In this document: in pieces, positions 1 through 40,542 of the stretch | Numbering within the stretch: the first letter of the stretch is position 1 | How the letters are laid out: every line of letters begins with the position of its first letter | Origin: a virus | Direction: 5' to 3' (one strand) | DNA: 40,542 nt | Virus record (IMG/VR): IMGVR_UViG_3300017782_000056 | Location: 1 to 40,542 of that record | Program-made: the position numbers and the translations under genes | The notes under the pieces: model-generated | Database searches by the model: none | The model's input: only the letters and a program-made list of their open reading frames with translations | Told to the model about the DNA's origin: nothing

Positions 1-123
1 ATTTATTCAAACGATCAAATTTACGCATAATGAAAACACTACAGACAGGCAGAGCAGGAGAAGGAACATTATTAGTTGCGAATGTTAACGAGGCTAAAAG
101 ACAGATTGAGCAAAATATAATAG
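1..123. repeat. Terminal direct repeat, copy 1 (copy 2 at 40420-40542)
   Basis: Bases 1-123 are identical to 40420-40542. The end of the 327-residue tail gene and the start of the tailspike gene therefore occur at both ends. This is the signature of a circular or circularly permuted molecule written with an overlap. The unique unit is 40,419 bp and the tail genes are continuous across the join. A true 123-bp packaged terminal repeat is the less likely alternative. Confidence 0.93.
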
Positions 124-2096
124 CGCGAATTTCAGGTAAAAAACTTGAATTCAAAGATTATGATAGTTTTACTCAACAGGTAGTAGATTATGACAACTCA
201 GGCACAGAGATAAACACGGATCACGCTACGATTACTGATGGCACGACTGAGGGGTTAAATGTTGATTGGGCTAGTCATTCAGGTGGGGTGTCGAGTAATG
301 ATTACGGATATATATACACAGGTATTAATTTGCCTTTTGATTGGCGAGGAGTATTCAAATTTACGGGGGAGGACGTAAACAGCACCCCGGGATTTGGTAT
401 TGGGGTAGGCACAAACGGCGGTGATAAAGGCGGAGTAGTTTATGACGCTGGTGGTCAATTATATTACCTAAATGGAGACTCTGAGCAGCCTATTCAAATG
501 GGAGTAACGAACACCTACACGGATGCAGATGTATTAGAGATAGAAATAGACTATAAACCATCAGTTAATCGAATTTATGCACGGGCAAGAAAAAACAGCG
601 GTGCATGGTCAGAATGGTTTAGGTATTTCAACACGACAATTAGGCGGTTATGTTATGGTGAAATAACTATTATGCAGCGTGGCTTTAATAGTACTTATGA
701 TGATGTGACTTTTACCTTATTCGTTGAAGATGAGGGTAAGAAAAATAACGTTTGCCTTGACGGCACGAGTGGTAATGACAGTAACGCGGGAAGCGAGGCA
801 GCCCCTTTCGCCACGTTTGAAGTCGCGGCGCGAAATTTGGCGGCCGGAGGCACTATGACTATAAAATCAGGGGACTATCGAGAAACGTTTGATTTTAATT
901 TACTGCCTCGTTGCGCTTCGGTTGTGGGCAATGTAGGCGAGAATGTTCGTTTTTTAGGATCGACAAAAATCACCGGACTGACCAAAACAGCGGGATACAC
1001 AAATATTTACGAAGCAACAACTGCCCGGCCGATTTGGGCGCAAGCTTCACACACATACGGAGTAGCTAGAATATTTCAGGACGATGCGGAAAGCTTATCG
1101 ATAACACAAGCGAACATACACGCCTTAGATAGAGGACGGTCTCATAGACTACCTTTCACAGAAATATTAAGCATAGTCGAAGATGAAACAGAGTACAATA
1201 CAGACTCACAATCTCTATCAACTAGATTAACCGCGCTCGATGCTGCGCCCGGAAAGTTTTATTATCGAGACAGTAAAATATACATTCACGCAATAGGGTC
1301 TGATGATGCTTCAATCCATGATTTTGAAATACCGAACGGCGATTTTTGCGACCCTGACGACACAGAGCTAACAAAAGATTTGTATTTAGATAATCTGACA
1401 TTTGCTTACAGCGCATCAGGGCTTAATCCCGGATCATTAAGCACTCGAATTCAAAGAAATGATGTTCGGGTATATGGTATTCAGCAGGATGACGGCTTTA
1501 TAGATGATGCTTGTTGGGGTGTAGCGCGCAATTGTGAGGCCGCAGCGGTGATGAATGATGGCGAAAATGGACATTATAACGAATTAGATGACCATGAAAC
1601 GAGCCCTGAAATAGGATCGTGTAAAATGCAGTACATATCAAGTTGGAGTCACGATAATTGGGATGAAGGAATAAGTCATCATGAGAAGTCTGATGTTAGA
1701 CTTGATGGGTGTATCTATGAGTATAACGGACAAGCAGGAGTAACTTTTGCTTTGTCGGGAAAATTCGCAGCATTTAATGTATTGTGTCGAAATAATGGGC
1801 AAAAAGTTGGCGCATCGGGATTTTCGCAAACAACTGCAACCGATGATAATCGACAAATAGGATCTTTTGACGCGTGGGGCTGTAGATCTACGGGTAATAG
1901 TGAGTCAGGCTTTGCTGCACGGACGACAGGGATAACCCTGAACCTTCACAATTGCGCAACTGACGATAACACAGACTCAGGATATTTTGCAGAAAGAGGA
2001 GCAATAATCAACGCTTACAATTGCAAGTCCGGCGACTCTACAGCTAAAACAGGCTCAGGAACTATTAATGTGATAAATGAATCAGATTTGACTTAA
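30..2096 (+). CDS. Probable tailspike / tail fibre with right-handed beta-helix
   Basis: 688 residues. The first ~230 residues look like a beta-rich, lectin-like domain. From about residue 240 the protein has the opening typical of pectate-lyase-like beta-helix proteins (DGTSGNDSNAGSEAAPFATF), followed by many short Asn/Gly-rich turns up to the C terminus. This suggests a trimeric receptor-binding tailspike that may degrade host polysaccharide, but I cannot identify catalytic residues. The start codon overlaps the stop codon of the preceding tail gene (40449 in the second copy), and the next tail gene starts one base after its stop, so it sits inside the tail operon. A structural fibre without enzyme activity is possible. 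Confidence 0.75.
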   Translation: MKTLQTGRAGEGTLLVANVNEAKRQIEQNIIARISGKKLEFKDYDSFTQQVVDYDNSGTEINTDHATITDGTTEGLNVDWASHSGGVSSNDYGYIYTGINLPFDWRGVFKFTGEDVNSTPGFGIGVGTNGGDKGGVVYDAGGQLYYLNGDSEQPIQMGVTNTYTDADVLEIEIDYKPSVNRIYARARKNSGAWSEWFRYFNTTIRRLCYGEITIMQRGFNSTYDDVTFTLFVEDEGKKNNVCLDGTSGNDSNAGSEAAPFATFEVAARNLAAGGTMTIKSGDYRETFDFNLLPRCASVVGNVGENVRFLGSTKITGLTKTAGYTNIYEATTARPIWAQASHTYGVARIFQDDAESLSITQANIHALDRGRSHRLPFTEILSIVEDETEYNTDSQSLSTRLTALDAAPGKFYYRDSKIYIHAIGSDDASIHDFEIPNGDFCDPDDTELTKDLYLDNLTFAYSASGLNPGSLSTRIQRNDVRVYGIQQDDGFIDDACWGVARNCEAAAVMNDGENGHYNELDDHETSPEIGSCKMQYISSWSHDNWDEGISHHEKSDVRLDGCIYEYNGQAGVTFALSGKFAAFNVLCRNNGQKVGASGFSQTTATDDNRQIGSFDAWGCRSTGNSESGFAARTTGITLNLHNCATDDNTDSGYFAERGAIINAYNCKSGDSTAKTGSGTINVINESDLT

Positions 2097-2858
2097 ATGA
2101 TCTCAGCACCCTACACTATACTAACCACAAAGCCACAGAAGCGCAGACTAAGCAATCAGCACCCGGAGCTGGTTGCTATTTTGCCGCATATTGATATCAC
2201 CACGCCTACTTTAAAAGCTGTGATCACGTATTCTGATGCCTCAACATTAAGTCATGATATCACTGATTCACTTACTTTGCGAGCTGGTGAAGCTCGAATC
2301 TTCAATATAGGCTTTGATAAGATTGATTACACTGCGCTTGATTCGAGCAAGACGATTAAGCACATTGTAATCCGTGTAGAATCTACCGATTTCACTGACC
2401 AATCAGCACAGGATTTCGTGCAGTACTTTCCCTATAATCCATCCGCCGACAATGTGCTGGCTATCTACTATCACAACAGTATGTCAGGTATTGACAGCCT
2501 CATTTGCGCCGGAGATCAGGCAGAAAGCACCGAGTCAAATGGTGTGATTACAGCCAGTCCGATAGACGCGGTGTATGATAGCGGATCTGCACAATATAAA
2601 TATGCAGATCCTTCGTTTCGCTCATCGCTGCAAACCAGCACAGGAACACAACCAGGCAAAGAGATATTTGCCTTAAAAGACTTTTTTAACACGAAGAGCG
2701 CATTTGAATACAGGGACACAGACGCAGGTGTATTGAGGTTGCCGATTATCCCAATTTCCGAGGGGATGACATACCCTTCTACAAATAGCAACCTGAAGCA
2801 ATTGCAGATCAGTTTTCAATATGCTTTTGAAGAAAAAACAATTGACAGAATACTATGA
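2097..2858 (+). CDS. Tail protein of unknown role, adjacent to tailspike
   Basis: 253 residues, mostly predicted beta strands with no membrane segment and no recognised motif. It starts directly after the stop of the tailspike gene and overlaps the next tail gene by 4 bases (ATGA), so the three genes are almost certainly co-translated. Position between the spike and a large baseplate-type protein suggests a tail tip or adaptor component. Function is inferred from position only. Confidence 0.65.
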   Translation: MISAPYTILTTKPQKRRLSNQHPELVAILPHIDITTPTLKAVITYSDASTLSHDITDSLTLRAGEARIFNIGFDKIDYTALDSSKTIKHIVIRVESTDFTDQSAQDFVQYFPYNPSADNVLAIYYHNSMSGIDSLICAGDQAESTESNGVITASPIDAVYDSGSAQYKYADPSFRSSLQTSTGTQPGKEIFALKDFFNTKSAFEYRDTDAGVLRLPIIPISEGMTYPSTNSNLKQLQISFQYAFEEKTIDRIL

Positions 2859-4768
2859 GCGTAGGGCTACAATATCAAGGCAAGCAATTAGTCTTAGATC
2901 CTAATTTCTCAATCCGCTGGGAAGTGCAGGACGATTTGTTTGAGTTCGATAGATTAGGTCAGGCTTATAGCTGGACCATCAGTATTCCGATCAAAGGGAA
3001 TGAGGCTATCTTCAACTATGCCAGTGATGCAGCGAGTGCCAAAAATAGATTTAAAACGTATGAGGGGTTTGTCGTAACAATTGGCGGGAATGCTTGGTGG
3101 AATTGTAATTTTGATTTAATCAAAACTAGTGCAGATGGCAAATATTACAATGGTGCTTTAACAACAGTCTCAAGCGCTTTTTATGATAAGAAATCAAGCA
3201 AAATAGCTGATCTTATCACGGAAGAAATACCGGTTGCAGACGATTCGTATGCTAATGTGATTGAATCTATCAACAACTTAACAGATAGTAATATCAGGTT
3301 TCCTTACGTCCATTTTCATAACGACAATACGACAATGCCGATTGCTGGGGATGCTATTTTAAATATCAACGCTGATTTCAAAAACGAACCAGTCGTTAAT
3401 AGGTCTGCATATTTTCTGATGCCAGCATTTAAGCTGAGCTGGTTAGTTAAATTATGCCTGACTGGCATAGGACTAAAGGTGGTACTAGACAATACAGACA
3501 AAGAACTAGACAATCTTATTGTAATGTCCAATAGACTGATCGATCAACAAAAAAACCCATTAGGATTACAAACCTACTTTGCAAACATCAATAATCAACT
3601 GCAAGTATCTAAGTATGTCCCTGACATTACGCTCTCCGAGTTGGTCAAGGATTATATGTTTTACACAGGCAAAAACGTGACAATAGAAGATGACACAATC
3701 ATTTTCACACAACTAGAGCGAATGGTTAGGAAAAGTGGCGCTTACACCGATCTAGGTAGTAAATATTCTAGTATGATACTTCCCCGAAAAAATAGCATTA
3801 ATGGCATTTGCATTGAATATGACTACAAAGATGACATCACTAAGTCTGATGCTGCTCCTGCTGGTAAATACAAGGGAGAGGTAATTAATAAAATCTCCAT
3901 CCCTGCCACAGCAGAAGTAGGAGACTCTTTTTTCATAAAAGAACTCAATAGATATTTATTAGTCGTGGACATTATCGGTAATGACACTCTTTATTACAAA
4001 AACAATGGTCATCCATACCGCATTGTTGAAATGGGAAGTAGCGAAGATTGTCATAGTTGGTCGCCTAGTATTTTGCCAGCAGCCACGAAGGATAGATTTG
4101 AATTTAAAATAATAGACAAAGAATGTTTGGTCACCAGTAATGGTAGTGGTAAGGTAAGAATCACGGGTGATTTTGACACATTACCAATAAACACTCGTAT
4201 AGGTTGGGTAAGAGAAGACGAGCCAGAGTCACAGATAGACCTGTTATTTGTTGGCCCATGGGTTGAGTCCTCATCGTTGGGGTCGATGGATCTAAATTGT
4301 GATTATCTTGTAGATTTCAAAATAAATAAACTTATTATCGGCACTAACCTTAATTATGTTATTCCGGTAATTCAAGAAGATATCTATTATCCAGAAATTG
4401 GAAATACTCTTGGCAATAATTTTAAAGGTCGGATTATGTTTTGGCGTGGCATGACAAATGGCACTGATGGCTCTCCTTATCCTTACGCAACAGCGGACAA
4501 ATACAGCGTGAACGGCGTTGAATTGGGAGAATATTCACTCGACACAAGTACAGATAGTAAAATATATAGTGTCTGGAGCAACATATATAATTTTCTGAAA
4601 AATGCCAGAATAGTAAACCTCAAGACTTTTCTATCTTCCCACTTATTGCAAAAATTAAACAGAAAAAAGATTAGACATATAAAAGGATTAATGCTCTTTA
4701 AGTCCTTAAAATGTCTAATCACCAATAGAGGCATAAGAGATCAGGAAATAGAGGGCTATGGGTTGTAG
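2855..4768 (+). CDS. Large tail tip / baseplate-like protein
   Basis: 637 residues. The N terminus (residues 1-110) reads like a beta-rich assembly domain with FEFDRLGQAYSWTISIPIKGN. The C terminus ends in a short basic segment (about residues 575-637) with a pattern of a conserved hydrophobic block, LFKSLKCLITNRGI and EIEGYGL, of the kind I associate with tail proteins in phages of Bacteroidota. It is the last gene of the late tail operon. Its stop is only 22 bases from the end of the oppositely oriented accessory gene at 4791-5225, with no strong terminator between them. Role as hub or distal tail protein is an inference from size, location and fold impression. Confidence 0.65.
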   Translation: MSVGLQYQGKQLVLDPNFSIRWEVQDDLFEFDRLGQAYSWTISIPIKGNEAIFNYASDAASAKNRFKTYEGFVVTIGGNAWWNCNFDLIKTSADGKYYNGALTTVSSAFYDKKSSKIADLITEEIPVADDSYANVIESINNLTDSNIRFPYVHFHNDNTTMPIAGDAILNINADFKNEPVVNRSAYFLMPAFKLSWLVKLCLTGIGLKVVLDNTDKELDNLIVMSNRLIDQQKNPLGLQTYFANINNQLQVSKYVPDITLSELVKDYMFYTGKNVTIEDDTIIFTQLERMVRKSGAYTDLGSKYSSMILPRKNSINGICIEYDYKDDITKSDAAPAGKYKGEVINKISIPATAEVGDSFFIKELNRYLLVVDIIGNDTLYYKNNGHPYRIVEMGSSEDCHSWSPSILPAATKDRFEFKIIDKECLVTSNGSGKVRITGDFDTLPINTRIGWVREDEPESQIDLLFVGPWVESSSLGSMDLNCDYLVDFKINKLIIGTNLNYVIPVIQEDIYYPEIGNTLGNNFKGRIMFWRGMTNGTDGSPYPYATADKYSVNGVELGEYSLDTSTDSKIYSVWSNIYNFLKNARIVNLKTFLSSHLLQKLNRKKIRHIKGLMLFKSLKCLITNRGIRDQEIEGYGL

Positions 4769-4790
4769 TAATACAAGCCATAGCGCCATA

Positions 4791-5225
4791 TTAATCACCT
4801 AGCAACTTCCTTAGCTTCTCCTTTTCCTTGTTTCTCGTGTCAGAAATCAAAATAGTACCACCAACAAAAACTGCAGCACCACCTAGCGACAACCCCTTAA
4901 TTGTTGTCTGCCTACGTGCCAGTTGATCATCTAGCTCTTGAATGCTGAGCCCCTCCTGCTCAATATCCGTCACCGCCAATACCAAGGCCGTACTTAATGC
5001 CGTAATGCCCAAAACTTGCAATACAGAGCCACCTGTTTTGCGTTCATAGATGTTTGTCCATGACAAGTATATTGTGGCCGGTACATCATCGCTACGCTCG
5101 ACCATTATGGTAGGTTCATTGATTACTTCATTTCCTTTCTTGAGTATTTTGTAACCCGGATCATCTTGTGCACACAAGCAACCCCCAGCCATGACCACAC
5201 ATATAAGTACTATTACTTTTTTCAT
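4791..5225 (-). CDS. Exported/membrane accessory protein (probable lysogenic-conversion gene)
   Basis: 144 residues on the strand opposite the tail operon. Residues 1-20 form a signal peptide or lipoprotein-like leader (MKKVIVLICVVMAGGCLCAQ). Two further hydrophobic stretches lie near residues 67-85 (VLQVLGITALSTALVLAV) and 113-128 (LSLGGAAVFVGGTILI), with a charged C terminus. Orientation against the structural genes, its own -7 box just upstream, and an envelope location fit a gene expressed in the lysogen, perhaps altering the host surface or blocking superinfection. The mature cleavage site could be the signal-peptidase II type at GGC or type I after CLCAQ. No family recognised. Confidence 0.65.
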   Translation of the reverse strand: MKKVIVLICVVMAGGCLCAQDDPGYKILKKGNEVINEPTIMVERSDDVPATIYLSWTNIYERKTGGSVLQVLGITALSTALVLAVTDIEQEGLSIQELDDQLARRQTTIKGLSLGGAAVFVGGTILISDTRNKEKEKLRKLLGD

Positions 5226-5238
5226 AACGTTTTTTATT

Positions 5239-5246
5239 CAAACATA
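5239..5246 (-). promoter_or_regulatory. -7 box of the promoter for the antisense membrane protein
   Basis: On the minus strand this reads TATGTTTG, a perfect match to the Bacteroidota -7 consensus TAnnTTTG, and it ends 14 bases before the start codon at 5225. No convincing TTTG -33 box lies 19-21 bases upstream, so the promoter may be weak or activator-dependent. Confidence 0.45.
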
Positions 5247-5376
5247 GATAATGATTAGCACTTTCCCTTGTTTGAGTTTCAGTCACAAAGTCAATAAAAA
5301 ACAGCTATATACAATATTTAGGAGGGTTTTTTATGTATAAAACTTTGTGTGTAACCTGTTTATAACTATCCCCCAG

Positions 5377-5412
5377 CGTCCTACTCTTCGAGAGATATAT
5401 TCATCTTCTTTG
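5377..5412 (+). promoter_or_regulatory. Phage late-type promoter (site 1) for the small lipoprotein
   Basis: CGTCCTAC at 5377-5384, 20 nt spacer, then CTTCTTTG at 5405-5412. This matches the family TGTCCTAC-N20-YAnnTTnR seen at seven other sites. The lipoprotein start codon (5444) lies about 30 bases downstream, so this copy would produce a short leader, unlike the leaderless copies. Confidence 0.6.
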
Positions 5413-5443
5413 ACTTTCATTTTTACACGTAAAAAACAAAAAC

Positions 5444-5611
5444 ATGAAAAAGATTTTATTCGTATTATCACTCACAGTATCTGCAATGTTCCTCTCGTCT
5501 TGCGATAGAGATGACGAGCTAGTCTCCCCAGATTTTGAAGAAGTAGCCGCACCTACTGACGAAGACGACAACAATGGATCTGGCACAAAAGGCGGAAACG
5601 GAGGCGGTTAA
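5444..5611 (+). CDS. Small lipoprotein, 55 residues
   Basis: A short reading frame starting with a signal peptide and lipobox (MKKILFVLSLTVSAMFLSSC), the cysteine being residue 20. The mature part is acidic (DRDDELVSPDFEE) and ends in a Gly/Asn-rich tail. It has its own late-type promoter and its own terminator (5632-5678), so it is a single-gene unit. That arrangement fits an accessory gene acting at the envelope, for example in superinfection exclusion, but the role is not shown. A reading frame also exists on the opposite strand here; the lipobox and promoter favour this one. Confidence 0.75.
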   Translation: MKKILFVLSLTVSAMFLSSCDRDDELVSPDFEEVAAPTDEDDNNGSGTKGGNGGG

Positions 5612-5631
5612 TATGCCGTATAACAAATCAT

Positions 5632-5678
5632 AAAAAAAGCATCTAAAAGCCTTAAAGGTCAATCGATGCTTTTTTTTT
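5632..5678 (+). terminator. Intrinsic terminator after the lipoprotein gene
   Basis: AAAAAAGCATC pairs with GATGCTTTTTT around a loop of about 20 nt, followed by a run of T. The upstream A-run makes it potentially bidirectional. Confidence 0.75.
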
Positions 5679-5731
5679 CCTCATTAAATGCCGATATTGA
5701 CAGATAATTCCACACCAAACAAATCAAGATT

Positions 5732-6934
5732 ATGCTGTTCTTTATATCATATGTTATAATAAATCTTTTTCAACCTCAAATCCAACCGTCAACAGAGATT
5801 ATTGATTACTATAATGGCGCAGTTGATCTATCAAATGATGAAGCCGTGACGTTAATAGAAGCAACCATACTCGATCCCGCATCAGAGTATGAAGAGGTCG
5901 TGGCGCGGTATCTTGGCGGCTACCTTTACGAAAACAAAAATCAGAATATAAAATCAATCACTTACAGCCTGTCTGCTTTGCAGAAAGTGAGCAAGCTGGA
6001 CACAGTAGACAACTATTTGATTTGGGGAATATTAAACAATATTGGCGATGCGCTTGACAACCTACACAGCTACCAAGAGGCTATATCTTATTACAAGCAA
6101 GCCCTCAAATACGCGCCCCTTTTAGGAAAAAAAGAAACAGCTTGGACTCACGAGAACCTAGGCAACAGCTACCGAGACGCGCTCGAAGCAGAAAACACAA
6201 TCAAGCACTACAATCAAGCCTTTAATATTTACATTATCACAGAAAACACCGAGCGCATTGCATATATGCATTACAAGTACGGTTATGCGCTTTTTAAAGC
6301 AGAGAAGTATGACACGGCTCAGTATTACTTCGAGCAAGCCGCCTATGATCCAGCCTCTAGCAATTCGGTCAAAGGAAAGTCTCTCAAGCGGCTCGGAATG
6401 ATAGCCGCAAAGCATGAGCAGTACCGCACTGCATATAATTACATGAACCAGGGGCTTTATTATCTTGAGGGGCGCTGGGACTATCTCACTTACTTAGACA
6501 TGATTGAGGTAATCCTTGCGGCTGGTCAGCTTAAAAAAGCGGACAGCTTAGCGACAATAGCCTACACACATTACGACAGCACAAGCCAATCAGCACAAGA
6601 TCACACTATATTACTCCTACAATCCCAAATAACAGAAGCCAAGGGCGACTACAAATCCGCGCTACAGCTTAACAAACAATACGCCGCGCATATAGCGAAC
6701 CTCAGCGATCAGGTAACCAACACAAAAAATACCGTAATTGCCGCTTATGCCACGATCATACTAGACAATCATGCACATTTCAATAAGATAAAGAAAAACG
6801 AGAGCGATCACCTGATCCTAATCGTGATAGCCACATCAGCCATTGCTCTACTTTTAATCATGATCTATCTACGCCGTAGACGCGCCATGGCTGTCAAGCA
6901 TATGCAAGAAAGAATCTATGTCGCGCTTTCGTAG
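5732..6934 (+). CDS. TPR-repeat membrane protein, sensor part of a truncated regulator
   Basis: 400 residues. A short hydrophobic N terminus (MLFFISYVIINLF) is followed by TPR-like helical repeats across residues ~50-320 (patterns such as YQEAISYYKQALKYAP and YDTAQYYFEQAAYDP). A transmembrane helix lies near residues 356-380 (LILIVIATSAIALLLIMIYL) and a basic tail of ~20 residues ends in YVALS. This is the layout of the periplasmic TPR sensor plus membrane helix found in TPR-TM-LuxR or TPR-TM-kinase regulators of Bacteroidota, but the cytoplasmic output domain is absent. It may be a host gene fragment captured by the phage or a deliberate decoy. It lies in the accessory region after a terminator. 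Function unknown. Confidence 0.7.
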   Translation: MLFFISYVIINLFQPQIQPSTEIIDYYNGAVDLSNDEAVTLIEATILDPASEYEEVVARYLGGYLYENKNQNIKSITYSLSALQKVSKLDTVDNYLIWGILNNIGDALDNLHSYQEAISYYKQALKYAPLLGKKETAWTHENLGNSYRDALEAENTIKHYNQAFNIYIITENTERIAYMHYKYGYALFKAEKYDTAQYYFEQAAYDPASSNSVKGKSLKRLGMIAAKHEQYRTAYNYMNQGLYYLEGRWDYLTYLDMIEVILAAGQLKKADSLATIAYTHYDSTSQSAQDHTILLLQSQITEAKGDYKSALQLNKQYAAHIANLSDQVTNTKNTVIAAYATIILDNHAHFNKIKKNESDHLILIVIATSAIALLLIMIYLRRRRAMAVKHMQERIYVALS

Positions 6935-6941
6935 TTATGAT

Positions 6942-7030
6942 ATGATGAGTGAGGTGCGCGCTACGTGTTACTGGCAATAACCTGATAGACGTATCGGATA
7001 GTCACGATCACAGGCAGCCTCATTCATCAT
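6942..7030. repeat. Large imperfect palindrome after the TPR gene
   Basis: The arm at 6942-6954 (ATGATGAGTGAGG) pairs with 7018-7030 (CCTCATTCATCAT) at 12 of 13 positions. Smaller complementary stretches lie inside. It occupies most of the 161-bp gap between the TPR gene and the next small gene. It resembles the attC-like palindromes between the methylase genes but lacks clear core sites. Confidence 0.45.
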
Positions 7031-7047
7031 GTCGACTCAGCTAAAAA

Positions 7048-7090
7048 TAACGATCAGGTAAAAAGCGGAAACAACGGTTAAATAACTACT
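7048..7090 (+). repeat. Direct repeat upstream of small gene 1 (second copy 7357-7401)
   Basis: This stretch begins TAACGATCAGGTAA, continues AAGCGGA and ends TAAATAACTAC; the copy at 7357-7401 has the same three blocks with a diverged middle. Each ends a few bases before a start codon (7096 and 7406), and in the second copy the first TAA is the stop codon of the preceding gene. It is a repeated intergenic module of a gene cassette, perhaps carrying a promoter or recombination site. Confidence 0.7.
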
Positions 7091-7095
7091 GAAAC

Positions 7096-7359
7096 ATGAT
7101 AACTGAAAAAATCAATCAAATTGAGAAGCTGGTAACTGTTCCAAGTGCAGAAATAGATCCAGACGGTGCTAGCAATGCTATGCAAATACTGATACACTTA
7201 ACCGAGCTAAGAGATCTAGTTGATTCTGCTTTTTTACCGCCTGTTAGCGAGATCGATTTGCTAATGGAGTTTGATGTATGGATAAGCGCAAGATTCAAGC
7301 AAGAGTATAAAATAGAAGAGTCAAAGGAAATAATGCAAAAGTTCCTGAGTTCTCGCTAA
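7096..7359 (+). CDS. Small protein, 87 residues, unknown
   Basis: Acidic, helical, no membrane segment. The segment LRDLVDSAFLPPVSE resembles AELVKESYSLPPVIG in the next gene, and both genes are preceded by the same ~43-bp repeat, so the two may be diverged duplicates or members of one cassette family. No enzyme motif seen. Confidence 0.6.
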   Translation: MITEKINQIEKLVTVPSAEIDPDGASNAMQILIHLTELRDLVDSAFLPPVSEIDLLMEFDVWISARFKQEYKIEESKEIMQKFLSSR

Positions 7360-7405
7360 CGATCAGGTAAGAAGCGGATTATTTGACGGGTAAATAACTA
7401 CAATA

Positions 7406-7636
7406 ATGGATATAAAAGAAAAACTAAAGCAACGATTTAATGTGCCTGAAAATTGGGATAAGCACGACTATGCTATCCATAGATATAGCTTTGATGATTT
7501 GCTAGAAGCAGCAGAACTAGTCAAAGAATCTTATTCCTTACCGCCTGTTATTGGTTGTGATCATAATTTTAAACCACATGAGCATACGGCATTGTGGGAA
7601 TTTGATAAATGTACTAAATGCGGCAAAATATCATAA
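7406..7636 (+). CDS. Small zinc-ribbon-like protein, 76 residues
   Basis: The C-terminal half carries a CxH...CxxC arrangement (CDHNFKPHEHT, then FDKCTKCGKIS), suggesting one zinc site formed by Cys/His pairs. The N-terminal half is helical and shares an LPPV turn with the preceding small gene. It is preceded by the second copy of the repeat at 7357-7401. Downstream lies the 7644-7663 repeat and then a convergent repressor-like gene. Role unknown; a nucleic-acid or protein binding function is plausible. Confidence 0.6.
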   Translation: MDIKEKLKQRFNVPENWDKHDYAIHRYSFDDLLEAAELVKESYSLPPVIGCDHNFKPHEHTALWEFDKCTKCGKIS

Positions 7637-7643
7637 CCTATAA

Positions 7644-7663
7644 ACGCCCATATACTCCAGTAC
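7644..7663 (+). repeat. 20-bp direct repeat shared with the recombinase upstream region (copy 2 at 19089-19108)
   Basis: ACGCCCATATACTCCAGTAC is identical in the two places, and weaker similarity continues for ~40 bases (ATTAA, AAAAACAGAC, CGGATT). The second copy sits just upstream of the first recombinase gene and its similarity runs into that gene's first codons. The pair brackets the control, replication and methylase regions. Confidence 0.75.
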
Positions 7664-7726
7664 CATTAACACATTAAAAACCAGACAATTACAAGCTCCG
7701 GATTACATAAATACTGCGGATAAATG

Positions 7727-8137
7727 TTAGATCTTTTTCAAGTCTTGCATGACGCGCAGTAGCTCCTCACGATAGCGCTTGTTTTCAGCGACCAGCTTGG
7801 CCGACTCAGCCTTGAGCGCGTCGACACTCGCCGCATCTCCGGCGGCAGTGCCATCGATCAGCATATTGAGATATTGTAGTTGCGGGTCTTCAGCTCTGTC
7901 AAGACTACTGATCTCACTGATGACCGTCTGTATTTGCGGAAAGTACAAGCGAGGGTCCACCCCTATTATATTCGCAATACGGATCACCTTATAGCCATCG
8001 ATCAAGTGATCATTGCCCGGCGACAGCCAGCGATTGAGCGTGTTGCGATCTACAGGATATTGTGTGTATACATCCTTCTTTGATGCGCCACTGGCTTCAA
8101 ACATTTTCAATAGCTTCTCAGAGGAATATACGGGCAT
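7727..8137 (-). CDS. Repressor-like HTH protein with coiled-coil tail (paralog of 9079-9492)
   Basis: 136 residues. Residues ~5-60 form an XRE-like helix-turn-helix domain (SGASKKDVYTQYPVDRNTLNRWL, then IRIANIIGVDPRLYFP). Residues ~95-136 are a Lys/Glu/Leu-rich coiled coil, probably for dimerisation. Its pattern (YS-E--KM---SG-S---YT ... RIA---G----YFP) matches the protein encoded at 9079-9492, so the two are paralogs. There is no peptidase domain of the LexA/CI type. It is transcribed away from 8320 and converges on the 7406 gene. It may control the accessory region or compete with its paralog; its operator is not evident. Confidence 0.7.
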   Translation of the reverse strand: MPVYSSEKLLKMFEASGASKKDVYTQYPVDRNTLNRWLSPGNDHLIDGYKVIRIANIIGVDPRLYFPQIQTVISEISSLDRAEDPQLQYLNMLIDGTAAGDAASVDALKAESAKLVAENKRYREELLRVMQDLKKI

Positions 8138-8319
8138 AAAGCGTCTTTGTGTTACTTATTAAGGCACTAAGTTAATAAAAATAACCTTTTTCTTTTATAT
8201 AATGTCGCATCTTGATACATTTACAACACATTTAAAGCTATTCTATGCATCATTAAGCTACACAAGTATACGAATAATACTGCATTTTTAAACACAATGT
8301 CCTTTTCAATCAGCACAAC

Positions 8320-8532
8320 ATGAGCCAACAAACCACCGCGATTGCCGCACTCAAACAAGAAACCTCCTTTGAAGACTTGCAAAAAGAACTTAACACCGCA
8401 CGACTCCACCTGCTCGACGAGCAGCTAGACTTGCCCCACGAATACCTGCAAGAATACTGTCACACGCTAGACCTGACACTCGCTGCACTCGCCGAAGTGA
8501 TGCAGCCGCCAAAAGAAAAAAACAGCAATTAA
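8320..8532 (+). CDS. Small protein, 70 residues, unknown
   Basis: Helical, acidic, with the segment EDLQKELNTARLHLLDEQ and a Lys-rich end. It is divergent from the repressor-like gene at 7727-8137, the usual place for a gene that this repressor would control. The 182-bp gap between them is AT-rich with an imperfect repeat (TTATTAA and TTAATAA at about 8157-8180) but no clear operator. Function unknown. Confidence 0.55.
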   Translation: MSQQTTAIAALKQETSFEDLQKELNTARLHLLDEQLDLPHEYLQEYCHTLDLTLAALAEVMQPPKEKNSN

Positions 8533-8564
8533 TTTGCTTTTCACATACCGATAACCTAAGATTG
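8533..8564 (+). promoter_or_regulatory. Consensus Bacteroidota promoter for the structured leader and gene 8738
   Basis: TTTG at 8533-8536, 20-nt spacer, TAAGATTG at 8557-8564, matching TTTG-N19/20-TAnnTTTG except for one base. The start of transcription is expected near 8568, giving a leader of ~170 nt. The equivalent promoter of the paralog (30018-30049) has the same spacing. Confidence 0.7.
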
Positions 8565-8567
8565 AAG

Positions 8568-8740
8568 TGCAAAAATATATTACTATTCACTTAACTACTT
8601 CACTTCACTATGATTTATCGGAATGCACTCATAACAATATGGGATCGGGGTTGGGTTAGTCCCTTTATTAGTAGTTATATTAATATGTTTTTGCGAGCCC
8701 TCGATCCCTCTTTTTTTTCACAAAACGCAAAAACAAAATG
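8568..8740 (+). ncRNA. Structured mRNA leader with alternative start-codon-region pairing (copy A)
   Basis: Conserved TTTATCGGAA at 8614-8623. Outer stem 8641-8650 (GGGATCGGGG) with 8698-8708 (CCC-T-CGATCCC). Hairpin GGG-TTAGT-CCC at 8653-8663, then TATTA/TAATA at 8666-8685. The strand TGTTTTTGCG (8686-8695) pairs perfectly with CGCAAAAACA (8726-8735), two bases before the start codon, forming a pseudoknot across the outer stem. The transcript's 5' end (GCAAAAA, 8569-8575) offers the same partner, so a second, exclusive pairing is possible. Copy B at 30053-30218 has the same order of elements with different bases in the stems. This looks like a cis-acting translational switch; class unknown to me. 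Confidence 0.65.
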
Positions 8741-9001
8741 CAAACATCAGAAAAACAATTCGAGACCCTAGAGGTCACCTCGTTTCAGTACCAGGAGTTG
8801 CTCAACTTGCTCACGCTCTTTGACAGCTCCACAGATCTCAGGAAAGAAATGTGGCAGCTCATGATCGACGCTACCAACAACGCGGACTTGGAGGGTAGCT
8901 TTCACACGGCTCCATCCGATCATATATTTAACATGCTTCAAATCACCGAAGCGCTAAGCGGATTATACGATGCGCTCACAAGGAAAGAGTTTAAAAGTTA
9001 A
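8738..9001 (+). CDS. Small soluble protein, 87 residues, paralog of 30214-30474
   Basis: Shares with the 86-residue product of 30214 the core FQYQ-LL-L-TL, the motif LR-E-WQL-IDATN and an ending of K/RKEF. The middle (THTAPSD-type loop) differs. Predicted all-helical, no membrane segment, no Cys. The gene is a self-contained unit: consensus promoter, ~170-nt structured leader, one gene, terminator (9024-9052). It lies between two repressor-like genes, whereas its paralog lies in the late region. Such isolated, strongly terminated units are typical of genes expressed from a prophage. Function unknown; defence, immunity or a regulatory role are possible. Confidence 0.75.
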   Translation: MQTSEKQFETLEVTSFQYQELLNLLTLFDSSTDLRKEMWQLMIDATNNADLEGSFHTAPSDHIFNMLQITEALSGLYDALTRKEFKS

Positions 9002-9023
9002 GAAAACAATTAACCATCATCCG

Positions 9024-9052
9024 AGCCTGATCATAAGATCAGGCTTTTTTTA
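9024..9052 (+). terminator. Intrinsic terminator after gene 8738
   Basis: AGCCTGATC-ATAA-GATCAGGCT followed by seven T. Almost the same hairpin (AAGCCTGATC-ACTA-GATCAGGCTT) follows the paralogous gene at 30490-30520, and both are followed by GCCCTACnTCnAGCGCC. Confidence 0.9.
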
Positions 9053-9078
9053 TGCCCTACTTCCAGCGCCGAGGTATA

Positions 9079-9492
9079 CTACTGCGCCGCGTTATGGGCG
9101 CGCTCTTTGAGCAGCTCGATCATTTCATCTTGCAGTCGCTTATTTTCCAGAAGGGCAGATATATAGTCATCACGAAAGCGCTTCGCCTCGATGACCAAGT
9201 CTTCCATCAGCGACTTAACCTCTTTGACCATCGTGTGGTTTTGATAATGCTCCACCGGCTCATCTAGTATCAGCGCCACATCTTTTTTGAGCTCTGGGAA
9301 GTAGTCCGCCACCCTTGAGCCTGTCGCCTGGGCTATCCTCAATATCTTATCCCGAGTCAGCCGACTGTTGTGCACTGGCTGGCGCATATCGTGAAACATT
9401 TGCTTACTCATCCCTGCCTTAGTGTAGATAGCTACGTGAGACATTCCACTGTCAGCCACCATTTTTTGAAACATTTCGGTACTATATGTCAT
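9079..9492 (-). CDS. Probable lysogeny repressor (HTH plus coiled coil)
   Basis: 137 residues. HTH region at ~residues 12-60 (SGMSHVAIYTKAGMSKQMFHDM, then ILRIAQATGSRVADYFP) and a coiled coil at ~95-132 (LLENKRLQDEMIELLKERA). It is divergent from the Cro-like gene at 9645, and three 13-bp operators lie in the gap between them, so it is the better candidate for the master repressor. Like its paralog it has no self-cleavage domain, so induction would need an antirepressor or another signal rather than RecA-stimulated cleavage. The minus-strand sequence upstream of its start shares a 16-base word with the region in front of gene 27614. Confidence 0.75.
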   Translation of the reverse strand: MTYSTEMFQKMVADSGMSHVAIYTKAGMSKQMFHDMRQPVHNSRLTRDKILRIAQATGSRVADYFPELKKDVALILDEPVEHYQNHTMVKEVKSLMEDLVIEAKRFRDDYISALLENKRLQDEMIELLKERAHNAAQ

Positions 9493-9510
9493 TGATTAGT
9501 ATTTTTATAA

Positions 9511-9526
9511 TACAAAAAAGCACTTA
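9511..9526 (-). promoter_or_regulatory. 16-base word shared with the 27614 promoter region
   Basis: On the minus strand this is TAAGTGCTTTTTTGTA, identical to 27588-27603 on the plus strand. It lies 19 bases upstream of the repressor start, where its promoter should be. The two genes may share an activator or promoter type; neither copy matches the TAnnTTTG box exactly. Confidence 0.5.
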
Positions 9527-9542
9527 TTTAATTACTTATTTG

Positions 9543-9573
9543 TTTGCATTTCTGTCTTAAAGTACTACTTTTG
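9543..9573 (+). promoter_or_regulatory. Rightward early promoter (PR-like)
   Basis: TTTG at 9543-9546, 19-nt spacer, TACTTTTG at 9566-9573, a full match to the Bacteroidota consensus. The first operator (9559-9571) overlaps the -7 box, so repressor binding would block it. It drives the early genes starting at 9645. Confidence 0.75.
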
Positions 9574-9613
9574 GGTATCAAAGTACTACTTTGGGGTACT
9601 AAAGTAGTACTTT
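9559..9613. promoter_or_regulatory. Three-site repressor operator
   Basis: AAAGTACTACTTT at 9559-9571 and 9580-9592, and its reverse complement AAAGTAGTACTTT at 9601-9613. The start-to-start distance is exactly 21 bp both times, two helical turns, so all three sites face the same side of the DNA. The 8-bp linkers differ. The layout is that of a lambda-type tripartite operator between divergent repressor and Cro-like genes. Confidence 0.88.
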
Positions 9614-9644
9614 GAAGTCGTAAAACAAAAAACCGCAAGCAAGC

Positions 9645-9920
9645 ATGCCGCAAACCAAAATCATGAATAAAATTATTTGGAATAATATCGAGAGAGCCAT
9701 TGCCCTCAAGTTTCCGCAGGATAAAGAGGAGCAGCGGCTTATCAAGTTTATTATATGTGATAAAGTGTTTTGGCAGAACAAAACCCGCTGGACCCGCATA
9801 TTGAACAACTCCAGCCAGCCGACCATGTACGAGCTCATCCTTATCTCTGATATCCTCAAAAAGCCTGTGGAATCCTTGGTGGAATACGGAGAATTTATCC
9901 ATGAGATGACGCAAAGCTAA
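9645..9920 (+). CDS. Cro-like HTH regulator
   Basis: 91 residues. The segment QNKTRWTRILNNSSQPTMYE followed by LILISDILKKPVESLVEYG fits an XRE/Cro helix-turn-helix in which a recognition helix is followed by the usual 'L--IS--L-----LV' helix. It is the first gene of the rightward early operon, directly downstream of the operator cluster and divergent from the probable repressor. Start could also be the Met at residue 7. It is expected to compete for the three operators and favour lytic growth; this is inferred from position and fold. Confidence 0.65.
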   Translation: MPQTKIMNKIIWNNIERAIALKFPQDKEEQRLIKFIICDKVFWQNKTRWTRILNNSSQPTMYELILISDILKKPVESLVEYGEFIHEMTQS

Positions 9921-9924
9921 TAAT

Positions 9925-10317
9925 ATGAAAAAGCTCAGACTACACAATGACAACAACAAGCTTCACTGCAACAGCTTCATTCATGTGTGCCTTTATCAAG
10001 GCGTGGATGTCTGGAGTAAAAATGTGGGCTATGAAGTGTACTGGCGACATACGTATCTGGGCGAGGCAAAGATCATAGAAAAGCGCGTGTCGACCATATC
10101 AAAGCTCAACGAGTCTGTGAGCGCTATCTGCACCGGCTGGAGCAAGCAAGCACTGATAGCCACACTGGCCGCAGCAGCAGACCGCAGCTTTCCCGTCACC
10201 GAAGAGAGCAAAATACATATCATCACATTTAAGTACGTGAAGCTAGGCGCAGAGCATCCGCTGAGCAGCGCCACAGAGAAAGCAAAGCGCGCACGCACAG
10301 GACAATTAACCATTTAA
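9925..10317 (+). CDS. Early protein, 130 residues, unknown
   Basis: Second gene of the rightward early operon, 4 bases after the Cro-like gene. Mixed alpha/beta, basic C terminus (EKAKRARTGQ), no membrane segment. No family recognised. Early position suggests host takeover or replication support, with no direct evidence. Confidence 0.6.
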   Translation: MKKLRLHNDNNKLHCNSFIHVCLYQGVDVWSKNVGYEVYWRHTYLGEAKIIEKRVSTISKLNESVSAICTGWSKQALIATLAAAADRSFPVTEESKIHIITFKYVKLGAEHPLSSATEKAKRARTGQLTI

Positions 10318-10331
10318 ACAACCACAATATT

Positions 10332-10586
10332 ATGAATCAAACAATCACTCAACAAGACCCTGAAGTCGAGATCAATGCGGCAAACTGGGGTAAGCATTAC
10401 ATCGATTATATCACGCACATGCTCGCCATAGTGCAGGAGCCAGAGACGCTCGCCGTGATCGCGCGAGTCAAGAAGATGAGCCATGAGGACTTGCAAAAGT
10501 TCAACATCAACGTCATCCCCGTTCCCGACCAGTATTTTAAGATTAAAGGATTTCGCATCACCCGAACGCTAAAAACCGAAGCATGA
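10332..10586 (+). CDS. Early protein, 84 residues, unknown
   Basis: Short, mostly helical with a beta-like end (FKIKGFRITRTLK). Its stop overlaps the start of the next gene by 4 bases, indicating translational coupling. No motif seen. Confidence 0.6.
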   Translation: MNQTITQQDPEVEINAANWGKHYIDYITHMLAIVQEPETLAVIARVKKMSHEDLQKFNINVIPVPDQYFKIKGFRITRTLKTEA

Positions 10587-11335
10587 AAAAGTTAGACGAA
10601 AAAGATTTTCAAATTAGCAAAACGAAGATATACTATGATCGCCGTTTTGATTGGCCTGAAGAACTAATCAATCCTCTTAAAGATATGCTTGCCTTAAACG
10701 AAATTAAAGACATAAGGTATGTTAAAAACTATAAAAATATATTTAATAAAGCTCGTCAATCAGGATTTGTTGAAGCTTTTCAAGACAATTTTCACAGGCA
10801 AATGCAGAAGGATTTTTTCCCTTGGAAAAGACAAGAATTCATGATGAAAATTGAAGGAGTAGAAAATGAAACGATCTATATAAATACTTCTCCTGAAAAT
10901 TTCAGTGTTGTTGCCTTTCAAAATGAAGACGATGCTTCTCAGGTCTATTCGATGATTCACCAAGACATTTCTGCAAAAAATGCTCTTACAGTATGCTTAG
11001 ACCTTCATGAATCATTTGAAGGGGACGTAAATAAGCTCTATTTTAATATTATTCTTAAAGTAGCTATTCTTCAATTTTTCACTTTTGACGAAGTAACTGT
11101 AAACCCTTTTTCAACACAGAAAGCGCACGGCTCCAAGTACCAAAACAGATCAAATAATCCTATCAAGGTAATTGATATCCCGTGGTTCAAAAATCTACAC
11201 ATCCTCAATCCGGTAAACATCAGAGGTCATTTCAGAAATCAGGCATGCGGCCAAAACATGGAAGAGCGCAAAGTAATATGGATTGAAAAGCATCGCCGCA
11301 CTTACAGCCGTATGGCAAAAAACCAAAAGCAATAA
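10583..11335 (+). CDS. Early protein, 250 residues, unknown
   Basis: Lys- and Phe-rich, no membrane segment, no recognised catalytic motif. The C-terminal part (IRGHFRNQACGQNMEERKVIWIEKHRRTYSR) is basic and could bind nucleic acid. Its first two thirds are more AT-rich than neighbouring early genes, hinting at separate acquisition. It overlaps both neighbours by 1-4 bases and so belongs to the early operon. Confidence 0.6.
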   Translation: MKKLDEKDFQISKTKIYYDRRFDWPEELINPLKDMLALNEIKDIRYVKNYKNIFNKARQSGFVEAFQDNFHRQMQKDFFPWKRQEFMMKIEGVENETIYINTSPENFSVVAFQNEDDASQVYSMIHQDISAKNALTVCLDLHESFEGDVNKLYFNIILKVAILQFFTFDEVTVNPFSTQKAHGSKYQNRSNNPIKVIDIPWFKNLHILNPVNIRGHFRNQACGQNMEERKVIWIEKHRRTYSRMAKNQKQ

Positions 11336-11547
11336 TGAACCAATACAAGCAGATACCACCGCACGATATCGATAAGCTACTGCGTCACCGCACCTATTTT
11401 CAGCGACAAAAGAAGCGAATATTTAGCGATCCTAACAAGGACAGTCAGCTTGCCGATATCGTCACGGAGATCGATCAACTAGACAATATTTTACTAGCTA
11501 ACATTCCGCAAGCCGTACACACACAAATCAATCAATTCACAAAATAA
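11335..11547 (+). CDS. Small early protein, 70 residues, unknown
   Basis: Highly charged and helical (HRTYFQRQKKRIFSDPNKD). The start codon overlaps the stop of the preceding gene. No family recognised. Confidence 0.55.
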   Translation: MNQYKQIPPHDIDKLLRHRTYFQRQKKRIFSDPNKDSQLADIVTEIDQLDNILLANIPQAVHTQINQFTK

Positions 11548-11556
11548 TCACACATT

Positions 11557-11955
11557 ATGGAAAGTCAACTAAAAACACACATCCTCACCAATCGCATCAT
11601 GGGTATAGCCCAGCAAGACGATATTGATCTAGAGTTGAGGAGTCAATTTATAGATGCTATTGTAGACGCTATGGTCGGTCATCCTAGATATAATGAAGGG
11701 TACGAAACAGGAAAAAAAGACGCATATCTTGAGCCAGAAAACAAATTACCGCACTTTGCAGCAGGTTTCCCTGAAGTAATAAAATCGCTGCGCATAATTA
11801 AGCAGATATGTGATGAAGTGAAGCTCACCACAGAGGCAGAAGAGCGAATCTACAATGTAGCCAAAGATGCTCTAAAAGACCTTGAAATGATCCATGATAC
11901 TCAAGAGAAGCCGAGTAGTTTGAGCCCTTTCTTTCAATCCCGACAAGCGCAATGA
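11557..11955 (+). CDS. Early protein, 132 residues, unknown
   Basis: Helical, acidic. The segment VGHPRYNEGYETGKKDAYLEP has an EGYETGKKDAY pattern that is common in small phage proteins of unknown role. It overlaps the following small membrane protein gene by 4 bases (ATGA). Confidence 0.6.
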   Translation: MESQLKTHILTNRIMGIAQQDDIDLELRSQFIDAIVDAMVGHPRYNEGYETGKKDAYLEPENKLPHFAAGFPEVIKSLRIIKQICDEVKLTTEAEERIYNVAKDALKDLEMIHDTQEKPSSLSPFFQSRQAQ

Positions 11956-12113
11956 GTCGCCGCAGAGACTGGGGCAAGCTTGGCGAGCTCCCCCAGCAGA
12001 GCGATTACAATCGCTTTATGAATGCCGTAGCTACCGTTATTCTGCTTTTTATCGGCACAGTGATTGGCGTGTGTATTACGCTCTATTTCTGCCACTACCA
12101 CCTTTATAAATAA
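11952..12113 (+). CDS. Small single-span membrane protein, 53 residues
   Basis: Basic, soluble start (MSRRRDWGKLGELPQQ) followed by one hydrophobic helix (AVATVILLFIGTVIGVCITLYF) and a short His/Lys tail. The start overlaps the stop of the preceding gene (ATGA) and the stop lies 9 bases before the DnaB-N-like gene. The coupling on both sides supports it as real despite its size. Role unknown. Confidence 0.65.
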   Translation: MSRRRDWGKLGELPQQSDYNRFMNAVATVILLFIGTVIGVCITLYFCHYHLYK

Positions 12114-12122
12114 GCCCTCTCC

Positions 12123-12881
12123 ATGAATCAAACAGAAGAAATCTCCAAAAAAGTATCCCGATGGATCGACCAAAACAAACCCGTAAAGCTAGGCTTAGAG
12201 TCCGCAATTATTGGGGCAGTACTATTAGAGTCAAGCACTATGCCGCGGCTGGCAGACATATTGCAGCCCAAGCACTTCAGCGATCAAAACAAACAATACT
12301 GGGACACGCTCCTTTCCATGCTTGATTCCACGCCAATCGACCTCAAGACCTTTGCGCATCGCCAGGCAGTCCGGCATCCGGAGCGCGACATCAAGCATGT
12401 AGTTGATGATTTGATCCTATATATAAGCAGCCTTAACTCATCGGCCAATGTGGAAACATACGCCTACATGCTCCTAGAGCATGGCGTAGTGGCGTACTTC
12501 CTACACCTATACACCACCCATGTAGCCAACAAAAAAGTGGCGGCATTTGCTGAGGATATACTAGAAGTATTGCTGGTCAGTGATGACAAGATGAAAGAGT
12601 TGTCAGATTTCACGGGATTTTTAAAGGGGCTACTCCCTGATGAGGAGTTTACCAAATCTTTGGTTGATTTTGAAAACAGTCAATACAGTCGCGCAATGAC
12701 CATCCGGAAGCGGGAATGCATCCGCGTCAATATCAACAATCTGCTCGCGCTCAATAACCAAAAGCCAGACTCAGCCACGGACACTTTGACGAGCATATTG
12801 ATATCATTGATCAACAACCCCAACCAGACGCAAGACTTTATCAATAGCGTATTCGCGCTCAAAAGACAAATAAACATATGA
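12123..12881 (+). CDS. DnaB N-terminal-domain-like replication protein
   Basis: 252 residues. Residues ~20-120 match the DnaB N-terminal domain pattern (LESAIIGAVLLESSTMP, ILQPKHFSDQNKQYW). The ATPase half of DnaB is missing. The next gene, overlapping by 4 bases, encodes a DUF3987-type helicase, so the two probably act as a split replicative helicase complex: this subunit for assembly or primase contact, the neighbour as motor. Known DnaB proteins carry both parts in one chain. It acts at the predicted origin 1.4 kb downstream. Confidence 0.7.
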   Translation: MNQTEEISKKVSRWIDQNKPVKLGLESAIIGAVLLESSTMPRLADILQPKHFSDQNKQYWDTLLSMLDSTPIDLKTFAHRQAVRHPERDIKHVVDDLILYISSLNSSANVETYAYMLLEHGVVAYFLHLYTTHVANKKVAAFAEDILEVLLVSDDKMKELSDFTGFLKGLLPDEEFTKSLVDFENSQYSRAMTIRKRECIRVNINNLLALNNQKPDSATDTLTSILISLINNPNQTQDFINSVFALKRQINI

Positions 12882-14269
12882 GCGAGAACAATGCGTACTT
12901 GCAGTATAAAGAGCGAAAAAAAGGACTGAGCACTAAGTCCGTAGACGACATGCTCAGTGAGATCAAAGAGCGCGAGAAGATACACAACCCTTTTCCGCTC
13001 GAAGTATTTCACCCGAACATCAAGCCCTTTATCGAGATGATACACGAGCACTATGACATCCCTCGAAGTTTTATCGGGCTTTCGATGCTTACAGCGTATA
13101 GCACGGCGATTGGCAATGGCTATTATTTATCAAACAAGAAGCTGGGGTCTATGCCTTTGACTGTGTGGGCGGCTCTGGTGGGTATGTCATCAAGTGGTAA
13201 GTCTGTGATTATGAAGCAGATTTTTGAGCCCTTGAATAACATTCAAAAAGACTTTAGCGCCGAATGGAAAGCCAACGGCGAGATGCTGGGCGATGAAGAA
13301 AGAAAAAATTATCCTTTACGGAAATTGATTTTTAACGACATTCAAATCCCTACACTTGTGCGCTGGGTGCTTCCTGATAATCTTAAAGGGATGCTCAAGT
13401 TCTCAGACGAGATCTTGGAGTGGATCAATGGTATGAATCCCAACAACCGGAGCGAAGGGAATGAAGAGCAGTTTTGGCTTAAATGCTGGGATGGAGGCAG
13501 TCATCAGATAACGAGGAGCGGCAAGCAAGAGACGTTTATTGAGAAAATGTTTATCAACAATTTTGGATCGATCCAACCTACAGTACTGCACAAGCTTTTC
13601 AAAAATGACAGAGCAACGACTGGCTTTATCTTCAGGTTTCTTTTTGCTATTCCTGAAGAAAACAAAATAGCCATTCCCTCGCTTGATTTTGATATGCCGG
13701 AGCAGTTGCAAGACTTACACAACAGATCAATCAACACGCTGTACAAAGCGCTATGGGTCAATGATCTTGATGACGTACGCAAGTGCATCTTTTCACCGCA
13801 AGCTATTCGGACATTTGATTACTGGCGAAAAGAAAAAGCACACAAAATTAATGCGCTGGAGAGTTTGTATGAGAAAAATCTGCAGGGCGGTATTTATGGT
13901 AAAATTACCGCATACACACAGCGGCTAGCCGCTTTGCTTCATATATCAGACAAGTCATATAATCACGAGAAGTTTGAGCAGGAAGAGATTATTCAAGAAG
14001 AAACCATCGAGCGTGCAATCAAGCTGGGCGACTACTTCTTTAACAGCGCCTATGAGACACACAACCTAGCCAAGGAGCATGAAAACGCACCGCTTGATGT
14101 CACGCGCATCGCTATTCTCTTTAGCTCAGGCAAGAGCTACACGCAAATTGCCGCGAGTGAATACGAGCATCTAGCCCCAGCCGCAGGCAAGAAGAAAGTC
14201 GAGCGGATGGTCAAAAAATACCTACCGATGTACCCCCGATTATTTAGAGCAGAAACAGGTAAAATATGA
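12878..14269 (+). CDS. DUF3987-family replicative helicase/primase-helicase
   Basis: 463 residues. P-loop GMSSSGKS at residues 102-109, preceded by LTVWAALV, with a later acidic strand (LKFSDEILEWI) as Walker B candidate and the aromatic-rich segment FWLKCWDGGSHQI. This is the layout of DUF3987 proteins, which stand in for replicative helicases in many phages and mobile elements of Bacteroidota. The C-terminal ~70 residues (IAILFSSGKSYTQIAASEYEHLAP...) look like a winged helix, which could recognise the CGGGACA repeats that begin 9 bases after the stop. Confidence 0.8.
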   Translation: MSENNAYLQYKERKKGLSTKSVDDMLSEIKEREKIHNPFPLEVFHPNIKPFIEMIHEHYDIPRSFIGLSMLTAYSTAIGNGYYLSNKKLGSMPLTVWAALVGMSSSGKSVIMKQIFEPLNNIQKDFSAEWKANGEMLGDEERKNYPLRKLIFNDIQIPTLVRWVLPDNLKGMLKFSDEILEWINGMNPNNRSEGNEEQFWLKCWDGGSHQITRSGKQETFIEKMFINNFGSIQPTVLHKLFKNDRATTGFIFRFLFAIPEENKIAIPSLDFDMPEQLQDLHNRSINTLYKALWVNDLDDVRKCIFSPQAIRTFDYWRKEKAHKINALESLYEKNLQGGIYGKITAYTQRLAALLHISDKSYNHEKFEQEEIIQEETIERAIKLGDYFFNSAYETHNLAKEHENAPLDVTRIAILFSSGKSYTQIAASEYEHLAPAAGKKKVERMVKKYLPMYPRLFRAETGKI

Positions 14270-14277
14270 AAACATGA

Positions 14278-14597
14278 GTGTCCCGATTTTTTTACGTCAA
14301 ATATTCATAAAACAAGGTTTAAACCACTGTAAAGGCTGTTTTTGCCCTGAAAAATCGGGACACAATCGGGACACCTCAATGTGTAACTCCTTGACTATAA
14401 GCCAGATAGAGCGGGACAATCGGGACACCTATGTGTCCCGAAATCGGGACACTTTAGTGTCCCGATTGTCCCGACGCATTCTACTGACTATCAGGGACTT
14501 AGGTTTGTGGGTGTCCCGATTGTGTCCCGATAAAAAGGGGGCTAAGTCGCTGATTATCAGTGATTTTATAAAAACACCCCCCTTAAAAATCGGGACA
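14278..14597. repeat. Iteron cluster, probable replication origin
   Basis: Twelve copies of CGGGACA or its complement TGTCCCG within 320 bp, most extended to ATCGGGACA(C). Plus-orientation copies start near 14356, 14367, 14412, 14421, 14445 and 14591; minus-orientation copies near 14279, 14434, 14458, 14467, 14512 and 14523. They form several head-to-head pairs (for example 14434-14451). The cluster follows the helicase gene and ends in an AT-rich stretch (GATTTTATAAAAA, 14563-14575). A 118-codon frame across it (14274-14630) translates the repeats into NRDT/VSR peptides and is probably not a gene. Confidence 0.75.
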
Positions 14598-14626
14598 TTT
14601 CAAAAAGTAGTAAAAGAGGTGCTGAA

Positions 14627-14890
14627 ATGAGTCTATTACTACCAATCGTATCGATAAAGAGTGAAACTGTAAGGCAGCAGCTCGGTATAAAAAAGGGCTT
14701 AAATGAGAGCGCCCAGCGCCGCGCAGTATTAACAAAGCTGGCAAAGCTTGGGGTCACGGTCTTTGATGGTGAGTTTATCTCTGTAGAGCAGATGGCGACC
14801 ATCGGACAGACAAAAACAGTATTTAAAAAACTAAATAAATCAGAAACAGACTGGACATCAGGCTCCTCTTTTAATGAGGGGGGTGTTTAA
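14627..14890 (+). CDS. Small protein, 87 residues, unknown
   Basis: First gene after the iterons. Basic and helical at the N terminus (SVKSETVRQQLGIKKG-type start), then a beta-like segment (GVTVFDGEFISVEQMA). Could be a small DNA-binding protein; no family recognised. Confidence 0.55.
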   Translation: MSLLLPIVSIKSETVRQQLGIKKGLNESAQRRAVLTKLAKLGVTVFDGEFISVEQMATIGQTKTVFKKLNKSETDWTSGSSFNEGGV

Positions 14891-15146
14891 CGAAAAAGCT
14901 ATGAAGCGTATGAGGAACGAATATGATTTTATAGCGGGTGTTATAGCCCGTTTATTCAAGCACCGTCACAAATGGCAGGTAAGAGGTAGAAGTAGATACC
15001 AAAACTCGACTTATAGGGTGTGTTTGAAATGTAGACAAGCCCAAAAATGGGAAGGTGGGCTAAAAGGTAATTTCGTGAATTGCGAACCTGTGCCAGAGTT
15101 AGATGCTCAATTTGATGAAAACGATAATTATATATTCAACCACTAA
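14874..15146 (+). CDS. Small basic zinc-knuckle-like protein, up to 90 residues
   Basis: Basic first half, then HRHKWQVRGRSRYQNSTYRVCLKCRQAQKW, in which CLKC and preceding His residues could bind one zinc ion. The C-terminal part is acidic. The frame opens at 14874, overlapping the previous gene by 17 bases; the Met at 14901, after that gene's stop, is an equally good start. It begins the series of small cassette-like genes that leads into the methyltransferases. Confidence 0.55.
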   Translation: MRGVFNEKAMKRMRNEYDFIAGVIARLFKHRHKWQVRGRSRYQNSTYRVCLKCRQAQKWEGGLKGNFVNCEPVPELDAQFDENDNYIFNH

Positions 15147-15204
15147 TGGGCTATAACGCTGTGGGTATGAAAAGTAATTTTACGAATTTGAAAAACTAAA
15201 CAAG

Positions 15205-15438
15205 ATGAATATACAAAAGATTGAAATAGTGATAAACCAACTTGAAAGAGTTCATAGAGACATGAATGATTGTGTTAACAGGTTTACCTTGAAAGATGCA
15301 ATAGACCAATTACAGGAGCAAGTAAAATTATTTTCTATACCTGATGTTGTGAGTATGTCAAAATGCTGTAACGCAGATTGTGAAGAGCCTACTGCTTCTC
15401 CTGATGGTGTATATTGTGAGTTTCACAGAAGTATGTAA
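15205..15438 (+). CDS. Small Cys-rich protein, 77 residues
   Basis: Helical first half, then SKCCNADCEEP and VYCEFHRSM, a Cys/His set able to form a zinc finger. Cys-rich endings of this type also occur in small hypothetical proteins of phages from several hosts. Followed by an attC-like palindrome. Function unknown. Confidence 0.55.
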   Translation: MNIQKIEIVINQLERVHRDMNDCVNRFTLKDAIDQLQEQVKLFSIPDVVSMSKCCNADCEEPTASPDGVYCEFHRSM

Positions 15439-15451
15439 GCATTTTTATTAC

Positions 15452-15578
15452 TTACAACGAGGGCGTGTATGGGGTGTGCCACTCTACACTCTACGCTTTC
15501 AAAGTGCAGTGTAAGGTGCAGAGTGCAGAGTGGTAGTTCGGAAAAACAGAACAGGCATACCCTATACATAGTGTTACC
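15452..15578. repeat. attC-like palindrome 1, between small gene and N6-type methylase
   Basis: TGTATGGGGTGTGCC (15466-15480) pairs with GGCATACCCTATACA (15554-15568), with one to two mismatches that are G-T compatible. A second, inner inverted repeat (15479-15496 with 15516-15533) extends the structure. The outer ends carry TTACAACG and GTGTTACC, similar to the core ends of integron attC sites. It fills the 164-bp gap before the methylase gene. Confidence 0.5.
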
Positions 15579-15602
15579 CACTTTAAACACGGATTAATTG
15601 AA

Positions 15603-16310
15603 ATGAACATTGAATTAAAACACGGAGATAGCTTGCAAGCCATGAAGGCAATGGCGGACAATCAATTCGATTGGGCTATCGTTGATCCTGAGTATGGACG
15701 TAAAGAGCATGGCGGAGTGAATAGGGCTGGTTTTGTAACTCAATCCAATGGCTCGAGAAAATATGTGAAAAATGGTAACCACTACACAAAAAAAGATTGG
15801 GACAATAAACCAGCCAGTGAAGAATACTTTCTCGAATTGATGAGAGTATCTAAAAATCAAATCATTTGGGGCTGCAACTATTATGTGAAAAATCTATGGG
15901 GAACGGGTCGGATAATCTGGGACAAATGCAACGAGGGATCGGATCAATCTGATTGCGAAATTGCTTTCAATAGCTCGACTGAAAGGGTGGATATGTTTCG
16001 TTTTATGTGGCGTGGAATGATGCAAGGTAAAAGCATAAAGGAAGGTCACATAATGCAAGGCAATAAGAAACTGAACGAAAAACGAATACACCCAACGCAG
16101 AAGCCAGTTGCATTGTATAAGTGGATTTTAGATAAGTACACGAGCGAGGGGGATTTGATTTTAGATACTCATCTAGGGTCGGCTAGTATCGCCATTGCAG
16201 CCCATGACTTAAACAGAAACTTAATAGGATATGAAATTGATGACGAATACTACGAATTGGCTTGCAAGCGGTTTGAAACCCACAAAGCCCAGCTATGCCT
16301 ACAATGGTAG
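15603..16310 (+). CDS. DNA adenine-N6 or cytosine-N4 methyltransferase
   Basis: 235 residues. Catalytic motif IV is DPEY at residues 28-31, a departure from the usual D/N/S-PP-Y/F. HPTQKPVALYKWIL precedes the SAM-binding motif DTHLGSASIAIAA and the strand IGYEID, giving the beta-class order (catalytic motif first). Whether DPEY supports full activity is uncertain, but the same substitution could be a family variant rather than damage, since all else is intact. It likely protects phage DNA from restriction. No matching restriction enzyme is present nearby. It is flanked on both sides by attC-like palindromes, as a gene cassette would be. Confidence 0.82.
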   Translation: MNIELKHGDSLQAMKAMADNQFDWAIVDPEYGRKEHGGVNRAGFVTQSNGSRKYVKNGNHYTKKDWDNKPASEEYFLELMRVSKNQIIWGCNYYVKNLWGTGRIIWDKCNEGSDQSDCEIAFNSSTERVDMFRFMWRGMMQGKSIKEGHIMQGNKKLNEKRIHPTQKPVALYKWILDKYTSEGDLILDTHLGSASIAIAAHDLNRNLIGYEIDDEYYELACKRFETHKAQLCLQW

Positions 16311-16321
16311 TGTTTATTGTG

Positions 16322-16381
16322 GGTAACGACTCAGCTATACCATCGGCTGAGGAACGAAGCTGGGGTATAGCGTTTGTTACC
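16322..16381. repeat. attC-like palindrome 2, after the N6-type methylase
   Basis: Outer arms GGTAAC (16322-16327) and GTTACC (16376-16381), inner arms CTATACC (16335-16341) and GGTATAG (16364-16370), separated by unpaired spacers of 7 and 5 nt. That is the order of an integron attC site: outer box, unpaired central spacer, inner box, terminal loop. The ending CGTTTGTTACC resembles Vibrio-type attC ends. Confidence 0.55.
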
Positions 16382-16443
16382 TGTGTGCGGTTGGATTGTG
16401 GGTTGGATCGGTTCTATTAAAAGAAAAAAGCGAGGGCAAAAAA

Positions 16444-17091
16444 ATGAAAATATTAAACTTATATGCAGGACTAGGAGGAAACCGCAAGCTGTGGGGTGAT
16501 GAACATCAAATAACTGCGGTTGAACTTGATCCAGAAGTAGCTAGAATATATCAAAGGTACTTTCCTAATGATACAGTAATTGTAGGAGATGCGCATGAAT
16601 ACCTAGTGAACAACTTCGAGGAATTTGATTTTATATGGGCTTCACCTCCTTGCCCATCACATAGCAAGATGAATACTTTGATGTATGGATTTAAAGATTC
16701 AAAGCGAAAGAAATTTGAATATCCAGATATGAAGCTATACCAAGAAATTATTCTCCTGGATAAGTGGTTTACTGGAAAGTATGTGATTGAGAATGTGATA
16801 CCATATTACACACCACTAATACCAGCTCAAGAGATAGACCGTCATTTATTTTGGGCGAATTTCAAACTGGGAAGATTTGAACCAGAAACTAAAACGACTA
16901 TCAAAGGATCGGATGCAAAGGAAGTGTCTAGCTTCTATGGCTTTGATATTAGCGACTATAAAGGAAAACAAAGAAAAGATCGCATTGCTCGAAATTGTGT
17001 ACACCCAGAAACGGGTAAATACATCTTAGACCGGGCAATGAATGTGATAGTGAAAAAGAATGTGAAACAGATTGATCTCTTTTCTGCGTAA
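16444..17091 (+). CDS. Short C5-cytosine-type DNA methyltransferase, twin 1
   Basis: 215 residues from the Met at 16444; the frame is open from a TTG at 16396 but the GAGGG-containing segment just before 16444 and alignment with its twin favour this start. SAM motif NLYAGLGGNRKLWG, catalytic SPPC with Cys70, ENV at ~117-119 and a late QRKDRIARNC segment. The target-recognition part is much smaller than in Dcm, as in short phage-type enzymes. It is about the same length as, and strongly similar in its first 70 residues to, the next gene. Confidence 0.82.
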   Translation: MKILNLYAGLGGNRKLWGDEHQITAVELDPEVARIYQRYFPNDTVIVGDAHEYLVNNFEEFDFIWASPPCPSHSKMNTLMYGFKDSKRKKFEYPDMKLYQEIILLDKWFTGKYVIENVIPYYTPLIPAQEIDRHLFWANFKLGRFEPETKTTIKGSDAKEVSSFYGFDISDYKGKQRKDRIARNCVHPETGKYILDRAMNVIVKKNVKQIDLFSA

Positions 17092-17126
17092 TGGAGGGAT
17101 GGGTTTTTCTTTTAATAGAACTGACA

Positions 17127-17180
17127 GGTAACGTTGAGTATAACACATCGTTTTAATGTGTGTTATACATTGTTGTATGT
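17127..17180. repeat. attC-like palindrome 3, between the twin methylases
   Basis: GTATAACACA (17138-17147) and TGTGTTATAC (17159-17168) are a perfect 10-bp inverted repeat. They are flanked by GGTAACGTTGA and ATTGTTGTATG, which carry the TAAC/GTTG ends expected for attC-type core sites. Confidence 0.55.
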
Positions 17181-17271
17181 CTGGTGCGACTTTAAAGCAC
17201 GAAATTTGATTATAAACACGAACCCTTTTTCTTCTTTTTTGAGCGAGGGCAAATTAATTTAAAAAATTAAA

Positions 17272-17913
17272 ATGAAGATACTAAACTTATATGCTGGAAT
17301 TGGTGGAAATCGTAGATTATGGGGTAATCAACACGAAATAACAGCAATAGAATATAGTGAAGATATTGCATCTATTTATAAAGACCATTTTAAAAATGAT
17401 ACTGTTATTATTACTGATGCGCACGAATATCTATTAGAACATTATAAAGAGTTTGACTTTATTTGGAGCTCACCACCTTGTCAAACGCATACGCAATTAA
17501 TGAGGGGCAATGTTTCGAGATGGGATTATAAAGCGTACCCAGATATGAAGTTATACCAAGAAATAATATGGTTGCAAAATTTCTATAAAGGGAAGTTTTG
17601 TATTGAGAATGTAAAGAGTTACTATAAACCTTTTATTGAACCCAAATATATTAGTAAGCATTATATATGGGCAAACTTTGACATACCGAATATAGAACAA
17701 AAAGAAAGAGGACACGACAGAAAAGGTGGAAGCGTAAGTAAATTGTCTGAAATAAAGGGGTTTGATTTAACAGAATACAAGGTAAAAGATAAAAGGCAAC
17801 TACTAAGAAACTGCACCGAATCAGAATTAGGATTGCATATTTTGAATTGTGCGTTGGGCAAAAAAGAAGAAAAAGATAATGAACCACCAACTTTATTTAA
17901 TGCACAGACCTAA
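17272..17913 (+). CDS. Short C5-cytosine-type DNA methyltransferase, twin 2
   Basis: 213 residues. SAM motif NLYAGIGGNRRLWG, catalytic SPPC with Cys70, IENV, and RQLLRNCTESELG near the end. Clearly paralogous to the preceding gene, but distinctly more AT-rich, and with a different central region where target choice is made. So the two probably arrived separately, or diverged for different target sites, rather than arising by recent duplication in this phage. Both are preceded by the same word GCGAGGGCAAA (16430 and 17243), which also occurs at 18943. Confidence 0.82.
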   Translation: MKILNLYAGIGGNRRLWGNQHEITAIEYSEDIASIYKDHFKNDTVIITDAHEYLLEHYKEFDFIWSSPPCQTHTQLMRGNVSRWDYKAYPDMKLYQEIIWLQNFYKGKFCIENVKSYYKPFIEPKYISKHYIWANFDIPNIEQKERGHDRKGGSVSKLSEIKGFDLTEYKVKDKRQLLRNCTESELGLHILNCALGKKEEKDNEPPTLFNAQT

Positions 17914-18013
17914 GCACTTGCATACAACGGTTAGCGTAAGCATAGTGGCGTGAAGTACGCACGGAAGTTGATAAAAGTGATACAGTAATATTTTATTTTT
18001 AGGGAGGGATTTT

Positions 18014-18970
18014 ATGAATGTTTTAAGTTTATTTGATGGTATTAGTTGTGGACAAATTGCACTTGATAAATTAGGAGTAAAAGTAGATAACTATTTTGCT
18101 TCTGAAATTGACAAATATGCGATAACAATAACACAAGCTAATTACCCAAAAACGCAGCAAATAGGAGATGTTTTAAAAGTAAAAGCAAAAAATCTACCAA
18201 AGATTGATTTGCTGATTGGTGGCAGCCCGTGTCAAGGTTTTAGTTTTGCTGGTGCAGGATTAAATTTTGAAGACCCACGAAGCAAACTGTTTTTTGAGTT
18301 TGTTAGGTTGCTAAAAAAGTGCAAGCCAAAATACTTTCTACTTGAGAACGTAAAAATGAAGCAAGAATTTCAAGACATAATCAGCGACCAACTTGGAGTT
18401 ATGCCTATTAAGATAAATTCGAGCTTAGTTTCTGCACAAAATAGAGAACGCCTTTACTGGACAAACATACCTGTTATCGGACAACCAAAAGACAAAGGCA
18501 TTTTGTTAAAAGATATTGTTGAAGACGGTCAAGTTTTAAAGAATAAAAGCCAAACAATATTAGCAACACTTTATAAGGAAAATGCAAAAAGTATGATTAA
18601 GCGAAACAAACAAGGGCTTTTGATACTTAAAAACATTTACCCAAAGAAAGGGCAAAATGGTAACGTGTATTCAATTTTTGGCAAATGTAAAACATTAAGT
18701 GCAGGAGTTGGTATTAAAGGCAATGGTATTGGAAGTAGTAATGCCCCGAAGATTGAAAGCATTAACGCTGATGGATGGAGAAAGTTAAGTCCGTTAGAAT
18801 GTGAACGACTACAAACAGTTCCAGACGGATATACAGAACACGTTAGCAACACTCAGAGATATAAAGCACTTGGAAACGGATGGACTGTTGATGTAATTGC
18901 ATTTATCTTTTCTTTTCTAAATGGGGCTGAAAGACCCAAAGTGCGAGGGCAAAATAAAATATGGGATTAA
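18014..18970 (+). CDS. C5-cytosine DNA methyltransferase (Dcm-like)
   Basis: 318 residues, complete set of motifs: I (SLFDGISCGQIALDKLG), IV (GGSPCQGFSFAG, catalytic Cys73), VI (LENVKM), VIII (QNRERLYW), IX (RKLSPLECERLQTVPDGY) and X (YKALGNGWTVDVIAFIF). DGIS in motif I and the target region of ~110 residues give a compact enzyme. It is AT-rich like twin 2. Last of four methylases in a row; together they would modify several sites in phage DNA against host restriction. No cognate endonuclease is visible. Confidence 0.9.
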   Translation: MNVLSLFDGISCGQIALDKLGVKVDNYFASEIDKYAITITQANYPKTQQIGDVLKVKAKNLPKIDLLIGGSPCQGFSFAGAGLNFEDPRSKLFFEFVRLLKKCKPKYFLLENVKMKQEFQDIISDQLGVMPIKINSSLVSAQNRERLYWTNIPVIGQPKDKGILLKDIVEDGQVLKNKSQTILATLYKENAKSMIKRNKQGLLILKNIYPKKGQNGNVYSIFGKCKTLSAGVGIKGNGIGSSNAPKIESINADGWRKLSPLECERLQTVPDGYTEHVSNTQRYKALGNGWTVDVIAFIFSFLNGAERPKVRGQNKIWD

Positions 18971-19088
18971 CGCAGAAAAGTAACCTATGGAACACGGATA
19001 GCCATTATGTTTACGCATTGTTATTTTTAGTTGCGCTTGATGTACTCTTCATTTTTTAAGGCAACTTACAAGCGCAATTAAATATAAC

Positions 19089-19108
19089 ACGCCCATATAC
19101 TCCAGTAC
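19089..19108 (+). repeat. 20-bp direct repeat, copy 2 (copy 1 at 7644-7663)
   Basis: Identical 20-mer, 27 bases before the start codon of the first recombinase, in the 165-bp gap after the Dcm-like gene. See copy 1. Looser similarity extends into the recombinase start. Confidence 0.75.
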
Positions 19109-19135
19109 TATTAATGAAATGAAAAACAGACGGTT

Positions 19136-19969
19136 ATGATTGCGGATTTACAAAAACTAGAACAAAAAATGTCAATTGAAGGGTATAAAAAGACTACTAT
19201 AAAAGCTTACTTATATGAGTTTAGAGTATTGCTTCGATTCTATAATGCCAGCGCAGCTGAACGTGTTTCGACTAAAAACATAGAAGATTATTTAAATCAT
19301 TTACTTAAACGCAAATACAGCTGGTCTAAGATTAACCTTGCCTTAAATGCAATATTCTTCTATTACAACCGGGTAGCTGAGAATCCTAGAAAAGTGAAGA
19401 ATATTAAACGACCGAAAGAAAACAAAAAACTACCAAATGTTTTGTCTCAAAATGAAGTGAAATTGCTCATTAATAATGTTTCAAACATAAAACACAAAGC
19501 TATATTATTGACCATCTATTCCGCGGGTTTAAGAGTCTCCGAGTTGATAAATCTTAAATTAACGGACATTGATAGCGCTCAAAATTGCATTTGGATAAGA
19601 GGCGGAAAAGGGGGCAAGGATCGTCAAACAATATTAGGGGAGTCAACATTGCAATTTTTAAGATTGTATTTTTTACAATACAAACCAAAAATCTATTTAT
19701 TCAATGGGCAGGATGGCTTAAGATACAGCGCCACATCGATAAGGAAATTCTTAAAAGTATCGACTAAAACTTCGGGGATTAAAAAAACAGTCACTCCTCA
19801 CGTACTTCGGCATTCTTTCGCAACTCATTTAATCGAAAATGGCTATGATATTACTTATGTCCAGAAGCTTCTCGGACACACTAAAATAACCACGACTGAA
19901 CAGTATATTCATCTAACCACAACCGCTGTTGAAAGCCCCGCGGATAAATTGTTTAATTTTGCGGCATGA
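19136..19969 (+). CDS. XerC/XerD-like tyrosine recombinase
   Basis: 277 residues. N-terminal SAM-like core-binding domain (~1-85), then the catalytic domain with Arg133 (SAGLRVSEL), a Lys in GGKGGKDR, HVLRH at 222-226 with Arg225, LGH with His248 and the nucleophile Tyr257. All catalytic residues are present. It lacks the long N-terminal arm-binding domain of typical phage integrases and so resembles Xer-type or integron-type enzymes. It overlaps the second recombinase gene by 4 bases, so the two are made together. Possible jobs: assisting phage integration, or acting on the attC-like palindromes among the methylase genes. Confidence 0.88.
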   Translation: MIADLQKLEQKMSIEGYKKTTIKAYLYEFRVLLRFYNASAAERVSTKNIEDYLNHLLKRKYSWSKINLALNAIFFYYNRVAENPRKVKNIKRPKENKKLPNVLSQNEVKLLINNVSNIKHKAILLTIYSAGLRVSELINLKLTDIDSAQNCIWIRGGKGGKDRQTILGESTLQFLRLYFLQYKPKIYLFNGQDGLRYSATSIRKFLKVSTKTSGIKKTVTPHVLRHSFATHLIENGYDITYVQKLLGHTKITTTEQYIHLTTTAVESPADKLFNFAA

Positions 19970-21186
19970 AGCAGCCCCCGAAAGGAAGCGGTCTATATCT
20001 TATCACGCTACAGTCCGGCGAACAAAAGTATCAATCAAAACTCTGGAGCCCTCCCCTTAATAGAATTGGAAAAAAAAAGACATGGAAGACTAAAAACTAC
20101 AACGAGGCAGCTCAACAGCATTACGCTTTCAAACAAATCTACGAAGCGAACAACTATGATATAATTGAAACTCTCAAACCCGCAGAATCAACTCGGCCAA
20201 ATTTAATAGTACAATGTGCTGCATTTTATGAGCGCTACCTCAAAGATGATCCGGCTATTGTTGCAAAACATCAAGCGCAGAACCGAGATGAGAAGTATAT
20301 TAAAAACACGGTAGTATATATTAAAACATTCCTCATTGCGCTCAAAAAAGCGGGGATTAAAGTTTCTCATTTGAAAATAAAGGCGGTAGATGATGCCGTA
20401 GTTGGTGTATTTTATAATCACCTAGAGTCTAGGTATAACAATGGAGAGATTGGTGAGGTTACATGGAACCGCCATGTTACGGCCTGCCGCAACTGGTTCA
20501 ACTGCCTAATAAAAAAATTTGAATACGATATTAAAAACCCATTTTCCAGCATCTCTTATAAATCTGTTTTCACTGATCCGCAATTTCTGGAAATGAGCGA
20601 GATGGACTTGTTTTTAAAAACCATCACGGTAGAAAATGCGATGGGTAAGAAAGGGAATCAGCAAGTCAACTATTACAGGCCGTGGCTTAAAGAACTCTAT
20701 TTGCTTGACATGTTTATTGGAGCACGTCCAAAAGAATTTTTTGCATTGACCTGGCTGGATGTTACTGACAACTATATTGTTGTTTGTAATTCCAAGAAAA
20801 CAAATAATAATAACCTGAAGTCAGACATTGAGTATGTATATATTCATCATCAACTCGCTTCTCTTCTTTTGAAATTAAGAGCTAAATCTGAAAAAGAAAC
20901 AGATTATATAATACAGCCACGCTGGAAAGACCGGAAGACTCTTCAGTCTTTAGCTTCAAAAGCTTTTATTCACTTTTTTAGGCAAACGGGAATTGATAAA
21001 AAAATAACCTTTTACAATCTCCGACACACTTATATTAATAATTTATATGCTCAGATTGGAGAGTCTGCCTTGAATGAGAAGCATAAGAAAGAAACAGCTA
21101 TTAAGCACTATCTCAGTAAGAAAAGAAAGCAAGAAGCTCAGCAGGGGAAAGAGCTATTCAACATAGATGTCTCCGCACATATCTAG
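19966..21186 (+). CDS. Phage integrase (tyrosine recombinase) next to attP
   Basis: 406 residues. An N-terminal domain (~1-90, basic, beta-like start GSGLYLITLQSGEQKYQSK) is of the size expected for arm-site binding. Then a SAM-like domain and a catalytic domain with Arg254 (GARPKEF), Arg353 in NLRHTY, His373 and the probable nucleophile Tyr382 (IKHYL). His373 to Tyr382 spacing is the canonical nine residues although the LGH motif is degenerate. The stop is 6 bases before the left arm-type repeats of attP, the classical int-attP arrangement. It should catalyse insertion into the tRNA-Thr gene. Confidence 0.85.
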   Translation: MKQPPKGSGLYLITLQSGEQKYQSKLWSPPLNRIGKKKTWKTKNYNEAAQQHYAFKQIYEANNYDIIETLKPAESTRPNLIVQCAAFYERYLKDDPAIVAKHQAQNRDEKYIKNTVVYIKTFLIALKKAGIKVSHLKIKAVDDAVVGVFYNHLESRYNNGEIGEVTWNRHVTACRNWFNCLIKKFEYDIKNPFSSISYKSVFTDPQFLEMSEMDLFLKTITVENAMGKKGNQQVNYYRPWLKELYLLDMFIGARPKEFFALTWLDVTDNYIVVCNSKKTNNNNLKSDIEYVYIHHQLASLLLKLRAKSEKETDYIIQPRWKDRKTLQSLASKAFIHFFRQTGIDKKITFYNLRHTYINNLYAQIGESALNEKHKKETAIKHYLSKKRKQEAQQGKELFNIDVSAHI

Positions 21187-21191
21187 CATCA

Positions 21192-21213
21192 AACTATACC
21201 GTCTCACTATACC
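21192..21213 (+). repeat. attP left arm: paired ACTATACC repeats
   Basis: AACTATACCgTCTCACTATACC holds two ACTATACC words 13 bp apart. The same 22-mer with one change occurs at 21395-21416, so the tRNA core is flanked on both sides by the same doublet. These are probable integrase arm-type binding sites. Confidence 0.8.
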
Positions 21214-21241
21214 GGGTATTTCTTCTACTAGTTTTAAAACA

Positions 21242-21278
21242 AAAAAACCGCTTAATTTTAAAAATTAAGCGGTTTTTT
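21242..21278. terminator. Bidirectional terminator beside the tRNA core
   Basis: A-run, CCGCTTAATTTT pairing with AAAATTAAGCGG, T-run: about 17 paired bases around a 3-nt loop. On the minus strand it follows the tRNA-Thr 3' end directly. So attP carries the tRNA end plus a terminator and would restore both to the host gene after insertion. It also ends integrase transcription. Confidence 0.88.
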
Positions 21279-21281
21279 AAG

Positions 21282-21329
21282 AGCCTCCTATCGGGATCGA
21301 ACCAATGACCTACTGATTACAAGTCAGTT
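21282..21329 (-). other. attP core: 3' part of tRNA-Thr(UGU)
   Basis: Read on the minus strand this is the anticodon arm (stem ACTGA, loop CTTGTAA with anticodon TGT, stem TCAGT), variable region, T arm (ATTGG-TTCGATC-CCGAT) and acceptor strand AGGAGGC of a tRNA-Thr. The 5' half is absent, so it is not a functional tRNA gene but the crossover region shared with the host attB. CCA is not encoded. Homology to the host tRNA should start near the anticodon stem. Confidence 0.9.
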
Positions 21330-21394
21330 TGAAAAAGGCGTTTAATTCATTTAAACGCAGTATGGCACTATACTTTTTGACGAAAACCACACAA

Positions 21395-21416
21395 AACTAT
21401 ACCTTCTCACTATACC
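21395..21416 (+). repeat. attP right arm: paired ACTATACC repeats
   Basis: AACTATACCtTCTCACTATACC, one base different from the left arm at 21192-21213. A further single ACTATAC lies at 21367-21373. Arms and core together span about 225 bp. Confidence 0.8.
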
Positions 21417-21446
21417 CTCTACGCGCAGGACTTCTTCAGGCTCTTG

Positions 21447-21482
21447 TGTCCTACTCTATACCCTTCGCGCTGGATATTATTG
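21447..21482 (+). promoter_or_regulatory. Phage late-type promoter (site 2) for the head operon
   Basis: TGTCCTAC at 21447-21454, N20, TATTATTG at 21475-21482. The start codon of the first head gene (21487) lies 32 nt after TGTCCTAC and 4 nt after the -7 box, which is about where transcription should begin, so the mRNA may be leaderless. It lies just right of attP, as the first late promoter of the integrated prophage. Confidence 0.8.
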
Positions 21483-21486
21483 TATC

Positions 21487-21858
21487 ATGGTTATTCAGGA
21501 AGTCATCAGAACTATCGACGAAACAGGCGGACACTCCCCTTTTCTGATTACGTTCTACAAGGAAAACGGCCAGATTCGCGACATGCTCTGCGTTAAGCGC
21601 AACAAGATGCGCGCAGCGTCTGGAAAAGCGGTGGAAGGTTCAGCCTTCAAATATCAATTGAAGCAAAAAAATATTCTCCTTATCAACGAACTTTCTGGCT
21701 ATAGTACCACCGTCGAGAAAACAGCACTCGGCACACACATCAAGCTACCAGCAATTAATCTGCAGCAGGTTCGCATTCCACAACACAAGCAGCTCCCTAA
21801 GTCAATAAAACTATTTGCTATCAAAGCGTTCAACGGTCAAGAAGTAATTCATGAATGA
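21487..21858 (+). CDS. Head-operon protein, 123 residues, unknown
   Basis: Beta-rich, basic, no membrane segment. It opens the late operon that continues with the portal and overlaps the portal gene by 8 bases. The start is fixed by the late promoter: ATG is 32 nt after TGTCCTAC. Function unknown; small genes at this position can be head or packaging accessory proteins. Confidence 0.65.
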   Translation: MVIQEVIRTIDETGGHSPFLITFYKENGQIRDMLCVKRNKMRAASGKAVEGSAFKYQLKQKNILLINELSGYSTTVEKTALGTHIKLPAINLQQVRIPQHKQLPKSIKLFAIKAFNGQEVIHE

Positions 21859-23131
21859 TATTGTAGAATTAAGCCCCAGCGTATTTGCGTCTATGGAGAC
21901 GGGTAATGTTTATCAGTTTGAAGACGGGTATTATAGCCGAACCAAACCCGACACGATAAAAAAGGGAAAACATGAGATTATAAAATGGGGCTCTGACAAT
22001 AAGCTCCCTTATTTGAATCGGCGAATTTTGGCCGAAAACGACATTAAGCAAAACCTGATTGACACGGATGTAAACATCGCAGCGGGTCAATATCTGTATT
22101 TATACACCGAAAAGATAGAAGGAAACCAGCGCATTATTACGCCGGTTGCTGATCCTGAGTTGGAAGACTGGATGGAAGAGTGGCATATTCATGACCTCTT
22201 TACCGAGACGCTACAGGACTTGAAGGAGATGGGCAATAGCTGGGTTGAGTTTGTGCTGTCACGAGATCGCACGAAAGTAACCAGCATGATTAGTCAAGAT
22301 GCGGTGGATTGTCGCCTTGGTAAAATTACCAGGGGGAGCGGTCGCCGAGACTCAGACAAGCTTTTGATGGCCGACTGGAAAAATGAAAGCTTTCTTGACA
22401 ATCCTATTCAAGAAGTTGATTTGCTTGACATCCGAAATCCTAAATTAGGCCAGAGTGTTAAAAGTGCTTTTCATGTAAAAAAAATCATCTCCGGCATGCC
22501 TTACTATTCGCTAGTCGAGTGGTACGGAACCAAGGACTGGACAGAGATCGCAAACATGATCCCAATGTTTCATAAAAAAGGATTGAAAGATGGGTATACT
22601 GGACGTTGGATGGTGAAGATACCTATGAGCTATTTTGATGGAAAAACAGGTGATGCATTGGAAAAGGCAAAAGAGGCTGTTAGAAATGAGCTCGACAAAT
22701 TTGCAGGAGTAAACAATTCACATAAAGCCCTTATCACATTTATCAATGATAAGTTGGTTATGGGCTCTAACTCTCAAATGTCAGAATGGAAGATCGAGCC
22801 GATTCCTACCGACTTAAAAGATGATTCTTATTTAAAACTGCACGAAACAGCTTCAAAAGTCCATGCGAGAGGTCATAATATAGATCCTGCATTGGCAGGT
22901 ATCCAGACCGAAGGGCGGCTGAGTGCTGGTTCAGAAATTAAAAATTTACTCAACTTTCACATTGCCTACAAGACTCCACGGCCAAGACGATTGGCCATGG
23001 CACCTATTCTTGTAGGTAAGAACTATAACTTTCCCGAAAAGAAAGATATCAAAATAGGTGTGGGAGATATCGAGTTGACCTCTTTAGATGAAAATGCTTC
23101 GGGCTTTCAAAACATGAACAACAATGGGTAA
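21851..23131 (+). CDS. Probable portal protein
   Basis: 426 residues. The N terminus (IIKWGSDNKLPYLNRRILAEND, then the helical VNIAAGQYLYLYTEK) and the LQDLKEMGNSWVEFVLSRDRTKVTSM segment are of the kind seen in portal proteins from phages of Bacteroidota, in which a crown and wing surround a long helical stem (here ~residues 265-345). The acidic/amidic end (ENASGFQNMNNNG) is also usual. It precedes a connector-like gene with 8 bases of overlap. No other gene in the genome is a better portal candidate. Confidence 0.65.
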   Translation: MNDIVELSPSVFASMETGNVYQFEDGYYSRTKPDTIKKGKHEIIKWGSDNKLPYLNRRILAENDIKQNLIDTDVNIAAGQYLYLYTEKIEGNQRIITPVADPELEDWMEEWHIHDLFTETLQDLKEMGNSWVEFVLSRDRTKVTSMISQDAVDCRLGKITRGSGRRDSDKLLMADWKNESFLDNPIQEVDLLDIRNPKLGQSVKSAFHVKKIISGMPYYSLVEWYGTKDWTEIANMIPMFHKKGLKDGYTGRWMVKIPMSYFDGKTGDALEKAKEAVRNELDKFAGVNNSHKALITFINDKLVMGSNSQMSEWKIEPIPTDLKDDSYLKLHETASKVHARGHNIDPALAGIQTEGRLSAGSEIKNLLNFHIAYKTPRPRRLAMAPILVGKNYNFPEKKDIKIGVGDIELTSLDENASGFQNMNNNG

Positions 23132-24128
23132 TTTTTTTAAAGATATTGAAGATCTCCAAACCATCTTTCCACAGATCAGCGGGTCCTTTGATGAGATGAT
23201 GACCTATGTTTCTACAGCTGAGGAAGTGTATATGGTTGATCATTTGAGTCAAGCTTTTTATGATGAGATGATTACCGCACTTGAGGCGGTTAATTATGTG
23301 TTGACTGATTTGACCACCGCACAGCAAGCGGTGGTTAAGCATTTAAGAAAAGCGAGCGCCTATTATGGCACTTATAAAGCCGCACCTTATATTAATATGC
23401 ATATGGGCAATGGTGGGGCTATGGAGCATAGCAGTGGTGAAACTTCGGGGATTAGAATGTGGGTATTTAATGCGGCGCAAGGTAGCTCGATCAAAGATGC
23501 TGATTTGTTTATGGACAAAGCACTAGCAGTCATGGAGGCTACTCCAGACAGTTACACCACATGGAAAACGAGCAGTGCTTTTACTAAGTTTAAAAAATAT
23601 TTCATTACCAATGCAGATGATTTTCGGGAAAAAGGTCTGGTGGATATATCAGGTAGTCGCCGCACTTATTTACGGCTAGTCCCATTTATGGCCAAGTGTG
23701 AGCTGCAGTATGTCATCCCGTGTATCGGAGAAACCCTTTTTGCTACGATCAAAGCGAAGTTATTGGCGGGCACGGCACTCGATGCGTATGAGACAGCTCT
23801 TATGGATAACTATATTTATCCTGCCTTGGCGCACTATACAATATATACGGGTGCGCCAAACCTAAACCTTGACATCAGCGCTAATGGTATTCGTATAGTT
23901 AGCACTGAAGACGGTATCAAAGGCATGAAGCGCGACGAGAAAGCCTATGCAGAATGGCGCATGCAGATGCTGGGCGATGCAAAGAACTATCTCAGCAGGG
24001 CGAAAAAATACCTTGATGACAATGAGGACAATATTGCCGATTATGCAAATGATGATGCCGCAGAGAACAACACGCCGGATTACACAATTCCTGACAATTC
24101 TTTGAGCAATAGCTCTGTAATGCTATGA
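23124..24128 (+). CDS. Probable head-tail connector protein (DUF6712-like)
   Basis: 334 residues, strongly helical. The pattern of two repeated helical parts (MVDHLSQAFYDEMITALEAVNYVL; LMDNYIYPALAHYTIYTGAPNLNLDISANGIRI) and position directly after the portal suggests a neck or connector protein of the type annotated DUF6712 in related phages. The C-terminal 40 residues are acidic and disordered (DDNEDNIADYANDDAAENN). It overlaps both neighbours by 4-8 bases. Confidence 0.55.
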   Translation: MGNFFKDIEDLQTIFPQISGSFDEMMTYVSTAEEVYMVDHLSQAFYDEMITALEAVNYVLTDLTTAQQAVVKHLRKASAYYGTYKAAPYINMHMGNGGAMEHSSGETSGIRMWVFNAAQGSSIKDADLFMDKALAVMEATPDSYTTWKTSSAFTKFKKYFITNADDFREKGLVDISGSRRTYLRLVPFMAKCELQYVIPCIGETLFATIKAKLLAGTALDAYETALMDNYIYPALAHYTIYTGAPNLNLDISANGIRIVSTEDGIKGMKRDEKAYAEWRMQMLGDAKNYLSRAKKYLDDNEDNIADYANDDAAENNTPDYTIPDNSLSNSSVML

Positions 24129-24514
24129 GTATAGAGCACAAGGAATTTGACAAACTTATTACCCATGCGGTGGAGTTTGGCGACATGATGCGCTGGTTTT
24201 TTAACCATAGTGGGTGCAATGGGCTGGTCGATAATATGGGATTGTTCACAAAAGTCAGTGCGCTATTTGCGGAAATACTGGGGTACACGCAGGAAGAGAT
24301 GACCAACTCGCCATTTGTGCTGTTTCTTCATCCCGACGATGTAGAAAAGACGCTTGATGTGTATAACAATCGCTTTTTTCAAGGCGTAAACGCAAGTTTT
24401 ACGAACAGGTACAAGCACAAAGACGGACATTATGTCGCAATACGCTGGTCGCTCAATTTTGGACAAATTGGCGATCAATACTTATTTACTGGCCACCCAA
24501 TAATTGAAGAATGA
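24125..24514 (+). CDS. Stand-alone PAS-domain protein
   Basis: 129 residues consisting almost entirely of one PAS fold: NGLVDNMGLFTKVSALFAEI, LGYTQEEM, LHPDDVEKTLDVY, then beta strands FTNRYKHKDGHYVAIRWSL and YLFTGHPI. No output domain is attached. It is translationally coupled both to the connector gene and to the coiled-coil membrane gene that starts the lysis set (4-base overlaps on each side). A sensory domain inside a phage structural operon is unexpected. It might time lysis through the XhlA-like neighbour, or interfere with host PAS signalling, but there is no direct evidence. Confidence 0.8.
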   Translation: MSIEHKEFDKLITHAVEFGDMMRWFFNHSGCNGLVDNMGLFTKVSALFAEILGYTQEEMTNSPFVLFLHPDDVEKTLDVYNNRFFQGVNASFTNRYKHKDGHYVAIRWSLNFGQIGDQYLFTGHPIIEE

Positions 24515-24822
24515 GCGAGCCTATTATTGATCCGAATACGTACACTATTCCCGAATTACTCAAGATTTTGCGCAATGAACTTATCTCTTTGAAAGAGGAG
24601 ATCTCAACACTCAAGACAAAGCTGGATGATAAGACCAATCAAACGGAGATGAAAATACTTTCTCTCACCTCACGGATTGAGCAAATAGAAAAGATCTTGT
24701 CTATGACTGAGGGAAACAAACAGGGCGTGGATGCGTCCATGAAGTTTGTCGTTTGGTTGGTAGCTATTATCACGACTATTGCCTCTGTGGTGAGTGTATA
24801 TTATGCCGTGAAAGGCGGCTAA
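24511..24822 (+). CDS. XhlA-like coiled-coil membrane protein
   Basis: 103 residues: helical coiled coil at ~15-70 (LKEEISTLKTKLDDKTNQ, RIEQIEKIL) and one C-terminal transmembrane helix (FVVWLVAIITTIASVVSVYYAV). This is the layout of XhlA-type proteins, which assist holins. It is followed by a holin-like gene and a u-spanin-like gene, so it belongs to the lysis set. Confidence 0.65.
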   Translation: MSEPIIDPNTYTIPELLKILRNELISLKEEISTLKTKLDDKTNQTEMKILSLTSRIEQIEKILSMTEGNKQGVDASMKFVVWLVAIITTIASVVSVYYAVKGG

Positions 24823-24825
24823 TTT

Positions 24826-24861
24826 AGTCCTACTCATAGGCTTTGCGCTGATGTACTTTAG
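24826..24861 (+). promoter_or_regulatory. Phage late-type promoter (site 3) for the lysis genes
   Basis: AGTCCTAC at 24826-24833, N20, TACTTTAG at 24854-24861. An ATG lies 32 nt after the motif at 24866, again leaderless, which argues against the upstream in-frame ATG at 24851 that would overlap the -7 region. Confidence 0.75.
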
Positions 24862-24865
24862 CTTC

Positions 24866-25180
24866 ATGAATACTTCTCCTAGCGCGATACTTGGCTATTT
24901 GTTCTTTCTTTTTTTGGTGATTAGCATCACCAAAATTGCTATTCAAAAAAAGGGCGATTTATGGGAAGCCATCAAAGGAAAAGACGGCAAACTGCAAGCT
25001 GTGGAGATCGGCATGTTGATCTGGTTTATTTTCTTTCCGGTACTACTTATGAGTGAGCTTTTTTTAAATCTCAATGCGGGCGAAAAAATCTGGTACAGCA
25101 TGGACGGCATATTCGTAGCGCTGATCCTTGGTGATCTTGGTAAGCAATATATCTCCTCCAAAACAAAGTCTGATAAATGA
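24866..25180 (+). CDS. Probable holin
   Basis: 104 residues from the Met at 24866 (109 if started at 24851; the promoter favours 24866). Three hydrophobic stretches: ILGYLFFLFLVISITKIAI, IGMLIWFIFFPVLLMSELFL and IFVALILGDLGKQYI, with a basic tail KTKSDK. Size, helix number and place between the XhlA-like and spanin-like genes fit a class I or III holin forming pores in the inner membrane. Confidence 0.65.
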   Translation: MNTSPSAILGYLFFLFLVISITKIAIQKKGDLWEAIKGKDGKLQAVEIGMLIWFIFFPVLLMSELFLNLNAGEKIWYSMDGIFVALILGDLGKQYISSKTKSDK

Positions 25181-25626
25181 AGATATTAAAATTTGTCACT
25201 TTCTTGATATTCCTATTTTTGCTCTTTGGTTTCCTGAGCTGCAAGTCCTCCTTTCATTATAAGCGCATTCTTAAAAAAGATCCTGCTTTTTTTAACATAG
25301 ATACCACTACGATAAAAACAGTGATTGAAATCCCCCCTATCAATACGGCTATTGATTGTGATCTCATCTCCACCACGCCGACAGTGCTTCGGCTTCCTGC
25401 AGTCTCCAAAACAAAAACGGATACCGTGACCATTACACTATATAGAGATCAATCTGGCCTTATCAACACGACAGTAGATTGTCCTGATAGTGAAACGATC
25501 ATCCAAAAAATTCCTGAACCTTATCCCGTATATGTGAAGCCGACTATCTGGCAAGTATCAAGGCTCGCCGCAATTGCCGTTATCATCATACTTGGCAGCC
25601 TGTTTGTCTTCAGTAAATTAAAATGA
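25177..25626 (+). CDS. Unimolecular spanin-like lipoprotein
   Basis: 149 residues. N-terminal signal with lipobox (FLLFGFLSCKSS, Cys at ~22) predicts an outer-membrane lipid anchor. The C-terminal helix (LAAIAVIIILGSLFVFSKLK) predicts an inner-membrane anchor. The ~100-residue middle is beta-like and would span the periplasm. Lipobox plus C-terminal membrane helix in one chain is the definition of a u-spanin, which fuses inner and outer membranes at the last step of lysis. Position after the holin supports this. Confidence 0.75.
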   Translation: MKILKFVTFLIFLFLLFGFLSCKSSFHYKRILKKDPAFFNIDTTTIKTVIEIPPINTAIDCDLISTTPTVLRLPAVSKTKTDTVTITLYRDQSGLINTTVDCPDSETIIQKIPEPYPVYVKPTIWQVSRLAAIAVIIILGSLFVFSKLK

Positions 25627-26435
25627 CAACTGTCTGGATATATCGCAGATTTCGAGTTAAATTATTCTCATTTAATGAGATATCTTTTTCTTTTCCGGTC
25701 AGGCGAAAGTTGCCGACTCAGTGGCCAGAAGTGAATACCGCGCAAGCGCTGGCCTTTGCGCACTGCATGATGCTCAGCAAGCAAGCATTTGATAAAGATT
25801 TTGAGACACCCTTTCGGCTCTTGGTGCTCAATCACTGGCTGGGTATCTCACAAGATGATTTTTACAAGCTAACAGACCTGCAGGTGGTCACCCTTTTAGA
25901 GACAATAGAACCTGTCTTTGAAACTAATCCAGACTTTGCCGGTGTAGATGTGCTGGCCGGATGTATGCCTGAAAACTTGCTCATTGAAGAAACCACCGAG
26001 GCATTTGATGTTTACGAGACTTACTATCAAGGTGTACTACACAATGATCCCGGGTCATTGCTTGCTTTTACTTCTTTTTTAGTCCGAGAGCAGGGCACAG
26101 AGATTAGTGAAGCAGCAGCCAATGAAGCCGAAGGACTGCTTCAAGGTAACCCGGTGCTGCAATTCTTGCTATACTGGTGGTATTACCGCACCCGCGCAAG
26201 ATTGGTCTGTAAGTATCCCGGCGCTTTTGGCAAATCAGGAAGCAGCGGGCGAAAGGGTCCCGACTTTACCAGTGGGCACGGGTGGCGCGGGCTCATGTAT
26301 AGCGTGGCGCAGGATGGGCCATTTGAAGACTTTGAAAAATTAAAAAACGCTGAGGTGCATGATTTTCTCGATTATCTGGAGTTTAACCACAACAGATTGA
26401 AGGAACATGAGTGGCACCAAAGACAACACGCATAG
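25623..26435 (+). CDS. Phage protein, 270 residues, unknown (head-tail region)
   Basis: Helical with several Trp/Tyr-rich segments (FLLYWWYYRTRARL) and no clear signal or membrane helix. The Gly/Ser-rich stretch near residues 205-225 (GKSGSSGRKGPDFTSGHGW) could be a flexible loop. It overlaps the spanin-like gene by 4 bases and the next gene by 29. Role unknown; the following two genes look like tail-completion proteins. Confidence 0.6.
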   Translation: MTTVWIYRRFRVKLFSFNEISFSFPVRRKLPTQWPEVNTAQALAFAHCMMLSKQAFDKDFETPFRLLVLNHWLGISQDDFYKLTDLQVVTLLETIEPVFETNPDFAGVDVLAGCMPENLLIEETTEAFDVYETYYQGVLHNDPGSLLAFTSFLVREQGTEISEAAANEAEGLLQGNPVLQFLLYWWYYRTRARLVCKYPGAFGKSGSSGRKGPDFTSGHGWRGLMYSVAQDGPFEDFEKLKNAEVHDFLDYLEFNHNRLKEHEWHQRQHA

Positions 26436-26928
26436 TATGGCTCTACCAAACAATATTTCTACAACGAACGAACTCAAGGAAGCCTTGCAGCATTATGTGA
26501 CTAATCATGCGGGCATAACCCATTTTGTGTTTGGCAAATACGCAGAACTAGCCAAAACACTGCAAGATGTCAAAAAAGATGAGTACACCCTCTTTTGCCC
26601 TTTTCCCTCTGTGAGTCCGAGGGATCGGTCTGGGTCTTTAGACTTTAGGTTTATATCAAATATTGCGCTGTTTGTGCCGTGTAAGAAAAATGATTTTGAC
26701 AGTGAAGAAGCAGCACTAAATACCGCACTCAGCGTACTGCAGCAGTTGATCATCAGGATAAGACAAGACGCTAATGATTATGGCTGGTCTTTTACGATCA
26801 ACGATATCAATCAACTGGATCCTGTCTTGGACTACTCGCTCAATAATGCGGCTGGCTATCAATTTCCGTTGTATTTCGGGGATTTCTATTCCGTCAAGGT
26901 TGACACTAATGACTGGTCGGATCTATGA
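26407..26928 (+). CDS. Probable tail terminator / completion protein
   Basis: 173 residues of mixed alpha/beta type (FCPFPSVSPRDRSGSLDFRF; DYSLNNAAGYQFPLYFGDF). Such compact proteins in front of an HK97 gp10-like gene are usually tail terminators. The frame opens at 26407; the Met at 26437, right after the previous stop, is an alternative start that would remove 10 residues. It overlaps the next gene by 4 bases. Confidence 0.5.
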   Translation: MSGTKDNTHSMALPNNISTTNELKEALQHYVTNHAGITHFVFGKYAELAKTLQDVKKDEYTLFCPFPSVSPRDRSGSLDFRFISNIALFVPCKKNDFDSEEAALNTALSVLQQLIIRIRQDANDYGWSFTINDINQLDPVLDYSLNNAAGYQFPLYFGDFYSVKVDTNDWSDL

Positions 26929-27497
26929 GCAGCCCCTCGCTGATTGACAAAGATTACGAGGCTATTCTCAGTAGATTTAAGGCGGACATTATGCCGGAGA
27001 TTCTGGGGAATTTACAAGCACTCAAAATCAACACGACGGGCGCGCTTCGTGATAGCCTGCACATGTCGATCAATAAAAGTGAAGACGCTTGGGAAATTTC
27101 GTTTCAAATGCTGGCAAGTGGCAAGATCATTCATAAGCAAGAGCGCTTTGCACAACATGCATCCGCCAAGGAGCTGGCACAGTGGATCAAGGTCAAAGGC
27201 TTGCAGCACTTCAAGTATATACCAGGTTATGAAAATTCAAACATGATTCCTGATGATGCACATGAGCGCCTCGCGTGGGCTATCAAAAAGTCAAAGAAGA
27301 AAAACAGACACTCGGCGCACACTCCGGGCGCATACAGTATTTACGCCATTGATTTTAATGCCTTTGCGTCGTGGTTTTACAAACCCTATTTTAGCAGATG
27401 GGGCAAGGCCAGTGTGGAGCTAATAGATACGTACTTCAGCACAACTACCGAGGCGCTCTCCAAGGAAATCGGCGCGGTACACTCTTTTGTGGCATAA
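26925..27497 (+). CDS. Probable HK97 gp10-like neck/tail-completion protein
   Basis: 190 residues. The opening (YEAILSRFKADIMPEILGNLQAL... TTGALRDSLHMSI) matches the general pattern of gp10-type proteins: helix, TGxLRxS turn, beta strand. The C-terminal half is helical and Trp/Phe-rich (FASWFYKPYFSRWG). Last gene of this transcription unit: the hairpin at 27502-27526 follows at once. Confidence 0.55.
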   Translation: MSSPSLIDKDYEAILSRFKADIMPEILGNLQALKINTTGALRDSLHMSINKSEDAWEISFQMLASGKIIHKQERFAQHASAKELAQWIKVKGLQHFKYIPGYENSNMIPDDAHERLAWAIKKSKKKNRHSAHTPGAYSIYAIDFNAFASWFYKPYFSRWGKASVELIDTYFSTTTEALSKEIGAVHSFVA

Positions 27498-27501
27498 AAA
27501 A

Positions 27502-27526
27502 AGCCCCTAGTTTCCTTCTAGGGGCT
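27502..27526 (-). terminator. Strong hairpin oriented as a minus-strand terminator
   Basis: AGCCCCTAG-TTTCCTT-CTAGGGGCT, nine perfect base pairs. The A-run lies on its left, so the T-run needed for intrinsic termination exists only for leftward transcription. No minus-strand gene is evident downstream to the right. It may act as an mRNA 3' stabiliser for the plus strand or stop antisense transcripts entering the connector operon. Confidence 0.6.
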
Positions 27527-27563
27527 GCATAAAACCAACCAATTATGAATAATAACGAGTAGT

Positions 27564-27603
27564 AATATACTACTTTTTAGTATTATTTAAGTGCTTTTTT
27601 GTA
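27564..27603 (+). promoter_or_regulatory. Candidate repressor site and shared promoter word before gene 27614
   Basis: AATATACTACTTT at 27564-27576 matches the operator AAAGTACTACTTT at 11 of 13 positions and lies in the palindrome AGTAGTA-ATA-TACTACT (27560-27576). TAAGTGCTTTTTTGTA at 27588-27603 is identical to the complement of 9511-9526 before the repressor gene. A looser relative of the block (TTTTAGTATnATTTAAGT) is found at 29973-29990. The sites suggest that the repressor controls gene 27614. Confidence 0.5.
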
Positions 27604-27613
27604 GTTTTATGGT

Positions 27614-28276
27614 ATGCAGCATCTTCCTATTATCAAAATCCCCACAAAAAAACACGTTGGACAGTATATCAAAAGCGTGTACTTATGTGAAGATGCCATT
27701 ATCCGAATACCCCACGATGATTTAATATTGATGTTGATCGTCGCGTGCTGCACCCACAACGTAAAAGATCGATACACCCACGATGATAAGCTGGCAGAAC
27801 TGGAAATGGTCGACATACTGCTTCCTCCAAAATACCAAGACCTTTGGCTCAAGCAAAGCATGGCTAAGAGTGTGGTTAAATTTCTGGAAAAGTATTTCTG
27901 GCAAAATGCGGAAGTCTTTATTTATCGCATACTCAATGACCAACACAAAATCTCTTTTAAAGAGGATGCTATTAGGGAATTTTACGAAGCGCATTATTTG
28001 AATGAAAGCATTTATCCCGTGGGTCATTTTCGCCGACAGCTTGAGCGATTAAAAATAAAAGGCACCCGTGCCGAGCTACCAGCCATCGAAAAAAAGATCA
28101 GCTACAAGCTTACACATCAGCAGTGCATGCAGGTCTGGAGGCTCAACACTCAGCGAAAAATCAGCCTCCGAATTATCGCCAATCATTACCAGATTAGCCA
28201 CGAAGGAGCGCGAAAAATAATCAAAAATATTTCTCAGGCTATAGTCCTAAAAGTTGACAAAAAATTGACAGTATGA
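27614..28276 (+). CDS. HTH regulator with sigma-region-4-like C terminus
   Basis: 220 residues. The C-terminal segment SLRIIANHYQISHEGARKII followed by KNISQAI has the spacing of a sigma-70 region 4 helix-turn-helix (IA---GIS---VRKI-K). Residues ~1-140 are a helical domain (KKHVGQYIKSVYL..., SVVKFLEKYFWQNAE) unlike sigma region 2. It is the only convincing DNA-binding regulator in the late region, has its own candidate operator, and overlaps the next gene by 4 bases. It is therefore a candidate activator or sigma-like factor for the eight TGTCCTAC promoters, which replace the normal -33 box that region 4 would read. That link is inference. Confidence 0.6.
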   Translation: MQHLPIIKIPTKKHVGQYIKSVYLCEDAIIRIPHDDLILMLIVACCTHNVKDRYTHDDKLAELEMVDILLPPKYQDLWLKQSMAKSVVKFLEKYFWQNAEVFIYRILNDQHKISFKEDAIREFYEAHYLNESIYPVGHFRRQLERLKIKGTRAELPAIEKKISYKLTHQQCMQVWRLNTQRKISLRIIANHYQISHEGARKIIKNISQAIVLKVDKKLTV

Positions 28277-28536
28277 TGATGTTTATTATTGGATTAGTTA
28301 TTGGTTTCCTAGTTACTTTTTTCGTGAATCTGATCGTGTGGATGAGATCCCAAAAAGCACATGAAAAAGAATTGTGGACCTATAGATTTAAGTTATTGCA
28401 ATTAATGAAGGATGCGGAAAAATTTGGACTGCAAGTGCCCGCCCTCAAGCAATATGAAAATGAACTCATCGGATTGATAGATGATGAAGATTTTGAAATG
28501 AATTTTGAAGATAACCATAGAGAGAGGGACGATTGA
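28273..28536 (+). CDS. Small membrane protein with cytoplasmic coiled coil, 87 residues
   Basis: One N-terminal transmembrane helix (FIIGLVIGFLVTFFVNLIVW), then a charged helix and an acidic end (EDFEMNFEDNHRERDD). It is coupled to the regulator gene by a 4-base overlap. Single-span proteins near an endolysin could be antiholins or membrane-anchored regulators that hold the upstream HTH protein; undetermined. Confidence 0.6.
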   Translation: MMMFIIGLVIGFLVTFFVNLIVWMRSQKAHEKELWTYRFKLLQLMKDAEKFGLQVPALKQYENELIGLIDDEDFEMNFEDNHRERDD

Positions 28537-28547
28537 TAATTGAATGC

Positions 28548-28787
28548 TGCAATAAGGGAGGGCATGACCGATGAGAGTGGACGCACTCGCCCCGAATACC
28601 CGGGTTCCACGACGCTGTTTGAGTTGGATTAAAAAAGAGGGACAGTCGAATTATTGCAAAGTGAAATTGTTAGTAGCAAATCAACCCGTACACAGAAGAG
28701 AGCCGGAGATATTTCTCCGGCTTATTTTCCCTCACTTCGAAGAAGGCACGACTGAGAAGTCCCCTGCAAGTTGACTGAAAATCAGTC
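28548..28787 (+). ncRNA. Candidate structured non-coding RNA of unknown class
   Basis: This stretch is dense in complementary pairs: TGCAATAA (28548-28555) with TTATTGCA (28651-28658); GAGTG-GACG-CACTC (28575-28588); AGCCGGAGA/TCTCCGGCT (28701-28722, followed by a short T-rich run); GGGAC (28639) with GTCCC (28759) and AGTCG (28644) with CGACT (28749), a 10-bp helix with a 5-nt bulge; GACTGA-AAA-TCAGTC (28773-28787). Several are nested and one is a pseudoknot. It fills most of the 364-bp gap between two genes. A 68-codon frame (28571-28774) is present but has no protein-like features. Confidence 0.5.
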
Positions 28788-28819
28788 CTACCAAAACAAA
28801 ACCCAAAACCTCACTTTTA
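28784..28819 (+). promoter_or_regulatory. Phage late-type promoter (site 4) for the lysis protein gene 28901
   Basis: AGTCCTAC at 28784-28791, N20, CACTTTTA at 28812-28819. It overlaps the last hairpin of the candidate RNA. Transcription from ~28823 would give a 78-nt leader containing the stem GCGCGG (28838-28843)/CCGCGC (28870-28875), not a leaderless mRNA. Confidence 0.65.
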
Positions 28820-28900
28820 CATTAGGATATCCATTCGGCGCGGGGACGCTTCGCTGCACATGAGCACAGCCGCGCTGAGTGTTTATCATAAACTACGACT

Positions 28901-29353
28901 ATGATACTATCAGCAATCAGGTATAATAAAGACAGCAATGCAACTGCTGCAATATTGCGCATTAATGGGGCTTTTGAATGTCACGTGCTTGAAGATGAAG
29001 AGCGCTGCGTTAAAGTCTCTGGCGAAACAGCCATCCCCGAAGGCTCGTATCAAATAGCGCAGCGAAAAGAACTCACGGCACTCACCGAACGATATAGGAA
29101 CCGATTTGATTGGTTTAACTGGCACTTGCAACTGCTCAATGTTCCAAATTTTCAATGGATATATATCCATATTGGCAATACCGAGCTCGACTCTGAGGGC
29201 TGTTTGCTGGTTGGAGATTTAGCGGTCAATGATCCCACAGACCAATCTTGCACTATTCAGCAGAGTACGCAGGCATATAAGAGAGTGTATCAAAAAGTAT
29301 GCGAAGCACTTGAAGCAGGCGAAGAAGTGTGGATCGAAATATCTTCTATTTAA
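28901..29353 (+). CDS. DUF5675-like protein, probable lysis-related enzyme
   Basis: 150 residues. The pattern FECHVLEDEERCVKVSGETAIPEG, YRNRFDWFNWHLQLLNVPNF, WIYIHIGNTELDSEGCLLVG is that of DUF5675 proteins: a lid strand with 'IPEG', then 'IH-GN----EGCL-VG'. His and Cys in the last segment recall L,D-transpeptidase-like catalytic pairs. These proteins occur in many tailed phages and are assumed to act on peptidoglycan, which is not proven. It has its own late promoter and no other endolysin candidate is visible in the genome. Confidence 0.7.
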   Translation: MILSAIRYNKDSNATAAILRINGAFECHVLEDEERCVKVSGETAIPEGSYQIAQRKELTALTERYRNRFDWFNWHLQLLNVPNFQWIYIHIGNTELDSEGCLLVGDLAVNDPTDQSCTIQQSTQAYKRVYQKVCEALEAGEEVWIEISSI

Positions 29354-29363
29354 ACGAATTAAT

Positions 29364-29855
29364 ATGACGCTCACACGACACGACGGCAAAAATATTGGCT
29401 CCATAAGGAAACTATGGATCAAGCTTAAGGAAGAAATCACCGACACCAACAGCCCTGCTGATACGGTCACGGATGGTTTGGGTATCTCCGAAGACATCAG
29501 CATGATTGGCGTATGGACGCCTCTTGAAATAATAATAGGTGAAGCCAGTTGGCAAGAAATCGGCAATGATGACGGCACTTATACATTTAGTATACAAGCC
29601 AACCTACACCGCGACCGACAATCGGTCACCGAAAGCTTGCACAACTTTGACAAGCGTCAAATCATGGTCATAGCTCAAGACCGCAATGATCAAGACAACA
29701 GGCTACTGGGTGAAGCGGGGATATTTGACTACCACGCCAATCTTAAATACAGCCAAGTAAAAGAAAAGAGTCCGGGGCGCAATAGCTACGACATTACTAT
29801 CACCTGTACCATGCACCATCCGGCATGCTACTACACAGGAGCCATCGATGAGTAA
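29364..29855 (+). CDS. Tail-tube-like protein A
   Basis: 163 residues from the Met at 29364. The same frame is open back to 29229, but that part overlaps the previous gene completely, so the short form is chosen. Beta-rich: LEIIIGEASWQEIGNDDG, FSIQANLHRDRQS, RQIMVIAQDRNDQDNRLLGEAG, YDITITCTMHHPACYY. The same strand order (GQFRTTLQGHI, VPCIFIGKRKEDGVYEILGEVG, NHLPYDY) occurs in the product of 33379-33891, so two tube-like proteins may be present. It overlaps the following 35-codon gene by 8 bases. Confidence 0.55.
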   Translation: MTLTRHDGKNIGSIRKLWIKLKEEITDTNSPADTVTDGLGISEDISMIGVWTPLEIIIGEASWQEIGNDDGTYTFSIQANLHRDRQSVTESLHNFDKRQIMVIAQDRNDQDNRLLGEAGIFDYHANLKYSQVKEKSPGRNSYDITITCTMHHPACYYTGAIDE

Positions 29856-29955
29856 AAAGAAATCAAAACCGAAACAAGCCCCACAACCTGAAGAAGTGAG
29901 GGGGCCATGCACTTGCTGGCTAGAGGTAGAAAGTTGTACTTGTGCGGTCAAATAG
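29848..29955 (+). CDS. Tiny Cys-rich protein, 35 residues
   Basis: Lys/Pro-rich start (MSKKKSKPKQAPQPEE), then GPCTCWLEVESCTCAVK with two CxC pairs nine residues apart, enough for one zinc site. The start overlaps the end of the tail-tube-like gene. The two CxC pairs and the coupling support expression, but a frame this short could be fortuitous. Confidence 0.5.
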   Translation: MSKKKSKPKQAPQPEEVRGPCTCWLEVESCTCAVK

Positions 29956-30017
29956 CGTATTATTATAATACCTTTTAGTATCATTTTAAGTCAATTGCAA
30001 TATATTTGCTATAAATA

Positions 30018-30049
30018 TTTGTATTTATATCTCTGATAACTTACGCTTG
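30018..30049 (+). promoter_or_regulatory. Promoter for structured leader B and gene 30214
   Basis: TTTG at 30018-30021, 20-nt spacer, TACGCTTG at 30042-30049. Start of transcription expected near 30053. From the -7 box to the conserved TTTATCGGAA (30097-30106) is 47 nt, compared with 49 nt in copy A. Confidence 0.65.
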
Positions 30050-30052
30050 TAA

Positions 30053-30218
30053 CAGCCAAACACTTTGGATTGATACATTCTGTAACAATCTTTTAATTTA
30101 TCGGAAACCTGAATATGAGGTCAGGTGGGTTTATCCCAACAATTCTACACAGAAATGTGTCCATTGTGTTTGGCGACCCTGACCTCAAATTTTTAATTTA
30201 AAAGCCAAACACAATGGA
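30053..30218 (+). ncRNA. Structured mRNA leader with alternative start-codon pairing (copy B)
   Basis: Conserved TTTATCGGAA at 30097-30106. Outer stem TGAGGTCAGG (30116-30125)/CCTGACCTCA (30178-30187), hairpin TGGG-TTTAT-CCCA (30126-30138), hairpin ACACA-GAAA-TGTGT (30147-30160). TCCATTGTGTTTGGC (30160-30174) pairs over 15 bases with 30204-30218, which includes the start codon at 30214. The 5' end of the transcript holds the same GCCAAACAC (30055-30063) as the start region (30204-30212), so the inhibitory strand can pair with either. Stems differ in sequence from copy A but not in arrangement, which supports the fold. Confidence 0.7.
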
Positions 30219-30474
30219 ACACACACACGACACAGAAACAATTGAACTCTATGAGTTTCAGTATCAGCAACTGCTCGATCTTCACACGCTTTACAGTGGA
30301 CCCGAAGAGTTAAGAGAAGAACTCTGGCAACTTTACATCGACGCTACGAATCGGGCTCCATTAGCTGAGCGCGGCAGTATGGAGCGGTTTAGTGATCAAG
30401 CTTTTGCAGTATTTAAACTCAGCGAGCTACTTTCCACACTATGGACTATCCTTGCCAAGAAGGAATTTGAATAA
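30214..30474 (+). CDS. Small soluble protein, 86 residues, paralog of 8738-9001
   Basis: EFQYQQLLDLHTLYSGPEELR, ELWQLYIDATNRA and the C terminus AKKEFE match the product of 8738. It is a separate transcription unit within the late region: promoter, structured leader, one gene, terminator. The presence of the complete unit twice, diverged throughout, indicates an old duplication or independent captures of a mobile unit. Function unknown. An acidic, helical protein of this size could be an anti-defence, anti-repressor or immunity protein. Confidence 0.75.
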   Translation: MEHTHDTETIELYEFQYQQLLDLHTLYSGPEELREELWQLYIDATNRAPLAERGSMERFSDQAFAVFKLSELLSTLWTILAKKEFE

Positions 30475-30489
30475 CATTTAAGAACACAA

Positions 30490-30520
30490 AAGCCTGATCA
30501 CTAGATCAGGCTTTTTTTTT
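30490..30520 (+). terminator. Intrinsic terminator after gene 30214
   Basis: AAGCCTGATC-ACTA-GATCAGGCTT followed by nine T in total. Nearly the same as the terminator of the paralogous unit at 9024-9052. Confidence 0.92.
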
Positions 30521-30585
30521 GCCCTACATCGAGCGCCCTTTTTATTGCTAAAAACACGCAATAATTAAAAAACAAGCAACGCTTG

Positions 30586-30621
30586 TGTCCTACTGAAGCC
30601 TCTTTAGTCATGATATCATTG
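30586..30621 (+). promoter_or_regulatory. Phage late-type promoter (site 5) for the capsid operon
   Basis: TGTCCTAC at 30586-30593, N20, TATCATTG at 30614-30621. Exactly 32 nt after the motif is a GTG codon (30626) that opens an 8-codon frame ending directly before the protease start codon. Confidence 0.82.
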
Positions 30622-30625
30622 TATC

Positions 30626-30649
30626 GTGAGTAAATCAAAATTTATTTAG
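30626..30649 (+). CDS. Possible leader minigene (7 codons) before the protease
   Basis: GTG at 30626 in the +1 position predicted by the late promoter, reading (M/V)SKSKFI and stopping at TAG 30647-30649, immediately followed by the ATG of the protease gene. The stop and start codons abut, which would allow translation to restart on the protease gene. It may serve only to load ribosomes on a leaderless mRNA. Confidence 0.4.
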   Translation: MSKSKFI

Positions 30650-31549
30650 ATGCAAGAGGTATTATCTACCAGATATTGGGCACTAGAAGACACATATCTG
30701 CAAAGAATGAGTCAAATAGTCTCTCAAAAGATGGATCAAGGCAAAGATGTCTCTGCTTTTTTTGAAAGTATAATTTCTAATTCCGAAGAAAAAAACGCGG
30801 ACATCATCGGCGCAAATATCGGAAAGGTAAGAGATGAAAGTGGCTTATTAGCATATGATCTTCCATCAGGACAAAGAGTAGCTAGTATCCCTATGGTTGG
30901 CGCATTGTCAAAAACAGGCGGGCTTTGCGCGCTTGGATCTGTGCAAATAGCGCAGATGATTCAAGCGGCCAATGCTTCAAAAAGTATTGATTCTATTCTC
31001 TTGTTTACCGATGGTCCAGGAGGGACTGTGTCTGGCACTAGAAGATTAGGAACCGCAATTAAATCCTCAGAAAAGCCAGTGATTTCATTTATCGATGAAA
31101 TGGCGGCATCAGCGCACTATTGGGTGGCCAGTCAGTGTGACTATATCATAGGTAATGATGATGAATATACTCAAATAGGCTCTATAGGGGTCATGAGTAT
31201 CATGATTAATGAGGCCGCTAAACTTGAAAAAGACGGCACTAAAGTGCTGATACTTCGTGGGGATAAGAGCGTCGATAAAAATCTGCTTAATGGTTTTGAA
31301 GAATGGAATGCCGAGGAAATTGAAAAACGACAACTCATCCTTAATGAGATGAATGCCGATTTCATAGAAACGGTAAAAACCGGACGAGGAGAGAGAATAA
31401 CCTCAGAAGAAATATTCACAGGCCAGATGTACCCACTTTCAAAGGCTATAGAAATGGGCATGGCCGACTATTCAGGTAATCTTGAATCAGCCATTACCCT
31501 TGCGGCAGACATAGCCAAATCACGAAAACAAACAATTGTAACCATTTAA
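30650..31549 (+). CDS. S49-family (SppA-like) prohead protease
   Basis: 299 residues. SppA/ClpP fold elements: IDSILLFTDGPGGTVSGTRR, VISFIDEMAASAHYWVASQCDYI with the probable catalytic Ser154 in AASAHYW, GSIGVM, and the lysine-containing GTKVLILRGDKS as general-base region. Phage S49 proteases cleave scaffold and capsid precursors during head maturation, and this gene is followed by a scaffold-like gene and the major capsid gene. All motifs are intact. Confidence 0.85.
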   Translation: MQEVLSTRYWALEDTYLQRMSQIVSQKMDQGKDVSAFFESIISNSEEKNADIIGANIGKVRDESGLLAYDLPSGQRVASIPMVGALSKTGGLCALGSVQIAQMIQAANASKSIDSILLFTDGPGGTVSGTRRLGTAIKSSEKPVISFIDEMAASAHYWVASQCDYIIGNDDEYTQIGSIGVMSIMINEAAKLEKDGTKVLILRGDKSVDKNLLNGFEEWNAEEIEKRQLILNEMNADFIETVKTGRGERITSEEIFTGQMYPLSKAIEMGMADYSGNLESAITLAADIAKSRKQTIVTI

Positions 31550-31558
31550 AACAGAAAT

Positions 31559-32020
31559 ATGAAACTTTTTGGATTCGGCAAATCGTCCGAGAAACGTACC
31601 GCAAAAGTTTTGGGTCCCCACCTCTCCGAGTTACTCGGTGGAGCGGAAGGAGCCGAGATGATTGTGGAAGCTACAGAGTCCGGACTGACAGCATTAGATG
31701 CTGCCGAGTCTAGACTAGAAGAGTATAACCAGCAAGTAGCGACACTGCTGGGAGAAAAAGCCACCGCAGAAACGGCAAACACCGAAGCGGCAACCGCTTT
31801 GCAAGCATCACAAGACGCACTTGCCACTGAGCAGGCTGCACATAAGGTGACGAGTGAAGCTTTTGAGGCTTTCAAAAAAGAACCAGGAGCAAAGCACACA
31901 AATGTACCTAAAGATGAAGACGACTACAATGGAGCTTCTGCCCCTAAAAGTCAGATCGAAATCGACGAAGAAAAGGCACGTGCCGAAGGTGAAAAAATTT
32001 CAAAATACATCAAAAACTAA
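31559..32020 (+). CDS. Probable scaffold protein
   Basis: 153 residues. Residues ~45-115 are an Ala/Glu/Gln-rich coiled coil (LEEYNQQVATLLGEKATAETA), then a disordered acidic linker and a basic C terminus (EGEKISKYIKN), the normal layout of a scaffold whose C terminus binds the capsid protein. It lies between the prohead protease and the major capsid gene, 3 bases before the latter. Confidence 0.7.
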   Translation: MKLFGFGKSSEKRTAKVLGPHLSELLGGAEGAEMIVEATESGLTALDAAESRLEEYNQQVATLLGEKATAETANTEAATALQASQDALATEQAAHKVTSEAFEAFKKEPGAKHTNVPKDEDDYNGASAPKSQIEIDEEKARAEGEKISKYIKN

Positions 32021-32023
32021 AAA

Positions 32024-32998
32024 ATGGCAACAATATCAATTGCAGATGTAGACAGTGCCCTCAAGGTACATACTAAAGCAAACCCTGAAATATTTCAGGC
32101 AAAAATGGTAGAAGCTCAGGAGATCTTCGCTAATTCAGGTATCACTATCATGAATGATGTCGAGGACGAGGCTCCCATGTACAAGCTCACCACAGCTGAT
32201 CCCGGACAACCAGGCAATAGAGGCACGGAAGCGCCAAAGGCCAATCTGTTGTCGTTCAGTAACCGAAAGGTGAAGGTAAGAGACGCAGAGATCACCGCGA
32301 AGTTTACCCAGCAGGAAATCAACGCGCTCTATCGTACACATCTCCGACAAATCAGAGAGTCAGGAGCGAGAGGCTCAGCTTATGATATTCCTTTTCAGGA
32401 TGTATTATTCTCTGCTTTGGTCAACAAGTGGATGCATCACATCGTCACAGATTTGGCTTGGGGTGGAGTATACAATGCAACAGGTACAACCACCGCAGCA
32501 ATTGCAAACGGTTGGGAAACAGTCCTCGACGCAGCAGTCACAGCGACTGATATAGTAGCGGCAGATCAGCAGTTTACAGGCACAACATTGACTGCTAGCA
32601 ATGCCTTGGCGCAATTCAATGGCATCAATCAGTTAATTACTGACAATGCTCCGGTTTATGAAGGACAAGAGTTGAATGTTTATGCTTCTCACGCAGCATT
32701 GAAGCATTACAGAACAAATTATCGTTCGACGTTCAATTCTTTGCCGTACAACACGGAGTTTAAAAAGAACTTTTTGGATGATGACACCAACAGACCGATC
32801 ATGCCTATGCAAGGGCTGGCAGGTAGTGATCGTATAGTTATCACTACGCCGGGCAATCTGGTCATCGCCACAGATGCATTGACGCGTCTCGGTAACTTCT
32901 GGACAGAAACGAGAGGGAGAGATCTTTATTTCTATGTCGACGGCAAAATCGGCTTTGATTTCATACTTCCAGAAGAAGTGTGGATGAATGACTTGTAA
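32024..32998 (+). CDS. Major capsid protein (HK97-fold, probable)
   Basis: 324 residues, no membrane segment, followed by a terminator. Helical start (ADVDSALKVHTKANPEIFQAKM), an E-loop-like beta region (YKLTTADPGQPGNRGTEAPKANLLS), then a mixed A-domain (TTLTASNALAQFNGINQLI; ELNVYASHAALKHYRTNYRS) and C-terminal strands (DLYFYVDGKIGFDFILPEEVWM). Position after protease and scaffold is the standard order. I infer the fold from layout; cleavage by the protease is not evident from the N terminus. Confidence 0.8.
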   Translation: MATISIADVDSALKVHTKANPEIFQAKMVEAQEIFANSGITIMNDVEDEAPMYKLTTADPGQPGNRGTEAPKANLLSFSNRKVKVRDAEITAKFTQQEINALYRTHLRQIRESGARGSAYDIPFQDVLFSALVNKWMHHIVTDLAWGGVYNATGTTTAAIANGWETVLDAAVTATDIVAADQQFTGTTLTASNALAQFNGINQLITDNAPVYEGQELNVYASHAALKHYRTNYRSTFNSLPYNTEFKKNFLDDDTNRPIMPMQGLAGSDRIVITTPGNLVIATDALTRLGNFWTETRGRDLYFYVDGKIGFDFILPEEVWMNDL

Positions 32999-33009
32999 TA
33001 ATTAAACGA

Positions 33010-33037
33010 GAGCATCACAAGGTGCTCTGCTTTTTTT
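33010..33037 (+). terminator. Intrinsic terminator after the major capsid gene
   Basis: GAGCATC-ACAA-GGTGCTC (one T-G pair), then TGC and seven T. It would reduce, not abolish, expression of the genes that follow, keeping capsid protein in excess. Confidence 0.8.
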
Positions 33038-33058
33038 CACTAAAAAAATAATCGCCCT

Positions 33059-33382
33059 ATGGCAGAAGATAAACTAAAAGCGTTGGAAGAAGAAAACGCA
33101 GAATTAAAAAAAGAGATTGAAGCCTTGAAGATCGTCAATGAACCGACGGCAGATGCTGCAGCACCTAAGCCACTCCCTCGATTATCCTTTGAAGAGCGTA
33201 CGTTCAAAGCAAAAAAGAAGGATAAGCAAGGCAAGGAGAAAGCTATTACAGCAGTGCTTTTGGATGTGTCCGCTATTCGTCTAGAAGGCCGCAAACTAAA
33301 AGCTAAAGACTTCATGCAGGATGAAAAGCTGCAGCAAATAGCTGTTGATATCAATCACCCTCTAATCCAGATACAGTCATGA
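33059..33382 (+). CDS. Capsid-region protein, 107 residues, unknown
   Basis: Coiled-coil start (LKALEEENAELKKEIEALK) followed by a Pro-rich linker and a basic middle part. Could be a decoration or head-completion protein. It overlaps the tail-tube-like gene by 4 bases. Confidence 0.6.
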   Translation: MAEDKLKALEEENAELKKEIEALKIVNEPTADAAAPKPLPRLSFEERTFKAKKKDKQGKEKAITAVLLDVSAIRLEGRKLKAKDFMQDEKLQQIAVDINHPLIQIQS

Positions 33383-33891
33383 GTGTATCACTAGGCAATA
33401 TCTCAAGATCTGACAGTAAAAATACTCCTGGTTACAGTGAGTTGTTTGCTGCATATGAAAAGGATGTGTCCGCCATTCCTGCAGCCGCAAGTGGCGATGT
33501 AGCAAGTGCCATCACCATGGTATCAACCAAGGTTTTCAATAAAATCGAATTTGATGGGGAAAACGGATGCTTTAGCATGACCGAAGAGCAAGACGGAGAC
33601 GCGCAGTATGGCCAGTTTAGAACAACACTGCAAGGTCATATAGCAGGAAACAATGCCGCTTTGAAATCCGCGATTGATGCTTATGTGGGAGTACCATGTA
33701 TTTTTATTGGTAAAAGAAAAGAAGATGGAGTATATGAGATACTTGGCGAAGTAGGTTCGGGTATTGTCTTGAAATTCAAGCAAAACACAGCGGGAAGAGC
33801 TGGGAATGTTTCTGGTTGGGATTTTACAGGAAATCAAGATTACAACCATTTACCGTATGACTATAGTGATGGTACAATAACTACCTCCTAA
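33379..33891 (+). CDS. Tail-tube-like protein B (probable major tail protein)
   Basis: 170 residues, beta-rich. FRTTLQGHIAGNNAALKSAI, VPCIFIGKRKEDGVYEILGEVG and the ending YNHLPYDYSDGTI follow the strand order of tail-tube proteins and of the product of 29364-29855. Its place just after the capsid gene and its high-expression context favour this copy as the main tube protein; the other could be a tail-tip or minor tube component. Confidence 0.6.
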   Translation: MSVSLGNISRSDSKNTPGYSELFAAYEKDVSAIPAAASGDVASAITMVSTKVFNKIEFDGENGCFSMTEEQDGDAQYGQFRTTLQGHIAGNNAALKSAIDAYVGVPCIFIGKRKEDGVYEILGEVGSGIVLKFKQNTAGRAGNVSGWDFTGNQDYNHLPYDYSDGTITTS

Positions 33892-33893
33892 CG

Positions 33894-34076
33894 ATGGCTT
33901 TAAAAAAGTATAAGCTGACAAAAGCGGGCGAAGATGCTGTGAAGCTTGGGCGCAATATCTTGACCAAACATGACAATACCGATCATCGTATTGTCATGAA
34001 AAGCATCACCGATAAGCAAGCCGAAATATTACTTGCAAAAGGTCATCCTTTCATAGAGCAACCACACAAAAAATAA
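33894..34076 (+). CDS. Small basic protein, 60 residues
   Basis: Lys-rich with a helical pattern (KYKLTKAGEDAVKLGRNILTKHD) and an ending reminiscent of a small head-binding domain (ITDKQAEILLAKGHPFI). It follows the tail-tube-like gene after 2 bases and is followed by a terminator. Function unknown. Confidence 0.6.
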   Translation: MALKKYKLTKAGEDAVKLGRNILTKHDNTDHRIVMKSITDKQAEILLAKGHPFIEQPHKK

Positions 34077-34095
34077 TCTTCATACTCATATCATT

Positions 34096-34125
34096 AAAGC
34101 CTCTGATTTTTCGGAGGCTTTTTTT
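34096..34125 (+). terminator. Intrinsic terminator after gene 33894
   Basis: AAAGCCTC, 10-nt loop, GAGGCTTT followed by more T. The next late promoter begins two bases after it. Confidence 0.85.
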
Positions 34126-34126
34126 A

Positions 34127-34162
34127 TGTCCTACACATCCGCGCGGGAAATTTCCAGTTTTA
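34127..34162 (+). promoter_or_regulatory. Phage late-type promoter (site 6) for the terminase operon
   Basis: TGTCCTAC at 34127-34134, N20, CAGTTTTA at 34155-34162; start codon 34167 exactly 32 nt after the motif, leaderless. The spacer contains the palindrome CGGGAAATTTCC (34144-34155), a word also found at 37102-37113 upstream of the next late promoter. Confidence 0.8.
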
Positions 34163-34166
34163 CAAT

Positions 34167-34892
34167 ATGAAAAGGGAGGTTATACAGTATATACTCAATA
34201 AAGATAAGGCTACCTGGCAGCAAGGATTAATTATCTTGCAAAAGCTCAATCCATCACATCCCCTACTAGCCTACCCTGACACTGTCAATAATCGTCAGTC
34301 ATTACTCCAGACCCTAGGGCATCATCTTCGTAGCAATGAGCTTACAGAAGTTACTCAAGTCCGGCGCTTAGAAGTAGTCCCGACTAAGAAGTCCATATCA
34401 CGGAAAAGAGAAAAAGAAACAGCACAAGAACCTCCCAGCGACCTATCCACCGAGGCACGCATCAATCTGGACATTCACAGGATGATCAAAGAACTACGTT
34501 TCTTTTCTCGCAAGCTTCAAGCAGCTACAAGTGATTTTGCACGTCAAGGGATATACTCAGAAGCAAACAAGCTTAACGAAGCAATAGAGCATAACAAGAA
34601 GCTATTAAGGCAGCTACAGCAAGGGTCAAAAGTTAAGTATGTCAATACCTATTTTGAAAAAGAAGAGGAAAACGAATTTGAAGTACCCTCTTCAATTCTG
34701 GAACTTGACAAAAAGTATCGGTTGATGATGTCTCGCCGCAGCAAAAAATTAAAAAAGGCCAGGGAGAAAGAGCAAAAACACGGCACAGACTCGCCGCAGC
34801 ATCAACAAGCCTTAGCTGAGTGGAAGCACAAAGAAGAAGTAGTCAACTTTTTAAAATCAAAACTAGATGAGCATACAAAAGCAAATCACTAA
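34167..34892 (+). CDS. Packaging-region protein, 241 residues, unknown
   Basis: Long helical, Lys/Gln-rich protein with coiled-coil segments at ~95-155 and 185-240 (RSKKLKKAREKEQKHGTD) and a linker SISRKREKETAQEPP. First gene of the terminase operon, overlapping the small-terminase-like gene by 26 bases. Possibly a packaging or head-assembly factor. No family recognised. Confidence 0.6.
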   Translation: MKREVIQYILNKDKATWQQGLIILQKLNPSHPLLAYPDTVNNRQSLLQTLGHHLRSNELTEVTQVRRLEVVPTKKSISRKREKETAQEPPSDLSTEARINLDIHRMIKELRFFSRKLQAATSDFARQGIYSEANKLNEAIEHNKKLLRQLQQGSKVKYVNTYFEKEEENEFEVPSSILELDKKYRLMMSRRSKKLKKAREKEQKHGTDSPQHQQALAEWKHKEEVVNFLKSKLDEHTKANH

Positions 34893-35445
34893 AGTGCAAA
34901 GAAGAGTTGCAACAGCTCATCCAGAAAGTGAAATTGATAAAATAAAATTATGGTATTTTCAAGCAGAGACATCATCTCTTTTACCGCATGACAAGCCAAT
35001 ATGCCTCACTCCTGGACAGGAGGAAAAAAGGGATCGACTAGAAATAATTTGGGGATTACTTATTCAGCAGCCAAAGGCACAGGTAATTAAAAGGATCACT
35101 TCTGATTATGGAATATCAGACAGGCAAGCAAGAAACTATGTTTCACAATCCTTTGAACTATTTGGGAGCCTCGATAAGATAAGAAAAGACATTAGTAGAT
35201 CTCTGTTTATAGCTCAGAGAGAGGCAGAGATACAAGAGATTAAAAATGACACTGAAATTGAACCTACTGATAAACAAAAGTTAATTCATCTTAATAGAGA
35301 AAGCATCGAAAAAATGAGTGATGCATACAATCATGATGATCTTTCTATGGAGGAAATACTTGATGCGCTCCAATTGCCCGAAGTAACACGAAGCACGAAC
35401 CCTGACACGCTCGACACAGATCATGAAGATGTAACTGAGCAATGA
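34867..35445 (+). CDS. Probable small terminase subunit
   Basis: 192 residues. HTH-like segment at ~78-105 (VIKRITSDYGISDRQARNYVSQS), helical oligomerisation part, and acidic C-terminal tail (NPDTLDTDHEDVTEQ) that would contact the large subunit. Directly upstream of, and 4 bases overlapping, the large terminase gene. It should bind the packaging site; that site is not identifiable here. Confidence 0.7.
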   Translation: MSIQKQITKVQRRVATAHPESEIDKIKLWYFQAETSSLLPHDKPICLTPGQEEKRDRLEIIWGLLIQQPKAQVIKRITSDYGISDRQARNYVSQSFELFGSLDKIRKDISRSLFIAQREAEIQEIKNDTEIEPTDKQKLIHLNRESIEKMSDAYNHDDLSMEEILDALQLPEVTRSTNPDTLDTDHEDVTEQ

Positions 35446-36938
35446 AAAAAACTTATGTAAACAATAAACAAGATCAAATACTATACGCTCCGCAACTAAC
35501 AAAAACCGGCGTATGGGGAAGAGGTACTGGTAAAACCACAGTAATGGGAGATGATACCTATGACGATTTTAGGCTGCTTCCAAAAATGAAAGGCTTTGTG
35601 CTTAACAAAACCTTTGGTCAAGCATACACAAAAACACTCCCTGAAATACTCGACAGGCTCAAAGCATACGGAATGCGAGAGCATTTAGGTAGTAAGTTTC
35701 CAGGACATTATGTAGTATGTAAGAAGCCTCCATTATGGTTTGCAAAACCGAGATCACAGCCCCGTAAATATGACAATGTAGTCACTTTTATCAATGGATT
35801 TACAATTGAAATTCTATCTTTTGATCGTCCTGACCTTTCCCGTGGTGGCTCTTACGACCGTGGCAAAATAGATGAAGCAGCCCTCATAAGTTATGATGCT
35901 TTTACAAAAACAGTTCGGCCTCTTTTACGTGGCAAAGTAAGCAGCAATGATGACCCTCGCAGGTTTGGTTTAATGATCTTTACATCTCGAGCGTGGAAGT
36001 CTTCCGGCAAATGGACAGAAACCACGATGAAGCAACTAGCCGCGAATCACCCTGAGAAATATTTTTATTCAGAATCATCAGCGATTGAAAACATAAAAGT
36101 ACTAGGTTCCGATTATTTCGATCGACAAAAACTTGAAATGGATCCAATAACATACAGCGTTGAGATTGAAAACAAACCTATAACCAAATTGCCAAATGCA
36201 TTTTATCAATCCTTAGATGACGAGCGTCACTTATACGATCCCGAATTTGATTATGATTATGACGATAAGTTTGGCCGGTGGTCTATCTCTGGCGAAAAAG
36301 ATGTCAATCCAAGTTTACCCCTAGAACCTTCATTTGATTTTAACGCAGGTTTTTCTAGTGTGTCGATTTGGCAAGACATACGAGAAGAGTCGAACACTCT
36401 AAGATGTTTAAGAAACTTTTTTGTGAAATATCAGCAAGTAGAAGACTTGGTAGATCTTATATGTGATCATTATGCGCTACACCCAACCAAGGAGGTAAAT
36501 ATTTACGGAGGCAAGGACGGATTATCAAAATTTAAGCTGTACAACGACTTTACACTATACCAGCGCATCATGTATAAGTTTTCTTCTAAGGGTTGGCAAG
36601 CAAACTTAATGGTAGACATTAGTTTGGCAGATGTCGCTCACAAGCAAAAGCACCTTGTGGTAAACAATGTACTTCGTGGCGCTAATCCAGAAATGCCAGC
36701 AATCGAAATAAACGAGCGTCACGCGAAGGAAACATTTATGTCCATGCTCCACGCACCAATCAAAGGAGATTTCCAAAAAGACAAAGCAAGTGAATCAGAC
36801 TTGGCACTACCACAAGAAGAAGCCACCCATCTTTCAGACACCTTTGATAATTACGTATATCCAAAAGTACTCACCAAATTTCAGCAAGAAGGAGAAATTG
36901 CAGCAAGCTCCTCCGACTTCAGCGTCTTTTCTTCCTAA
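35442..36938 (+). CDS. Large terminase subunit
   Basis: 498 residues. ATPase: Walker A GRGTGKTT at residues 26-33, Walker B-like strand ending KIDEAAL at ~145. Nuclease: acidic residues in the strand SFDFNAGFSSVSIW (~residue 300) and NIYGGKDGLSKF (~350), consistent with an RNase H-like domain. Full length for the family. It cuts and pumps phage DNA into the prohead. Terminal redundancy of the sequence is compatible with headful or cohesive-end packaging; the cut site is not seen. Confidence 0.85.
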   Translation: MKKTYVNNKQDQILYAPQLTKTGVWGRGTGKTTVMGDDTYDDFRLLPKMKGFVLNKTFGQAYTKTLPEILDRLKAYGMREHLGSKFPGHYVVCKKPPLWFAKPRSQPRKYDNVVTFINGFTIEILSFDRPDLSRGGSYDRGKIDEAALISYDAFTKTVRPLLRGKVSSNDDPRRFGLMIFTSRAWKSSGKWTETTMKQLAANHPEKYFYSESSAIENIKVLGSDYFDRQKLEMDPITYSVEIENKPITKLPNAFYQSLDDERHLYDPEFDYDYDDKFGRWSISGEKDVNPSLPLEPSFDFNAGFSSVSIWQDIREESNTLRCLRNFFVKYQQVEDLVDLICDHYALHPTKEVNIYGGKDGLSKFKLYNDFTLYQRIMYKFSSKGWQANLMVDISLADVAHKQKHLVVNNVLRGANPEMPAIEINERHAKETFMSMLHAPIKGDFQKDKASESDLALPQEEATHLSDTFDNYVYPKVLTKFQQEGEIAASSSDFSVFSS

Positions 36939-37146
36939 CCAAATCCAACTCAAATCAGCCCTTCAACCCTATCTTTTTTATAACAAAAATAGCTTTCGGA
37001 AGCCTTTTCAAACACAACTATTTGACAGTCAAATATTTATAAATCAGACACTTACATCTCAGGAAAATAAAAAGACAATCGATCCCAAGTAGCTTCGCTT
37101 TCGGGAAATTTCCTGAATCCTTTTTCGTGATATATGAGTAGGCATA
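36939..37146. other. Gap between terminase and tape measure, no gene
   Basis: About 210 bases without a convincing frame. A 101-codon frame that starts inside the terminase gene ends at 37092 and is probably a shadow. The stretch contains CGGGAAATTTCC (37102-37113, nearly palindromic), also seen in the previous late promoter spacer, and ends at the next late promoter. Confidence 0.5.
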
Positions 37147-37182
37147 TGTCCTACTGTGTGGCGCGTCATTAGATATTCTTTG
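37147..37182 (+). promoter_or_regulatory. Phage late-type promoter (site 7) for the tape measure
   Basis: TGTCCTAC at 37147-37154, N20, ATTCTTTG at 37175-37182; start codon at 37187, 32 nt after the motif, leaderless. Confidence 0.82.
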
Positions 37183-37186
37183 TAAA

Positions 37187-39379
37187 ATGAGCACTAATGT
37201 ACGTGAAGAAGTAGTCAAGCTGATTGTTGATGGCAAGCAAGTAAAGGGCAGTTATAATGAACTGAAGAAGTCACAAAGACAGGTTGTAAAGAACCTGAAG
37301 GGGATGACCGAAGAACACAAAGATTATCAGAAAGAATCAATGAAGCTCACGCGTATAACTGAGGAGCTAGGGCGTGTGGATGGTAAAATCAAACAGATAA
37401 GCAAGACCTTTAATAAACAAAAATCTGTTTGGGCTTCAGCAAAATCGACATTCGCGGGGACATTCGGAGCTCTAACGGTAGACCGGGCTATATCAGGCGT
37501 GATTGATCTTAGTAAACAGTTAGTGACCTTTGTTAAAGATCTGACGAATCATAGACGTGCCATTACGCGCTTGACTGATGTCACGGGGCATGATCTCGAT
37601 ATTGTATCATCTAAAATACAATCTATTGTAGATACTTATGATCAAGGTTTTACCGAGACATTAACAGCTGCAAACGGCTTCTCAAAACAAATGGGTATTG
37701 AATTAACCGATGCGCTGGAATTAATGCAGGATGGCTTTGCGCTGGGCGCGGAGGGTTCTCAGGAGTTCTTATCAATCCTTAAAGAGTATCCTGCGCAATT
37801 TAAAGCCGCTGGACTATCCGCTGAGCAATCAATTGCGATAATCACTCAACAGGTAAAATCAGGGATATTTAGCGACAAGGGTGCTGATACGATTAAAGAG
37901 GGAACGCTTCGGCTCAGAGAGATGACGAAAGCGACAAAAGACGCATTGAAAGGCATAGGATTGAGTAGTGTGGAATTGGAGAAGCAACTGAAATCAGGAA
38001 CGATTACTTACTTTGAAGCCATACAGATGGTAAGTAATAAACTTGATGAACTACCACCACAATCAGCAATTGTGGGCACAGCTATAGCAGACATATTTGG
38101 TGGAGCCGGTGAAGACGCTGGTCTTGAGTACCTGAAAAGTATTGGCTCAATCCAGTTGGAATTGGAAAAAACAGAAACACCTATCACCAGACTTGCAGAT
38201 GCTAATGAACGGCTTGCATTGTCTTATCAAGCGCTTGCTGATGAAGATGGCTTGTTTACAAAATTTGAAATTGGAGCGAAACAGGCAGCAACAGCCAGTC
38301 TCACATTGCTTGATATTTTTAATAAAAATGGATTTATAGCTTCATTAAACGCAATGATAAATCCTACTGGTGCCTATAAGTATTTTGCAACGAATGCAGT
38401 AAATCAAGATATAGACACAGCACCCATGGGGCCACAGAGTCAGTCAGGCATGGAAGGATTAGTAATTCCAAAAAAACCAGAAAACACCACCCCAACAAAA
38501 ACCCCAGGCAGTGTTTCTCAATCCGCCATTGAATCCGCTACGGACACTCCGCTTGATGAGTTTGATTTTTCATTCATTACTTCACTGGATGAGGCAGGGA
38601 AAGAGACCTTCGAAGGATTAACAGAGGCTACACTTTCTTTTCAGGAGACTTTTATTGATGCTAATCAAGAGATGATTGATGCTGATTTAGATAGAACTAT
38701 TCGAGAGATCGAAAACTCTGAACTCAGACAAGCGCAAGCTCAGGAAGAACTAGCACTAAAAGAGCAACAAATAGAATTAGCAGTCTTACAAGGCATGCAA
38801 TCAGTAGAGAACGCCGAAAGCCTCAAGGATTATGGGAAAGTGCTTTTAGGCTCAGCAAAAAAAATAATACAAGCGGAAATCGCAAAAGGAATCGCGGCAG
38901 CAATTACAAGCCAGCTCGGAACTGGTCCACTGGGAATATTTACAGCAGGAGCCGCAGGTATTGCCGCGCAAGGACTTTTTAATCAAATAATCCCTTCGTT
39001 TTATTTTGGGGGCCCTACCGGATCAAAGGGATTGGGATTTGGCGATCAGTATGGAGACTTTGCAGGATTTACACATACAGATGAATATGTGGTACCTAAA
39101 AACCAGCGAGCAGACCCGTATTTTGCGAACACTGAGCGGTATCTCGAAGGCCGTAAAAAATTCGGGATGACTGGCGATATATCTTCAACACAAAGCAATA
39201 TTAACACAAGTGTAAATCTGACAAACACTGAGTCTATAGAGCGCGCAGGTGAGAAAATGCTAGAGGCTGTTGTCCTACTGCAACAGGGTGTGCCGACGTA
39301 CTTTAGCAGGGATGAGCTTAGAAAAGGAATCGAAGACAGAGAGCAAAAAACAGCAACTCAAGATAGAGGAAAAATCTAA
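37187..39379 (+). CDS. Tape measure protein
   Basis: 730 residues. Basic helical start (KQVKGSYNELKKSQRQVVKNLKGM), long helical body, hydrophobic region at ~565-605 (IAKGIAAAITSQLG, LGIFTAGAAGIAAQGLF) and the family-typical ending FYFGGPTGSKGLGFGDQYG, HTDEYVVPKNQ. Length predicts a fairly short tail (~110 nm at 1.5 angstrom per residue, if the usual rule holds). Flanked by terminase and tail-tip genes; a late promoter and the start of a small gene lie within its 3' end. Confidence 0.85.
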   Translation: MSTNVREEVVKLIVDGKQVKGSYNELKKSQRQVVKNLKGMTEEHKDYQKESMKLTRITEELGRVDGKIKQISKTFNKQKSVWASAKSTFAGTFGALTVDRAISGVIDLSKQLVTFVKDLTNHRRAITRLTDVTGHDLDIVSSKIQSIVDTYDQGFTETLTAANGFSKQMGIELTDALELMQDGFALGAEGSQEFLSILKEYPAQFKAAGLSAEQSIAIITQQVKSGIFSDKGADTIKEGTLRLREMTKATKDALKGIGLSSVELEKQLKSGTITYFEAIQMVSNKLDELPPQSAIVGTAIADIFGGAGEDAGLEYLKSIGSIQLELEKTETPITRLADANERLALSYQALADEDGLFTKFEIGAKQAATASLTLLDIFNKNGFIASLNAMINPTGAYKYFATNAVNQDIDTAPMGPQSQSGMEGLVIPKKPENTTPTKTPGSVSQSAIESATDTPLDEFDFSFITSLDEAGKETFEGLTEATLSFQETFIDANQEMIDADLDRTIREIENSELRQAQAQEELALKEQQIELAVLQGMQSVENAESLKDYGKVLLGSAKKIIQAEIAKGIAAAITSQLGTGPLGIFTAGAAGIAAQGLFNQIIPSFYFGGPTGSKGLGFGDQYGDFAGFTHTDEYVVPKNQRADPYFANTERYLEGRKKFGMTGDISSTQSNINTSVNLTNTESIERAGEKMLEAVVLLQQGVPTYFSRDELRKGIEDREQKTATQDRGKI
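39271..39306 (+). promoter_or_regulatory. Phage late-type promoter (site 8) inside the tape-measure gene
   Basis: TGTCCTAC at 39271-39278, N20, TACTTTAG at 39299-39306, the same -7 octamer as site 3. An ATG lies 33 nt after the motif (39312). It should drive the small Cys gene and the tail genes that follow. Confidence 0.7.
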
Positions 39380-39464
39380 ACATGTGTGTGTGTTTGTTTC
39401 TTCTCCTGGTCTTGTTGTCGATGTAGAGAGATGCAAGTGTGGCAATCAACAAATGAGTTGGTAG
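39312..39464 (+). CDS. Small basic Cys-containing protein, 50 residues, overlapping the tape-measure gene
   Basis: The frame is open from 39270 but the Met at 39312 coincides with the position expected for a leaderless start at late promoter site 8. Lys-rich start (MSLEKESKTESKKQQLKIEEKSK), beta-like VCVFVSSPGLVVDVE and a Cys pair RCKCGNQ. It overlaps the last 68 bases of the tape-measure gene in another frame and ends 1 base before the next tail gene. The promoter supports a real gene; function unknown. Confidence 0.55.
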   Translation: MSLEKESKTESKKQQLKIEEKSKHVCVFVSSPGLVVDVERCKCGNQQMSW

Positions 39465-39465
39465 T

Positions 39466-40449
39466 ATGGCTTTAACTATCATCAGCGCACCATCTTCGAT
39501 TTGCTTTAGCAAAAACCTCATAAAATACATCGTGAATACGGATGCAGACAAGGAAGTGCGCGCGCGTATATGGATTGAGGATTCCCCCTACTCAGCTACA
39601 TATTCATTTATCACAGAATTAAAGTCTATCCCTGACTCATCGGGCAATTGTACTTTTCAATTATCTCAGATCCTTGACGAGAATCTAGACTATCATACCC
39701 CCTCTTTTTTCGCAGACGAAGAGGTGATCAATTCGGCTCGCCGATTTTATGTCGAGTTCTATGAATATGATGCTGATGATTTAGTTCTTCACGATGAAGT
39801 ATATAGCGCTGATGGCAGTTATCAGTCAATTGCCGCGCTGGATGATGCGCTCAATTATGTAATCATTCAAGAGTCTATCCCTTATAGCACCGCAAACCAA
39901 TTTAGATTTTTATTGAACGTACAATCTCCAGATTTGGCCTATAACCTCGACACGGAAAGCTGGGCTTCTATTGACCCTAACTTCCCATTTGACGAATATC
40001 GACCTCCTGCAAAAGTAAAAGTAACAATTTACGAAGGTTCATTCCCTGCGCTGACTACTTCTAGCGTTGCAGCTGTGTTGAAGGGCGGTGAAAGTATTGT
40101 CAATTTCTTTTTAGAAATACAAGCGCCTGTCATCTCATTATCACCTCAAAGCGACACGCAGATTAATGTAATAACATCTAGCACACAATATGAAACTGAA
40201 ATAGAATGTTCAGATGATGATGGGGACACATGGTTAAGTGTAGCAACGCTTGAGGTTGGTGTCAATCTCTATGAGCATACATCACTTTCAGCAGGTACTT
40301 ATACATACAGAAGTAAAGCGACGCTTGATGACACGTCAAGCAAATACAGCAAGGAAGTATCCGTGACATTATTGTCTTCAGCTTTTCAGCCTGACGGCTC
40401 AATAGTGGCTGCAAACATCATTTATTCAAACGATCAAATTTACGCATAA
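39466..40449 (+). CDS. Tail tip / distal tail protein with Ig-like C terminus
   Basis: 327 residues, beta-rich throughout. Residues ~225-310 read as an Ig/FN3-type domain (APVISLSPQSDTQINVI, YETEIECSDDDGDTW, YTYRSKATLDDTS). The C terminus runs to the start codon of the tailspike gene, with which its stop overlaps by one base. Likely part of the distal tail that links tube to spike. Confidence 0.65.
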   Translation: MALTIISAPSSICFSKNLIKYIVNTDADKEVRARIWIEDSPYSATYSFITELKSIPDSSGNCTFQLSQILDENLDYHTPSFFADEEVINSARRFYVEFYEYDADDLVLHDEVYSADGSYQSIAALDDALNYVIIQESIPYSTANQFRFLLNVQSPDLAYNLDTESWASIDPNFPFDEYRPPAKVKVTIYEGSFPALTTSSVAAVLKGGESIVNFFLEIQAPVISLSPQSDTQINVITSSTQYETEIECSDDDGDTWLSVATLEVGVNLYEHTSLSAGTYTYRSKATLDDTSSKYSKEVSVTLLSSAFQPDGSIVAANIIYSNDQIYA

Positions 40450-40542
40450 TGAAAACACTACAGACAGGCAGAGCAGGAGAAGGAACATTATTAGTTGCGA
40501 ATGTTAACGAGGCTAAAAGACAGATTGAGCAAAATATAATAG
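40449..40542 (+). CDS. Second copy of the tailspike gene start (partial)
   Basis: First 31 codons of the tailspike gene, identical to 30-123. It is a duplicate created by writing a circular sequence linearly, not a second gene. Confidence 0.9.
   Translation, partial: MKTLQTGRAGEGTLLVANVNEAKRQIEQNII

Follow-up and report, generated by a model that had tools for sequence, protein, structure and literature searches.

Duplicated phage leaders with two mutually exclusive helices: a putative translational switch at the start region

Two genes of one phage genome, here called A and B, are each preceded by a leader in which a single strand in the middle is complementary both to the 5' end of the predicted transcript and to the start region. 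These helices are mutually exclusive, one of them lies over the initiation region, and they are present in both leaders at the level of sequence and calculated energy. We hypothesise that each leader acts in cis as a bistable translational switch of a monocistronic phage gene, a reading to which we give a probability of roughly 0.58. The first-pass annotation of this DNA had already suggested a translational switch. Its logic of exclusive pairing is upheld by the sequence and the controls, whereas we infer the translational control itself, with both states forming in cells and affecting translation.

The phage genome

The window, meaning the whole stretch of DNA analysed, is a virus contig of 40,542 bases with a G+C content of 41%. 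Its first 123 bases are repeated exactly at the end (1-123 = 40420-40542), so that the contig is probably a phage genome in its complete, circularly closed form. It carries integrase genes, a head protease, a terminase and a tape-measure gene, and one short stretch has more than 90% DNA identity to Polaribacter phages; together these point to a host that is probably a marine flavobacterium.

Some further features of the genome are recorded here. There are two tyrosine-type integrase genes (19136-19969 and 19966-21186), adjacent and overlapping. Just after them, in the region 21242-21339, a palindrome (21242-21278) lies beside a minus-strand tRNA-like Rfam match of 58 nt, which is not called by ARAGORN; the region is possibly the remnant of an attachment site. 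At 14354-14531, inside the ORF 14274-14630, is an imperfect self-inverted stretch of 180 nt with 74% identity to its own reverse complement. A stretch of 72-78 nt is repeated at 73% (7048-7119 and 7357-7432) ahead of two small neighbouring ORFs, and is another duplicated leader, distinct from A and B.

The two cassettes

A and B each form a cassette of promoter, leader, ORF and terminator.

8533..8564, plus strand: promoter of A, TTTG-20 nt-TAAGATTG, predicted +1 at 8569
8738..9001, plus strand: ORF of A, 87 aa, paralogue of the B ORF (48% identity over 80 aa, E 5e-22)
9024..9051, plus strand: intrinsic terminator of A, stem the same as in B (47 bp at 89% identity)
30018..30049, plus strand: promoter of B, Bacteroidota type, TTTG-20 nt-TACGCTTG, predicted +1 at 30054-30055
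30214..30474, plus strand: ORF of B, 86 aa, an orphan with a low-confidence three-helix model, paralogue of the A ORF
30488..30520, plus strand: intrinsic terminator of B, stem common to both cassettes
7727-8137 and 9079-9492, minus strand: pair of regulator-like paralogues flanking cassette A (25% identity, E 8e-10)

The Bacteroidota-type promoter pattern (TTTG, 20 nt, TAnnnTTG) occurs at six sites in the whole window, A and B among them. Both deviate from the norm, missing the -7 consensus at -8 and having a rare G at -9, a point against the reading as a switch. In F. johnsoniae the -7 element occupies -12 to -5, with transcription beginning 4-5 nt beyond it (PMC6847099), and the +1 positions listed above are predicted from this spacing.

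Similarity between A and B spans the cassette from the promoter to just past the terminator, whose stem is AGCCTGATC/GATCAGGCT in both, and is at background level outside. Since the downstream ORFs are paralogous, the leaders have been duplicated along with their genes, and the cassettes are moron-like monocistronic units. The identity runs on beyond the terminators (9052-9070 and 30519-30537, GCCCTACnTCnAGCGCC), with 89% over 47 bp in all, and perhaps marks a duplication or insertion boundary. As read from their sequence, the two products are charged, Trp-containing, helical-looking proteins. AlphaFold gives a three-helix model of low confidence (mean pLDDT 54).

Cassette B has lysis-type genes on one side and the head protease on the other, and cassette A adjoins the two regulator-like paralogues, neither of which has a Pfam helix-turn-helix match. 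Three palindromic operator-like repeats (AAAGTACTACTTT) are found at 9558-9614, between the minus-strand regulator-like gene and a plus-strand gene at 9645-9920; this cluster looks like an immunity operator region.

Anatomy of the leaders

Leader A comprises 8569-8737 and leader B 30054-30213. Below, ON denotes pairing of the mid-leader (inhibitory) strand with the 5' strand, and OFF its pairing with the start-region strand.

Leader A:
8569..8586, plus strand: 5' strand, ON partner, 16/18 pairs with the mid-leader strand
8614..8623, plus strand: conserved block TTTATCGGAA
8641..8650, plus strand: outer stem, 5' side, pairs with 8698-8708
8653..8663, plus strand: hairpin 1, GGG-TTAGT-CCC
8666..8685, plus strand: hairpin 2, 8 A/U-rich pairs with loop GTTA
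8686..8695, plus strand: inhibitory (anti-start) strand, start-pairing part, complementary to 8726-8735
8698..8708, plus strand: outer stem, 3' side, with one bulged T (T8701)
8709..8725, plus strand: U/A-rich linker, 17 nt, which gives the outer stem a terminator-like look
8726..8735, plus strand: start-region strand, OFF partner, 10/10 pairs, ending 2 nt before the ATG

Leader B:
30055..30069, plus strand: 5' strand, ON partner, the first bases of the transcript, complementary to the inhibitory strand
30097..30106, plus strand: conserved block TTTATCGGAA, predicted mostly single-stranded
30116..30125, plus strand: outer stem, 5' side, pairs with 30178-30187
30126..30138, plus strand: hairpin 1, TGGG-TTTAT-CCCA
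30147..30160, plus strand: hairpin 2, ACACA-GAAA-TGTGT
30160..30174, plus strand: inhibitory (anti-start) strand, complementary to both the 5' strand and the start strand
30178..30187, plus strand: outer stem, 3' side, pairs with 30116-30125
30188..30203, plus strand: 16-nt linker rich in A/U, part of the would-be H-type pseudoknot
30204..30218, plus strand: start-region strand, OFF partner, 15/15 pairs, including the ATG at 30214-30216

The elements that the first-pass annotation described as common to the two leaders were all found in place, as was the pairing of the inhibitory strand with the start region over 10 bp in A and 15 bp, including the ATG, in B. In full, the inhibitory strand of A occupies 8677-8695, of which 8677-8694 is complementary to the 5' strand. 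The 5' strand of B is a near-copy of its start region with the ATG destroyed. In both leaders the predicted +1 coincides with the first base of the 5' strand.

A ten-pair outer stem encloses the two hairpins and the mid-leader strand in both leaders. Because it encloses that strand, ON or OFF pairing would each make an H-type pseudoknot. The linkers of the start pseudoknot are alike, 2/17 nt in A and 3/16 nt in B.

The motif TGGGTTNNTCCC is found at 8652 and 30126, with no other exact copies in the window. It shares one reading frame with TTTATCGGAA and the GCGA block in both copies, and in A an ATG at 8610 opens a 53-codon frame overlapping the main start. A short peptide (IYR...WVxP) could be encoded by the conserved blocks, and its translation might control the gene. 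We consider such a leader peptide very unlikely: a shared frame has a chance of about 1/9, the frame in B has no ATG, GTG or TTG start within the predicted transcript, and, where the copies share a degenerate amino acid, the codon is the same in 6/6 cases, compared with 13/36 for the main ORFs. Conservation of the wobble bases implies constraint on the nucleotides themselves, and favours selection at the RNA level.

Covariation between A and B

The comparative data consist of two copies, A and B, both from one phage genome, which is the chief weakness of the case. MAFFT alignments set the pairing strands one base out of register, and pairs were counted by explicit coordinates instead. Between A and B there are 3-4 compensated pairs in the start helix, depending on register, 4 in the 5'-strand helix and 3 in the outer stem. 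Among the pairs compared, none is broken in any of the three helices. When the partner strand was slid by 1-3 positions as a control, 5-9 of 9-10 pairs broke. When an equal number of substitutions was placed at random in a Monte Carlo calculation, all pairs survived with a frequency of 0.0001-0.0025 (0.01-0.25%) per helix, rough figures that ignore the freedom of register choice. The covariation claimed in the first-pass annotation is thus borne out.

Four positions change jointly in all three strands, which would be hard to explain unless both helices are under selection. The claim that the inhibitory strand can pair with either of two mutually exclusive strands, one being the start region, is supported by sequence and controls alike. 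The covariation is the strongest evidence for the observation on the leaders.

Independently, a covariance model was built from the core of B alone; it contains neither the start helix nor the 5' helix. In the 40 kb, A is its best non-trivial match (17.1 bits, E 0.07), the sole higher non-self match being the reverse complement of B; on a 301-nt stretch, A is found at E 0.0005.

The duplication of the cassettes is clear over their whole length, promoter to terminator, and the 5' strand and start strand of B are direct repeats. One could suppose from this that the RNA has no function, the similarity being left over from duplication or the repeats being DNA-level operators. Neutral decay would however break pairs, and 0 of the compared pairs are broken in three helices that have 3-4 double changes each. 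If the repeats were a shared operator, one would expect them to be conserved in both copies, but these strands differ between A and B. We regard this explanation as unlikely.

Chance controls for each leader

Of 2000 dinucleotide shuffles, 9 for A and 0 for B reached a perfect start complement of the observed length; the three-strand bistable score was reached in 3/1000 and 0/1000 respectively. Among 700 ATG-anchored windows of the genome B ranks first, while 49 (7%) reach the bistability score of A. Compared with shuffles, the fold of B is far more stable (z -4.3) and that of A is no better (z -1.0). Leader A is weak on its own: with 7% of windows reaching its score, it would not convince without B.

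A 10-nt start complement was also noted at the minus-strand gene 4791-5225. It was rejected as a low-complexity A/T run upstream of the likely promoter.

The proposed switch

The outer stem would hold the inhibitory strand in its loop. During transcription this strand would pair first with the 5' end of the transcript, leaving the start region free (ON). Once the start region has been transcribed, the inhibitory strand would be displaced onto it and the start hidden (OFF). Each state, together with the outer stem, would be an H-type pseudoknot.

The calculated helix energies for ON and OFF lie near each other, at -15.3 and -13.1 kcal/mol in A, and -23.5 and -29.0 kcal/mol in B. Pairing between the copies is weak (-4.3 to -9.9 kcal/mol), and each leader should therefore be specific to itself. 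Folding of the growing transcript, limited to nested structures, has the ON helix forming once the middle strand is complete. In the same nested folds, completion of the start region shifts B to OFF (0.97); A keeps its ON or outer-stem pairing, and its OFF value does not exceed 0.06. The predicted defaults thus differ, B being closed and A mostly not closed, and we read the pair as a strand-exchange switch that would have opposite defaults in its two copies. The paralogy of the ORFs, the placing of +1 on the 5' strand and the different predicted settings of the copies go beyond the first-pass annotation.

Flavobacteria initiate without a Shine-Dalgarno sequence, initiation being tuned by structure and by A at -3/-6 (PMC6847099). 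Hiding the start region should therefore matter: covering -12 to -3, as in A, or the start codon, as in B, should block initiation.

The outer stem can be viewed in another way. In A it is followed by TCTTTTTTTT, and stem and U tract could form a conditional terminator modulated by pairing of the 5' strand, the truncated RNA of about 150 nt perhaps acting antisense on the full-length mRNA. Transcription attenuation of this kind seems improbable. The corresponding tract in B is only AAATTTTTAA; the stem is compatible with both alternative helices, in a pseudoknot, and exclusive with neither; and the covariation of the inhibitory strand with the start region would be left unexplained.

For a translational switch, the conserved single-stranded block and the loop of hairpin 1 would be candidate sites for binding a trigger. 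As the leader travels with the gene family, the gene product is the first suspect. The trigger is most plausibly the encoded 86/87-aa protein, acting by autoregulation; this is a guess, with somewhat worse than even odds. A wider proposal, which we hold tentatively and on balance doubt, is that the leaders represent a new class of regulatory RNA. In such a pseudoknotted leader, the transcript would begin with nucleotides that imitate the start region and compete with it for one loop strand, forming a Shine-Dalgarno-independent switch whose conserved TTTATCGGAA/GGGTTNNTCCC sensor reads a signal or the gene product.

Translation control by leaders is much less understood in Bacteroidota, with their Shine-Dalgarno-less starts, than in E. 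coli. If the proposed switch is real, a compact start-hiding leader with its 5' end as built-in competitor, present in one phage as two natural copies of different tuning, offers a ready test both of Shine-Dalgarno-independent switching and of co-transcriptional strand exchange. With A beside regulator-like genes and B before head genes, each switch may set the timing of a different phase in the life cycle of the phage.

Searches for homologues

The first-pass annotation suggested an Rfam scan and a search for further homologues. In Rfam 15, the regions 8568-8740 and 30053-30218 matched no family even at E 10, and no homologue came from viral contigs, phages, plasmids or several hundred Bacteroidota genomes. 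For the 86/87-aa ORFs, no homologue was found in Pfam, PHROGs, NCBIfam or PADLOC (one weak PHROGs match, E 0.11), in the PDB, by tblastn of phages and plasmids, by back-translated patterns on viral and genome contigs, or by a profile search of roughly 700 Bacteroidota genomes (overlapping samples), in which the phage's own genome, as control, yields exactly two matches.

Relatives were identified through the terminase (L004-L009, G078 and G180), and their head genes are related to those of the phage. No ORF homologue was found in them, and the region upstream of the head protease in G078, read directly, contains no cassette. A match in L006 at 5875 was rejected, as it lies inside a tape-measure ORF. 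Patterns of the leader DNA gave 2 + 2 matches in 2.9 million viral contigs, judged to be chance since they have neither the leader layout nor a related downstream ORF. The protein pattern WQLxxDATN gave 29 stretches, none homologous; one of them, in L043, has only WQLYIDATN in common.

A covariance model (R1) found nothing in 396 Bacteroidota genomes, a search of low power given that R1 scores A at only 17 bits. For an aptamer conserved across many genomes, the collections searched, of limited coverage, hold no copy beyond this genome.

Comparison with known systems

The closest parallels in architecture are translational pseudoknot riboswitches such as the preQ1 family (PMC11625349) and SAM-II, where, as here, an H-type pseudoknot in the 5' leader hides or frees the initiation region. 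The phage leaders differ in lacking an Rfam match, in hiding a start region without a Shine-Dalgarno sequence rather than a Shine-Dalgarno itself, and in having the 5' end of the transcript as the rival partner.

The hok/Sok and AapA type I toxin mRNAs (PMC6733600) likewise have competing metastable helices, and the order in which these form during transcription determines whether the start region is accessible. In hok/Sok the mRNA folds back, its 5' end pairing with its 3' end. The competing strand in the phage leaders is the extreme 5' end and pairs inside the leader, at its middle. The hok likeness drawn in the first-pass annotation holds only for the general idea of exclusive pairing; no toxin-like peptide was seen, nor, among promoters of the flavobacterial type, an antisense promoter. 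A type I toxin-antitoxin-like module whose leader is metastable, on the logic of hok, AapA or TisB, would have in its favour the monocistronic cassette with its own promoter and terminator, the start occlusion and the involvement of a 5'-end strand. We think it extremely unlikely: in place of a short hydrophobic toxin ORF there are charged products of 86/87 aa, by reading not hydrophobic peptides, that form a conserved three-helix-like family, and a search of the minus strand for the flavobacterial-type promoter alone (TTTG-N19-21-TA..TTG) found none at either locus.

The 5' leader of tisB mRNA (PMC7708055) is similarly structured: a pseudoknot lies close to the 5' end, and the initiation site is sequestered. 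This mRNA uses 5' processing and a standby site, for which there is no evidence in the phage leaders.

Among phages, the T4 gene 32 pseudoknot and the alternative structures of lambda cIII are autoregulated leaders, in which the product or the RNA conformers set their own translation. The sequences and proteins are unrelated to those described here, and here there are two paralogous copies in one genome. Overall, the phage leaders follow the logic of translational riboswitches and metastable toxin mRNAs, in a variant that would occlude the start and has the 5' end of the same transcript as competitor.
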